64,000 bases of DNA from Phorcus lineatus (taxonomy: Eukaryota > Mollusca > Gastropoda > Trochida > Trochidae): the NCBI GenBank assembly GCA_921293015.1, contig OV121085.1:16083731-16147730 (forward strand), written 5' to 3'. Both the position numbers and the translations under genes were made by a program. Shown in pieces: positions 1 to 64,000 of the stretch. Positions within the stretch are counted from its first letter, which is position 1. Every line of letters begins with the position of its first letter. The notes below the pieces were generated by a model, which was not told the DNA's origin, searched no databases, and saw only the letters and a program-made list of their open reading frames with translations.

Positions 1-1399
1 ATTAAACATGTTGATTGATATGATATCAGCGTTAAACGAATGCCGTGTCTTAATTTATTGTCATATTTCGGTATTCAAAGATTTTAGGTAAAATATTTAT
101 CCAATTAATATATGGATATTTGTCGGAAAAAATAATTTGCATTTGGCTATATGCAGCTTAATCAACAGTAGACCATAAGAGATCTTCACAACATTACAAT
201 ATATGTCCTGCCGCTGCAGTGCCTAATAACTAAAGCTCACAAATACTTGGAATTCCGTCATACAAGGTTATGCCGACATAGTGTATGTTGTATTTTTATT
301 CTCATAAATAGTTCTGTCATGGTTTGAAAATGGTTAGAAAATGTAAGAAGAATAAAATATGCAGTGGGATTTAATATAATTAATACTAAAAAAATAACTT
401 AAAAACCTTGATGCTATAAATCCATATGCTTTATGATTGTATCACGAATACACTATTTCAACTTTCTCATCACGACCAAGCCATACCTCACCGAGTGCGT
501 CCACAAAAATGTTGGTAAGTATGTGATGTTATTGTAGAGGAACTGCCAGGACTTAGAATATAACACAAGTTCCGAGGGCAAGGGCTCTATGCTTACAAAA
601 TCCTGACCCCAGAATGACACGCAATCCGGGAGCATGTGAGTTACATTCGTCTGCTAGGCTTGACAGGCGAGCGACGTGACGTCGTCCATAGAATGCTGTG
701 TGTTTGGAGACTAGTGTAATCTTTCTACCGTGGAATAAACACGTTCATAGTTCATTGTGGTTTCACTATCCTTTGAAGATTTGATCAACATAAAATAAGT
801 GTAGCTTTTTAAACTTTTTGATATATAAACAGCTCATCTTCTAATGACGTTTTTATTGATATTTAAGATCTTTGTCAAGCCTCACTGAACTGTTTATAAT
901 GACAGCCCTAAAGACATTTTTAACATTAAGTTGCTTAAGAACATACGTCAACTTGTGCTGTAGCCTATATACAACAACAATCCAGTAAGAATGTAGATTT
1001 TTATAAAGTTACTGGTTACAAGCAGTTATTGCAATCAGCTATTAGTGATAAATGATCCCCCATTATGTCAATCTGACTAAGCTTACAATCAGTTATGTCA
1101 ATTTCTGTCCAAATACAATAAATGTTTTCACTTTGGCGCCTCCATATGAAGTGTGTTTATTGCATTTGGCTATAGCATACGTTTTACCCAAATTGAGGGA
1201 GTTTTGTTTTAAATGCCTTTTAAAAGTATGTCAAATTATTACTTACTGAATATACAACCCAACAGCTGCTAAAATTATTAACATTAAGAACTGTTTTATT
1301 TCAATCACATGTTTCTTCAGCGAACATTTTGAAAGCAGTCAATAGAGTGATGGATTCATGCGTTTTCATTCGCAAAATATCTGTATTTTGGTCAAGTAT
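1..1399. other. Unassigned AT-rich sequence
   Basis: I recognise no gene, RNA or repeat here. The open frames are short (about 65 codons or fewer), have no domain I know and match what AT-rich noncoding DNA gives by chance. Confidence 0.5.
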
Positions 1400-1426
1400 G
1401 GGGGGGGGGGGGGGGGGGGGGGGGGG
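1400..1426 (+). repeat. G27 homopolymer run
   Basis: There are 27 consecutive G residues directly in front of a decayed family A SINE fragment. The run sits where the tRNA-like head of the SINE should be. It is long enough to form G-quadruplex structures and is also a typical place for assembly length errors, so its exact length should not be trusted. Confidence 0.9.
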
Positions 1427-1582
1427 TTTCAGCGCAGTACCACCAAATGTTTTCTAGTTCCACCCAATGCTCGCAACGCAGAGCCACTACAGTGCTTTTC
1501 CCCTGGAATAATACTAGCATCCATATTTGGTGCGAAATACTCTTAAAAGCGTCGTTTTACCCCAAATCACCTCCCCTCACCT
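1427..1582 (+). mobile_element. Family A SINE, decayed 3' part
   Basis: The segment follows the body and tail of family A (compare 33460-33648): cagcgcagtaccacc, then ctagttcca, then aataatactagca, then aaaagcgtcgttttacccca. The tRNA-like head is missing and replaced by the G run. It is much more diverged than the copies at 17.8, 40.8 or 53.4 kb, so it is probably an old insertion. Confidence 0.65.
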
Positions 1583-4446
1583 TGGTATACTATGAATTGT
1601 AGAAAACCGTTCCAGTAATCTATAATCAAACTTGATTTACCGGTAGCACTGGATCAAGAGATCAGACTGTCATAACCAGAGCAAATGTACTTTTAAAATC
1701 AGAGATAATCCTATTTTTGCCTGACTTGATCTATTTTATGAGTCGGAGATTATATTGTGGTCATTGTGTAACATATTGTTTGATGGAAGAGTTACTTGCC
1801 TGTGTTTTAAATGCCTGATTGCTGCTTTGCAAAAGCAACTTCTCTTGGGATTAGCTTCTTGCGTTGTAAGATGAAGATGAAGATGTTTGACTTCAGACGA
1901 ATGGGATCCTCATCTGCAGTTTTAATAATAATGTGGATATTTACAAGGGTCACATTTCCATCTACTAGTTCATGCTTAATAAGCCCAAGTTAACATATTA
2001 GTCGCCAGAAGGTCACCACCAAGACACTTCTTCACCAGGTACCCATTTTCTCCTCAGTGATCAGAGGCAAATTTTGAAGTAATTCTCCTGCCCAATTATT
2101 CAGCACGAGTGTCCCAGTGTGGGGCAGGTAATGGTCCCTTCAAAATATCGGTTTATCCAGCAATAACAGGTTAACCCAACCACCCGGCTTGTTTCTGAAC
2201 TTCACGGCGAACAGCAGAGCTATGCTCAGGTCCACGTGCCACCATGTTATCTGTGAGTGTCTGATCTATCTTTGTTATATAGAATTACATGTCAAAACGT
2301 ACTGACACCGTCAATTTGTTACATATGAGATGTAGGGTTGGCATACCTTTATAGTTGGCAAAATGAAACGATCGCTTACATACGCCATTATCATTTATTT
2401 CTCAAGACATCTTTGAATTCAATTACATATCAATATTGTAATTGAAGGAACCATAAATATACATCTATCGATCAAACTTATTTATCAACCTTAGTCTTGT
2501 ACCCGATAGAATAATGAATAATAAGCTTAGTATTGTCGGTTTATCATGGTCATGTAATCTATCTTGGTTTTCAAAGTGTATCGTGATTGCATGTTTGATC
2601 AGTTATGCACTCAATTTTACTCGAAATTTAATTTGCAATGTCAAAAAAAAACATAAAGTTAATTCAACAAATATAAAGGAACTAATAACATATATTACAG
2701 AACTAAAAGCATTCACATAAAGTTATTGACCTTTCCATAATTAAATATACAACAACAAAAATTTCAAAGTGAAAAAAAAAAGGGATAAAAACAAAAATAT
2801 TTTTAAACTTCTCTTAATAAGAGTCTCTATATTTTCGTATCAATGAGTTAAAATTATTTTCTATTGTTTATAATCTACTCAACCTAATTCCTAACAACAT
2901 GTTCGACTAATGTAACACAACCGAAGCGAGTATTTGTTCACGTTAACTTTGTTTGGCTTTCATTTGAAACGTAACTTGGATGTTCAGTTTAACTTTTAAG
3001 TACCTGGTGCTCTTATGTGGGTCAGCCAGATATCTGACACCATCTAATACTAAGAAATATGCCGTTAATCTCAGTAGCAGTAGCCGCTCGGACACTTTTG
3101 TCTGATCTTTTAACGAGGTTGACTATGGATCGCACATATACAAACAATTCCACCTCGTACCAAACAAACAAGACTGTTTATATAGACAGTATAGTGTTTG
3201 TCAAAGGTATACCTATCAGTGAGATAAAAGTAACAAGCCGTGCTCCAACCAAACCTTTTCAATTTATGTTCCATTTAAACCTACCTTAAAGGATTCATGA
3301 GTTGTTATATGTGGCAATGATGAACTATAAATTGGATTTATTGTGTGTTAGTATAGTCAAATAGGATTGGTTGGTGTTTTCATCTTGGTCACCGTGGTCT
3401 GGTCGTGGTCAGAATATTAGAATTCTTCGTGTCAACATTTGCACAGTGTGAACTCTTTGCCCCCTGAATTTCAATGCCATTAAACCTATGACAGTCTTCT
3501 GTACACAGTATGATCTTGAAGGGATTCTCTTGTACCGTAAGCCACTGTGTCTCTTTTAACATTCATGTGAACTTTACACAGCGCGCTATTGCGGTAACTT
3601 CTTGTCAACACGTGTCTTCTCAAACGTTCTGTGTCTTGTCGAGGCTGCTTACATTTACTTGCTTTCAAATTTAATTATTAAGTGGCGGGTTCGTAAATAT
3701 GTTAAGAGTTGGCAACACATACATCTCTGCCTCGTGCCAAATATAAATAGTAATCGTCTTTCTTGTGTCAACATAAATATATTTCAAATAAGAGTAAATG
3801 TTGCCTTAATGCCTATGTTCGCCAAAACACGTCATCTCTATTTTTGATAAGTCCTTTTAAATTTCATTACGAGCTTTTAGAAATAATTTACTTTGAGTTA
3901 AAAACTAAACTGTCTGATAGTTCCTACAATTAATTTTGAAATAGTCCAAGTCAGCTGATTTTTTAGATTTCATTAGAGAGTTAATTTTTGGGAGTTATCT
4001 CAACAGTTAACTGAGAATATCTAAGTTCTGGGGCAAGTAGGGGTTCTATTCAAATATATTGTAGATGTACAGAATGAACATGTTCTTCCTTTAAAAATAC
4101 CTTGATGATGAAAGATGATTTGAAAGCCGAACAGAACAAAATCATTTAATTAATCTCAACCTACATAATCTTTATAAGTACAGAGGTGTGTACATGAAAA
4201 GTAGAATATAACAGCCAAGTGAGAAATGTAAGAAATATAAGATTAATGATGATAATTCAATATTTAATCAATCCTTAATCACATATTTGTCTTTGTTATA
4301 ATAAACGTTACGGTTATAAATTTCTGAACTGGATGAGACAAGTTTAGTATGTGTTTACAAGGAAACAAAAAATCAAAACTAGGAATAACAAAAAGTTAAA
4401 ACCCCAAAAAGCCACATCTACACTTGATGACTGTTCGATATAAGTA
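1583..4446. other. Unassigned AT-rich sequence
   Basis: No supported gene or repeat. A frame of 76 codons at 3059-3289 and one of 81 codons at 3602-3847 have no recognisable motif and no exon-like base composition. I treat both as chance. Confidence 0.45.
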
Positions 4447-4503
4447 TATAGCTGGCATAGCTCTCGGGGTCTCTGAAGCACGCAAACCACCACACCACGA
4501 TAA
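4447..4503 (-). mobile_element. Family B fragment (head region)
   Basis: On the plus strand this reads gctggcatagctctcgggg, then tctctgaagcacgcaaacc and accacaccacgataa. That is the reverse complement of the family B head found complete at 49712-50021. Only about 57 bp survive. Confidence 0.75.
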
Positions 4504-6610
4504 TAACCACACTTCCCCTTTCTTAAGTAGAAATTCATAAGGGTATTCGAAGTTTGATCGAAATTTAATCAAGATAATGAAGTCTAACCAATTCAAAAAG
4601 AGTTCTTCAGAGGCCGAATTAACATTATTGGATAACAGTATATACGATTTTTCGGCTTTGATGCTATCAAAATTGAAATCATAAACTTGATATTGAGTTT
4701 TAAAAAATATCTATATTACAAAACATAGGTTATTTCTCCAATGATTTAGAATTCCTTAACGTTGCAAGCTTTACCATTAGATAATAAAAAGTCTTCACAT
4801 AGAAAACATTTTGTCCGTACAAAACGAAACTGCCGCATAACTTTATCAAGGTCAAACTGTTGTATAAGATTATTGAATGTTGTTTACCCAATAAGGACAT
4901 ATTTCAGAATGCCCGCATGGTTTGATGAATGATAATGGATAAGATGTTTGACGGCCATACTTACCTACTTACTTTCGTATATGACCATTTAACCTACTTG
5001 TACCACCCAGTATACTTTATGGTCTACATTTGAAGCAACCTTTGAAGTTCATATTTCTGCAATGTTGCCAAAGCAGCAAATACATTCTTAGTTTACGTTC
5101 CGTCCCTAAAACTATGAAACTAAAAACAACAAAACTCAAATCAAAACTACAGACTAACTGCATTCATGTCTGCGTGACGATCTTTAAGTTTTGAAATACA
5201 AACCAACGACAAACTATACATTCAGAGATGAGAAAAACATACAAAGAGATCTGTATCTCGGAAGACGCAGAGCAGAACACTCTTCCTGCGTTTGAATAAT
5301 CCATTACGTAAAGCAATACAATACCATAACAAAGGCTAGAGTCAAAATACATTTCTATAACCTGAAAATATGTTTTTCAATTCACCGTCACATAAAAGTA
5401 AATGGTATTGCTTGATGACGATCACGGAAATGAAGACAGTTAACAAACCCATTACATTCACGTTGCAGGTAGCAATTGCAGTTGAATAATACACGAATAA
5501 TACATTATTCGAAATTTTTGAAACGAGTGAATGAATCAAGTTAAAACTTAATTTTTTGGGACATACATGTAACTGGTATGTTATGATACCAGTATGATCC
5601 TTACTTTAATTCTTGCCCTCTCTGTATGTAAGAGACATAAATCTTAACTAAGAAACAAACTGTACACGCCCAGACATTTGCAACGTAAATAGAATATCTC
5701 GTTCGAGAATTTATGACAATCTAAAGGTACAAGTGACGTGTATGTCGATTATAGTTTACCTCGTGCCTGTGTACTAAAATTTTATATATCTATTCGATAT
5801 AAATAAAACATTTGAAACAAGCTAACACGCCAAAATATAATGCAATATACATAGTAAGAAAGTTTGGGAACTGAAAACAATGCACAGGTATACTTGTATA
5901 TGTGTATATCATTCTTGATTGCCTCCTACCTGTCAGGTGTGTGTCTCTGCCTTGGGGATCCGTGTCACAATGACTGTCTGTGACGACTGCGTATATCAAG
6001 TCAAGCGTTTCATGCAGCCAAGGCAGGTAACCCAACTTACTCTTGTGCCCCTCACCTGTTCAGGTAGTTGGTACATAGCACAGGGGATTACCTGGATAAG
6101 TTTGTCTCCATATACATACACGACTAAAACTTCCTGCTTAAAGAAGAGTGTATGATTACAAGGAACTACGGCTTCGCACGTTAAGTTGTACAAGTGTGAC
6201 ACGAAGCACACCTTTAGACATAAGTATTTCTATTGCACTCATGTGTCTTTAAAAAGTATAACATGTTATTCAAATCTTGCACTTATGTTGACAACACGGA
6301 TACAGTTTAGTGTGTTAAAAATACCTTAATGTTTCCACGAAACCAACAACACTGAACTGAAAACATACCTTTGAAATAGGAAATTTGATCACCTGTGACA
6401 ATTTGCTTTTTCACATGCAGTGTATATACGTATAAAACGCGATTATTTAGGATTGGACTGTTTTTATTATTTAAGGATTATTTTGCTGTATATTTCAAAT
6501 GTAGAATTCATATGTGTCTATAAAACGCGAATATTTCATATTTTGGACTTTTTTTTAGAGAGGTGTAAATATTCTTCAAAAAGAGGCTCGAGTGTATAAT
6601 TCAATATTAA
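4504..6610. other. Unassigned sequence with one weak exon candidate
   Basis: Mostly AT-rich with no recognised repeat. The stretch 5937-6026 is the only part that looks exon-like; it is listed separately. The rest shows nothing I can support. Confidence 0.4.
5937..6026 (+). other. Possible isolated exon (weak)
   Basis: A 90-base segment, exactly 30 codons and open in phase 0, begins after a pyrimidine-rich acceptor-like stretch (cctcctacctgtcag) and ends at a donor-like CAG/GTAAC. Its GC content is visibly higher than the surrounding sequence and it encodes four cysteines (VCVS near the start, VCDDC in the middle). I do not recognise the peptide. The neighbouring sequence also contains inverted CACCTG/CAGGT words that can mimic splice sites, and no partner exon was found. 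This is a candidate only. Confidence 0.18.
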
Positions 6611-7018
6611 AGGGCCACTGGGTATGTTGTTGGAGTAAAATATGTAAAACTTCATAAATGGTCGTATTCAATAGAGAAATAGAGATTGTTTCTGAAAAAA
6701 GGAAAATCTAATTGCTTATAAGTTCACCACAGTGACAATAAACAGATTGAGATCGAAATTTATGACAAATATCAAGACAAAAAGGGTTGATAGGGTTTTA
6801 TAAGTCATGTAACATATAACTATGTAAATGGGAAGCAGAATTTCGACTTAACTTTTATATGGCCCTTTTTTCGATTATCATTAAAAACAAGAAAATATCG
6901 TAATTTTGACAGTTTAGAGTTGAAATTCAAACTTTTATTTGAACTTACCTCAGGGCAAATGGTATTCTGGCTCTATTCAAGCCACATACAAGATTTATGA
7001 AACATACTCTGTGTCACT
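6611..7018. mobile_element. TTAA-flanked TIR element, short copy (MITE-like)
   Basis: The left end reads AGGGCCACTGGGTATGTTG after TTAA. The right end, reverse complemented, reads AGTGACACAGAGTATGTTTC, also next to TTAA (7019-7022). Subterminal sequence also pairs (cttcataaatgg against a reverse-complemented tttcataaatc). The 408-bp size, lack of a coding frame and TTAA duplication fit a non-autonomous DNA transposon. Kolobok and piggyBac families use TTAA targets; the AGGG start is closer to Kolobok. Its ends are related to those of the element at 8060-9638. Confidence 0.7.
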
Positions 7019-8059
7019 TTAAGCGAAGGGATATATAGCCAGTGTTTCCGATACACTTCTTGCACTAAAGGACAAGTTGTTTTGGATTGATAAAAAATAT
7101 GTTTTGAAACACCTTTTCATGTATGTCCTTGACAAGCAATACAGTTAGATGTTTACACCTCGTGGCGATTCAAGCATAGCAATGACTATAGTCATTTTAC
7201 CATTTGAATGATCGGCTTTTAATCAAAAGTAACGTATACGTTCATATAAAGATAAACAGATAAAATTTATTATATTTAACTGTGGCCAAAGGGTGAGACA
7301 AACATGCGTTCATGTTTGAAATCGTAACGTTTGGTTCTACGTACCAAGAGTGTTCTCGAGCGAGTTGGGGTTTAACGTGTTTCAAATAATATATTTCAGT
7401 TATTAAACTCGTGGATGGAAATCATCCAAAAGAGAGTAATATTCTCAATTTATTTTTTAAAAGGAAGAACCTATCGATTACAGAATGAATTAACACCACA
7501 GTGTATTTAGAAAGTAGTCATTATCCACATTACGAACAACCGAAAATTAAATCATTTTAAACATTAACATGAACTCTCTTTTTTAAATTTGTACTTCCCA
7601 TCTATAATTTCAAATAGAAACATTTTCGTGATTGTTTTTAGTTGTCCTACTTACTATTGACACTCGCCGTATCCATGCACATACCTGATGTTTGCTTTTC
7701 ACCACTTTCCCATTGTATGCTAACAGTGTAAGTAATCGTTTCTTACCTACGTTTGTTTCCAGGTTCACGATATAAAGAGTTGTAAAGATACATTTAGCTT
7801 TAGCAACAAATGTCAAATGTCACGTGTCACAAACATGAGACGAGTATTACTAACTAACGGAGTACCGCTAAATGTATTCGTTATGCATTATACACTACAC
7901 AATAATTAATTTATCGTGTCAATCAACCATCCCATATCTCACCACATGTCATTTTTCAAACACATGTCATCTGAATGAACATAAAATCTTTCACGCCATA
8001 CCCAATTACTTATCTGGAATTTCTAGAATTTGAAGTTGTGAAGAATAAGGTTACATTAA
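7019..8059. other. Unassigned sequence with a family B tail fragment
   Basis: The stretch 7351-7437 is a diverged reverse-oriented family B tail (cgagcgagttggggtttaac, then cgtggatgg and atccaaaagagag). Nothing else is recognised. Confidence 0.55.
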
Positions 8060-9638
8060 AGGGCAACAGAGTATGTTGATACAAATTAGAAACTAGTGCC
8101 AAAGATCTTTAAATCTTTTTAGCCAATTCTTTCGACCCTAAATAAGCCGAGAAATCTAATTAGTAACGGTGTTTCCATTGTCTATAAATAGATCGACTTT
8201 ATTATCTTATTGCGCAAAGCATTGTGGTCGTAGTTGGCTCCCATCCTTTAAACAAACAAAAAACGTGGGGACGGAAAAGAGAAGCAGGATACAGTTAAAC
8301 GAGGATCGACCGGAAGGGAGACAAGTTGGTCGACAAAAGGAAAGTCAAAACGGCGAAACACATATATGATTTATTTGAAAGTCAAACTCCTTCATTTGAG
8401 TTTGATTCGTTTTAATATGTGCAGGTTACTTGACTGTTCATGTTGAGCGCGCCCATTGTACGTTGTTTTCATTTAAACACATCATGATCAAGATGATGAC
8501 GAAGCAACTTTTTGATTTCCATTGAGCAAGGCGAGATTATTAGCATAAACCCAGCTCGTGACAACTGAATTTATTATAATTTCTCTGTCTTCGACGGCAC
8601 ATGGATCTTTTTAATTTGCATATATACTGTGAATATGTTTTATTTAAGAAATGAATTTCATCATATGGTTGTCCACACGGTTATAACCTGTTTGAAACTT
8701 GTAAGATAAACTTGTATAACCGGCAAGCTTGCGACGCCGGTTATACAAAAGTTTATCTTACAAGTTTCAAACAGGTTATAACCGTGTGGACAACCATATG
8801 ATGAAATTCATTTCTTATAAATTCAAACGTTGTATTTAAAGCGAAAATGCATTCGAAATGCAATTCTATAGCTGCTTGTCGCACTGACCTACGTTCCGGT
8901 TACACCAAGACGGATCTCTACCCGTATTCAGACGCATAAACAAAATAGTTCCAAAGACTCGGTAAAAATGACACTTTTTTATTCTACAAATAATACATTT
9001 TGTGTATCAAAAAACTAACAATGATTATATTTTTGGAAAAAAGTGGAAAATGTAAAGTTTAATTTAAATAGATCAAAGTTAACAAATAACACTCGTGTAT
9101 TTATACTGTCCAGAATCTAGGTGACAGTACAGCGTGTTTTGGCTGTTGAAGAAAATAGTTCCGGCACGATATCGTATAACCTGCATTTACTGAAGGTTAT
9201 TTTGTATAACCCTCAACTTTGGGTTCATTGAAATGTATACCGATCACATGACCATGTCTGATCCAATCAGAATGCAGCATATCGTTTACATCACAAAGTC
9301 TGAATTTATATCAAATTAATAACAACAACATCCCTTTTTGTTTTGCAAGTTTTTGTCACCTTTTTGTGTAAAAAAAATTTATGGTTATAATATTAAAAGA
9401 AAGAAATTGCATTTGATTATTTTTCATCACTAAAACCCGAGCTTACGTGGTACACAGGAAAGGAAAATCCGCGTATTGACTGGTACGGGTGAAATATAAT
9501 TACACCGTCGTGTTGTGGTATATATACTATTTCTCACATATCATGTTGTAGCTGAAACAATTATCTACCAATTGATTTAATTTTTAGGCGTTTTTGAAAA
9601 AATGTTGTATTAGAAACACTAACATACTCAGTGGCCCT
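8060..9638. mobile_element. TTAA-flanked TIR element, long copy
   Basis: The left end is AGGGCAACAGAGTATGTTG after TTAA (8056-8059). The right end, reverse complemented, is AGGGCCACTGAGTATGTT before TTAA (9639-9642). The 1579-bp interior has no transposase-like frame; its longest frame is 66 codons at 8169-8369, with no motif. It contains the large palindrome at 8646-8816 and recurring gtataacc words (about 8714, 9175 and 9211). It is therefore likely non-autonomous and related to the 408-bp copy at 6611-7018. Confidence 0.65.
8646..8816. repeat. Near-perfect 171-bp palindrome (hairpin-forming)
   Basis: The left arm 8646-8724 and right arm 8736-8816 are reverse complements apart from about a 2-base indel near the loop (aaacttgtataacc against aaacttttgtataacc). 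The 11-base centre (8725-8735) is itself partly palindromic (gcaagcttgc). Such arms are usually unstable, so near identity suggests recent formation or constraint. It lies inside the TTAA-flanked element. Confidence 0.95.
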
Positions 9639-9642
9639 TTAA

Positions 9643-10989
9643 TGAATATGTAACTTCTTTATTCTATATAGTCGACTTTTCTTTTTTATTTCTCAAATCT
9701 CGTTGTCACGTATGAAAGAAAATAGTCCTTATTGTTTCTCCTACACATTGTCTAAATAAATAGAGATTATAAACTAAGTGTGCTTCCGTATAATTGAAAA
9801 AAGGATTTTTAAAGCATTTTTTATTATTAATGATTCCTTCTAACGAGAAGAAACACTGCCTGAACATATTCCTGCTTGATATACTTTTTCAAAATGATAT
9901 ACCCGTCTGGTAAAACCTGTTGACATTCTATACTACTTTACACAGTTTAGTAGCAGAATGTTTAGTTGATTTATGGTTCTTTTGCAATTCCGAATGTTTA
10001 TGAATCACTTGCGAACGTCGACCACTACAACAGGGGGAGTAACTTTAAATACATTCTTACAAAGATGAGTTGTCATTATTGTTATACACTATATATACAT
10101 ATTTCATCACTCAAAAACATGCACAATGATTAGTTTAACTGATTAGTGGGTCACAGTCCTTAAAAGCTCTATGCATGCGATATGGAAACTGCTCTCATTA
10201 GTTCATGTATGATTTCCAATAATATTGGCTGACATGTTGTTTGTTTTTTAAGGAAATATGATTTTATCAAAAATTTACAATACTTCAGTTAGTAGATCTG
10301 CCCTGCTGGAATGTGATTACGAATAGGCTTCACTTGAACAGAAAACATTCTCTAAAATTTCGATGACGTTACATATTGATCATGAGGGTAACCGTTTAAA
10401 GATTAGCATAACATAAATGAAGTTTTGCATGTTTGCATGTTTATCAGATTTGAATACCAAAATTATCCGACAGCTTTATAGTATCGATAATCCATCATTT
10501 GTTAAGTCGAAAGGCGAAAATAATCTCATTTTAAAACTAAATTTTAAAAACTAAGAGATATAATGACTGAAGCACTCTAAAGACATCATAATAATGTTGA
10601 ATAAAATTCACGTGGGATGGTTTCGACTATCTTTTCAGACTCCGATGGGAATTTTTCCTTCAGAAAAAAATGAGTCAGTTTACCCGCCCTTGAGTCTCGT
10701 TAAGGCACGGTTTAATAGCACAAGATGAAACGAGTGGTTGTTCCAAAGATTTTTAAGTTTGAAAGTGAGCCTTTATTCCTTATTAACTGTTACTACAAAA
10801 ATGTGTTATTGAAGCTAGACTTGCAAGCCAATTTTCTCAACGTTAGACTAAAAGTTTGATATTAAGCCAATTTCCTCAATGTCAAGACTAAAGCTTCTCA
10901 TGGTTAGTCAGTAAGTCTCATGAGAGCCTCGCAGGTCCTATCCACGCAGTATTTAATTTTTCTATTTTGCCAAATAATGTTTTCTGGGG
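9643..10989. other. Unassigned AT-rich sequence
   Basis: No gene or named repeat recognised. Around 10800-10880 the phrases about agccaattttctcaa and agccaatttcctcaatg recur, a small local duplication. Confidence 0.45.
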
Positions 10990-11760
10990 AATGAGCTCCG
11001 TCCGTACGTGCAAATTCTTTTCGAGTCCAGAAAAAAAAATATAAAACAAAACACCTAACTCATTGAAATTTGGTATGTGGGACAATCATCATGAGTAGTG
11101 GTGCCTTTTGGTTGTTTTATTTTTTATTTCTTCCTCAATTAAATTCTTGACATTTCCATGGAAACGGAAACGGCAACGCTTCGTTTCCGGACCAGAAGTC
11201 AAAAACCATGAGGCGTTGTTGATTGGACCTTGGTATATATGAAATAATCTTATTGTATAGTGTTCCATTTTAGGGTTTTCAACTTCTTCCTCCTTTTATT
11301 TTTTGGGCGTATCAATGAAAATGCAACTTTTATATATGGACAATAGCTCATAAACTAAGAGGCCTAGCTCATTGAAACTTGATACATGCATAAATCATAT
11401 TGTCCAGTGTCCTTTGGCGTTTTTATTTTCTTCCTACATTTATTTTTCTCCATTTCATTGGAAATGAAAATAAAAGGTTTCTTCTGATCCGGAACTCAAA
11501 AACCATAAGGTATTGCTCATCTAAATGTTCTAAATTCAACACCTTCATATGTAGTCGTGCCTTTTGGGGTTTTGAACTTATCCTGACTTCACGTTCGGCC
11601 GTTTTCATGGACACATTACATAAAATTTCGTTTCTGTAAACGAACTAAAATCACAAGGTAAAGCTCATTGAAAGCTGATGTTTAAGAATTCATCATGTTC
11701 CCTGGTGCCGTTTTGGTTTTTTACTTCTTCAATATATTTTTAGTCTCTATACTGTTTCCA
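10990..11760. repeat. Degenerate tandem array, about 150-bp unit, five copies
   Basis: Anchor phrases repeat at roughly 11055, 11210, 11361, 11510 and 11661. Each unit carries a version of agctcattgaaacttgatac, then tgtccagtgcc, then ttttggggttttcaacttc, then a cgtttccggaccgg-like block followed by ctcaaaaaccataagg. Units differ by many substitutions, so the array is old. The short frames inside it (11400-11639 plus, 11423-11614 minus) are products of the repeat, not genes. Confidence 0.8.
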
Positions 11761-13124
11761 AGATTTAACTTTAAGACCTTAACACTAAGCACAATGAAAC
11801 CAAGAATCTTAAACAATTATCTTCCGAAGGATACATGTATTTCTAATGGTTTTCCTATGAAATATTTCATCAAAGTACATGGTTTATGGAGGCATTATAC
11901 AGCTTTCTTAACTTTTGTTATTTACATTTCCCACTTTTGCCACTTGGCGGGGATATATCCGACTCCGATTGTCTTTCTCAAATCAAAGGCGGGTAATTAT
12001 AATACATATTTCCCTGATCTAATAAAGACCTCGGGCTGTGTAAGTGCAGAGAATCAGAACCGAGGATTTGTTTCCACATTCGAAGCATATTAGACGGATA
12101 ATGTCTTTACAAAGGCTTGGGAAGTCTGTGCATACTTCAATGCATTTAATCATTCCTGTACTGTATTCCCGTCACATCCTTACTCCACCCATGCATTCTT
12201 AAGTGTCCTGTTTCACAAAACCAGAATAAATAGACAATAGCCCGTTTTTTTTAATGATTTTATTCAAATTTTCCCCTATAAGTTTCATTTTATGAGAAAT
12301 GGATACTATGCAAAGGGTGTAAACATATCATTACTCGACGAAGTTAGCTTAACCGAAATATAGAATAGAAATACTTGCTATTGTCCCCGTAAACTGGTTT
12401 TACTTATAACCGGACAAAAACTGAACGAAAAATCTTCAAACACAAACATACAAAGACTCTTTAAACTATCCGAATCCATATTATTTTAGTAGTTAAATGT
12501 CTACGGCTTATAAGATGCTCGGCAAGCCAAGGATATGTGTAACTTGTATCACATTGGGCTGATATTATTTTAAATCAAAAGACTTTGGTGAAATTCTCAA
12601 TTCATCAAGGGCTAGCCGAAATTGGAATTTGTCTTAATGTGTCATATTTTTTAGTCATATCTATCTATTCTGATCAAGAAAACTATTCCTTATCGAAGTT
12701 GTATGAGACATGAGTATTCAAATTTCCCTAAGCTGATGGATGTACTAGTGTCAGCTCAGTTCACGTCAGACACGTACACACAAATAAATACTCTTGTGAA
12801 TGTCACTTGAAATTAAATAACCCGCAAAGTGGTATAAAACCATAAATCTTCTACAGCATGAGTCAACACAGCGTACTAGAAATTGCCTAACACACCGCTT
12901 AGGAGACATTATTAGATAAGTTTTTCACAGGGAATGTACATATTGCCAGTTAGTGATAATTTTTTTCCTGGGATGGATAATTGATGACATTTTCGCCCTC
13001 AAAATAGTACTAAAAACGTTTTGGTATTATTTATGTGAGAGTTCACGATTAATTACTTACGTGAAATCATTACGGGGTATATTTAAACGGGTTATATTTA
13101 ATCGTATAGGCTCTCGTTCCAATC
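11761..13124. other. Unassigned sequence with an orphan open frame
   Basis: A 132-codon plus-strand frame runs from 11695, inside the last tandem unit, to 12093. It has hydrophobic stretches but no family signature, and it starts in repeat sequence, so I do not call it a gene. Nothing else is recognised. Confidence 0.4.
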
Positions 13125-13137
13125 ATTAATCCAGGGA

Positions 13138-13400
13138 GGTGAGGTGAGTTGGTGTTTAACGCCGCTTTCAAGATTATTTCACTTATATCGCGGCTGCTAG
13201 TATTATTGCAGGGAGAAAGCCCGCAACACCATTGTGGCTATGCTGATGGTACTGCACTGAATTTCAGCATTGCACCCAAACCTGACTGCGTTTAGAACAG
13301 TTCTCTACTGCAGACAACGTTGCCGAGCCCCTGTCGGGATTCGAACCACGGACTTCCTGATCCGAAGCCGAACGCGCTAACCACTGCGCAACCCGCCCCC
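13138..13400 (-). mobile_element. Family A tRNA-derived SINE
   Basis: Reverse-oriented copy. At the high-coordinate end the minus strand starts with a tRNA-like head containing a B-box (GGTTCGAATCC), and at the low-coordinate end it finishes in the cggcgttaaac tail. It is flanked by a 13-bp target duplication, attaatccaggga at 13125-13137 and attaatcctggga at 13401-13413. About 40 bp of the body around the tgctggaa/gcatcgg section are deleted relative to the copy at 53363-53670. Confidence 0.9.
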
Positions 13401-13413
13401 ATTAATCCTGGGA

Positions 13414-13601
13414 TATAACGCCACTAAAACTTACGCGCTGTGACTTATGAAATATCAAAAACTAGTCAACCAATAGCAGCGCTTCATATGTTAGTCTGCA
13501 ATATCAAGACTGCTTCAACTTGTTCGCAGGTTTTGGTTAGTTTTGGTGGATTACTGCGGAACTGCTGCAGGTTCTCAAAACAGTATTTTCAAGCATTTAT
13601 C
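13414..13601. other. Unassigned spacer
   Basis: Spacer between the family A SINE and the family C element. No signal of its own. Confidence 0.4.
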
Positions 13602-13750
13602 CATCCTGCAATTTCAGTGAATATGAATCCGCTCTCGTTCCTTCCTAATACCCTGATCTCTTCCGGGCTAAATCCCTCGTGTGGTTGGCGGCTTGATATT
13701 CGTGGCTATGTTTATTTTTTCAGCCCATGAAATGTTGTGAATCAAAGAAC
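13602..13750 (-). mobile_element. Family C inverted-repeat element, truncated
   Basis: Begins with the family end CATCCTGC and continues through atgaatccgctctcgttcc, ttcctaataccctgatctc and ggttggcggcttgatattcg, then fades after cccatgaaatgttgtgaatc. The internal order is that of the reverse-oriented copies (52370-52674). The other terminus is missing. Confidence 0.75.
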
Positions 13751-15589
13751 TGGGTCAGGGTCATAACTTTAACGTTTAACTTTGACTTGCCTATTCATTC
13801 CCACTAGTTAATGCATGTTACATTCTGAATAGTACGTTAACGTTGGTTATGCTGTGAAATTAGACGGAACGATCAAGGCCCATGTCGAACGTCTAACAAC
13901 AAAGGGAGATAATTCCTATAGAGGTGTTACCCTGAAAACGCATACCGCTGTAACACCAATAGTTCCCTCACGTTTTTTCATTCCTTGGTACATCTAGTCA
14001 ACTCAACGCATATTTCGCAGTTCCTTCAAATAATATATTACAATGAAAATACTCCTCATTCAATACGAATGGTGCAAGTAATACACTTCTTTTCAAATTC
14101 CAATTCAAAGGGCAAAAACCTGGATGTCATTATTAAACAAAAGTTGTTCATCGCCTTTATTCATTCGCACTGAGGATTTTTTATGAGATGAAAACTTCAG
14201 CAGAAGATTATTAACCCAATCTGTATTTAAAAAAATTCAATTGAACCTTTACCTTTTACCTGTAAATGTTCCTTTCAATTGTAAAAATCGGTCATGATAT
14301 TTGTTAATAAAAGGAGAAGGTAGAGATTCTAAGGCCGCTTTGAAGCGCCGTCCCCAGTCAGGAGGTTACACAGTGGCTGTTTGGTTTATTCAAGTATTCA
14401 AATTTTAACTCACGCTGTCCACGAAAATGCACATGCAGAGGTGCCTTTAGTATATTTGCTTCTTAAATAAAAGTTCAGACAATCCTTAAATTGACAATTG
14501 ATCAACAAAAGACGTTGTTTCAAAAAAAGGAAATAATTGACCAACCGATCGACCAAGCACGCCAGCTAAGATTGCTTTATTTCCTATTTCTTCGATATTT
14601 ATCATTGAAAATTAATGCAAAATCCATACAAAAGTTGTAAAATTCTCTTGTCTTCAGTGTTTTCTCTGGCAAGTGGCATGGGCCATGTTGTCTTTTCAGC
14701 TTGCTTGTACATTTCATTGCTCATGCTTATCTAAAAGGAACCTGAAAATATTTAATAATTAAGTATGTAAATTACAAATAATAATACCTTCTTCCCTATA
14801 TCAATCAACTTCAGGACTGACAAACCCAATTTTGTAAAAAGTATCGTCGGACGTTAGACGGACGGTATGCCAAACCAAAATCAGGTAGTTCAACTCATTT
14901 TAGTAACATAAGCAGCTTTGGGTTTGATCTGTTAGGTATGTAACAGAAGTCATGACCTAGAGTCATGTTTTTCAGTCAAGATCTGATTTATAAATATGTG
15001 TATACATTTGCAAATTTGTATGCATTTAATAGAGTGCTCTCCCCGTGTCGAAAACAAGTGATTGATTGACGCAGGTGTTAAAGTAATATGGAACACCAAC
15101 ACCTTGGACTGACGGCCTCGGCGTTCAAGATTAACGTGCACGAGGATTTAACTAGCACACCTCGATCTTGATCGAACTGCGAACGGCGAGTTAAAAAATG
15201 CAATACGTAACACAATAATTCCGCTGTATATGTATCATACAAAAACGTGCTGTATCAATTATTTCATCCTATTAAGCCCTTAAATTTAGGGTTTTGTGCT
15301 TAAACAAAGGATGTGAACTTGGAAGTTTAAATAAACAGGAGACCAAAGCAGACCATGCGGAGCGCCAACTTGATTCCAGTAGTTAGAATACTACTGGAGA
15401 CTCTATTATCTCTACGTTTTTGGTTCAATGAGAGAGGTTAACAACCGCGTGTCTATGCTTTAAGGCTATTTTAATTTGAATTGCAATAGTAGAAATGGAA
15501 ATAAATCTTCTAAAATGAAATCGTTAGATTTTGTTGACCTTTCAGTACCATCCTGCCGATAAATTGGAAAATTGTTTCAAATAATCGGC
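13751..15589. other. Unassigned AT-rich sequence
   Basis: No gene or repeat I can name. The segment 14845-14875 (gttagacggacggtatgcc) resembles a phrase at 29496-29515 and is probably a shared old repeat end. Confidence 0.4.
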
Positions 15590-15860
15590 AAGTTCTTAAA
15601 TAAGATAATAAGTACATTAGAAACCTAATCAGCTGTACACAAGGTTTCAGTTTTCTAGGCTTCTTGCTTCTGAAGATTTAATTGCAAACTTAATCAGCTA
15701 ACGAGTCTGAACAAAAGGTTTCAGTATTCTAGGCCTCTTGCGTTTAGATAAGTGGATGAGAATAAGCCATTAGGGATCGACCCTGTGGCACAAATACGTA
15801 ACAGGGTCACCAGATCTATGGGTATGAATCCAAAGGGTCTGCCCCTTGATAATGGAGAAT
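15590..15860. repeat. Divergent repeat with a local duplication (family J)
   Basis: A unit of roughly 75-80 bp occurs twice: aacctaatcagctgtacac with aaggtttcagttttctagg, then acttaatcagctaacgag with aaggtttcagtattctagg. Related phrases (ctaggcctcttg and cagggtcaccagatctatgg) recur around 28910 and 29330-29430, so this is a dispersed, poorly conserved repeat. Confidence 0.55.
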
Positions 15861-16003
15861 AGTAATGTGCATATTATGTTGTGGTAAAGAATCATTAATG
15901 GCTAGTGTGGTTTCTACTGAAAGTACTTTGTCAACTTATTCCAAGTGAAACACGTTTACAAGGGTGTAGAATTTTAGACTTAAGAGTTTTGATTATTGTG
16001 CCT

Positions 16004-16323
16004 CATCCTGCTTTACCAGCCTAAATGAATCCACTTCGCTCCTTCCTCATACCCTGATCTCTCTCAAGTTAAAACCCTCGTATCGCTAGCTATCTAACCA
16101 TCCAATGAGACGACTCGAATGCAGCGACAGAGGCACAACCAGGATGGAAAAAACTGATGATTTCAAGTAATTAGCTTCAAGCTCCTTAATTAACGACATT
16201 TCATTTGCTGTAGGAATAACAGGTGAGCATAGCCACGAACATCAAGCCGCCAGCTATACGAGGTCAGGGTATAATATTATGAAGGAGCGAAAGCGGAATC
16301 ATGTACGCTGATTTAGGAGGATG
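16004..16323 (+). mobile_element. Family C inverted-repeat element
   Basis: The 320-bp copy runs from CATCCTGCT to AGGAGGATG with inverted subterminal regions (ctccttcctcataccctgatc against gggtataatattatgaaggag). It is flanked by a 9-base near-duplication, attgtgcct at 15995-16003 and acagtgcct at 16324-16332 (7 of 9 match). No protein is encoded. The middle carries cacaaccaggatgga and ccaatgagacgactcg, shared with the copies at 44.5 and 45.0 kb. Confidence 0.85.
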
Positions 16324-16332
16324 ACAGTGCCT

Positions 16333-17159
16333 TTAGTATATCATATTAGCAATGAAAGTAACTATAAGCTTTGATTGACTGTGTTGTGAATGATAATGAC
16401 ATCTGATTGTACTCGAGTACTAATGTACACCACAGAATATACATATTTTAAGTGGATTACACTACCACATCATTAGCCTCGCCATTTGGTTGAATACACT
16501 GATTGTAAATCGAAAACTTTCGCTATTTCTTACAAGTTTTCTCCCAAATCGATCCACAATGAACCCGAGTGGTGCAACATGGGCAGAGGACCACCTACTA
16601 CTGTTAATTTGACGGAGATTTAAATGTCTTTTGTCGCTTTCCCCAAGGCAAAACCTACCTAGTCCACCTATTTCCGTACTTATCATGTATTTCCAAGTGT
16701 GAACCTAATTCTTCTTTAATAGTTCAAGTAATTCATCTTAAAATGCTAAAATACACATGAAGCTCATAGATCTGTTTGTTGATCATCGAAGACACCTCCT
16801 GTCAATTGGATGGCAACCTATATGGACGTAAATAATAGTAATTTCCTTTTCACAGCGCTGAAGGTCCTTATCGTTTCCGTTGGTCTATTTCTGCAAGAAA
16901 ATAAAACCGTCTCGAGCGACCTTGCTGAATATCAAAAGAATCTCACAGGAAGTTGTGTCTCTTTTATCTGACAAGTTCCTGTACACAGAGTGAGAATTAG
17001 TTTCGAGATCTGTATGTCAGATTGCCCTGTGACTACGTATCTCTAGGCATGCATCTTCTGATTCCCGGGCACACAAGGCCGAATGCTCTCATGTGTTAAG
17101 TATTGGAATGTGAGCCTGAGGTTATCATGTGTGGAATGTTTTGATTGATTTTTAATAGA
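16333..17159. other. Unassigned sequence
   Basis: Nothing recognised. The 74-codon minus frame at 16462-16686 has no family signature. Confidence 0.4.
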
Positions 17160-17212
17160 GTGTGAGTGAGTTGGGGTTTAACGTGCTTTTAACAATATTT
17201 CAGTTATTTAAT
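17160..17212 (-). mobile_element. Family B tail fragment
   Basis: Reads gtgagtgagttggggtttaa, then cgtgcttttaacaatatttc and agttatttaata. This is the reverse-oriented end of family B. Confidence 0.75.
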
Positions 17213-17514
17213 AGATAAATTGGCCCTGTTATAATACCAAAGGACAAAGTCGTCTCTTCAAGTGAGTGAACAACATCAGTCTTCAACGGTATCTCAATGT
17301 TAAAATCATAATAGCGTATTGGATATAATAAGTATCACGAATATATCGTGATAATATTATTACTACATGTATTACATCTAAAATTACCAAATTAGCGTTT
17401 TCCTTTAACAAAAATTGGGTCGTTCCAGAAACGTTAGGCCCGTTTATATCCTTCTTTTCTCTCATTCTTTCAAGCCCTTTCAGGGACGAGATAGCCCATT
17501 AGTCAGTCTCATCT

Positions 17515-17771
17515 CGCTCTATTCCTTTCTCCTCGATCTGTGGACTCTCTTTTGGATGCTTGTCATCCACGTGTTAAACATCTAAATCAGCGTATTTGAA
17601 TCAATCGGCGTATTTGAATCCGCTCAGCTCCTTCCTAATACCTAGATTTCTATCGGACCAAATGCCTCGTACGGCTTGATAAAAGTGGCTTAGTTCATAT
17701 ACGCCGATTTAGCAGGATGCGTGTTAAATTACTGAAATATTGTTTAAAACACGTTTGACCCAAACTCACTA
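17515..17771 (+). mobile_element. Family B tail split by a family C insertion
   Basis: The left part (17515-17578) matches the family B tail: ctcgatctgtggactctct, tttggatgcttgtcatcc, acgtgttaaa. The right part (17720-17771) resumes with ttactgaaatattgtttaa, aacacgtttgacccaaactc. Between them lies a 141-bp family C element. The duplicated cgtgttaaa (17570-17578 and 17720-17728) marks the insertion, so B was present before C. Confidence 0.85.
17579..17719 (+). mobile_element. Family C internal-deletion derivative (141 bp)
   Basis: Left end catctaaatcagcgtatttg has lost four bases of CATCCTGCT; right end is atacgccgatttagcaggatg-like. The target duplication cgtgttaaa is a perfect 9 of 9. Most of the interior of the 300-bp forms is gone, although both inverted ends remain. 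A small duplication (tcagcgtatttgaatcaatc, then ggcgtatttgaatccgc) occurs near the left end. Confidence 0.88.
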
Positions 17772-17837
17772 AGTTGGTAGTTGAAGACTGCTTTATGAGA
17801 AATATCATTTTCAACAAATATGCGATATCCAGAGAGA

Positions 17838-18109
17838 GTGAGTGAGTTGGGGTTTAACGCCGCTTTCAAGATTATTTCACTTATATCGCGGCTGCTAGTA
17901 TTATTGCAGGGAGAAAGCCCGCAACACCATTGTGGCTATGCATTGAATCGGCTGGAACTACTGGGTGGTATTGCGCTGAAACTCAGTGCAGCATTGCACC
18001 AACCCCTGACTGCGTGTTGCAGATAAAGTTGCCGAGCCCCTGGCGGGATTCGAATCATGGACCTCTTGATCCGAAGTCGAACGCGCTTACCACTGCGCTA
18101 TCCCGCCCC
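17838..18109 (-). mobile_element. Family A tRNA-derived SINE
   Basis: Reverse-oriented copy with a perfect 12-bp target duplication, tatccagagaga at 17826-17837 and 18110-18121. The minus strand carries an A-box-like TAGCGCAGTGG and a B-box-like GATTCGAATCC, with one change from the copy at 53.4 kb. Part of the body (tgcggtgaaacctgcgagc) is deleted. The plus-strand frames across it are by-products. Confidence 0.93.
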
Positions 18110-18121
18110 TATCCAGAGAGA

Positions 18122-18760
18122 AATACCAATCAGCATTTTAGTATACATTTATGTCAATACTCGGAATTTTAAATCTTCACAATTTTACAAATTAAATTAT
18201 AAACTTATCTCAGGTAACTTGACAATTACACATCAAACAAATATTCCTATTTCAATCTATGTTCTTAAGTTGCATAGTGCAAAATCCTAACATGAGACTT
18301 AATTGCCAATGGAATTTAAGCTCTTAAGACATGATCTTCTCTTGACAGATTTGCAGAGACATTCGGATATTTCTTTTGATATAATGAACCATGTTTTTAA
18401 ATCATAAAGTATGATTGTCAGGTCACCGCGATGGGATTAATTCTCCGTAAATGTACGTGCACTTAAAGAGGTGATGTAGATGTTCATTGATATTCAAGAG
18501 TATGTAACGAAAGTAATCATAATAGAATTATTTAGTTCTGTCATCAACAAATAATAAGTAAAGTTATATGAAATCACTTATTTACATTATCATTATACTG
18601 AATACACGTACACTCATCTATCCGTTTTAAATCGATTTGTGAATTACAGGTTCATAATAAATTGACACTTTTTAAAATGAATTGGCATTAAATTGTGGCG
18701 GTTAAGCAATTGAAAAGGCTTCAATTTATGCCATTACGCGCTGAATCACATTATTGGAAG
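18122..18760. other. Unassigned AT-rich sequence
   Basis: Nothing recognised. Confidence 0.45.
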
Positions 18761-18769
18761 AAATAGCAT

Positions 18770-19102
18770 CATCCTGCTCCATTAGCGCATTTAAATCCAC
18801 AGAGCTCTTGCCAATGCCCTGATCTCCTTCAGGCAAAAGGCCTCGTAACGCTGACCATTGGTTTCATTATGATTTTGATAGCGCGTGATTGCTTTTAACC
18901 AATGAAATGTCTCTATGTGCATGGGACTTTAAACTCGAAATTCAGGGAGTTTTTTCATCCGTGTTTGGCTGTGCCGTTAATGCTAAATGTGAGTCGATTA
19001 ATTTAACGATCATAAACCAAGCGACATGAGCCAATTGATGATAAAGATGTCAGGGTTTGTGCCGGAGCTCTACTGGTGCAAATACATTGGTGGAGCAGGA
19101 TG
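18770..19102 (-). mobile_element. Family C inverted-repeat element, diverged full-length copy
   Basis: Termini are CATCCTGCTCC and GGAGCAGGATG, with a perfect 9-bp target duplication aaatagcat (18761-18769 and 19103-19111). The interior keeps ccctgatctccttcagg, taaccaatgaaatg and aatgtgagtcgatt in reverse-family order. It is 333 bp long and encodes no protein. Confidence 0.9.
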
Positions 19103-19111
19103 AAATAGCAT

Positions 19112-19953
19112 TTGATTTTATATTTAGACGTCTTATTTGTACAGGAATGCCTTCAAGACAACTCTTGAGAAATTCGTTGAAACAATAGAAGAAAGCTAGG
19201 AATTAATAAAAACTCGTGGTTTGAGTAAGATATTGGCAAATATTTCTTAGTTATTTATCTTTATCTCAAGTCTGTTCATCTCATATAAAATAGCCTATTC
19301 CGCAAACATCAGCCAATCAAAAGAGAGCTTGCCAATCTCTTCGAATCGCGGGTAAATGCGTGTTTTCGCCGTTCCAGAGCACCTCGATTACAAAATCCGA
19401 ATGTTACCGATATGTAGCAGTGAGTGTGTTGTGCAGATTTCATTGGTGGAATGTTTTTGTATTGTTTGTGTGATCATTTGTGCAAAAGTAAATCGACATA
19501 TTAGGTGAAATAATTACAGAAGTTTTTTCGTATAAATGTAGACAAATGTAGACGTAGATGTGACGTTCACCCAGATGCAAATGAAAATTCGTCCAAGGTC
19601 AGCGAAACATGACCTCTGCCAGTAATTCACTAGATCTATTGATGGATCATTACATCTAGTTTTCATTAGATTTCTGATGACATTGCCTGTTACCATGTTA
19701 CATTAGTAACTTTAACTCTCAGATGCCCAACAAATTTCAAATTGTTGAATTAGCTTTCACCCTCGTCGCGCTGATAGACTCGAATGCAAATAGAGCAAGG
19801 TACTTGCTTGTATAAGCTGAACGAAATCGTCCGTCTTGTAACTGAAAGACTGCATTCTCATTAAGTCTATCGTCATATAATCTAGGCAATGGAAACTAAA
19901 TATGTATGCTTGGATGAAGTTGAAAATAGAAAATGCATCATTCTGTAGTTGTA
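19112..19953. other. Unassigned sequence
   Basis: No gene or repeat recognised. The 124-codon minus frame at 19757-20131 and the 130-codon plus frame at 19902-20294 run into family A and B sequence and are by-products. Confidence 0.45.
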
Positions 19954-19997
19954 GGGGCGAAATAGCACAATGGTTAGCGCATTTGCTTCGAATCCCT

Positions 19998-20308
19998 CCA
20001 TCACTGGACACCTTATCGTGGTGTGGTGGTTTGCGTGCTCCAGAGACCCCGAGAGCTATGCCAGCCGGAGAGTACATGCTCCTGGTAGGGACACCCAAGC
20101 GGGACAGGTCGACGGGTAGACGCCAGACCAAATTTGAGTCAATTCGAGAAAACCTGCTTTCTGTCTCTCACTATGCCTTTCTTTCCGTCTTTTCCCTCAT
20201 CCTATCGATCCCTTTTTTCCTGATCTGTCCACTCTCTTTTGGATGCTTGTCATCCACGTGTTTAATAACTGAATATTGTTCAAAGCAAGTTTAACCCCCA
20301 ACTCACTG
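19998..20308 (+). mobile_element. Family B element inside a family A SINE
   Basis: Nearly full-length B copy, from ccatcactggacaccttatc through tttgcgtgctccagagacc, ggatgcttgtcatccacgtg and caaagcaagtttaaccccc to actcact. It interrupts the SINE near gaatcc, which occurs on both sides. I see no Pol III boxes in its head, so the origin of the B head is unclear. Confidence 0.82.
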
Positions 20309-20487
20309 GAATCCTGCATGGGGAGAACTGTTCTAGTTGCAGTAGTTTTGGGTGCAATGCAACACTGAATTTCAGCTCAGTACCATCACTAGTTCCAGTC
20401 GATGCTCGCACGTGTCACCGAAATGTAGAACCACATGTAGCGTTGCCGGCATCCTGCTTCTTCAGCGTATTTGAACCCTTCCATATA

Positions 20488-21891
20488 AACTCTTCAAAAA
20501 AAGAAACTTGACATCCATGCGAAATTGATTTCTTCGAAACGGTAAAAAAAATTCATGAAACATACCTGTAATTTAAGGCTTGCTCAAAAGTGTAAATTTA
20601 CCAAAAACAATGGCCCAAAAAGTTTACGTTGTGTTCAGGGACGAAAACGAGCGATTCGTCCAAATGCATTTTCTGCCCAAGCACGTGCAGCATGGGATCA
20701 TGAAGGTTTAAATGCAGACACGACTGCTTTAGGGGTATAAAAAGCCATATCAGCCGCTGTTCATTCAGATTACACAACATCGGTACAGCGTCCTGAAGAA
20801 TGCCAAGACTGAACAGAGGGCAACGCAACAACGCTATTGGCAGACTGCAAGCAGGAGCGAGGCAGCGAGATGCTGCAACACACTTTGGCGTGTCCAAATA
20901 GACCATCTCTTCATTGTGAACCCGTTTCAACACCCGAAACAGATTTGATGATAGGCCATGGTCAGGCAGACCAAGGGTGACTACTCGGGCCCACGATCGG
21001 TACATCCGACTGCTCAACCTTCGGGAACGCATCAGGACAGCAACGTCAACAACAACGCAGATACCAGGCCTGCGTCGAATTTCCAACCAAACGGTACGCA
21101 ACAGGCTGAACGTCGCCAGTGGTGTCAACAGGATGAAATGGGCACGTGCAAGGTGGAGAACCGTTCTCTTCACTGACGCGTCCCGTTTTCTACTTCGACG
21201 AAGTGATGGACGAGCACGTGTATACCGACGTCGTGGAGAACGTTATGCTGCCAACTGTGTTCAGGAGGTTGTCCTCTTTGGAGGTGGGAGTGTCATGGTG
21301 TGGGCCGGGATTCGTCACTGTGTTAGGACACCCCTTGTGCATGTTGTTGGTAACCTCACATGAGTACGGTATAGGGACTTGATCCTACAGCCTTACGTTA
21401 TTCTTCACGATAACGTTCATGGTGGTCTCTTTCAGCAGGACAATGCTCGACCACATGTTGCACGTGTTTTTCAAGACTTCTACAATGTCCAGACATTGCC
21501 ATGGCTAGCCAGGGCACCAGATTTGTCACCAATTGAGCATCTCTGGGACGGACGCGTGAGCAGTAGGAATCCACCACCCAAAACACTTCCAGGACTTCTT
21601 GCAGCACTTCAGCACGAATGGTAGAACATTCCACAGGCAGAGATTGACAACTTGATTGCATCCATGGGTCGTCGGTGCCAAGCAATAATCAATACCAATG
21701 GTGGCCATATCCGATACCGACATTTGTGCACCCCTGTGATGTTGAAACACTTGTGCACCTGTGCATTTCAAGATCATGCTTATTCTGAATAAATTTCAAA
21801 CAGCGTTTTAGTTTTCATTTCAATGTTTAACTTGCATATGTGGTCTTTATATTGAACTTTGAAAGTCAGTGTCAAGTTTCTTTGAAGAGTT
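20488..21891 (+). mobile_element. Tc1-like transposon, complete ends, decayed coding region
   Basis: The left end aactcttcaaaaaaagaaac and the right end, reverse complemented, aactcttcaaagaaacttgac are inverted repeats, flanked by TA on each side (20486-20487 and 21892-21893), as the Tc1/mariner family requires. Apart from three extra A residues on the left, the outer 20 or so bases match well. The element is about 1.4 kb, within the family's usual size, and contains one inactivated transposase gene. Confidence 0.92.
20801..21722 (+). pseudogene. Tc1-like transposase pseudogene
   Basis: Cut-and-paste transposase of the Tc1 family, which cuts the element ends through a DDE active site and inserts at TA. 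Reading from ATG at 20801 gives a helix-turn-helix start (MPRLNRGQR, then THFGVSK) interrupted by two in-frame stops at about 20900 and 20918. An open stretch follows with GRPRVTTRA, the first catalytic aspartate in LFTDASRF, and GGGSVMVWAG. After a break near 21361 the QQDNARPH block supplies the second aspartate and SPIEHLWD the glutamate. A further stop after LQHEW (about 21622) precedes a typical end with GGHIRY. Only 31 residues separate the last D and E, against 34 in Tc1 proper, and the segment between QTVRNRL and FTDASRF looks shorter than in relatives. The gene is dead. Confidence 0.9.
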
Positions 21892-22171
21892 TACCCTGAT
21901 ATCCTTTCGGCCAAAAGCCTCGTGTCGCTAGCCATCTAACCATCCAATGAGACGATTGCATCCAGCAAACAGCGGCACAACCCGAATAGAAAATTCTAAA
22001 GAGAAGCTTCAAGCTCCTTGGATAACGACATTTCATTGGCGGAAACAATAACAGGTGAGCAAAGCCACGAACATAAAGCTGCGCCAGCCGTTGGACGGAT
22101 CTGCCTCGTAAGAGATCAGGGTATATGGTTGGAGCTCGATCAGCGGATTCAATGAAGTTGACGAAGCAGTA

Positions 22172-22385
22172 TGCCTGATCTCTGTCGGGTCATATCCCTC
22201 GAATGGTTGGCGGCCTCTTATTTTTTTCAGCCAACGAAATGTTGTTATCAAAGGAGCTAGAAGCTACTCACCCGGAATTTTCAATCCGGTTGTGCCGCTA
22301 TTACTGGATGGAAGTTGTCTCTTTGCCTGGTTAGATGAGATGTTTAAGACCCGAAAGAAATCAGGGTATTTGGATGGAGCTTAAT
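22172..22385 (-). mobile_element. Second family C fragment, reverse order
   Basis: Reads cctgatctctgtcgggtc, ggttggcggcctc, cagccaacgaaatgttg, ttcaatccggttgtgccgc, then agaaatcagggtatttgg and atggagc. The order is the reverse of the adjoining C copy. Both termini are damaged. It abuts the previous C element directly, so it is either a second insertion or a rearranged half. Confidence 0.7.
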
Positions 22386-22470
22386 TGTTGTGAAGGCTCT
22401 CTCGCTGCAGTAGTACTAGTAGCCGTAATAGTCGGCGTTAAACCTCAAGTCATCTCACCTCCCTAAGTCG

Positions 22471-22889
22471 ACAGTACGACGAATAGAGAATACTTTTATA
22501 GATTTGCGTTTGATGTGTTCTTGAAGGTGAAATATCCATGTACCTTCGCCCTCATTAGATTTTTATTACATAAAATACGATACTTATGTAGATATCTGTA
22601 TATCATTAAATCTAATTTGATGTTTCAAAGAATGAAATTACAACCTTAAATACAATTTGTCAGAATACAGTCCCGTGATTAGTTTAATTAGGCAGAAGAT
22701 TTGATCTTAACTTTATTAGAAACTGAAACTGTTGCACGATACGATCTAATCTAGGACTACTGGTGTCTAGATGAATTTCAGAAAGTTAATGGTGCAAAGT
22801 AAAGGGGATTCTCAATATTTATGCATGCATACAACCTATGACCTCCTCAAATCGAAACTGAAGCTAAGGCAGCCTCCTATTTCCTTGTT
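22471..22889. other. Unassigned sequence
   Basis: Nothing recognised. Confidence 0.4.
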
Positions 22890-23486
22890 CCACCACTGGA
22901 CTCCTTACCTTATCGTGGTGTGGTGGTTTGCGTGCTTCAGAGACCCCGAGAGCTATGCCAGCTGGAGCTAACATGCTCCTGGTAAGGGCACCTACGCTGG
23001 ACAGGTCGACGGGTAGAAGCCAGACCAAATTTGAGTCTTTCAAAAACCTGCTTAACCACCACCAGGCATAGCTCTCGGGGTCTCTGAAGCACGCAAACCA
23101 CCACACCACGATAAGGTATTGAGTCAAGTGGTGGTTAAGCAGGTTTTAGAAGGACTCTAATTTAGTCTGGCTTCTTCTACCCGTCCAGCTTGGGTGTCCA
23201 TACCAGGAGCATGTATGTAAGTTCCTGCTGGCATAGCTCTCGGGGTCTTAGAAGCACGCAAACCAACACACCACGATAAGGTATTGAGTCCAGTGGTGGA
23301 CTAACTCTATAAATAACTAACTAATGTGTTTTCTAGTGCATGCAAACTAATAAATGTGCAAGTTCTGTCGATCCCTTTATCCCTGATCTGTCCACTCTCT
23401 TTTGGATGCTTGTTATCCACGTGTTTAATAACTGATATATTGTTCAAAGCACGTTAAACCCCAACTCACTCACTCACTCAATATGG
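22890..23486. mobile_element. Rearranged family B cluster with inverted heads
   Basis: A plus-strand B head (22890-23056) is followed by a partial B head in the opposite direction (about 23064-23133), then a longer opposite copy (about 23137-23299) ending at cagtggtgg, and finally a plus-strand B tail (about 23364-23486: ctgtcgatccc, ggatgcttgttatccacg, gcacgttaaaccccaactc). The inner inverted pair is bounded by a perfect 16-base inverted repeat, cctgcttaaccaccac at 23047-23062 and its complement at 23128-23143. Together these can fold into a large hairpin. Confidence 0.85.
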
Positions 23487-24200
23487 TAGGGCGACTTTGT
23501 TTACTACAGAAAATACTACGCTCCGCCCACTTGTGTTACGCTACGAGTTCGCTTGTAAAACTACTTTGTTGATTATTAGCCCTAGTAGGAAAATGTCTTA
23601 GAATAACTAATTATGTGTGTTGAAAAGGTTCTTAATCATTTTAATTTCATTATCTCGTACTTCTGCCATTCACGTTTGGTACTTCGATACCAATGCCAAG
23701 TGCCAGATCATTGTGATCGTCAGCCATATTGTCTGAGTTTTTCTAGCTTCTGATTGGCCATAATGAGCTAGCTGACGATCACAAATGGCTAGAACTTTAG
23801 TATTGGCAGGCCGCGAAACTCAAAAAAACTTCTCAAACAACAAACATGAAACTTTATGGAAAACACAAGAGATTTACATGAGCAACAATAGTAATTTATT
23901 TACGTAACAATAGATTTAAGAATACATATTTAAACTTTGACTTTCAATAAAACCTAACTTGGTGCAACTTGAGTATGACGTCTAAAATTAAAGTACCAAC
24001 TGATGCTTGATTTAACTAATTATAACTCCCCAAACTTATTCATAATAATTGCTTATGAATCCTGGTTATATTTACAATTAAAAGTATAATAATCCCGGAG
24101 AAAACTCTTTTCATTCTCAACTCGCTTTACTCTACTGATTTTATCAGTCAATCTTAGGCTGCTTAAAGCTCCTGACTAAAATGCAAGCCCCGAATGACGT
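23487..24200. other. Unassigned sequence with a short inverted repeat
   Basis: The words ttgtgatcgtcagc (around 23713-23726) and gctgacgatcacaa (around 23772-23785) form an inverted repeat about 60 bp apart. Looser outer pairing is also present (accaatgcca against tattggcag). It could be a remnant of a small foldback element. No gene is seen. Confidence 0.45.
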
Positions 24201-24229
24201 CTGCCCAACCCTTTTATAGTAAATTATCA

Positions 24230-24304
24230 TGACGTCACAATCGAGATGCACCCGCTGCAGAAATCACGTGACCATGCAAAGGACAACCTAAACAAAATGG
24301 CGGC
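24230..24304 (+). promoter_or_regulatory. Promoter-like motif cluster (CRE, E-box, YY1)
   Basis: Within 75 bases lie a perfect CRE (TGACGTCA, 24230-24237), a CACGTG E-box inside tcacgtgac (24264-24272) and a YY1-like AAAATGGCGGC (24294-24304). In animal housekeeping genes this combination often surrounds transcription starts. The ATG inside the YY1 word (24297) opens a frame of about 27 codons beginning MAAP that ends at a TAA. A first exon or an LTR promoter are both possible; no downstream exons were identified. Confidence 0.35.
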
Positions 24305-24784
24305 GCCCATGAAAAATCTAATCATCCCTACGCTATCTGACTATCCTAAAGACTATTGGGCTTATTTAAAACTAACATAACGGTAAAAATAGTATATGAC
24401 ACTTAAGATATCCTAGCACTAATTTAAAGATTTACATTTGTTTCTTAACATAATAATCTACCCTAGCGTCCTACCGGAAATGATGGACATTAGATTTTAC
24501 CAATTTACAAGTTATGACGTAATGAATTTAAGGTAACAGATTAAACTAATGATACCCTATTGCGCTTCAACCGTTTTCTCCCCCCACCCCGGGCCCCCGC
24601 CCGAAGAAAAATAATACGTCCTCGCATTGTATATCGGTCACATGATCCCCTTATTTAACTTACCCTAAAGGACGATCTGTCTTCGGTTGTTTGTAGTGTG
24701 ATGTGGATCTGTCTAAGGTTGTACCAACACCACCTACCTGAATTATAATTATTGCCGAGAAAAAAATAACTGAGATGTGCCGCC

Positions 24785-25075
24785 AGGGATCTCTCTATTC
24801 ATTCTTCCTGCCTATGTCTTTTGGTCCCTGGATCCTTTCTTTTATGGTCCTCTCTCTTATCTTTCTCTTTCCCTCTTATTTCTTTCCTCTCCCTAGCCCT
24901 TTCTTCTCTGTCTCTCCTCTCCCTATCTTCCCTTCTTTTTCTCTTCTTTCCTTCTTCTCTTTGTCCTCTTTCTCTCTTCTGTCTCCTTCCTTTTCCTCCT
25001 TTTTTCTTCCTTTTCCTCTTCCTTCTTTTCTACTTTTCTTTTATCACTTCAACTCATCACCGCCGTCCTCTTAAA
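24785..25075 (+). repeat. Pyrimidine-rich low-complexity tract
   Basis: About 290 bases made almost wholly of C and T on the plus strand (blocks such as ttcctctccctagcc and tctctcttctgtctcc). It produces overlapping Ser/Leu/Phe/Pro-rich open frames of about 90-100 codons that are compositional artefacts. Such mirror-like pyrimidine tracts can form triplex DNA. It lies just downstream, on the minus strand, of the zinc-finger-like frame at 25049-25340. Confidence 0.9.
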
Positions 25076-25340
25076 ATTCCCGGAGGAGGAGGATGAGGAC
25101 CTCGAGGACTCACTCCCCAAGGACGAAGAAATAAAATCTCTCAATTTTACTTTTGTTGCCGACCGGGGTTTTCTCACAGAGAGGTCCCCACGAACCTCTC
25201 TCTTGTGGGTGTTCAAATCAGTGACCCAGTCGGTCTTGAAATCACACTTACCACACATGTGTGACCCTCCCATTTTGTTGCTGTGAGCACTTTCGACGTG
25301 GTTCACTAACCCGCTTACCTTGGCAAATACTTGAATGCAC
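25049..25340 (-). pseudogene. C2H2 zinc-finger fragment, degenerate
   Basis: The minus-strand frame includes FAKVSGLVNHVESAH, which fits the second half of a C2H2 finger (a Cys, then H-x4-H). It then shows MCGKCDFKTDWV, a Cys-x2-Cys start with 12 residues to the first His (NTHKREV) but no final His. A basic and serine-rich tail follows. The first finger lacks one of its two cysteines, which suggests a decayed gene or one exon of a damaged DNA-binding or gag-like protein. I cannot say which parent gene it comes from. Confidence 0.4.
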
Positions 25341-25494
25341 TTATTGTACTTTAGGTTTTTCTGTCCTAGTGCAAAACATTCTGTAAAATGATAAAATCAG
25401 ACTTAGTTAATATAAGTTACACAATGTTACATTCCCCAAATCAATTCAGTTGGTACTTCAGTTTAAATTACATAATATCGTTCTGAAGATAACA

Positions 25495-25760
25495 TGGACG
25501 TCTCCCAGCTAACACACGACGTACATACGACGTTGTGAGAAGGTCGTATTTTGGTAACATAATTTCCTGATGTACCTGCGACATACTAAATACGAAAAAA
25601 ATAACGTAGTTTCTCAACGTTGTTACGACGTTGTGTTATACGTATTTATTATGTAAATGAAACGTAGTATTTATTATGTAAATGAAACGTAGTTATGTCA
25701 CGTCAAGTGGTACGTCCTCACAACGTCCTGATTACGTTCCTATTACGGGATAAAACAGTA
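25495..25760. repeat. CGT-rich repeat with tandem duplication
   Basis: The stretch is unusually rich in acgt/aacgt words (gacgtacatacgacgttgtg, tgttacgacgttgtg, acaacgtcctgattacg). A unit of about 25 bases, gtatttattatgtaaatg plus aaacgta, occurs twice in tandem around 25641-25691. It is a local minisatellite or repeat fragment of unknown family. Confidence 0.6.
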
Positions 25761-25800
25761 GAAACGTTATTCAATAGCATGGAAGAAAAATGTAAAAAAT

Positions 25801-26045
25801 GGTTTGCGTGCTTCAGAGAACCCGACAGCTATGCCAGCCGGAGCTTACACGCTCCTTGTAGGGTCACCTACGCTGGACAGGTCGACGTTGTTGTCTATCT
25901 CTTACTATGCCTTTCTTTCCGTCTTTTCCCTCATCCTTTCTATCCCTTTCTCCTTTATCTGTCCACTCTCTTTTGGATGCTTGTCATCCACGTGTTTAAT
26001 AACTGAAATATTGTTCAGAGCACGTTAAACCCAAACTCACTCAAT
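25801..26045 (+). mobile_element. Family B element, 5'-truncated
   Basis: Starts inside the B head (ggtttgcgtgcttcagagaac), has a deletion after aggtcgac, and ends in the normal tail (gagcacgttaaacccaaactc). The overlapping frames of 103 and 74 codons are by-products of the repeat. Confidence 0.85.
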
Positions 26046-27789
26046 CACTCATTCACCCCCTTTCACGGTACCATTCTTATTCATTGAGCATTTGGTATGA
26101 AGCCATACCCCTTAATTTTTGTTTGTATGTACACCTATGCTTGGATCTTTAAAGTTAAATTTTTAAAGTTTTTAAAGTGATTGTGACGTTGAGGTGTGTA
26201 TAATCCAATCCGAATCATTATCTTAACGATAATATGTTTTTTTAGCAATAAGAAATGATACATTATCAAAATAAGTCCTTATCTTGATAAATGGTACTAA
26301 AAGTTTCAGTATCTTTAGTAGCTACTGGTACCATAACGATCGTGTGTCTTTTCTCTTTGAACACCTGTCACATTTCGACTGATTAATAACAAAACACATG
26401 TGTTCAACAAAATAAATTTATATATCAAAAATATGAAACCAAAGAATATACAATACTCAGTGTACAAAATATATATATCAGAACCCCTGCTGACAATACA
26501 GTATACAATACTGTCCAAAAAAACTACACAAGTTTGTTGATTTCAACCCTTTAGGTGAGCACCTGAAACTTAGTGTAAATATTAAGCACCCCTGTTTACC
26601 CAAAATATGAATACCTGTTTTGTTTCAAGTTTCACCACCTGATAATGGATAATAACATCAAATAAAATGTACCTATCAAACCATGGTTTGTACTAATTGA
26701 AATTCTGTTTACAACATACACTATGTTATAACCAACCAAACTCTTGACTGTCAACAATTTTTAACAGTAAATATCTTATTTATACACTAACAGAACGACT
26801 TGGACTCAGGCAGTTATGACATTAAAGATTCACTGCTACATATGACCCTGCTGATACTTGCTAATCACCAGTCAGTAAAGGTAGAATTTATTAACTCAGA
26901 TACACTCATAAAGACCAAACCTCTTCCACAGTGTAATACAATACAGAGTTATATGAAAATGATATAAATGTCTGTGATATATTCCCTACTCATACAAGAC
27001 AATTTTCTTGTTATGATAGATACAGATATAATAAAGTTGAATGTTTTGCCATTTAACCAAGTCAAACTCTTGATATGCAACTTAAACAAGTCAAATTCTT
27101 GACATGCAATACTGTTTAATACAGTCAATAAATATAATATACTTCAAGACCAGTTCTTGATGGTTTAAATCTCAAGCACAGTGTTGAGTGAAAATGTGTG
27201 GAAGCCAAATCTCCCACAAAGTGACGTAAAGTTCATACAACCTTTTGGTTGACTTCATTGTTGGACACAACTCCAAAATGCACAAGTCTGGCCACTGTTC
27301 ACAACATCAGTAACACACGCGATGCACCCTGAACAGCGAAACACATCTCACATTCACAACAGGGCAGTAGGCGTCTCCTACCTCATACCCAGCACTGAAA
27401 CAATGTGTTAAAATTAATGCACTTACTGCATAACAATAATCTTGACATTCTTTCAAACATACATGTCAAAATCATTACAAACCAGACTCAATGAGTGAGG
27501 CAAATCCCACTCTACAAAAACAACACTTTTACAGTTTACCATGTTAATACACTTCCCTTACATGTTTAAAGAAACATTTAGGAACATAATTACAGTTATA
27601 TTTTCTCAAAATACTAATTTGAATAGCACTTACGGCTCAAAATTGCCCATGTCACACCGGTCTGCAACACCACATGTTTACATGCAACTCCTTCCGGTTG
27701 TGTTTTCGAGTCCCGTTCCCGCCCACTTTTTCCCGACTTGGTGTGTGTGGGTGATGTTCCCGGATTTACACTTCATTCTTGACAACACC
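26046..27789. other. Unassigned AT-rich sequence
   Basis: A small tandem duplication lies near 27057-27107 (aagtcaaactcttgatatgc then aagtcaaattcttgacatgc). No gene or known repeat otherwise; the 90-codon frame at 27541-27813 has no signature and runs into family B. Confidence 0.4.
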
Positions 27790-28660
27790 CCACCACTGAA
27801 CTCGATACCTTAACGTGGTGTGGTGGTTTGCGTGCTTCAGAGACCCTGAGAGCTATGCCAGCAGGAGCTTACATGCTCCTGGTAGGGGCACTTAGGCTGG
27901 ACGGGTAGAAGCCAGACCAAATTTGAGTCCTCCTAATGCCTTCTTTCTATCTCTCACTATGTCTTTCTTTCCGTCTTTTCTCTCATCCTGTCGATCCCTT
28001 TCTCCTTAATCTGTCCACTCTCTCTTGGATGCTTGTCATCCACGTGTTTAACGGAAATATTGTTAGTGGGGGGCCAGGGCACTCAGTCATTTCATATTGA
28101 TGCAAAAGTTTTGTTTTAAGTACCAATTTGAAGGTAAGGATCTAAAAAACAAATTTTTTTCGAGTGTCAAGCAATCAGATAAAAAAAATTCAAAATGGCC
28201 GCCAAAGTGCAAAATGGCCGCCAATTTTAAGCTTTTTGCACATTTTGTCTCTTAGCTTTAAAACTATTGAAACTAGAACGATGGTTTTGGAGTCTTTATA
28301 TAGTTTGAAATCAATGAGTAATTTTATAAAGATAAATTAATCATGACTGAAGCATAATATTCTCATTTATTAGGTCCCATTCTCAATTAAGTGCTTATAC
28401 AGTTGCTTGAAATTGGTCCAAATGTTTTCAATTGTTCTGGTCCAGCTACTTCTTGCATGTGCATTTGCACTGCCGTGTGCACTTTAACTTTGTCTTCGCA
28501 CATTTGCAGCGAGAGTATGCAGTTAGGCAAGTGCACTTCACATCAAGATGGAAAACATCTTTGATAAAACTTCTGCATCAAATTGAAATGAAACAAGAAA
28601 AATACACATGGATGGCACCCCACTATGTTCAAAGCACGTTAAACCTTAACTCACTCACAC
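27790..28660 (+). mobile_element. Family B element split by a DNA transposon
   Basis: The B head and body run from ccaccactgaactcgatacc to acggaaatattgtt (27790-28064). The last part of the tail resumes at 28626 (tgttcaaagcacgttaaacc, ttaactcactcacac). Removing the intervening 561 bp restores the normal B sequence. Confidence 0.85.
28065..28625. mobile_element. Small TIR transposon inserted in family B
   Basis: The insert starts agtggggggcc and its other end, reverse complemented, reads agtggggtgcc. Further in, tttcatattgatgcaaaag on the left pairs with tttcaatttgatgcagaag (reverse complemented) on the right. A 4-base duplication tgtt flanks it (28061-28064 and 28626-28629). A twice-repeated caaaatggccgccaa lies near 28193-28235. 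No transposase is visible; the 89-codon frame at 28432-28701 runs across its right end and has no motif. The superfamily is not assigned. Confidence 0.7.
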
Positions 28661-28699
28661 TACTTTCAAAGGCCCCCGTTGCTCGATTGAACAAGAGAT

Positions 28700-29530
28700 A
28701 GATAATTAGTATTCGAGGGTCGCACCCCCCTATTTGGCAGCTTTATCATCGGAAGATTCACTTGCAAAAGTAAGGGCTTCGTGACTTCCGGAGAAAACGT
28801 ACGTTCTTTCAAATTATGGTGAGGGATCCCAAAGATGCTCCAATTTTTCTACTCCTTATCACTGTAAATCTGTAAATAAGAAAATCTACCTGCAACGGAG
28901 TCTGTATGCAAGTTTCAGGTGTGTAGACCTCTTGTTTCTGGTGAAGTGGATTATCATAGGTTTTAATAGTGTCACAGGATCACCAATATAACCACCACTG
29001 GACTCAATACCTTATCGTGGTGTGGTGGTTTGCGTGCTTCCGTGACCCCAAGAACTATGCCAGCTGGAGCTTTCATGCTCCTGGTAGGGGCACCCACGCT
29101 GGACGGGTAGAAGCCTGACTAAATTTGAGTCCTTCTATAAAATAAAAATCCTTATCATCAAGGTGACACTGACCATGTTTTCAGCTTATAAATACTATTT
29201 CTTCCTGGACAGGAAGATAAAATAGGTTTTGTAGGCGTGGTCTCTGTTGCCCTTATTATGGGACACATGGTCACAAGAAAGCTTGAAAAGGTGACCCCCA
29301 TTTGTAAAGGAGTGTGTACAACAAGTTACAGCTATCTGGGCCTCTTGATTCTGAAGAAGATTAAAAATGGGTTTTTAGCGGGTGGCCCTTGTTGCCTTCA
29401 TAAGGGGTTATAGGGTCACCCAATCTACACAATGTTTCAGACTTCCTTAATGCTTCTTAAAAAATTAGAATAGTAAGAAGTTTACAGACGGCTAGACGGA
29501 CGCCATGCCATAAGACTGGCCTTTCAGGCC
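28700..29530. repeat. Divergent repeat region (family J) with a family B insertion
   Basis: Related phrases recur: aagtttcaggtgtgtagacc with tcttgtttctggtgaag near 28913, and agttacagctatctgggcc with tcttgattctgaagaag near 29322. The stretch ends with gacggctagacggacgcc and ggcctttcaggcc. The same phrases appear near 15650-15830. A family B head interrupts it at 28989-29143. No protein signal. Confidence 0.55.
28989..29143 (+). mobile_element. Family B head, 3'-truncated
   Basis: Clear B head from accaccactggactcaatac to aatttgagtccttct, with gacgggtagaagcc. The rest of the element is absent here. A B-type tail occurs separately at 29656-29700 (gaaatattgttcaaagcac, gttaaaccccaactcactc), which may be the displaced end of this or another copy. 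Confidence 0.8.
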
Positions 29531-29655
29531 AGATATGCTTAAATATGAGACAAATTGGTATCTTTTGATAAACTGATACTACAACAAAAACTTTGGTGCT
29601 TAGCAATCACTTCGAAAACAAAGTTTATACATGCCAATTATACCTTCACTAGTCT

Positions 29656-29700
29656 GAAATATTGTTCAAAGCACGTTAAACCCCAACTCACTCACTCACA
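29656..29700 (+). mobile_element. Family B tail fragment
   Basis: Only the final 45 bases of family B are present, ending in (actc)n. The flanking bases show no other B sequence. Confidence 0.75.
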
Positions 29701-29933
29701 CTTTGTCGTGTTCAGTTATACCTTTATAGGTTTTTGTTAAATGTGTTGAAGTCAATATATCAATAGAACTTCGCTTTCATTACATATGTATTACATTAAA
29801 AAAAATACTAATGCAGAATGTAACTAAGATTGTCATTACAAATGACAGAATAGAGTCTTAAAAACTGAAACTATTGCACGAATGAATCGATTCTTGGACT
29901 ACTGGTCTTAATTGAATTTCAAAAGGGTAATGA

Positions 29934-30126
29934 GGTTTCATTTATATCGCGGATGCTAGTTTTATTGGTAGCAGGAATTCTGCAACACCAGTGTGGCTAT
30001 GCATTGCGATGAAACCTGCGAGAATCGGCTGAAACTAGCGAACAATGGGTAGTACTGCACTGAAATACTGAAATTCATTGAAGTATTGCACCCAATGCGT
30101 GTATAACAGTTATCTACTACAGACAA
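29934..30126 (-). mobile_element. Family A SINE, body only, diverged
   Basis: Plus-strand phrases ggtttcatttatatcgcgg, caacaccagtgtggctatgc, gatgaaacctgcgagaatc and gtattgcacccaatgcgtg follow reverse-oriented family A. The tRNA-like head is missing, and the hammerhead-bearing sequence begins about 50 bp beyond its end. Confidence 0.8.
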
Positions 30127-30177
30127 AAAGAGTTAAAAGGAAAGATTGGCCTAGTAACGTCTAAGGGGCTTTTTCTG

Positions 30178-30223
30178 CTTGAGTGACTAGTTTCGTTCGA
30201 AATTCGAACTCATCAGACTGAAG
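30178..30223 (-). ncRNA. Hammerhead ribozyme (type I, minimal helix III)
   Basis: Read on the minus strand from 30223 to 30178, all invariant parts are present in order. Helix I 5' strand CUUCAGU is followed by the core CUGAUGA (30216-30210). The palindromic helix II GUUCG/CGAAC (30209-30195) comes next, then GAAA (30194-30191). A very short helix III closes it (A-U and C-G pairs around a 2-base loop), then the GUC cleavage triplet (cut after 30185). The helix I 3' strand is ACUCAAG (30184-30178). Helix I pairs at 6 of 7 positions with one C/C mismatch. The helix III segment ACUAGU is self-complementary, so two molecules could share a 6-bp helix. Hammerheads with tiny helix III that work as dimers are known from Penelope-like elements and animal retrozymes. 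I find no reverse transcriptase or GIY-YIG frame nearby, so the host element is probably non-autonomous or a remnant. Confidence 0.82.
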
Positions 30224-30400
30224 AATCAAAGGTTGCTCTCGTTATATACAGTTTTGACAGGTCACGTGACTTGTTGCTCCGGCGGGAGTCACTTCCGGTT
30301 GTTCTCCGTTGGAACTTTGGGTTAACTTCCGGTACCGCAAAAATGTCTAGGGATTCCAGTTATTGACTTCCGACAGTGATTTCCGGTTCGGCCAGAGCTA
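30219..30400 (-). promoter_or_regulatory. Core-promoter-like region upstream of the hammerhead
   Basis: On the minus strand the order is three ETS-type sites (accggaa at about 30379-30385, accggaagt at 30329-30337, accggaagt at 30291-30299), then an E-box (gtcacgtgacc, about 30262-30272), then TATATAA (30242-30248). An initiator-like TCAGTC follows with its A at 30219, 29 bases from the first T of the TATA word. The initiator overlaps helix I of the ribozyme, so a transcript starting there would carry the ribozyme at its very 5' end. These are motif matches only. Confidence 0.5.
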
Positions 30401-30688
30401 CCGATGGAGGTCCGTTTTTCGATTTTGATTCCATTTTATTAAGTGTGATAATGTGGAATTTTTATTTTCTAAGATTTTTTTAAAAAAATATGTTGATGTG
30501 ACAGGTTTATTTTGTCTTTAAGTATTATAATATGTGAACATAATTGTTTGTATGTTCCAGGTGATGGCTGTATCATATTTTTGTATAATGTGCAGACAAT
30601 AAAAAGATTTTTAGGACTGTCCACTAAGGGAAAGAAGACTGGTGTTGTTTTCTTTTAGTAGATTTTGATACATGACAAAAGTATCTTT
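30401..30688. other. Unassigned sequence
   Basis: Contains AT-rich runs, an acceptor-like tttgtatgttccag and an aataaa near 30600. No coding frame of note is seen. Confidence 0.4.
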
Positions 30689-30699
30689 ATATAAAGATA

Positions 30700-30965
30700 T
30701 CTACATTCAGGAATTAAGACTAAATTTGTACCTATTTCTAAAATTCCATAGAGTCAGAAAGTGATAACATATAGAGTAAATGAGATATGTATAGAATGCA
30801 TACACAAAGATTCATATAATATCCTTATTTGAAGATATTAAAATTAAAGGAATAAGACTAAATTTGTACATATTTCTTTAGTTCCATGGAGTCGGAAAGT
30901 CACACCATATAAAAAGTAAATAAATTATGTATAGAATACATACATATAGGTTTACCTAATATCCC
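30700..30965. repeat. Two-copy tandem repeat, period about 141 bp
   Basis: Copy one starts near 30707 (ggaattaagactaaatttg, tccatagagtcagaaagtg, atgtatagaatgcatac). Copy two starts near 30848 (ggaataagactaaatttg, tccatggagtcggaaagtc, atgtatagaatacatac). Similarity covers about 115 bases per copy. It lies about 480 bp upstream of the ribozyme on the minus strand and may belong to the same element. Confidence 0.8.
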
Positions 30966-31149
30966 GATGGTTTGGGGGCCCCTTATATTTTAATAAGGAT
31001 TAAAATATAGAGGGGCAGGTAAGGCATAAGGCCAATTTGTCAATAAAGTGGGAGTTTATTACAAAGGTATTAACTCTTAAAACAATACAAGATGTGTATA
31101 ATGTGAGAATACTGAATTGTATTCTATAAATAAATTTAAAAGGAAGAGC

Positions 31150-31460
31150 TTATAAGTATGGATTTAACTTGAGGATGATAAAAAGTTCAAAAGATTGGAA
31201 AGTCCAGGGTGGCACGCAAGGCATCAGAAAGAGAATTGTGATGTTCAGAGGTGTACTCTGGCCCTTATTCGGGGGGCTTTGTGGTTTAATCCTGCTGGAG
31301 ATGAGATTGTTTGCTTCTCCAGGGATGATCCCGTGCTTCCGGATCAGGTGACGCCTGGTATCATCTTTCCTGGTATATGTCATTTGACAATGGTGCAGGC
31401 GTAGGCTGTGTTGCCGTGGTTGACGTATGTCTTGACCCGAAGCCGAAGCCGAACGCATAC
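31150..31460 (-). pseudogene. Single C2H2 finger, broken by a one-base loss
   Basis: The minus-strand frame contains CQMTYTRKDDTRRHLIRKH, an excellent second half of a C2H2 finger (Cys, 12 residues, His, 4 residues, His). The codons for the first cysteine (tac gcc tgc) lie just upstream in another frame; one base appears to be missing between the two cysteines. A basic linker and a hydrophobic end follow. The region is richer in GC than its surroundings, as expected for a former exon or an element-encoded protein. The parent gene is unknown, and the position upstream of the hammerhead may be chance. Confidence 0.5.
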
Positions 31461-32236
31461 CACTGCGCTATTTGAAAACGATAATTGTGCAATATATTAT
31501 TTCTTTTTGAAGGAAAAAAGAACATTTTAATGTTTTTTAAATTCAGATGTGCTCTATTACATTTGAAATTTAACCCGGAGGGAATTTAACCCAGGTGGAA
31601 AATCAGCTTCAAGCGACGCCATTTTGGGAACGAGAACGAGGCTAGGAACGCAAACAAAGCTATCGACATAGCGGCGCAACGTTATTGTCTACAGCACTGC
31701 CTCAGTTCACGAACGATTCCGATGTTATTACACAAGGACTAGTCACAATTTTGGTCCACAATGTTTAACACAAGAAGCAGTGGACCATAAAATCAGATTA
31801 TTTCAAGTATTGAATTTTATTTCAATAAAGAAAATAGATAATTGTGACATCAGCTTACCGTACCCCTACAACTGTACTGTATGTTATATTGCGGCCCTGG
31901 GTAACTGAATTTTAAGATAAAATATATATTTCTAAATTTTTAAAAATGAATAGTTATCAGTAAACTAAATTGTCGAATTAAAGTTATTCGATTTCGATCT
32001 ACATTAGCAAAATTAACCTAATTAACCTTTAATTCATCAGCTCCTTGATAAAATAATTATGATTGGTTAAATTTGACGTGATTCGTTTGAGTTATTCAGT
32101 TATGATAATCAATGATGATAATAAAATATTGTTTGAAATAAAAGGAATCATATATAGTAGGCCTTGACATAAAAAAAACCCACAACAAAATCATTCAATT
32201 AGATAACTTTGTAAATCGTACGATTGGTTTGTTTAA
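31461..32236. other. Unassigned sequence
   Basis: At the start, about 31435-31472, a scrap of the family A tRNA-like head remains (gaagccgaacgcataccac, tgcgctatt). Nothing else is recognised. Confidence 0.4.
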
Positions 32237-32372
32237 TTCATATATGCTGATTTAGGCGGATGTGTAAAATTAATGTTAGGGGCTTTCTCTCTGCAATAAT
32301 ACTACCAGCCCTGATACAAGACAAATACATTTGAAAGCGGCGTCAATCCAGAAATCATCCAACCTACCCTTT
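32237..32372 (+). mobile_element. Family C end and family A tail fragments
   Basis: The stretch 32237-32262 (tcatatatgctgatttaggc, ggatg) is one family C terminus. The stretch 32276-32372 (ggggctttctctctgcaataat, tgaaagcggcgtcaatcc) is a diverged family A tail. Both are decayed. Confidence 0.6.
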
Positions 32373-32689
32373 GAGTTGTGAACTACATGTAAGGCTGATG
32401 ACAAGATAGCGGCCATCAAGAGTTTGGCAGGAGAAGCTATGTAAACCGGCGAAGAGTGTATCGACGATGAAGATCAATATATGGGATGAAATTCGACATA
32501 ATTGTACTTAATAGTTGAACAGGGGCCATTTGTTACCAGAATGTCACTCAGATATGCACAAAGAAATGCTAACTCGTAGTCCATATTAATGTTCTGTTTA
32601 TTGGGAAGCTTTGGCAATCACTATGTGCGTGTTCACCTCATACCATCTTACGACTTTGAGGCAAGGAAAGTTGGTGAATAAATTGCGGT

Positions 32690-32890
32690 TTTTACTGTCC
32701 CCGTCGCAACGCGGAATGGGGGACAACGAATTCAGCGCCGTCTGTCCGTACGTCTGTACGTCCGGATTCTTGTTACCGCGATAACTCATGAAGCTTAGAG
32801 TGTTCATATTTGGTAACAGCCTTTAATGGAGGAAGACTCGGACACCATATGACAGTGGCCTTTGGGTGTTGACATCCTGTTAACAGTTTA
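32690..32890 (-). repeat. Single unit of family F repeat, reverse oriented
   Basis: Reverse complement of the unit arrayed at 56246-56900. On the minus strand it reads gtccgagtcttcctccatt, aaaggctgttaccaaatatg, gagttatcgcggtaacaaga and ggcgctgaattcgttgtccc. It keeps the end (gacggacagacggcgctg) seen only in the last unit of the array, which shows the unit can stand alone as a dispersed repeat. Confidence 0.8.
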
Positions 32891-33332
32891 CTTAAGTTCA
32901 ACGCTCATTGAACAAGATAACAGTTCCGATAAAGTTGATGGAATAATCTTCACGGCCGGTGAAGAGATAACAGATATTTAACAACCTGGGCCTGATTGTC
33001 TCCAAGTTCTATATAGTCAAGTAGTTACTGACAGTGTAATCAAGAAAACAAGATTGTTAATGGATTTGTTCATGCGTCAGTTCATCTTAATAACTCGCTT
33101 TTTTTAGGTTATAAAAATATTTTAACTTGACATAACTTTCAAATGTTGCAACAACGCCATTTGATTCAAATCTTCGGTCCAACAGGGCTTTATGTTCTTA
33201 TACTCTTCACAAGTTCTTGCTGGGATTTTTTGAATGGATGTAAAATGCGTCATGCATTGAAATATAGCTTAAGGTACTTATTTATACCGGGCAATCAAGA
33301 AAATAATACATGTAGAACGAGAACGTATTTTC

Positions 33333-33648
33333 ATGGGGCGGAATAGTGCAGTGGTAAGCGAGTTCAGCTTCGGATCTAAAGGTCCGTGGTTCGATTCCAG
33401 CCAAGGGCTCGGCAACTTTGTCTGCAGTAGAGAACTGTTCTACACGCAGTCAAGTTTAGGTACAATGCTACACTGAAAATCAGCGCAGTACCACCCATGG
33501 TTTGCTAGTTCCAGCCGATGCTCGCAGGTTTCACCGCAATGCATAGCCACAATGGTGTTGCGGGCTTTCTCCCTGCAATAATACTAACAGCCGCGATATA
33601 AGTGAAATAATCTTGAAAGCGGCGTTAAACTCCAACTCACCTTACCTC
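33333..33648 (+). mobile_element. Family A tRNA-derived SINE, full length
   Basis: Forward copy beginning near gggcggaatagtgcagtgg with an A-box-like TAGTGCAGTGG and a B-box GGTTCGATTCC. It has the whole body and ends at ggcgttaaactccaactcac. A 10-bp target duplication acgtattttc flanks it (33323-33332 and 33649-33658). This is the best reference copy for the family here, and its tail cttgaaagcggcgttaaac resembles family B. Confidence 0.93.
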
Positions 33649-33658
33649 ACGTATTTTC

Positions 33659-36600
33659 CTGTGTAAAGTTGCAAGATTTGATATAGTGTTCGAACATTAA
33701 GCATTACGTGACTGAAATTGCATTTGACTCGAACGCTATCGCTCTGTAAAAACAACCTTGTTTTGGGATCAATTTACTATTGTTGTTTTTGAGAACCATA
33801 TAATGATGGTATATCTGTAGTCAGCAATTTCATCATTTCAAAGACGTTTTTTCGATTTTCGTTTGTGAAGTGAACATGAATTCTTAAAAAATATTTGCTT
33901 ACTTAATATTCTTTTACCTCATATACAAATAATTCCAATGTCAAGAGAGTTCTCATTAGAAAGGAGAAAATACTTGACACTGGCTTTACGACAGGTTTTT
34001 ATACGACACAAGATCACACGAAACAATCGAAATAATCTTTATTAGATTGACATGAATAGTTGCACTTTGTATATAAAGGTTCCTGAAAAGTAGATCTAAA
34101 TTACGTGTTGCATTTCAGAATGAAACTAATTTTGAAATGTTTGCCAAATCATTCTCGACTTTCCGTTGCTTCATGTTTCGTTCATTTGCACTAGTTCAGT
34201 CAAAGGCGATTTTAATCAGGAAACATTTGTCTCGGATAGCTATCCTGATCATATTCTGAGACGCATTAACAAAGTTAACGGGATACTAGGTTACACATAA
34301 TGGTTTGACGATTTATCGATATTAATATCGTCTACTACGCAATACGAGTGCATCGATATTACACACATTTAGATAATATATCAGGATAATTATATCGTGA
34401 GGGTAAATGATACATCAATGTATCCGAACAAGGGACGATCGATCCCGATATTTTTAACATAATTTGTTTCAAAAACTATGTTTGTAAGCTTTCAAAGCTT
34501 TATTCTATTTTAGATATTAAAGTAATAAGACAAACAGAAAATTATATTTCTGATATTTCATCGGCAATGACGGTTTCCCTGATAAATGATTTTCCTTCTT
34601 GTAATGTCAGTTTGTTAGGTAGGAAATAACATTACATTCCAATCTAGGCTTCTTATAAAAACTGTAGAGAATCGGAATACGTGTTGTATCGCAGCCATGG
34701 TATCGTGATGATAATCCTCTCGCAGGTTCCTTGGCAATACTTCCATGATAAATCGTATGGCCGAATAACACTTAAATCAGGTTCTCTTGCCTCGCCACTA
34801 ACCTGGCCATGAGACATAGCTCCAACCTCACCGTAGGGCAGCTTTCCAAAGAAATATTCAAGGCTTGCACTAGTGTATAGTCACTATAGTCATTCAAGGT
34901 AAATTCATTATCAAAAGATGTCTATAATAGCTATAGGAAATGAAGAAACACATTTAAGATATTTAAAAAGACATTTAACACTTCTCCAATAAAAAAGTGT
35001 TTAATTTTCTTTCAGGCCTAGGCTTTGATGAATGTGGGACATGAGTACCAATTATCCTCGAGACTGTCAATGTAATGTAGGGTGCCATGTGCAATAGACA
35101 TGCGAGCAAAAGGGAAGTAATCCTAGTTTTTTTATAAGCCAATGTTGTTTGATAAGAAGGTGATCCTATACTAGAATCATTATCTAACAGTTTAACAAGG
35201 AATATTTTATTTCGAATAACGTTTCAATACTTTTGGATTTATGCATTTATTCTGGTCTTTTAGCGTCCAAAAACAAGTTAAGTTACACTGAGAAATGATT
35301 AAAATCCATTCAAATTATAATATTTTTAAGCACTGTCTTTTTCTATAAATAACTGGTTATATCATTGCGAGTCTTCAAATTTTTTTAAAAAGCCTAATCA
35401 GTAAAAAAATCCGTAGTTAATGAACTGTAACGATCCCCTTAATTAAAAAATAAAGTTAAATTTTTTACATATCTGTTGTACAGATAAAAGATTATTTGTG
35501 ATATTAACTTGGCAAAATAAACGTTCTTTTTGACACCAGAAACCCATTTCTTTTTTATTGCGTTGTTTCTGCACAAGAATAAAATTACTTGGGGAGGGGG
35601 TGTTGTAATTTATTCGTGTGACCATGAAATTTCATTTTTTGAATACTGGTCACAAAATTTACATTTCCACAGCATCAAACTATATAACTTTGAATATTGG
35701 GGGTTGCTGTACTTTTGCCTGGGTATAGAATATATATCCCGCTAGATGTACACTAATTAAAAAAATAACGAAAGAAAAGTATTTGAGGAAAAAGTGATTC
35801 CCAAAGCTTCCCAATAGACAGAAAATTAATATGGACTAAGAGTTAGCTGTTCTTTGTGCATATAAATCACTATCCTAAGTTTTATTAGCAAAGTAGAGAA
35901 ATGGTTGGCTACCTCTTAAACAGTTTATTACAACAAGATAAGCATAACTGAATTGATGAATTATTCATTTATTACAATAAGCTTTACCACTCAAATGTCT
36001 GAAATTAATTCATACTATCAACCTCAAGTGATAAATACTTGGGTTTAAATATAAGGTTTATTTGTTATACTCAAACTTATTATTCTCAAGATAAAAGAAT
36101 CGTTCTTTGGGATGAAATACAGTGAAGAATGACAAGAAACATTGATTCCTGTAACATCAAACTAACATCGGAAACAAGATATCTACGAGTTTGAGAAACT
36201 CTAATTGTCCATGTCGCATTACACAAAGGGGAGGTTTAAATCAACAGTTTTCTATTTGCTAATTTATCAAAGGTATGGAAACATTTAATCAAGGTACACA
36301 GTGTTTTAAAAGATGAGACTATATGAGAGCAATTTGACATAAATCAATGAAATATCGATGCTTTGTATATACATTTTGAGTCTCACACTACCTGATACAG
36401 AATCTTCATTTCTAACTAAAATTTTATTGTACAAATTCAGCATCGTCTAGACGAGGTCCAGTTATAAAGGATGAAAAATGATCTGAATATAATTATCTTT
36501 AGAATTGGAGTCGTATATTAAAGTGATGACTTATTTTTTTCCATCAAATCGGTAAGACCATATTGACAGTTGACAGAATTAATTTAATAGTCCCCCTCGT

Positions 36601-38042
36601 TTAATAAAAGGAAGATAACAAATTATATGTTTACCACCTGGTCTTATATCTAAGGTAAAGAAATACTTTAACAAATGTGTCCAAAATAAGGCAAAAATAT
36701 GTCAGAGGACATATTGATATTATAAAGCTATTATTCAAAGATCAAATGTTGTTTGAAAAAAATAAATACTTGAAAAAACTGCAACCATAGAAACAAGAGT
36801 CTGCACTCTTGACCTTTCTAATAACAGCTTGCATATCATGTTCGAAATTGGAAAATTTATTTTAATAAATGAAAGAAACAACCCTTTCTCAGAGTGGTAT
36901 ATCTATCCGACTTAATCTATACATTTTTGCTTTCAATTAGATTTTTTAACATTTGTCGTGTTACGTTTTGCTGAATATATTATATTTATATGCACGATAT
37001 CTTAATCATCATAGCAAACTGGTGATGAAATTAGGAAAGTTTACCATCGATATCTGATTTACATTTTATCTTATAACCTGATATTTTTAGGTTTGACTTT
37101 TTTGTAAATCAATGACTTGACAAGAAATGTTAAAAAGTTTAAACTTTTAGGAAATAATAAGAGGATTATATTGTCCATCCACAACATTAGAGCTTATGTT
37201 ATTGAAAGCAGGATTATCAAGTGCAATTGTTCTCTTATAAGTACTACTGTATTGTAGTGTTAAAGGGATTTTATCTTCTGAAGTACAACTGGGGAGGGGT
37301 GTCATTGAACATTTGAGTAGCAAAGAATTATTATTTTGGGCAAGAGATTTCTAAAACTTAATATTAATTTTTCAAGGGTATGAACTGCTTTCTCATTTTC
37401 AAGATAAAGCTTGTGTATTCTCGCACTCTCAATTAGCCTATTGTAGGCAATTTAGAAAAGTGTTAAGTTTGAAAGAAAATATAGGATAACGAAGACTGAA
37501 GAACACATTTGACGATCAAATGAGATATTTTAAATTTTGGGTTATTTTTTAAAAAGCAAGTTCATAGTGTATTTTATCTTAAAAAGTAAGAAACTGTGTG
37601 GGTCACTGAAAGATTTCAACGATCCCTATTGATAATATTATTGCTGTCAACAGATTATTTTATTTTTTTACCGTATGCATATAAAAATAGCACCCTTTCC
37701 ATGAATAAACTTAGAATCCTTCCAGATACATTGATATCACATAAGGGGGTATTTAGCACGTCTCAAGTAATTACATCTAAAGTAGTCAAAAAATAAAATT
37801 CAACTTCAGCACTCTTTGTCCAAAACAACACTTTTATAACCGATTTTGCATGTTCATCAAGATTGTTTAACGTCACAAACATTTAAGATATTATTTAAAC
37901 GTAATATGATGTGCTCAGTTTAATAAGAAAAGGATATCCTGAATAATGGCGATCACCAGATGTTTTCAACACTTTTACGTCATTTTCTAAGAAACTTCTT
38001 CATAGCAAAAGCACGACATCAGTCAGTTTTGATTAAATTTTA
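33659..38042. other. Long unassigned AT-rich region
   Basis: No gene, repeat family or RNA recognised over more than 4 kb. Small inverted words occur (atcgatattaatatcg near 34315). Open frames are short and without motifs. Confidence 0.5.
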
Positions 38043-38107
38043 AGTGAGGGAATGAGTTGGGGTTTTACATGTTTCGAACAATATTTCAGTAATAACACAT
38101 GTGAATT
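38043..38107 (-). mobile_element. Family B tail fragment, diverged
   Basis: Reads gtgagggaatgagttgggg, ttttacatgtttcgaacaa and tatttcagtaataacacatg, the reverse of a family B tail. Confidence 0.7.
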
Positions 38108-39057
38108 TATTTGAAGGTTAACTTTTGCGGCTTACGATGTACCATTGATTATAATACCATCAAACAAAGATTGGGGAATGAAGCAACATATATTTGTTTA
38201 AAAACAAGACATTTTTATTTTAGAATTTTATCATTTATGTAAGATACGATGTTATTTAGAAGATAAGTATAAAAAGATACCTACCACGATACATCTTACG
38301 GCCTGTGGGAAAAATGACGGTTAGAAAGATTTTGCAATAAACTTAAGAGGTTTGAGTCAGTGTACGGATGAGCCTATACTGCAACATGTCATGAAATTAT
38401 TTTGATACTTATTAGAAACAAAACATGGTCGCAATATGTTACAGTAAGCGATCTAGATTTCTGGGTACAGTCCCTCCTAAAGTGTTTATTATTGAAAAGT
38501 CGTCTGCAGTAAGTGAACACAATCTTGTCAGATACTGGTGATGGAAGAGCATTATTAGTATAGTCTAATTTCAAAGTGTACAATGCTTTAGAATTTTATT
38601 ATTTACATTTCCATTAAAACTCCTCTACTGTCCATAACACTAGTCTCCTCTAATGCGATATCAATAACCATATATTTTTTTAATGAAACGTGTTACAAAA
38701 ATAACATGTGTGATGTCGTTGCGTCCGATCATAAAGATGTACATATCTTCTATCAGTATTTCATGCCAATATTCTGATTTTTCTATGATTTACTCAATTT
38801 TTATCCATTTAAGTTCTACGGATTAATTCTAGAATTGATTATTATCAAATGATAACTATGGACCAGTGTTACCTCAATGAAAACGCCAGTTCTGATCAGT
38901 TGATATTGGACACCAGAAAACCAGAAATAAACTTATTTAAATTTGTGATTTTATTAAAAGTCTTAACTTTCCATATAAAAGTTACTGAAAATAACACCTA
39001 TATTGCGATTTGTACTTCAAAATGTAATTACTTTGAAATATATATGTCAAATCAATA
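38108..39057. other. Unassigned sequence
   Basis: Nothing recognised. Confidence 0.45.
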
Positions 39058-39262
39058 TTGGAGCATACTGGTCTAGTGGTTAGCATGCTGGCCTATCACG
39101 CCAGACATAACGTGTGTTGTCTTCCTGAAGAAGGGAAGGTATGGACCTACACGGTCGCGCGAAGCGCTTAATAGGCTGCATCGAAGTACTATTCCCTCAG
39201 GGTAATGATACAATTTGTGCGCTTTGAGCATGCTCTGTCAAGAAAGCTATTATTATTATTCT
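39058..39262 (+). mobile_element. Family H tRNA-derived SINE, short copy
   Basis: The head resembles a tRNA 5' half with an A-box (TGGTCTAGTGGTTAGCATGC). The body has agtactattccctcagggta and atgatacaatttgtg, then gcgctttgagcatgc, and it ends in (att)n. The B-box side of the head is degraded. The same body occurs at 47458-47750 and, reversed, at 51665-51990. Confidence 0.72.
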
Positions 39263-39880
39263 CGATTGTCTATTGTTTCATCATTCGTTTGCATGCATTT
39301 GTTCAGTCAGAGGAGATTTTAATCAAGAAAAAAGTAACTCAGCACACCTGTACAGAATCTAAAACTCATTAAGGGAACGGACGTGTAAATAGGTTACTGA
39401 GTAGGATGGATAATATCCAAAGAATAATAAGATAAATTACAAAATGCTGTCAACATTCGCTATTTAAAATTAAACTCCTATTCGTTATCTAAACAAAATG
39501 TAAATGCATTCAAAATACAAATTGGAAAAACACATTACAAACTTTCCAATGTAAAGAAAATTAATTTCAATTTTAATGTACATGTGACTATACCTTCAAA
39601 AGAAAAAACAGACTCTCATGAGTAATATTCGTATATTTGACTTCAGTCAGATAAATTCATATGTGTTTACGAATGGAATTAGTTCCCAGACAATAATAAA
39701 TAAGTTTTGCAAATAGAAGAATTAATGACACCTAATAATACTTAAAAGTCAACATCTATACAAGACGAGAACCAAATATATAAAAGCATGACCTTCCAGA
39801 CAGTAAGATAAGATATAAACAATTTAAGAGTATAAAATGATATAAATACTTTTATGTGAAAGTACTAGTCTAGCTCTCTA
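39263..39880. other. Unassigned sequence
   Basis: Nothing recognised. Confidence 0.4.
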
Positions 39881-39889
39881 CACCATAAT

Positions 39890-39970
39890 CATCCTGGGAT
39901 TTGGCCCGAAAAAGGTCAGGGTATTAAAGAGGAGCGAGAGCGGATTCATATCCGCTGATTTAGCAGGATG
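39890..39970 (+). mobile_element. Family C minimal derivative (81 bp)
   Basis: Seven bases of the left end (CATCCTG) are joined directly to the last part of the element (ggatttggcccgaaaaagg to agcaggatg). An 8-of-9 target duplication flanks it, caccataat at 39881-39889 and caccatcat at 39971-39979. The duplication shows it integrated as a unit, or lost its middle later without touching its ends. Confidence 0.88.
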
Positions 39971-39979
39971 CACCATCAT

Positions 39980-40755
39980 CACTTACTAAATTCTTACTGT
40001 ATATCAAAATATTGATAAAATGTAAATGGAATGACTAACGGGATAAATCTTAAGTCTAGACAAAGCACTTTTGGAAATTGCAGCTAAAGTAAAATCAACA
40101 GTATTTGTTATAAAAATGACCACGTCTACCGCCGCATTCAAGAAATGGGCTAAAATGAAGGTCACACATTAGAGATTAAGTTTAAGAGTAGTAAGCTTTT
40201 CATGTTTAATTCATTTGTGATTATCCTTATGAAAAAGGTACTTTAATAACGATGGCCCACAGTAATAATTCAGGGTCTTACCCAGGATCATTAAAACACT
40301 AAACGTTATGTTTCGACTAAACACAGACCAGTGATATACGTTATCTTATTCTTGATACAGTGAACTTGAAGCACACTTTCAAAAAGGGCCTAATGCTACG
40401 ATAAATGTTAGAATTACCTGTGTTGTCGTAGATAAAATTCATTTGAAGTACAAGTCTTGAGGCGTTGTAAATGAGAAAGTGCATGTTAATATCAACATCA
40501 ACAAACTGTATTTAAAGAAGATTGTTAATGTTCTGTAGAATAAAGAATGACTAAGATCCCTTTGTAAATGTCTTTGAAGGATATCATCAAAGTGTCAATT
40601 CATTCGCACAAGAAAGTGAAAATGAAAATATTGCTTCTTGATAACGACAGAAAATGATTACGCTTTACTAACTGGATAATAACCTCGAGGGTGTAATAAA
40701 AAACCACTTAAACTGATAATCAATCCTTTCTTCGTACGATTCAAGGACATGAGAA
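39980..40755. other. Unassigned sequence
   Basis: Nothing recognised. Confidence 0.4.
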
Positions 40756-40761
40756 CAGAGT

Positions 40762-41083
40762 GAGTGAGCTGGGGTTTAAAGCCGCTTTCAAGATTATTTC
40801 ACTTATATCGCGGCTGCTAGTATTATTGCAGGGAGAAAGCCCGCAACACCATTGTGGCTATGCATTGCGGTGAAACCTGCGAGCATCGACTGGAACTAGC
40901 GAACCATGGGTGGTACTGCGCTGAAACTCAGTGTAGCATTGCACCCAAACCTGACTGCGCGTTGAAAAGTTCTCTACTGCAGACAATGTTTTCTCTACTG
41001 CAGACAATGTTTCCGAGCCCCTGGCGGGATTCGAACCACGGACCTCTTCATCCGAAGCCGAACGCGCTAACCACTGCGCTATC
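40762..41083 (-). mobile_element. Family A SINE with an internal 20-base duplication
   Basis: Reverse copy with an intact B-box (GGTTCGAATCC on the minus strand). The phrase ttctctactgcagacaatgt occurs twice in tandem (about 40970-41010), a private duplication. Flanking acagag on both sides is probably the remnant of the target duplication. Confidence 0.9.
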
Positions 41084-41290
41084 ACAGAGTATGCTGTTAC
41101 CTAGACAAAATGACGAGTAGAAAATAGTGATAAATATTATACTAACAAATGTCTGAATAAAGGTGGCAATGTTTTTTTAAGTATCAAATAAAGTTTGATT
41201 ATAATTGAGTTTGTTCATTGATTCAAAACTTAGAAATATGAGTTTAAACAGACATCAAGTTACGTACGTATTAATAGTTTTTAGCGAAGC

Positions 41291-41340
41291 ATGGCGGAAG
41301 TTTACACGACTCCTTAACTCGTTTAGAGCGCATGCGTCAT
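41291..41340 (+). promoter_or_regulatory. Promoter-like cluster upstream of the hAT pseudogene
   Basis: ATGGCGGAAGT (41291-41301) combines YY1 and ETS words, and GCGCATGCGT (41328-41337) is an NRF1 site followed by CAT. They lie 105-155 bp before the ATG of the decayed transposase at 41446. Housekeeping-type promoters with these sites are common in animals, so the element may have brought or captured one. Motif match only. Confidence 0.4.
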
Positions 41341-41445
41341 CTCCAACAGTTCAATTGTGTCCGCATCACTTCCTCTAGCAAACGAAAAGTCGTTAAAACG
41401 TGGGGTCATATCAAGACTGTAATAGCCCTTTAATCCACCAACATC

Positions 41446-42580
41446 ATGAGTACAAAACGCTGTTCTGACGTGTTGACAAGCTTTTCTTTAATAACGATGA
41501 TGGGAAGAAAAAACAGTGTGTAAACTTTGCGGAACTAAATTAGCTTTAACGGAAACACTAGTGCTATGGAAAATCATCTCTCTGGAAAACATTCATTATC
41601 AAATATTCTCTTTAAGTCTTAAACTTCAGACAATTCAAAATCACAAACAACTTAAACTGCTTTAAAATCAAAGCCAATTTACAAAATGGGAGATTCTTGC
41701 TAGGAAACCGGCCGCTATGTGTGCAAGGGATTTGAGGCCGATTATCATTGTGAGCGGGGTCGGGTTCATTTCTTGAAAGTAGTGATCCCTTACTGGAAAG
41801 TACCCTGTGCTTCGACGGTAGGAAACTATGTCGTAAATGTCTACAAAGACTACAAATCAGAGCTTACTACTGGGCTGAGAAACATTGAACGTGTTGCTTT
41901 AACCACTGACATATGGAGCAGTGTGGCCAACAAGGGATCTATTACTGTCACTGGTCATTTTTTTGACCGACAATGGTGTCTTATACACCAAGTTCTGGCG
42001 ACCCGACATATAGACGACCGGCATACAGGGGACGCTATCGCCAATGAGCTACAAAACATTGCAACAGAGTTCGAAATAAAAGAAATCGCTTCTGTTGTCA
42101 CAAACAATGCTGCGAACATGACATCAGCAATGCGAAAGATGGGCGTTCCTCACGTGTCGTGATTCGGCCACACTCTGCAATTAGCAATTAAAGATGGCCT
42201 TCAGAACCAGATAAAGAACAAGGGCAATTGCTGCAGGTAGAAATGTGGTCACTCATTTTCATCGATCACCCCTAACAACCGAGGAGATGCGAAAAAGACA
42301 AACACAAATGAATTTGAAAAAAGTGAACGTATCCAAGATGTCATCACTAGGTGGAACTCCACTGTTGATATGGCAAAGATTGGTACAAAACCGTCTCCCA
42401 GTGTATGCTGTTTTGCACGACAAATCTGTCACCAAACCTTCAGATGCCAAGGTTTTCGACCTAAGTGATGATACGTGGGCCATTTTAGAACAAATCCTAA
42501 AAGTTTTATTGGAGTTGATAACATTTGTCATCTTACCTGAATATAATTTATTGAGATTCAGAAACTTTTTAATAAGATAA
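41446..42580 (+). pseudogene. hAT transposase (BED finger) pseudogene
   Basis: Relative of ZBED-type hAT transposases, which excise and insert DNA elements leaving 8-bp duplications. Near 41520 a BED finger is visible in pieces: CKLCGTKLAL (Cys-x2-Cys), then in another frame SAMENHLSGKHSL (His-x4-His). A frame of 147 codons (41719-42162) contains ALTTDIWSS, the conserved block with the first catalytic Asp, then the GHFFDRQW and VVTNNAANM regions. A TGA interrupts just before FGHTLQLAIKDG, the usual block at this point. After more frame changes a 111-codon frame (42245-42580) carries LVQNRLPVYAVLHDKSVTK and the LSDDTWAILEQI segment. The C-terminal dimerisation region is missing. Several stops and shifts make it inactive. 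Confidence 0.88.
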
Positions 42581-44456
42581 TGTGTATTTTTCTATGGCGC
42601 ACATTTCCAGCACATCATCAACATCAAATTACTATTGTAGTAAATGATAGCTTTATTGCAATAATTTTTACACCGACTCTCCAGATGAAACTCTTCAAAC
42701 CACTAATTGGCAAACTCTGTGGGTTTTTCCAGTAAATAACAGGTGAATTACTTTGTCAAATCGCATTCTTAAAGAGGATCTTATAAAATAAAGGATTATC
42801 AAATGCCAAATGATTCCTCTCTTATTGCCCCCTAATTATTGTCAAAGGGAATAATAATATCTCAAAGTACAAAATGTCAACTTCACCTTCAAAAAGTCTG
42901 CAAAGTTGTAAAATGTCAAAAGTTGGTAGAAGTTCTATAGCAAAGATTCAACATTAACAGGGTATTATCGTTCTTTCTGAAAACTTTGAGAAGTAATAAC
43001 TTGTGAGAAGAAATCTCTGATTTTTAACTCATTAATTTCATTCTTACCGTTTACTTCTTAGCTGTATATATATGAATGTAAGAAACGTTCAAACACGCGG
43101 CGTCAGTTTTCTACCTTAAAGCTTTTTTGATACAGCTGCTTCTTTTGATTGTCTGGCTTGAATAATTTTCAGTATCTTCCAATAGCACAGCTTTCAAACT
43201 GCCATTTCAAATCATCTGCCAACATTTTTCCTTCAAACGCTGCTGATTTATTGAATCAAAGGATATTATATCACATCAGCACTGTTCTCGTGTTTTCATT
43301 TTCTAAAAATCTTACTCTTAAAATCAACACTTTGCCAAAACGGTATCAGTTCCCTGAAGGGCACGTCAAATACCTTTACTTGGCGGCTGTAATTAATACA
43401 TAGATCGCATAAGAGGATAATAAGAACATTGAATGTCAGCCTCACAAAAAAATTAACTCAAAACCTAAACACTTTTCAAAGCAATAATCTTTGCATTGAA
43501 TAGATAATTACCATGAAAGTTTTGTTCAATCATCCCTGCCTACCTGTGTTTCAATCCTCTGCAGTTCAAAGATTTTTCATCGAGAAAAAAATACTCGAAC
43601 AGGTTCGATAACCACATGCTCTGGGTCCCATCCTTGGCTTGACCAGATACTTTTATTACCTCCCTTTGCTAGCCCAGCCATATTCAATTAGCCAATCAAA
43701 TACGCCTTAATCGTCTCTTGAATTAGACTTCTACATCATGATCAGTCGTGCGCTGAGTACTAGTGCTAACTTTCATATATTGTTTGCGAGAGGCGTCAGT
43801 TTTTAATGTGGATTGTTATTAAACCTCAACTCCCGGGAGATTTTTATTGAAAATGTATTCCCGCAATCATCGAACTTTTTTAGATCTAGACTAAGCAAAC
43901 ACACCAACGAAGGAGAACAAACAAGTGGTCTGTCAGGAAGCCCCGGTAATTAAGATGTTTAGTAAATTTGTTTCAATATTCTTTAATGAACAGGAGTCAG
44001 ATTTTCTATCCTTAAACCAGGAATAAGAAAATTATCGTTATAGTATTAGTGGCTAAACTGATAACATACATTATAGAAACTCATTTCTGCCAATATCTTG
44101 ACTGATTGGATCAAAGGCCAGCAAAGGGATATACTTAAAGTATCGGGTCGTGCTCGGATTGGTCTTGAGTATATAGTGTAGCATTATCGGAACATATACT
44201 ATGGATTATCGAGGATGGTACTCATATAACCAATGTAAAACATATATTTACTGAAAGTAAAGTGAGTGAAAAATATGTTTAAAAAATTAAGATATTAAAA
44301 ACATTGATGAAGGTTACCCAAGTGTGAGTGGGTAGACCAGTGAGAACAGTTTGAAAGGTTGAGGGAACAGACTGAAACAAAGGCAAGGTGATAAGAAGCG
44401 GTTTACATTGTAAAAGAGATAAATAAGAAGAATAGTTTCAAGTTGTTTAAGGGTTG
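42581..44456. other. Unassigned region with a possible TIR pair
   Basis: Inverted words gatacttttattacc/tccctttgctagcc (from 43646) and their counterpart ending at 44144 (reverse complemented gatactttaagtatatccc, tttgctggcc) could bound a 0.5-kb element, without a clear target duplication. The remainder shows no gene. Confidence 0.35.
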
Positions 44457-44465
44457 CTTCAGTGT

Positions 44466-44806
44466 CATCCTGCTTACTCAGGGTAACTGAATCTACCGAT
44501 TGAGCTCCTTTCATATACCCTGATCTCCTTAAGGCCAAAAGCCTCGTATCGCTAGCTAGCTTAGTAGCCAATGAGACGTCTCGCATTCAGCAACAGCGGC
44601 ACAACCCGGATGGAAAATTCCGTTGACATTAAGATAGTAGCTTCAAGCTGGTTGGAAACGACATTTCATTGGCTGAAAAAATAACAAGAATTAATAGCCA
44701 CGAATATAAAGCCTCGTCAGCCCCACGAGGGATTTGGCCCGAAATAGATCAGAGTATATAGAAGGAGTTCGAACAGCGGATTCAATTACGCTGATGTAGC
44801 AGGATG
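44466..44806 (+). mobile_element. Family C inverted-repeat element, full length
   Basis: A 341-bp copy from CATCCTGCT to TAGCAGGATG. It contains gccaatgagacgtctcg, cggcacaacccggatgg and cgacatttcattggctg in forward order. The target duplication is 8 of 9, cttcagtgt at 44457-44465 and cttcagtat at 44807-44815. No coding capacity. Confidence 0.92.
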
Positions 44807-45009
44807 CTTCAGTATCTGAACATGGGTGATTCAACAAAGATTTATAACATCTACATTATAAAATGCTCTCTAAATCTTGTTCAATGAGAGTGACACTCTA
44901 TGCTCTGTATGACTCCTTTTCATAATGCAGTGTACAAACTGTATGGTATTTTGATTCGCTTAGATGAAGTAACTGGTATTCTGAAGAAAGAACCTACGGG
45001 ATTTGTTCG

Positions 45010-45303
45010 CATCCTGCTAAATCAGCGTATATGGGTCCGCTCTCGTTCCTTCCTAATACCCTGATCTCTTTCATGTCAAAACCCTCGTATCACTAGCTAT
45101 CTAACCAGCCAATGAGTCGACTCGCATTCAGTCTCAGCGGCACAACCCGGATGGAAAAATCCGGTGAATTCAAGCTGGTAGCTTCAAGTTCCTTGATTAA
45201 CGACATTTCATTGGCTGACAAAATACGAAGGATTTAGCCCGAAAGAGATCAGGGTATTAGGAAGGAGCGAGAGCGGATTCGTTTACGCTGATTTAGCAGG
45301 ATG
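45010..45303 (+). mobile_element. Family C inverted-repeat element
   Basis: A 294-bp copy with excellent ends (catcctgctaaatcagcg, cgctgatttagcaggatg) and pairing subterminal regions (cgttccttcctaataccc against gggtattaggaaggagcg). No target duplication is evident, so a flank may have been altered. The segment between cattggctgac and gatttagcccg is shortened. Confidence 0.9.
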
Positions 45304-46978
45304 TATAATATTTGTAATAGTTGAAGATGAAAGTGTCAAACATCAAATGGAATTGGCATTTCGAAATGACGTTAGACTGCAGGTCTCTCGTAATGCTAAC
45401 AAACAGCTGTCATTGCATAAACTAATTGCATCAAAAAAAGATTTGATGATTTGTATGCACTTCAACACTTCTTCAAAAACATATTTTTAACTTTAAGGGT
45501 CAATTAATTGCTTCAGTATTTTTTATTACGTCGTATTTTTCAGCTTTGTCACACAAAAGTACAAACTATTTTTTATGACTAAACGTATATTCATATATTT
45601 GGTAAAAAATGCGCAGTTATGTCCTAGATATGTAATATTTACTTGATTACATTGAACATGAGAGGAGAATAGTTCCCTAAGAAAAATCAATAGTAAAGAA
45701 ATTAATTTACCTTTAATTTTTCTGAACTCAAAGTTTTGCAAGAGAGAGAGATCTTACATTCCAATATAAGTTGAATCATTCTAATTTGATTTTCAAGACG
45801 TTGATATTGTGCAATACATTCATTGTTTTTAAACATGTCATATATAGAGAGAGAAAATCTCAGCCAATTATCTACTTATATCAACACGAGTTGATACCAG
45901 AACACGAGTTTTAAAAGTTACAAATACCCGACACTTGCCGAGGATATTTTACCTTTATCACAGTGTTAACATATGATATCAGAAGACACGGGGGTGAAAA
46001 AAATATATAACCCTGAGCACTGCATTACCGTTAGATTCCCAATGCAGTGATGTCACAGCATTGTGACCCCGTCATGTTAATCACCGAAACGCATTGCTAC
46101 ATGTATGTCATTACTTGATGTCATTACTTGATGTCATGCACTTGACTTTAGTAATGAACAGTTCAAAATCTACGGATAAAAATGATTTTAGCTAGGAGTA
46201 ATCACTTCATTTCCGAAGAGCTCATTCTTCTGAGGAACTCACTTTTGGATTAAAAACTATGAACCCTAACAAAAGTTTTCTTAGACAGAATAGATTCAGG
46301 AGTGGATGTTGAATGGGTTGTGTGCCTATAGTCCTAGAGATAAGGTCCGTTTGTGTACCCCGAAAGGTCCAAAAGGTTTGAACATTGGATCTTATGTAGA
46401 AATGTCTGAATTTTCAGAATATTCAAGTCTTACAAGTCAAAACCTGACCAATTTTCCGCTAGAGGGCGCTGTAGTCATGACTCAGCTTTTTTTTTTGGCC
46501 AACTACCCAAACGCTTTAAATGTTGATTTAATTCTTATAAATTCTAAGAAAGGCTATCATAATATATATCAAATGAAAGCCTACATATTTATCTTCCCTA
46601 AAAACATAATATCAAATACATCTCTGCATTCATTATTTGGTTTTTGAAGCGAAAAAGAAAAAAATACATAAAAAATGGTTAAACGCACATATTTTATTTA
46701 TTACTATTTCTAAGTCTAAACTGTTAAAGGTTATTTTTTTCTCATATTAGATTGATAATCATGCAGGCATCATTAGGAAACAAGTATATTTTCATTACAT
46801 CAATATTTGAGAGATTTGCAACAAGTTTTGTGAAAGTGGTGTCAAGTCAAATTTTCAGTCAAGGGAGATAACTCTTGTCAACATCATTATGATTTCCTAT
46901 TGTTATTGGTAAAAATTAATTACTTTAGGCAAAGCATTTTGTTTAATTGTCCTTTTGTTGTTTACCACTTACATTAAG
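45304..46978. other. Unassigned region
   Basis: A short tandem repeat (tgtcattacttga, about 2.5 copies) lies near 46106-46140. A 113-codon plus frame at 46306-46647 has no family signature and is not called. A CTCF-like word is listed separately. Confidence 0.4.
46456..46469 (+). promoter_or_regulatory. CTCF-like motif
   Basis: CCGCTAGAGGGCGC matches the bilaterian CTCF core (CCnsyAGrkGGCrs) at all constrained positions. A single word of this kind is also common in repeats, so occupancy cannot be inferred. Confidence 0.3.
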
Positions 46979-47460
46979 TGTTCACAATATAGAATAACAC
47001 AAATAAACCATAAATTTGTGAGCTAAAGTAATCTATACCATTTTGCCAACTGTTCTAAGAAAATAAAATGAAGATAAAAAGATTGTTCCTTCCAATGACA
47101 ATCAATTTTACACTTAAAGTTTGTTTACACATTGATTTTTATTATTAGATCCCATAACTTATGATTGTAAACCTTGTGATAATAATAATCTTTAAAATAT
47201 GTAAATAGTGGTGTGCCATATGCGATACTTAATTAAAGATGTTCACAATCTAGAATAGAACAAATAAACCATAATGTTGTGTTTGAAGGTAATCAATAAC
47301 TGTTCGAGGGATATAAAATGGAGGTTAAAAAGATTGTTCGTTCCAATCAACGACAAACAAATAACACTCTTATTTTGTAACTATTAAATCATTAATTAGA
47401 CTTCATTAGTTGTTCACTCTCTGATCATAATAATCTTTAAACTATGTAAATAGTTGTGGA
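46979..47460. repeat. Two-copy tandem repeat, period about 261 bp
   Basis: Copy one begins tgttcacaatatagaataac at 46979, and copy two tgttcacaatctagaatag at 47240. Both continue with acaaataaaccataa, aaaagattgttc, ttccaat and end with taatctttaaa, tatgtaaatagt. Differences are spread throughout, so the duplication is not recent. Confidence 0.85.
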
Positions 47461-47750
47461 GCACTAAGTGGTCATATCCCCGGGTTTGCATCCCGGGGGA
47501 GACACCAAAAACTTGACATCGATTTCAAACTCATGATAGTGTGTTGTGTACTTGGGCAACACTGCACTCGGTCCAACCAGCTGTTTAAGGGGTACTTGAA
47601 AATTGGGACGTACAGAGGTACACGGTTGTGATTAGCGCTGAGTAACCAATTTGAATGTACACTTCCTTCAGGGTATAATGTAGGTAGCGCTTTGAGCATG
47701 CCTTGGTACATAGAAAAAGTGCCATATAAATATCCACAGTATCATTGCAT
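47461..47750 (+). mobile_element. Family H SINE
   Basis: Begins beside the tandem repeat with a degraded tRNA-like head (ggagcactaagtggtc, then gggtttgcatcccggggg in the B-box position). The body has ttccttcagggtataatg and gcgctttgagcatgcc, and the tail is agtgccatataaatatcc. It shares body and tail phrases with 39058-39262. Confidence 0.65.
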
Positions 47751-48306
47751 CATTTTAAAATGGGCACCGTCTTCATCCATTACACATTGTGCCTGGCTCA
47801 TAACTTTATAACTGATCAACTATTTTAATTCAAATTTGTCACTGAAATTAAAAATTTGGAATATCTTTCAATTTTGAGAGGGATTTGGGGGAAAATTGAT
47901 AAATTTGTGAGAGAACCGTTAACAAACTTTCTTCGACACAAATAAATGAAGGTGTTTCATGACAATTGTGTCAATATTTTTGTAAAACTTAGCGTTTTTT
48001 GGAAGAAAATGGGGAGTCTTTTAGATACTGTGAGATTTTAATCACATTTGTTAAGGTGATAAATAATTACATGAAAGTGTGTCATGATAAATAATTTTGA
48101 AGACAGGTTTGAAAAATTTATTGGTGTGTTTTATGAATACTAGTTTTGAAAATAATTCGAACAAACCTGCAGAAGATTCAGATTCTTTGAAGAGGATCCT
48201 CCTTAGGGTACTATTGTATAAAATCTGTTTAATTTTGATATGTGACAGGTTGTGATTACTTTTTAATAGTAATAAGTGGTGTTTCACTTGTCATTGCACT
48301 ACGAAT
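47751..48306. other. Leader region of the Tc1-like element, ends not found
   Basis: No inverted counterpart to the sequence downstream of the transposase was detected, so the left boundary of the element cannot be set. No other feature. Confidence 0.35.
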
Positions 48307-49304
48307 ATGGCACAAAACAGAATCTCAGACGCTTCCGGTTGGCAGATGATAGGCATGAGAGATGCAGGTATGTCTTTGAGACAGATTTCCCAGCGGTTCA
48401 ACGTCACCAAATCAGTGGTCAGCAGACTGTTGTCCAAACACAGAGTGACAGGTGATGTGAAGGACAGACCGCGTATTGGTCGACCGCGGAAGACCAGTGT
48501 GCGTGACGATCGCCATCTGGTTAGAATGGTGAGAGATAACCCCTTCCATTCCGCCAACAAGTTACGTCAAGAATGGACACAAGCCACAGGCGTTAACGTC
48601 TCACGTGAACTGGTTAATAAACGGCTCTTGTCAGCTGGATTGAGAGCTCGTAGACTACTTAAACGCCCACGTTTAACACCAAGGCACATGCAGGACCGAC
48701 TACTATGGGCTAGACAACGTCAAAACTGGAACATCCGAACATGGCGACGAGTAATTAGGACTGATGAGTCCCGTTACAATTTGTACGTTGCTGACGGCCG
48801 TCTACGTGTCAGACGCGCAACCAGAGATGAGCTGAACCCGAAGTGTGTCCTTCCTACTGTGGCTGGGGGTGGAGGGTCCAAAATGGAGTGGGGTGGTTTC
48901 ACTTTTGATGATAAGGTGGATATCAAAATTGTTCAAGGAACAATGACAGGAGTTAAATATCGTGAACAAATCATCAAAAACACAGTTATTCCATTCGTTC
49001 ATGCCAATCCAGACAAAGCATTCATCTACCAAGATGACAATGCTCGCCCACACAGTGCTATCGTTGTTCAGAAGCCAAAAACCAGCATCGAATTGAGTCT
49101 CTTCCTTGGCCTAGTCAGAGTCCAGATCTCAGTGTGATTGAACACGTGTGGGATGAGATCGGTAGGCAAGTGAATCGGCGTGATCAACCTTGACCAACTT
49201 GCAAGAGCTTGGACGCTTGGAGCAATGAGACCAATGAGATTTAAGCGTACTCTTGTCCTGTCGATGAGGTGATCAACAGACGTGGTGGTTACACCCATTA
49301 TTGA
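48307..49304 (+). pseudogene. Tc1 (DD34E) transposase, one-base frameshift
   Basis: Transposase of the Tc1 group. The 276-codon frame has an N-terminal pair of helix-turn-helix regions (about residues 5-45 and 65-115) separated by the AT-hook-like GRPRKTS at 58-64. It continues with the first catalytic Asp at 153 (RTDESRYNLY) and the second at 244 (YQDDNARPH). The frame then changes: 101 bases separate the second Asp codon (49036-49038) from the Glu codon (49140-49142, in SPDLSVIEHVWDE). That is one base short of 34 codons, so a single deletion near 49085 explains the break. After DQP a TGA and another shift follow, but the family end RRGGYTHY and its stop are readable at about 49281-49304. 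Total length fits a transposase of about 330-340 residues. The terminal inverted repeats were not located. Confidence 0.93.
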
Positions 49305-49711
49305 GGGTTATCATGTCAATTTGGACTTGTAAAAACAATCCTATCCTAAGATTGTGCGATGGACAATGAAATGACTAAACTGTCCGTTGAAAGTTTGTCT
49401 GTACATCCAAACTTTGTGAGAACCTTTTTTGTCCTAAATTGTACCATTTCAACTTTATCCACATTAAATGTTAAACATGTTGACTAAATGGTGTCCTGTA
49501 ATGAATTTTCATACCTTGAAACCATTGGTTTGCGGATATAACTTAACCAGTACATATTTTTACACGCAATGCGGACATAGTATTACATTCACTTTCATTA
49601 ACATCAAATATTATGGGGCTGCTTAACTTTTTACCATCAGTATAGATAAAAAGTGTCATAATGGATCAGAGTATTTCTAGCTATGGTATGAAACCGAGGA
49701 GAATTTCACCG
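49305..49711. other. Unassigned flank of the Tc1-like element
   Basis: Contains ccaaactttgtgagaacc, reminiscent of Tc1 ends, but no matching left end is visible. Confidence 0.35.
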
Positions 49712-50021
49712 CTGTGGACTCAATACCTTACCGTGGCGTGGTGGTTTGCGTGTTTCAGAGACCCCGAAAGCTATGCAAGCTGGAGCTTACATGCTCCTGG
49801 AAGGGACACCCAAGCTGGACAGGTCGACGGTTAGAAGCCAGACCAAATTTGAGTCCTTCTAAAACCTGCTTTCTATCTCTCACTATGCCTTTCCGTCTTT
49901 TCCCTCATCCTCTCGATCGCTTTCTCCCTTGTCTGTCCACTCTCTTTTGGATGCTTGTCATCCACGTGTTTAATAACTGAAATATTGTTCAAAACACGTT
50001 AAGCCCGAACTCACTCACTCC
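49712..50021 (+). mobile_element. Family B element, full length
   Basis: Complete copy used here as reference: head gtggactcaataccttacc, tggtttgcgtgtttcagag, accccgaaagctatgc; middle gagcttacatgctcctgg and gccagaccaaatttgagtcc; tail ggatgcttgtcatccacgtg, gaaatattgttcaaaacac, gttaagcccgaactcactc. No open frame of meaning and no internal Pol III boxes that I can recognise. Confidence 0.9.
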
Positions 50022-50189
50022 CCCGAGGAGGATTATGTCATGACAGACGTAAGGGTGGTTGTATTTCGAAGACAGTTTGTTCGCTGAAAAAAGACGGATT
50101 TTAGCTCAATGTTGCAAGACAGAGACAAGCATCGGAAACAACTTAAGACAAATGATGTTCTATTGCATGCATTCAATCCCTCTCCTATT
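50022..50189. other. Unassigned spacer
   Basis: Spacer between the family B and family C copies. Nothing recognised. Confidence 0.35.
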
Positions 50190-50272
50190 CATTCTGCTAA
50201 ATAAGCGTATGTGAATCTGCTCAGCTCCTTCCCAATACCCTGATCCCTTTCAAGCTAAACGCCTTAATATAT
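50190..50272 (+). mobile_element. Family C left-end fragment
   Basis: Reads cattctgctaaataagcg, tatgtgaatctgctcagc and tccttcccaataccctgatc, then stops after aagctaaacgcc. The right half is missing. Confidence 0.75.
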
Positions 50273-51664
50273 GGACATCACAATGCTTCAAATTAAGGCA
50301 ATATTTACTCAATAATTTGAGAGATAAAAATGAGAGAAAGGAATAATTGAGCTTTGAAAAAGAAAATGTACACAAGAGTCAGATTTCTTGACTAAATGAT
50401 TATAGAGAAGAAGTCAATAGAACAAATAGTCTTTAAACGGACGACCACATGGTAGACCATACACTAGTGCAAAGCATAACCACATCATTGCTCATGAAAT
50501 TATTTCTGTTCAAAACAACATACTTCATACAGAGTGTTATCAGATCAAAGAGGACATAGTTTCCTATGAATACAACCTGGGTTGATTAAAGGGCTCGGAG
50601 TATTTGTTTCAGTGCCATCAAGAGGAAATCAATCTCAAATATTGCCATTAAAGTTGTCATACATGTAGATCTTAAATTGGGTATCCAGCAGGCACATTAT
50701 ATGACAATTGAGTGAGTTATACCGTAATAACATATGGATAAAGATTTCAGCTGTGCTCCATTTCTAGATTCAGTAGATTATCTATTGAACAAATTATTTC
50801 AACTCATGATTTCTCATAAACCAAAAATGTTGTAACTTTTGCTTGTTGTTTTTTAATTTCCTCACAAACAGTTTAATTATACTGATGGTATTATCAGAAA
50901 GACTGAAAAACGAACGTGATACACATCTTGTCTTTAAATAGCCCCAAGGCCGTATTAGGTATGTCAATGACAATTTTCTGCTGAAAGGATTAACGGTTTT
51001 ATTAAACTTTGAAGGTGGGATAGCTTTAGGACCACATTACTATAAATTAATTTCATTTATAAAAACACATGTTTCAGCAGCCGTAAGTAGCTTTCGTTTA
51101 TTTCATCAAATGTACTGTTGATCCATAATCTGTTATCGCTTGGGCTTCAATTTATTTTTCTGCAGATGATACAAATTTCATGCAAACATTTCAACTTTTT
51201 TTTAAATTATCACCATAAAATATATTTTTACTTAGGAACATTAGAAGAAACGGCATATGTGAGATATTGGATTGTGCAATCATCATGATTAAAATATTTT
51301 TGATTGCATATCAAGTAAGTATTGTTATTATTGGTTGATTAAAGAAAATACTTGACATACACCTGATGACAGTTCCAAAAGTTCTTAGATTTCATGAAAC
51401 ACAATTAATTAAATTTGATATTTAGTTCAGACGCCATTTTGTAGGCTACAGTATAATAACATTTAAGAATGTACACAGTAATTAGTTTCTGCAATGGAAT
51501 TGAACAGGCAGTGTCTTAGATATCCATATTTTCACTTTAAAAAAGTAATTTCTGTGAAACCTAAATATTTTGTTTTGCAAATATGTATGTTTTGAATTGC
51601 AGAGGTAACTATTTTAAATCCATGTTTAGTCATCACTGGCTACCCATTTCTTAATTTAAAGTCT
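50273..51664. other. Unassigned AT-rich region
   Basis: Nothing recognised. Confidence 0.45.
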
Positions 51665-51992
51665 GAGGACTTTAAGATAATAATTATAATGATAATAAGT
51701 CATAATAATTATAATGATAATAAGTCATTTTCCCGGCATATTCATTTGCAAAAACACAGATGCTATCATTACTCTGGGGGAATAATACTTTTAATGCAAC
51801 TGTAAACGGCCTTGCACGACTGTGTAAGTTTATACCTTTCTGTGTTAAGGTACCCATTTATACAGCACGTATCACTGACATTTAGATGAAGTGTCAGTTC
51901 AAGGCCAAGATAACCGTGCCTCTACTAGGATTCGAACCTGGTCCCTTGCCTTGTGAGACAAGCAGGCTTACCTCTACACCACTGAGATTTTC
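51665..51992 (-). mobile_element. Family H SINE with a clear tRNA-like head
   Basis: The minus strand from 51992 reads tctcagtggtgtagaggtaa (A-box region), then a tctcaca anticodon-loop-like stretch and a perfect B-box GGTTCGAATCC. The body includes attattcccccagagtaatg and atagcatctgtg, shared with 39190-39220. The tail is made of a roughly 30-base att/atc-rich unit repeated twice (51675-51728). Acceptor and T-stem pairing is poor, so this is a SINE head, not a working tRNA gene. Confidence 0.72.
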
Positions 51993-52369
51993 TGTGCAGA
52001 TGGGACATCACTACTCAAACAGTCAATCAAAACATATTCTGAAACCAATAGGACGTGTGAACAAATTAAAACCATAAAATTGTGTTATAGGAAAATAGTT
52101 ATTGTCAAAGAAAATTTTCAAGATTGTTTCATTTTTCGAATATGAGGGTTTCAATCAAGATGCAATATATACTAATAAGATGTTCTCTATTCATTAAGCT
52201 GTGTTGAGACCGTAATTTGTTGTGATTGACTTCTTTCTCGTGTCATGCGCAATGGTTTTATGCATTTGTTTGACATAAACGAACAACTTATAATCCGTAA
52301 TAACTAAACTCTATTATGCATTCTAAATTTGTACATATTCAATAAGAATTTTTCGATTTTTCCAATGGT
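51993..52369. other. Unassigned sequence
   Basis: Nothing recognised. Confidence 0.4.
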
Positions 52370-52674
52370 ATCTCCTCGCATAAACCCTTATCTCCTTCGG
52401 TATAAATCCCTCGTATATGGCTGCCCGCTTGATATTCTTGGCTATGCTGATCTGTTGTTGTTTTTTAGCCAATGAAATGTCGTTAATTAAGGAGCTTGAA
52501 GCTACTAGATTAAACTCGACGGGTTTTTTTCCATCCGGGCCGTGTCGCTGTTGCTGAATGTGAGTCGTCTCATTGGCTGGTTAGACAGCTAGCGATACGA
52601 GGGTTTAGGTTTGAAAGAGATCAGGGTATTTGGATGGAGCGGAACGGATTCATATACGCTGATTTAGAAGGATG
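52370..52674 (-). mobile_element. Family C inverted-repeat element, reverse orientation
   Basis: Reads ctccttcggtataaatccc, agccaatgaaatgtcg, aaggagcttgaagctac, gtgtcgctgttgctgaatg, ctcattggctggttagac and ends catatacgctgatttagaag plus gatg. The left terminus is worn. Confidence 0.85.
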
Positions 52675-53350
52675 ACTAATGTACGATAACCCAGAAAAAC
52701 TCAGGAGTGATTAAAATGAATCCTGATTTCTATATGTGAATTTACTAATCCGTTTACGTCTTACGACCAGTTAACAATATTTTTTTTTCAACCAAGGATG
52801 ACAATGTCATTCCGTATGTGAAGGAATTAGGATATTGCAAATAAGGAGTATCTTGAGATTATAGTCTTGTCTAGACATAGATCCGTGAAAGATTTATTAA
52901 CTCAAACGTTGGTTGTTCAAACAGTTTTGTTTGGAAAGGGGTTTGAAGATGTAAAATAATCCCTTATCAGTTTAGTATGTGTTCATATTTTCAAAGATTA
53001 TCCCTTCTTGCTGTTACATGCCATCAATAGATTGCCGACTCGAAAACTGTAACCTCAATGAATGAAAATTGTAATGCTTTTTGTAATACAAAAATGGATG
53101 ATCCCGGGCCTCAGGGAGGGACTTTTCAACTGCTTAAATTTTAATCAATAAAATGTTTTATAACTCAATTTTTATTTATTTCAATAGAAACATTATCTTT
53201 CCTAATGGAGTATAAATTAATTGCTAGATCTTTGGTAACGTTATGAAATAATAAGACACCGTAACTCTCAGTTGATTTTTTATATAATGCACTTATTTGA
53301 AATATTGTGGCAAAATAAAAACGTTAAAAAAGATCTTTGTGGAATTATTT
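52675..53350. other. Unassigned sequence
   Basis: Nothing recognised. Confidence 0.4.
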
Positions 53351-53362
53351 CATGGTATAAGA

Positions 53363-53670
53363 GGTGAGGTGAGTTGGTGTTTAACGCCGTTTTCAAGATT
53401 ATTTCATTTATATCGCAGCTGCTAGTATTATTGCAAGGAGAAAGCCCGCAATACCATAGTGGCTATGCATTGCGGTGAAACCTGCGAGCATCGGCTGGAA
53501 CTAGCGTACCATGGGTGGTATTGCGCTGAATTTCAGTGCAGCATTGCACCCAAACCTGACTGCGTGTAGAACAGTTCTCTACAGCGGACAAAGTTGCCGA
53601 GCCCCTGGCGGGATTCGAACCACGGACCTCCTGAAGCCGAACGCGCTAACCACTGCGCTATCCCGCCCCC
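53363..53670 (-). mobile_element. Family A tRNA-derived SINE, full length
   Basis: Reverse copy with a perfect 12-bp target duplication catggtataaga (53351-53362 and 53671-53682). The minus strand has A-box TAGCGCAGTGG and B-box GGTTCGAATCC. The duplication and intact boxes suggest a fairly recent insertion. Confidence 0.94.
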
Positions 53671-53682
53671 CATGGTATAAGA

Positions 53683-54335
53683 ATAACAAGGTGTACACTG
53701 AAATCTGATACTAAGAACGAAGCTACTGCATTACTAATTCCCGATCCTAGATGTCGATGTCATAATTACAGAATTTATTAACAGTAATTGAATCATAGGT
53801 TCACTTAGTAGCATTAATCAAACCTAGGCTTAATTGTTTAAGCAGAGAAGCAACGATTTTTTCTCTGATCTGGCAGTGAAAATTAACATAATTCTAAAAT
53901 AAGTAAAAGTAATGCGAGAAGGTATCCTAATTATCACATTTCATCACATCATACTTAAATTCATCGTAAGCTTCCTGTATACATTTTAAATCTACCAGAA
54001 GCATATGCAACAAATTAAGGAAGGGGGACATCCTAATGGGCTTCGTTCGTATAGGTATTAAAAAAAATCAATATTACTCACCAATACCTCAATAACATAC
54101 TTCGGATCTGTTCAAATGAATCAGTTTATCACTTACTAGACCCTGTCTAAGGGTGAATACAGTTGGTGAGGTCAGAAAGGCATATGTCCTTTAAAATGTC
54201 ATTGCTATGTGTATGTACACATACTAAAAAGAGTAAGAAACGGACCACCTTGAGTTTCTTTTGTTGACATTCGATTGCTCATCATGCACAAAAAGTTAAT
54301 ATTTGGGGGATCCTAAATTTCGTTGTTGAGTACAT
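53683..54335. other. Unassigned sequence
   Basis: Nothing recognised. Confidence 0.4.
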
Positions 54336-54344
54336 TTTGTATGT

Positions 54345-54398
54345 CATTCTGCTACATCAGCGTCTCGGTGGATTCAAATATGCTCATGTAGCAGGATG
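54345..54398 (+). mobile_element. Family C minimal derivative (54 bp)
   Basis: Both ends are present (cattctgctacatcagcg, catgtagcaggatg) with almost nothing between them. The flanks tttgtatgt (54336-54344) and attgtattt (54399-54407) match at 7 of 9 positions, in line with the 9-base duplications of longer copies. Confidence 0.78.
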
Positions 54399-54509
54399 AT
54401 TGTATTTATTTCATACCATTGCAATCTTACGATAGTAATACATAACTCAATACAATGAATTCCGTATTGCACTTCTCACGGAACTACTTTTTCAGCGAGA
54501 GGTGTCATG

Positions 54510-54887
54510 GCAGCTATTTTTAGAATTTAGGTCAGGGGAAACCCCATATCAGTAATGTATACAAACGCAAATAAGTTGATTCAGACAACCCTTAGTGTTT
54601 TCAATGGAGAAATAACGAATCACAGCGCAAGGAAAGCCATGTGCACTCAACTGCTTCATGCCGTTGTAGAACCAACTACGATTTGTCAGCTATCGGGACA
54701 CAAAAACGTCAATAGTGCCAGTGACATAGTTTCAAGGGGTCAAAGAATGACTTCTGGTCTATTCAGAGGCAGCAACATTCACGGGGGATCGTTTCACATT
54801 AACTTCAACTTTTCTTCACAAACAAATTCAATGAATGTCCCTTCTGTAAGGTCATCTCTCCGTGTTCACATGTTCACGTTTGAATAG
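54510..54887 (+). pseudogene. Crypton-like tyrosine recombinase, C-terminal fragment
   Basis: Tyrosine recombinases of the Crypton group join DNA through a catalytic Arg, His/Lys, Arg and Tyr. The frame shows ITNHSARKAMCTQLLHAVV with the first active-site Arg, then QLSGHKNVNSAS with the conserved GHKN block. It ends with HGGSFHINFNFSS, a tail typical of the DUF3504 proteins descended from Cryptons. Where relatives have the Tyr after GHKN this copy reads SDI, so the nucleophile appears lost. The N-terminal part is absent; 54510-54554 reads in frame but is not diagnostic. A weak similarity to a Crypton N-terminal region in the 55266-55460 frame (KSKETTSNARSANSFRQW) would be in the wrong order for one gene. 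Confidence 0.75.
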
Positions 54888-56185
54888 GTTGTGAACGAAC
54901 TTTGCCGAATGTCAACGAATGTTTCAAGTTCTGAATGTTTATATTGTATTCAAATGAAATGTTGATATACATAAGAGTGATATGCACGTGTCGTTAAAGG
55001 AATTTTGAACATTTGAACAAATATCTTGCATCTGGGTCTTTTTCAAATATTCATCACAATTTTGTGTGCACTCCATTGCCATGTGACGCCATAGGTGGAA
55101 GAATGTTTTGACGTAATATTTTGTGAAAGGGTTGGCGGAGTAATTTCTTTGGGTCAAGACAATAGTTAACACTCTTCCGCGTTCGGCTTTATTTGAAGTA
55201 AATAAAACGAAAAAAAGGTATTTAATAAATGTAGAACGTCATTATAGTGCATATTTTCGTTTGTATTGAACGATGTCACAAAGAGCAAAGAAACAACGAG
55301 TAATGCACGTTCAGCGAACTCGTTTCGACAATGGCGACCTGTGGGAATGAAAAGTTCGAGCGAAAAGGATAATCATACAACAAAAACAACAAACCTGACA
55401 AGCCGTGTCACCCTTCATGAAACTTGTTCTTCCGCTTTGAACAATATACAGCATACATAATGTTATCATACTAAATGGCTTCAATTCCTATAACTGTAAC
55501 TAAGGTCGCAATAAGCGGCTCCGATTCTTACTATTAAAACAGGATATATTCATTTGGTTTGCAGGTCGTCAAATTCGGATAAATATTTCAGCTGTCCCAT
55601 CGGACAACTGACTGATACAGTAGCAAGTAAACTGAAGTATATCCTTAAGGGATTGGCCAATGCAGTTTGCTTTACGACTGTTAAATCAAATCTTAAATGC
55701 GAGACACTATTGAGGAGATTATTTGACTATTATGCAACATCAGCATTCCTTACCTAGTAATTGTCATGATAAACTTCTTTAATTCTTAACTCAAGAATAA
55801 TATTTCGTAAATACTATCCTACTAATAATGTAAAGCATCTTTAATTATTCCGCAAACAGACTTAGAGGAATTCGATAAACCATATTCCTTCCTTTCAAAA
55901 TTCAATCCTCAATCGGAAATGGAGTCCGATAGAACCACTCTGCATAGGTTCGAGTACTATTCAAAATTAACAAGTGTTTTCCACTAACATGGCAATGTCC
56001 CCCGCCGTCGAGATATTTGGCATAATTAATATTTATCTTTTGGTATAATGAATGTTACCTGTAAGTTGATGTGTCCTGTCATGATCAATTGAGAATCTTC
56101 TCTTCATTGTGATGGATTTCAAGAAAGACTCTTATCAGTATGTAAATTCACAACTCTTTCCTTCTAACAAAAACACGTCGCTAAT
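54888..56185. other. Unassigned region with short orphan frames
   Basis: Frames at 55266-55460 (64 codons) and 55554-55757 (67 codons) have no sure assignment; the first may be a Crypton-related scrap. Otherwise nothing is recognised. Confidence 0.35.
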
Positions 56186-56236
56186 GTTTGAAATATTGAA
56201 GAAGCGACGTTAAATAAAAACTTTCTCACTCTAACA
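56186..56236 (+). mobile_element. SINE-type tail related to families A and B
   Basis: Reads gtttgaaatattgaagaag, cgacgttaaataaaaactt and tctcactc. It is intermediate between the A tail (tgaaagcggcgttaaac) and the B tail (tcaaagcacgttaaacc), but the sequence before it matches neither head. It may be a third family, or the LINE that supplied the tail. Confidence 0.5.
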
Positions 56237-56245
56237 AAACACAAG

Positions 56246-56900
56246 GTCCGAGTCTTCCTCCCTTGAAGGCTGTCACCAAATATGAACACTCTAGGTGCTA
56301 AGCTTTACGAAATATCGTGTTAACAATGTATTACAAAGTGATGACTGTGTCGTTTAAAGTCCACTGGTGCCCGAGTCATCCGCTGTTGTAGGCTGACGTC
56401 AAATATGAACTCTAGGTGCTAAGCTTTACGAGATACCGCGTTAACAATGTATTACACAGTGGTCAAAGTGTCGTGGTGCCCATGAAAATGAGGTCAAGGT
56501 CATCAAAGTCGACTGGCGTCTGAGTCTTCCGCCATTGAAGGCTGTCAACAAATATGAACACTCTAAGTGCACGTTAACAATGTATTAGATATTGGACAAA
56601 GTGTCGTGGTGACCTTGAAAATGACGTCATGGTCACCAATGTCGACTGGCTTCTGAGTCTTCCTCCATTGAAAGCTGTCACCAAATATGAACACTCTAGG
56701 TGCTAAGCTTCACGAGTTATCGCGTTAACAAGAATCCGGACGGACGTAGTGTCGTGGTGACCTTGAAAATGACGTCAAGGTCACCGAAGTTGACTGGCGT
56801 CTGAGTCTTCCTCCATTGAAAGCTGTCACCAAATATGATAATCTAGGTGCTAAGCTTCACGTCAAGGTCACCAGTCGGAGTGTTACGGACAGACGCCGCT
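56246..56900 (+). repeat. Tandem array of family F, five units of about 125-150 bp
   Basis: Anchor gagtcttcc-type words lie at 56250, 56373, 56522, 56655 and 56803. Each unit has the form: rttgaaggctgtcaccaaat, atgaacactctaggtgc, taagctttacgag, cgcgttaacaatgtatta, gtgtcgtggtgacc, ttgaaaatgacgtcaagg, tcaccgaagt. Units vary by deletion. The last one is followed by the terminal phrase gacagacgccgctgaattc also found in the single copy at 32.7 kb. Confidence 0.88.
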
Positions 56901-57100
56901 GAATTCATTGTCCCCCATTCAAAGCGTATTTTGTAAAATAGAGATAGGAAACAGAGACTTGCAAATACTAATTATCTGAAATGAATCATGCCGTTTTATT
57001 TGGTTAACAATCTTCTGAATTACGCTCAGCAAATATCGGCTAAACCTCGCTGTGCACACTCGTTGGCACCTGTGACTCGTTTTCTTTTAGATATTCGAGT
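56901..57100. other. Unassigned spacer
   Basis: Nothing recognised. Confidence 0.4.
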
Positions 57101-57240
57101 GTGAGTGAGTGAGTTGGGGTTTAACGTGCTTTGAACAATATTTCAGTTATTAAACACGTGGATGACAAGCATCCAAAAGAGAGTGGAAGGATCAGGGAGA
57201 AAGGGATCGACAGCATGAGGAAAAGGACGGAAGAAAGATT
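57101..57240 (-). mobile_element. Family B, tail half
   Basis: Reverse copy from gtgagtgagtgagttgggg to gaaagggatcgacagcatg and ggaaaaggacgg; the head is absent. Confidence 0.85.
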
Positions 57241-57395
57241 AGATGTGTCAATGAAAATGTCATCTATGTAGTCCAACATGCTGATCGTTTTACAAGACTG
57301 TTAACCTAACTCTATATTCTAGTGGTCGTATTGACAAGACTGAAGCTTTCATAAAGTAACTTTAATTAATTCCTCGATGGAAGTTGTAAATTTGA

Positions 57396-58043
57396 GTGAG
57401 TGAGCTGGGGTTTAGTGAGTGAGTGAGTGAGTTTGGGTTTAACGTGCTTTGAACACTATTTCAGTTATTAAACACGTGGATGACAAGCATCCAAAAGAGA
57501 GTGGACAGATCAGGGAGAAAGGGAACGACAGGATGAGGGAAAAGACGGAAAGAAAGGCATAGTGAGAGATAGACAACAGGTTTTAGAGGGACTCAAATTT
57601 AGTCTGGCTTCTACCCGTCGACCTGTCCAGCTTGGGTGTCCCTACCAGGAGCAAGTTAGCTCCGGCTGGCATAGCTCTCAGGGTCTCTGAAGCACGCAAA
57701 CCACCACACCACGGCAAGGTATTGAGTCCAGTGATGGGAGCTGGGGTTTAACGCCGCCTTCAAGAGTATTTCACTTATATCGCGGCTGCTAGTATTAATC
57801 CAGGGAGAAAGCCCGCAACACCATTGTGGCTATGCATTGCGGTGAAACCTGCGGGCATCGGCTGGAACTAGCGAACCATGGGTGGTACTGCGCTGACACT
57901 CAGTTAAGCATTGCACCTAAACCTGACTGCGTGTAGAACAGTTCTCTACTGCAGACAAAGTTGCCGAGCCCCTGGCGGGATTCGAACCACGGACCTCTTG
58001 ATCCGAAGTCGAACGCGCTATCAACTCTGCTATCCCGCCCCCC
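57396..58043 (-). mobile_element. Family A SINE interrupted by family B
   Basis: The outer SINE has an 11-bp target duplication tgtaaatttga (57385-57395 and 58044-58054). Its tail end (gtgagtgagctggggttt) is cut off at 57413 and the element continues at 57738 to the tRNA-like head at 58043 (B-box GGTTCGAATCC on the minus strand). The 324-bp insert is a whole family B copy. Confidence 0.94.
57414..57737 (-). mobile_element. Family B element inserted in a family A SINE
   Basis: Full reverse copy from agtgagtgagtgagtgagtt to ggtattgagtccagtgatgg. A 12-bp duplication of SINE sequence, gagctggggttt, lies at both ends (57402-57413 and 57738-57749). Target duplications of this size are expected for LINE-driven retrotransposition, which supports B being a true SINE-like retroposon. 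Confidence 0.95.
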
Positions 58044-58054
58044 TGTAAATTTGA

Positions 58055-58557
58055 AACAGAATAAGTGTATGTGTAGAAACTAAATATCCGAAAATTTGGA
58101 AATGGTCTGAATTAAGATCGTTCTACAGGATTTAAACAATATTATCAAAGGGCTTAGACATTTATTTTTTTTAAATGGCAAGTTAAAGTTAATGCAAACA
58201 TAAAGGTCAAATCGTAGTGGTAAATTTATAAAATACTGTTTCTGACAACCATAATTTGAGGTAAATCATTTCATACCCTTTTGCAGAATTGTTTTGTTTT
58301 TGCTAAATGATATCTTTTAGAGTAAATATTACTGAATGTTTAGTCATCAAAGTGTCAAATGCTTGTTCCATTATTTTTCCCTAACTCATTTAATGTCAAA
58401 GGTACTTAACTTTGACAAAATAAAATGTCAACTGTGCCTTAAGAATGTCTGGAAAGTTCCTACAAGTCCCTGAATTGTTTAGTGTACTTTGGAAAGATAT
58501 CATTATTGGCTGGCAATGCAAAATTGTTAAAGTGGAGAACACGAAGAAGCGAATGTG
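58055..58557. other. Unassigned AT-rich spacer
   Basis: Nothing recognised. Confidence 0.4.
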
Positions 58558-58655
58558 TTATTGAACAATATTTCAGTTATTAAACAAGTGAATGACAAGT
58601 ATTCAATAGGGAGTGGGTAGATCAGGGACAATGGGATCGAAAAGATGATAGGGGG
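58558..58655 (-). mobile_element. Family B fragment disrupted by the retrotransposon LTR
   Basis: Reverse B tail and middle (ttgaacaatatttcagttat, gaatgacaagtattcaata, gggacaatgggatcg, aaaagatga) stop exactly where the LTR starts. The retrotransposon therefore landed in an existing B copy; the rest of that B copy should lie beyond the 5' LTR, outside this window. Confidence 0.8.
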
Positions 58656-58952
58656 TGTAGCGGAAAAAATAATCACCCCTTGATTTTTCTTTACACAGTT
58701 TATTCCATTTTTTTTTTTTTTTTCTACATAAAGTACAAGAAAATTGTGCGGGGCTTTTTCCCTACAAAGTTTCTTAACCTCTTGCAACACGCTACCGCAG
58801 CAGCGGAAGTACATCTACGCTTTACTTTAACTGGTCTTTAGTCCTAGTCGCGCTGCGCAACGCTACGTTCGCAAACCGGATCATCAACCGGGAGCGATCA
58901 CAAAAAATGGCAAAATAGAAAATAAATAGTATGAAAGTTAAATTATGTTACA
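58656..58952 (-). repeat. 3' LTR of the BEL/Pao element
   Basis: On the minus strand the LTR starts TGTAACATAATTTAAC at 58952 and ends TTTTTTCCGCTACA at 58656, so it has TG...CA ends and is 297 bp long. It is immediately preceded by a purine-rich primer (58953-58965). It contains a run of T/A (58710-58725) and an aataaa word on the minus strand. Without the second LTR the boundaries rest on the ends, the primer and the interrupted family B copy. Confidence 0.82.
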
Positions 58953-58965
58953 TTTCCGGCCCCTT
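58953..58965 (-). other. Polypurine tract of the BEL/Pao element
   Basis: AAGGGGCCGGAAA on the minus strand, ending directly at the TG of the 3' LTR. This is the expected primer site for plus-strand DNA synthesis in LTR retrotransposons. Confidence 0.85.
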
Positions 58966-59037
58966 AAATGTAAAACATTTAACCATAACCCTCATGAAAA
59001 TGAAAGTGACAATTATCACTCATACAAAACCTAGATT

Positions 59038-59589
59038 TCAGGTCACAGATTCCAAGAGACACAACTTGTGTATCGGTCTTGTCAGAATAGAGCTTTGCGT
59101 CTTTACCTCGACACATCGAATGAGTCCATCATTTCCTGGAAATGTTCTAATGATCCGTCCTAATGGCCACGAAAGCCGAGGAGATTGCTCGTCCATTAAT
59201 AGTACAATATCTCCAACTGAGATATTTACCTCGGGTTTCATCCATTTTTGTCTAGCTTGTAGACTTGGCAAATATTCTCGAGTCCAGCGTCTCCAAAACT
59301 GGTCCGCAAGAAACTGGATATGCTTCCATCGCTTCCTGTACACATGATGCACAGAGAATTCTCCTGGGGGTAATGATTGACTTCCACGCAACAACAAAAT
59401 GTGATTTGGTGTCAGTGCTTCCATATCTTTTGGACTATCTGAAACAACTGTAATGGGTCTACTATTAACAATGCTCTCAATCTCACAAAATAGAGTATTA
59501 AGACCCTCATCTCTAAGACTTTGTTCACACAACATTGAATTTAGCACTTTCCGCACTGTTCTAATTTGGCGCTCCCACACGCCACCCAT
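59038..59589 (-). pseudogene. BEL/Pao pol end: integrase C-terminal part and DUF5641 domain
   Basis: A 183-codon frame beginning GGVWERQIRTVRKVL, which holds the last catalytic Glu of the integrase, and continuing through NSRPITVV and LTPNHILL into a C-terminal domain (VGDIVLLMDE, SWPLGRII) of the DUF5641 type that closes BEL/Pao polyproteins. It is out of frame with the upstream pol and overlaps it by 49 bases. The overlap arises because sequence is missing between AINS and GGVWER, so the active-site spacing is too short. The frame ends 85 bp before the LTR, the normal place for the end of pol. Confidence 0.92.
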
Positions 59590-62500
59590 GAATTGATAGC
59601 AGTTCTAAGTTCTCTTTGAGCTCCCTTGAAATTTGTGCCATTATCAGATCTCACCAGTGTTGGTTTACCTCTCCTTGCAATAAATCTTCTTAATCCATTG
59701 ATGAAGGAATCTGTATCCATATTGTCTAGCTTCTCAATATGTATTGCTCTTGTGCACAAGCAGGTAAACAAGCATCCATAGCGCTTCACTTGACTCCGTC
59801 CTTGCTTGACATAAAAAGGTCCAAAACAGTCAACCCCAATATGACTGAACGGTGGTAGGTTTGGAGTCACCCTGTCTGCTGGGAGGTCTGCCATCTTTTG
59901 ACTTGAAAATTTTGCTGCATTTCTCCTACACGTCACACATTTTTTGAGAACCTTCTTCACTGCCTGTCTTCCCCTTATTATCCAGTACTTCTCACGGATG
60001 ACAGAAAGTACATGTTCTGTACCTGAATGTCCAAGCTCTTCATGTGTCGAACGCACAATAAGATTCACAATATGGTGTTGCTTTGGTAGAATCGCTTGAT
60101 GTTTATTTGATTCAGGTATAGGTGCATTCTTCAACCGTCCTCCGACACACAAAATGCCTGTTGAATTAAGAAAGGGGTCCAGCGCTTGAATAGAACTTGA
60201 TCCATTAATTGCTTTTTCTTGGTCAAGCATGTCGATTTCGCTAGGAAATTCTTGAAGCTGAATTTGCTTGATAACCGCTTTCTCTGCTTGCTTTAGTTCC
60301 TCTAATTGAAGTGGTTCTAAAGAAATAACTGCAGATTTGTCTCCCTTGGCCCTCCTTAGAAGACAATCTTTAATCCTGAGTATCCATGATACAATTCTTC
60401 TCAACTTGTGCCATGAAGAATATCTATTCATCAGATTGCTTGTACAATTGTCTTTGCATTTGGTGTCGGTCAGATTCACTGATGTCTTTTTCAATTCTAA
60501 ACTTTCACTTGGAATGTCAAACACTTCTGGAACCTGAGGCCAATATTCTTCACTCTGCCAGAGGAAGTCTGGTCCATGCATCCAAGTATCTCTTGAAGAA
60601 ATCTTGTCAGCGTCAATTCCACGCGAGGCATCGTCTGCAGGGTTAAGTGCTGAAGGCACATGACGCCAATCTTCTGGGGATGAAGAATTGCAGATCTGGA
60701 AAACCCTGTTTGCAACAAAAGTCTGATATCTTTGAGCAGAGTTCTTGATGTAGTGAAGCACAATCATGCTATCACTCCAAACATTTGAGTCCTGAATAGG
60801 TAATGTCAGCTCAGATTTAATCATATTGTCCAACTTGACACTAAGAACAGCAGCTGAGAGTTCCAGTCTAGGAATGATAATACTTTTGATTGGAGCAAGT
60901 CTAGATTTTCCTGCCAGAAATGAGACATGAACTCTTCCAGATGCATTCACTAATCTTAAATAACATACTGCCCCATAACCTCTGGTTGAAGCATTCCCAA
61001 AGTGATGCAAACTGTATGACATCACTTTTCCAAAATTGTCTGGCACTATGCATCGCGGCATGGAAAATCTTTCGATGGCTGGTAAGTTATCGAGCCATGA
61101 CTGCCATTTCACTGCATTTTCACTGGTCAAAGTAGAGTCCCAGTCTTTCTTAAGCCGACACTCATCTTGAAAAATCATTTTCGCCTGCAATACAACAGGG
61201 CTAAGAAAACCTAGAGGATCATACAGTGAGCTGAGCACACTGATAACTCCTCTCCTTGTCAAAGGCTTGTCCTTTGGTGTAAACTTGAAGACTAATTCAT
61301 CACTGTTCGTATTCCATCTCACTCCTAGAGCTTTGTCTTCTGGTAGCTGATTGCAACTGAGATCCAAATCCTTTAAATTCTTTGCTCTTTCTTCAACTGG
61401 TATTGATTCTATTACCTCCCGACTATTGCTTAGCCATTTTGTCAGCTTGAATCCTCCCCTTTGCAGCAATTGACCCAGATCTTGAACTAAGTGGACTGCC
61501 TTGTAATCTGTTGGAACCGACTTGAGGCAATCATCCACATAAAAGTTATTACTTACAGTTTCAACCACCTCTTGATCAAAATTATCTTGATTGTCCAGTG
61601 CAGTCCTCCGGAGTGCATAGTTTGCACAGCTTGGGCTCCATATACCTCCAAATAGATGAGATGTCATCCTGTATATTTCTGGTTTTCCATAAATGTCATC
61701 ATTATTCCACCAAAGAAAACGCAATGCATCTCGATGTTCCTCTGCAACTTTTACCTGATGAAACATTGCTTCAATGTCGCTGGTAATGGCAATCCTTTCT
61801 TGTCTAAAACGCAGGAGAAGTCCGAACAATGAATTGGTCAAGTCTGGGCCTTGAAACACTTGTGTATTCAAACTTTCCCTGTAAAATTTGGCGGAACAAT
61901 CAAACACAATACGAAACTTCCCAGGTTTCTTCTCACTGGTAACAGAATGATGTGGTAAATACCAGGTGAGTCCCTCACTACCTTGTTTTTCCAATTCCGG
62001 AACCTTCTCTGCGTAACCTTTATCCAAAAGGTCCTGTATCCCTGCCTTGTAACTGGAAAACATATCGTCATTCTTCGACAGCTTCTTACCAAGTGATTCC
62101 AACCGTGATTCTGCAACACAATAGTTGTTCTTCAAATTTGGCGGATCCTCTTTGAAAGGAATTGGCAAGTGGTAGTGACCATTCTCCTTTTTCAGTGTCC
62201 TATCCCACAATTCAACAACCTTTTTGTCCTGTGGGGACATCTGCAACTTTTCATCAACTTCATGGTCCAATTCCCAAAACCTTTCCACCTGTGCTTGTAA
62301 AGAGCTGTCTGCCTGCACAAAGTTGGAGACTATATTTTGCTGAGTACCTTCTCTTAATGGTCCATTAATAGCCCATCCAAAGATTGTTCTTGTAGCATAA
62401 GGTTCATTCGGTCCACCAAACCTGACGTCAATTGGTGCAAGAGCTAGTGGATTGTCCTGTTCAATCAACAGTGAAACTTTTCCATCTAAATCTGGTAGTG

Positions 62501-63707
62501 TTATCCCTTCAAAATGTTCCCACTTGTCAATATCCTTTTGAGTGACATAACTGTCCTTTAATGAAGGCATCTCTGAAAGAATGAATACATTTGACATCTT
62601 CAAGGAGTGTTGTCCGCTTGTATCAAAGATTGTAAGCGAAGTCATCTTTGTCTTTGTTTGAATACTGTCTGTCAGCGTATTGACCGATAACAAAATTGAA
62701 CTTCCATCGTCATCCAAATGCTCAGCCAAGTCCTTCGAACAGAAAGTATTTGTACTGCCGGGATCAAGTAAGGCATGTGTCTTGATGTCACCCTTGCTTG
62801 ACCTTACATAAACTGGCACAATTGGAAGTGCAATCCGACCAGAGAGTCCACCGGCCCCATGCATTCCACACACTGACTTGTGAGTATACATACTCTCATC
62901 TGTTTGAGTAGACATAGCAGAGGATTTCTTAAACTTACCCTTACCATTATTACTCCTTGTGAAGTCATGCAACAATGATGAATGCATTCTAACACAACCA
63001 CCAATTCCACACATGCTTTGTTTGGTACAACTAAATGACGTATAGTTACTTGACAAACAATTAAAACACAATCTATGCTTCATAACAAAGTCAAGTCTTT
63101 TCTGCAATGTTAGCTGTCTCAAACTGTTACAGCGGTAAAGGGGATGATGCCCTGAACAGTATCTACACACAGAGTCTCTTTGTTGAACACCATTGTCCCA
63201 TCGGAAACTTTTGTCTTGTTGTGGCCTTATTCCTTCCTGGATGTTGAAGTTGGTTGCTGTCCTTCTAAAGCCACTTCCATTCATAAGAGGTCTTCTCCTT
63301 GGTTCTCGCTCACAAGAAGTCCCAACACCGAATACGGGATCATCTAGTTCATCCGCTACGGTCTCGATGAAGCGAGCTAGGCTTTCTATTCCAGGGTAAT
63401 GTCCACACTCCTTCATATAACCAACTGCAGTTTTCCTCCACCTTCCTTGGACATGAACTGGCAATTTATCCACTATTCTCTTCATGCGTAACTGATTGTC
63501 TATCTCACTTAAGCGACCCATGGCGGTCAGTAACACAACACAACTGCGAACAGCATCAGCATATTTCCTCATCTCAGTACCGTCGCTGCCTCTCAGTGCC
63601 GGGCCCTCTGTTACTTTGTCAATCCAACTCTTTGAAATAACATACTCATTTCCAAACCTCTCATGAAGAAGCCTCCTTGCTTGATCATAGCCCAGCTCTG
63701 GATCCAT
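59541..63707 (-). pseudogene. BEL/Pao gag-pol polyprotein, 5'-truncated, with active-site changes
   Basis: The frame of 1388 codons from ATG at 63707 encodes, in order, the later half of the gag domain (residues 1-125), two Cys/His motifs (about 182-250), an aspartic protease (ALLDPGS, Asp 316), reverse transcriptase (TSDIEAMF with Asp 645; FYVDD at 723-727), RNase H (about 890-1030) and an integrase with its zinc-binding His/Cys set (1223-1261) and Asp at 1294 and 1356. Numbers count the GTG codon at 63710 as 1. An in-frame TGA lies just before that GTG, and the first half of gag is missing, so the start is a break point and not a true start. Odd residues are Tyr 223 where the second knuckle normally has His, and Asn 906 (FGNAS) where RNase H normally has its first Asp. 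The integrase is cut by a deletion at the frame end. Such a long open frame means the copy is young, but it is not autonomous as it stands. BEL/Pao elements are endogenous retrotransposons of animals. Confidence 0.93.
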
Positions 63708-63710
63708 CAC

Positions 63711-64000
63711 TCACTACAGAAATGACTTGGTTTCCTGAATCCGGGAAACCACAAGTAAAGTGGGTAATTGGGGTATCCAGTTGGTATCCATTCACTGAAA
63801 CTAAGTAACTTGGTTTCCAGCTACAATCCATTTTGGATTCTTTGATTTGTATATATCCATATATGGAAACCAACATGAAACTGTGGTCATAAGTATCGTG
63901 TTCGTTTCCATTTCTGGAAAGTGAAAATGATGATTTCTTTGAATGGAAACTAACATGAAACCATAATGTTAAGTTTCATGTTGGTTTCCAATCTTGTTTT
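63711..64000. other. Sequence upstream of the BEL/Pao frame with a recurring 17-base motif
   Basis: The motif ggaaaccaacatgaaac occurs at 63865-63881, as ggaaactaacatgaaac at 63945-63961, and inverted at 63973-63989. The last two form a hairpin with an 11-base loop. Further ggtttcc/ggaaacc pairs lie at 63727-63755. It shows no similarity to the 3' LTR and does not encode the missing half of gag, so it may be another inserted element or an intron. The 5' LTR is not in the window. Confidence 0.6.

Follow-up and report, generated by a model that had tools for sequence, protein, structure and literature searches.

Minimal hammerhead ribozymes which are proposed to work as dimers have already been reported from Penelope-like elements (PLEs) (PMC7761336, in the text covered, citing Cervera and de la Pena 2014; Lunse, Weinberg and Breaker 2017). 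An element described more closely is the Poseidon/PAc PLE of Anolis carolinensis, which encodes a reverse transcriptase (RT) and a GIY-YIG endonuclease and carries its hammerhead at the junction of pseudo-LTR and open reading frame (ORF). The PAc copies end in a tail at the start of reverse transcription, and both target strands are cut and extended in vitro. This PLE is the one examined in vitro; its hammerhead cut only together with the protein of the element, ribozyme mutants inserted normally, and there were no RNA-seq reads starting or ending at the cut (parts of PMC11167929); a needed role of the ribozyme is therefore disfavoured. The Penelope element of the bdelloid rotifer Adineta vaga has a pseudo-LTR with TATA box and initiator-like sequence, mostly head-to-head inverted copies, a tail and target-site duplications (parts of PMC3846280). 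Metazoan non-LTR retrozymes, in turn, consist of short tandem repeats with canonical type I hammerheads and have no RT relatives by sequence (parts of PMC7229834).

Here a 64,000-nucleotide stretch of the Phorcus lineatus genome (contig OV121085.1), called the window, was analysed in which an earlier note had recognised a hammerhead. The motif represents, with a probability of about 0.85, the minimal type I hammerhead of a PLE, placed in the pseudo-LTR with a TATA/initiator core promoter on one side and the tail on the other; in intact relatives it would work via a dimer. A dimer-type PLE hammerhead is, going by the portions of the literature covered, a known kind, of which the window motif is a further case: a minimal type I core, a nearly absent helix III, the pseudo-LTR and the proposed dimer are common to both. 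In contrast, a motif at a predicted transcription start and an insertion starting at the cut do not occur in the covered text of PMC7761336. PAc and the family of the window both combine an RT and GIY-YIG element, a hammerhead in the pseudo-LTR and copies ending in a tail; however, the ORF of PAc starts at stem II with the cut 26 bp inside it (parts of PMC11167929), whereas in the window's family the ATG within CUGAUGA meets a stop in helix III (locus L009). The same family resembles the Adineta vaga Penelope in its TATA/initiator-like pseudo-LTR, head-to-head copies, tail and target-site duplications but differs in having a hammerhead, which the covered main text of PMC3846280 does not mention. 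With the retrozymes the window has in common a type I hammerhead in an animal genome (parts of PMC7229834). Terminons, finally, are telomere-attached PLEs with hammerheads that lack an endonuclease, whereas the relatives of the window do possess one.

The hammerhead motif and its conservation

According to sequence and core pattern, a complete minimal type I hammerhead motif lies on the minus strand at 30178–30223, comprising the core and the 7-nt strands of helix I. Minus strand positions 30216–30185 read CTGATGA-GTTCGAATTTCGAAC-GAAA-CTAG-TC. The CTGATGA of the core (30216–30210) is followed by helix II with its loop (GTTCGAATTTCGAAC, 30195–30209), the GAAA of the core (30194–30191) and the palindrome ACTAGT (30186–30191), all on this strand. 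By script count helix II has 6 bp (with a seventh pair the loop would shrink to 1 nt), and helix I is paired at 6 of 7 positions. Helix III consists in cis of 2 bp with a 2-nt loop; ACUAGU is self-complementary and would provide a 6-bp helix in a dimer. GTC ends at 30185, and the position after GUC in the hammerhead family places the predicted cut between 30185 and 30184, where a sister insertion (L102) starts at the matching position. A CUGAUGA ... GAAA ... UH core, three helices and an open helix I, recognised in the sequence and by the covariance model R1 described below, correspond to type I, and a palindromic helix III of about 2 bp that gains a full helix in the dimer corresponds to the minimal dimeric hammerheads of PLEs. 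The earlier description, with all core elements in register on the minus strand, helix I paired at 6 of 7 positions and a helix III of two pairs with a 2-base loop, proved exact.

The genome containing the window (957.8 Mb, 74 contigs) was searched. Its mitochondrial COX1 is read with the invertebrate mitochondrial code and has a molluscan appearance. The hammerhead pattern gave 85 matches compared to 6 for a reversed-pattern control, and a looser version 93 compared to 8. An 83-bp query around the motif has at least 17 matches, the window included. Among the 85 matches 56 have a six-nucleotide helix III; removal of the window's own family, near relatives and duplicates left 34 sequences, and the covariance model R1 consists of these 34 hammerheads of other families. 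Applied to the window, R1 found the motif at 30179–30222 with 54.9 bits and an E-value of 2e-16 (roughly calibrated), the sole further match up to E 10 having 11.3 bits. The motif is beyond chance because of the R1 match and the genome counts of 85 against 6. A chance resemblance could point to the loose core pattern, which occurs once in the window with 0.26 expected and also in 18 of 100 shuffled windows, a weak test alone; the genomic copies, the excess over both reversed controls and the R1 score have already refuted this explanation. At the level of sequence the motif is thus confirmed as a real hammerhead.

The Rfam models, on the other hand, remained below threshold. Rfam detected no hammerhead in the whole window at the gathering threshold or at E ≤ 5, and none at E ≤ 10 in 1001 bp around the motif; RF00163 reached 18.2 bits (E 0.028) on a 101-bp stretch only, below its gathering score of 34. 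At gathering, six loci gave 0 Rfam matches. The covariance-model search suggested for the region 30150–30250 was hence successful with the model from the own genome and stayed sub-threshold with Rfam.

Two further groups of sequences came up in these searches. A second hammerhead class (L053 1492–1543 and similar sequences) has a 5-bp helix III of the type ACAGC-TG-GCTGT, without a TATA box at a fixed distance; the best Rfam match of the L053 stretch is RF02275 (23.5 bits; gathering score 52). Eight matches of the looser pattern, CTGATGA...TGAAACCGGTC, are without the usual first pair of helix II and belong either to an additional family or to repeats of a different kind (G000:C1:33853941, C2:40307473, C12:5756164, C12:38569046, C12:42006990, C29:44404215, C39:17891540, C1:16241124).

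In the 34 sequences of other families 90.0% of the cells are paired compared to 85.6 after shuffling, the covariation score amounts to 0.146 compared to 0.087, and 19 cells are changed on both sides compared to 6.9; for each of these measures 0 of 500 shuffles were as high. The other two of the five measures do not exceed the shuffles, namely how many pairs are changed on both sides (4 among the 34 sequences, reached by 47 of 500 shuffles) and how many further pair types occur (6, reached by 495 of 500). Most of the classical covariation sits in helix II, which has a paired fraction of 0.89 compared to 0.78 in shuffles (0 of 10000 as high) and shows compensatory changes of C-G to U-A in 4 of 34 and of C-G to A-U in 1 of 34 sequences. 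Helix I, however, holds poorly, with 78.4% of cells paired and the third pair missing in 15 of 34; past the third, its pairs are found chiefly within the family of the window and are not common to families. Compensatory changes in other genomic copies, which had been named for helices I and II, were accordingly found in helix II and in the centre of the palindrome, and weakly in helix I.

This palindrome centre is unpaired in the monomer and nevertheless self-complementary (Watson-Crick) in 50 of the 56 six-nucleotide hammerheads and in 38 of 44 distinct ones, as the idea of a dimer-ready helix III would have it. ACTAGT (29), ACCGGT (21) and other forms (6) make up the 56, and within the 34 the centre is UA in 16, CG in 12, UG in 1 and another combination in 5. 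A palindrome that is kept while both bases change is what a dimer contact would predict. The change from UA to CG may be a single old event, because the two forms of the palindrome sit in different families. The catalytic core is invariant in the alignment, partly as a consequence of the search pattern. In free energy folding neither the monomer nor the dimer preferred the hammerhead fold; the window dimer of lowest energy is a long helix II duplex.

The surrounding Penelope-like element

Downstream of the motif the sister loci L015 and L022 have a coding region of about 3.2 kb that is interrupted by frameshifts or stop codons, and L016 is similar. Separate pieces of L015 yielded Pfam matches over the cut-off to RVT_1 (5.4e-10) and GIY-YIG (5.4e-7), which fits the combination of a telomerase-like RT and a GIY-YIG endonuclease expected of a PLE; the 3' tail and the inverted head-to-head arrangement of PLEs are likewise present in sister copies. 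The sequence comparison therefore assigns the window motif to a PLE. Window DNA is related to L015 over 150 bp (87%) and to L016 over 232 bp (84%). In L015, L016 and L022 the hammerhead is situated in a pseudo-LTR just upstream of the RT and GIY-YIG coding sequence, and the window copy keeps only the non-coding part. Other hammerhead families of the same genome also have PLE coding sequence within 1.5 kb. A tblastn search of the window with coding pieces of three sister PLE copies gave a best E-value of 0.47, and this match is the non-coding tail itself (30160–30122). The statement that no RT frame accompanies the motif was therefore right, and the RT is missing because the window copy is a fragment whose sister copies have one.

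Retrozymes had been named beside PLEs as a possible context, and the latter part of the proposal stood. As a non-autonomous non-LTR retrozyme the window copy would spread in the form of small RNA circles cut by the ribozyme. The copy contains indeed no coding sequence, mussel retrozymes with type I hammerheads have been reported (parts of PMC7229834), and the second hammerhead class with its 5-bp helix III, found in the same genome, accounts for 25 of the 29 matches whose helix III is not of six nucleotides. However, retrozymes are tandem repeats of about 170–400 bp with a canonical type I hammerhead, and neither an array near 30.2 kb nor a canonical helix III was found. Moreover, the sequence is part of a PLE pseudo-LTR common to coding copies, contains a TATA box and terminates at the tail of the PLE, all of which makes a retrozyme improbable.

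The window copy is best described as an old, 5'-truncated insertion composed of pseudo-LTR, ribozyme and tail without the coding part. The upstream part of the pseudo-LTR extends on the minus strand over 30225–31270 and is common to sister copies; a locus on C29 matches positions 465–1044 of the upstream query at 80% and 4–442 at 71%. This match ends at about 31267, and a far end of the upstream part was not found. On the other side the tail (30130–30184, minus strand) forms the 3' end of the insertion and terminates, like the sister insertions, at AACTC, directly after which the target-site duplications of L010–L014 start. The window copy adjoins a dispersed tRNA-headed repeat without its head (30127–29982). 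Exact and near-match searches revealed no target-site duplication for the window copy; one of these searches gave three matches, namely the site itself and two copies of the dispersed repeat. In the 46 nt of the motif 1 of 46 sites differs from L010 and in the flanks 12 of 103, and the flanks are 11–18% different from most sister copies compared.

For the window itself this describes an ordinary old transposon fragment. It is rather probable that the copy is a dead relic, the former ribozyme of a PLE which is now neither transcribed nor active: it has the diverged flanks just mentioned, no RT and no remaining duplication. On the other side, every core nucleotide and pair is intact and the TATA box is present. 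A dead relic is compatible with the best explanation, a dimer-dependent PLE hammerhead, which concerns the intact relatives.

The tRNA-headed, SINE-like repeat also occurs at 53440–53700, 57807–58043, 33335–33569, 40835–41083 and 17913–18109 of the window and in other pieces, and the two Rfam tRNA matches in the window lie in its head. A tandem array with periods of 121 and 133 bp is located at 56248–56852.

Promoter, insertion starts and proposed working

A TATATAA box is present on the minus strand at 30242–30248, its first T being 32 bp upstream of the core. TATAWA occurs at −37 to −30 from the C of the core in 37 of the 56 six-nucleotide hammerheads (19 at −34, 17 at −35 and one, that of the window, at −32), with 24 distinct spacer sequences. 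In the other hammerhead matches a TATA box at −37 to −30 was found in 2 of 29, and in control offsets further upstream of the 56 in 1 of 336. Directly before the core 28 of the 56 possess CAGT, which is initiator-like and in the window comprises 30217–30220 (minus strand); its A at 30219, also part of the 5' strand of helix I, is the predicted transcription start as judged from TATA spacing and sister insertion starts. From TATA to this A there are 29–32 bp, which is the usual distance between a TATA box and the start. With TATA 32–35 bp upstream of the core, transcription should therefore start at helix I. A hammerhead at a predicted transcription start is not described in those parts of the literature that were searched, and no priority is claimed for it.

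Several insertions start at the predicted start or within 3 nt of it (L022, L023, L024, L047). L022 begins at AGTCTGATGA behind an inverted tail and has a target-site duplication, L024 and L047 begin at (T)CTGATGA and both have one as well, and L023 begins at CTGATGA. No target-site duplication was found at the locus which L023 and L026 share, nor in L074. Copies starting at CTGATGA or helix I also show that uncut RNA is copied.

Depending on the copy, the ATG within CUGAUGA opens different frames. The frame is stopped in helix III where the palindrome gives ACTAG in frame (16 of 56, as in L009), and is open through the 70 nt read in 20 of 56, e.g. in copies with ACCGGT (L035, L029, L052); the ORF of the lizard PLE begins at this place.

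A script check for target-site duplications covered ten loci. L010–L014 are head-to-head insertions with duplications of 13–15 bp, in which the left part is an inverted segment from the 3' end of the coding sequence and the right part consists of pseudo-LTR, ribozyme and tail; an inverted upstream piece exists in 7 of the 17 loci L009–L025 (L010–L014, L016 and L020). A different case is L102, an insertion of about 60 bp that extends from (A)CTCAAGC, starting with the base that follows the predicted cut, to the tail. It sits between TCATCGCATAGTA and TCATCGCAAAGTA, a target-site duplication, and the bracketed A may be part of the insertion or of the flank. In one further match the start is the second base after the cut (C25:24962747), as known from the BLAST match start alone. 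Four BLAST surveys of copies in the own genome gave starts at the first or second base after the cut in 1 of 30, 1 of 40, 0 of 28 and 0 of 22 rows; where relatives have diverged upstream, a local match does not begin where the copy itself begins, and reliance was therefore placed only on loci whose letters and duplications were examined. One or two starts at the cut among many truncated copies may be coincidence. Otherwise, the start of L102 would be a fossil of a ribozyme-cut template.

A TATA box and an initiator-like sequence at a fixed distance raise the question whether the motif is kept as DNA, its role being that of a core promoter including downstream promoter elements rather than that of a ribozyme. 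This is hardly likely. The weak helix I and a cleavage that is predicted would agree with such a DNA element; yet helix II and the palindrome centre show compensatory changes, the catalytic core has no variation in 34 sequences (partly imposed by the search pattern) and the insertion L102 starts at the cut site, all of which argues against it.

The favoured reading, a PLE hammerhead that depends on dimers, would work as follows. In intact relatives RNA polymerase II would start at the A of cAGUCUGAUGA, so that each own RNA would bear the ribozyme at its very 5' end. A single ribozyme with a 3-bp helix I and a 2-bp helix III would be weak. Pairing via the palindrome ACUAGU could take place between two separate RNAs or between tandem units within a single RNA, and the two partners would then cut each other after GUC. 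Cutting would take the first ~35 nt off the own transcripts and separate the units of read-through transcripts. Most likely the ribozyme would trim or separate the RNAs of the PLE as soon as two motif copies pair. If the RNA does start at helix I, the ribozyme of own transcripts would need a dimer or some help in order to act, and the 5' end of its product would lie at a fixed point some 35 nt into the RNA, so that mapping of RNA 5' ends could test the role.

A more far-reaching variant, tentative and rather unlikely, treats the hammerhead as fused to the core promoter. Own transcripts, whose first nucleotides would form the 5' strand of helix I, would begin with half a hammerhead that is completed only by a second RNA through the palindrome. 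The palindrome would serve as a dimer-linkage signal bringing two RNAs to a dimeric RT/endonuclease; each of the RNAs would serve one target strand, and the observed head-to-head insertions would be the result. Capped 5' ends would be lost when the dimer is cut, and the cut RNA would sometimes be used as template, as in L102.

Another arrangement was observed in L103 (G000:C19:42314640-42314960), where two element copies, both with their start in helix II, alternate with a flank of about 57 bp that is likewise repeated; either the target duplication is a long one, or a tandem duplication took place later.
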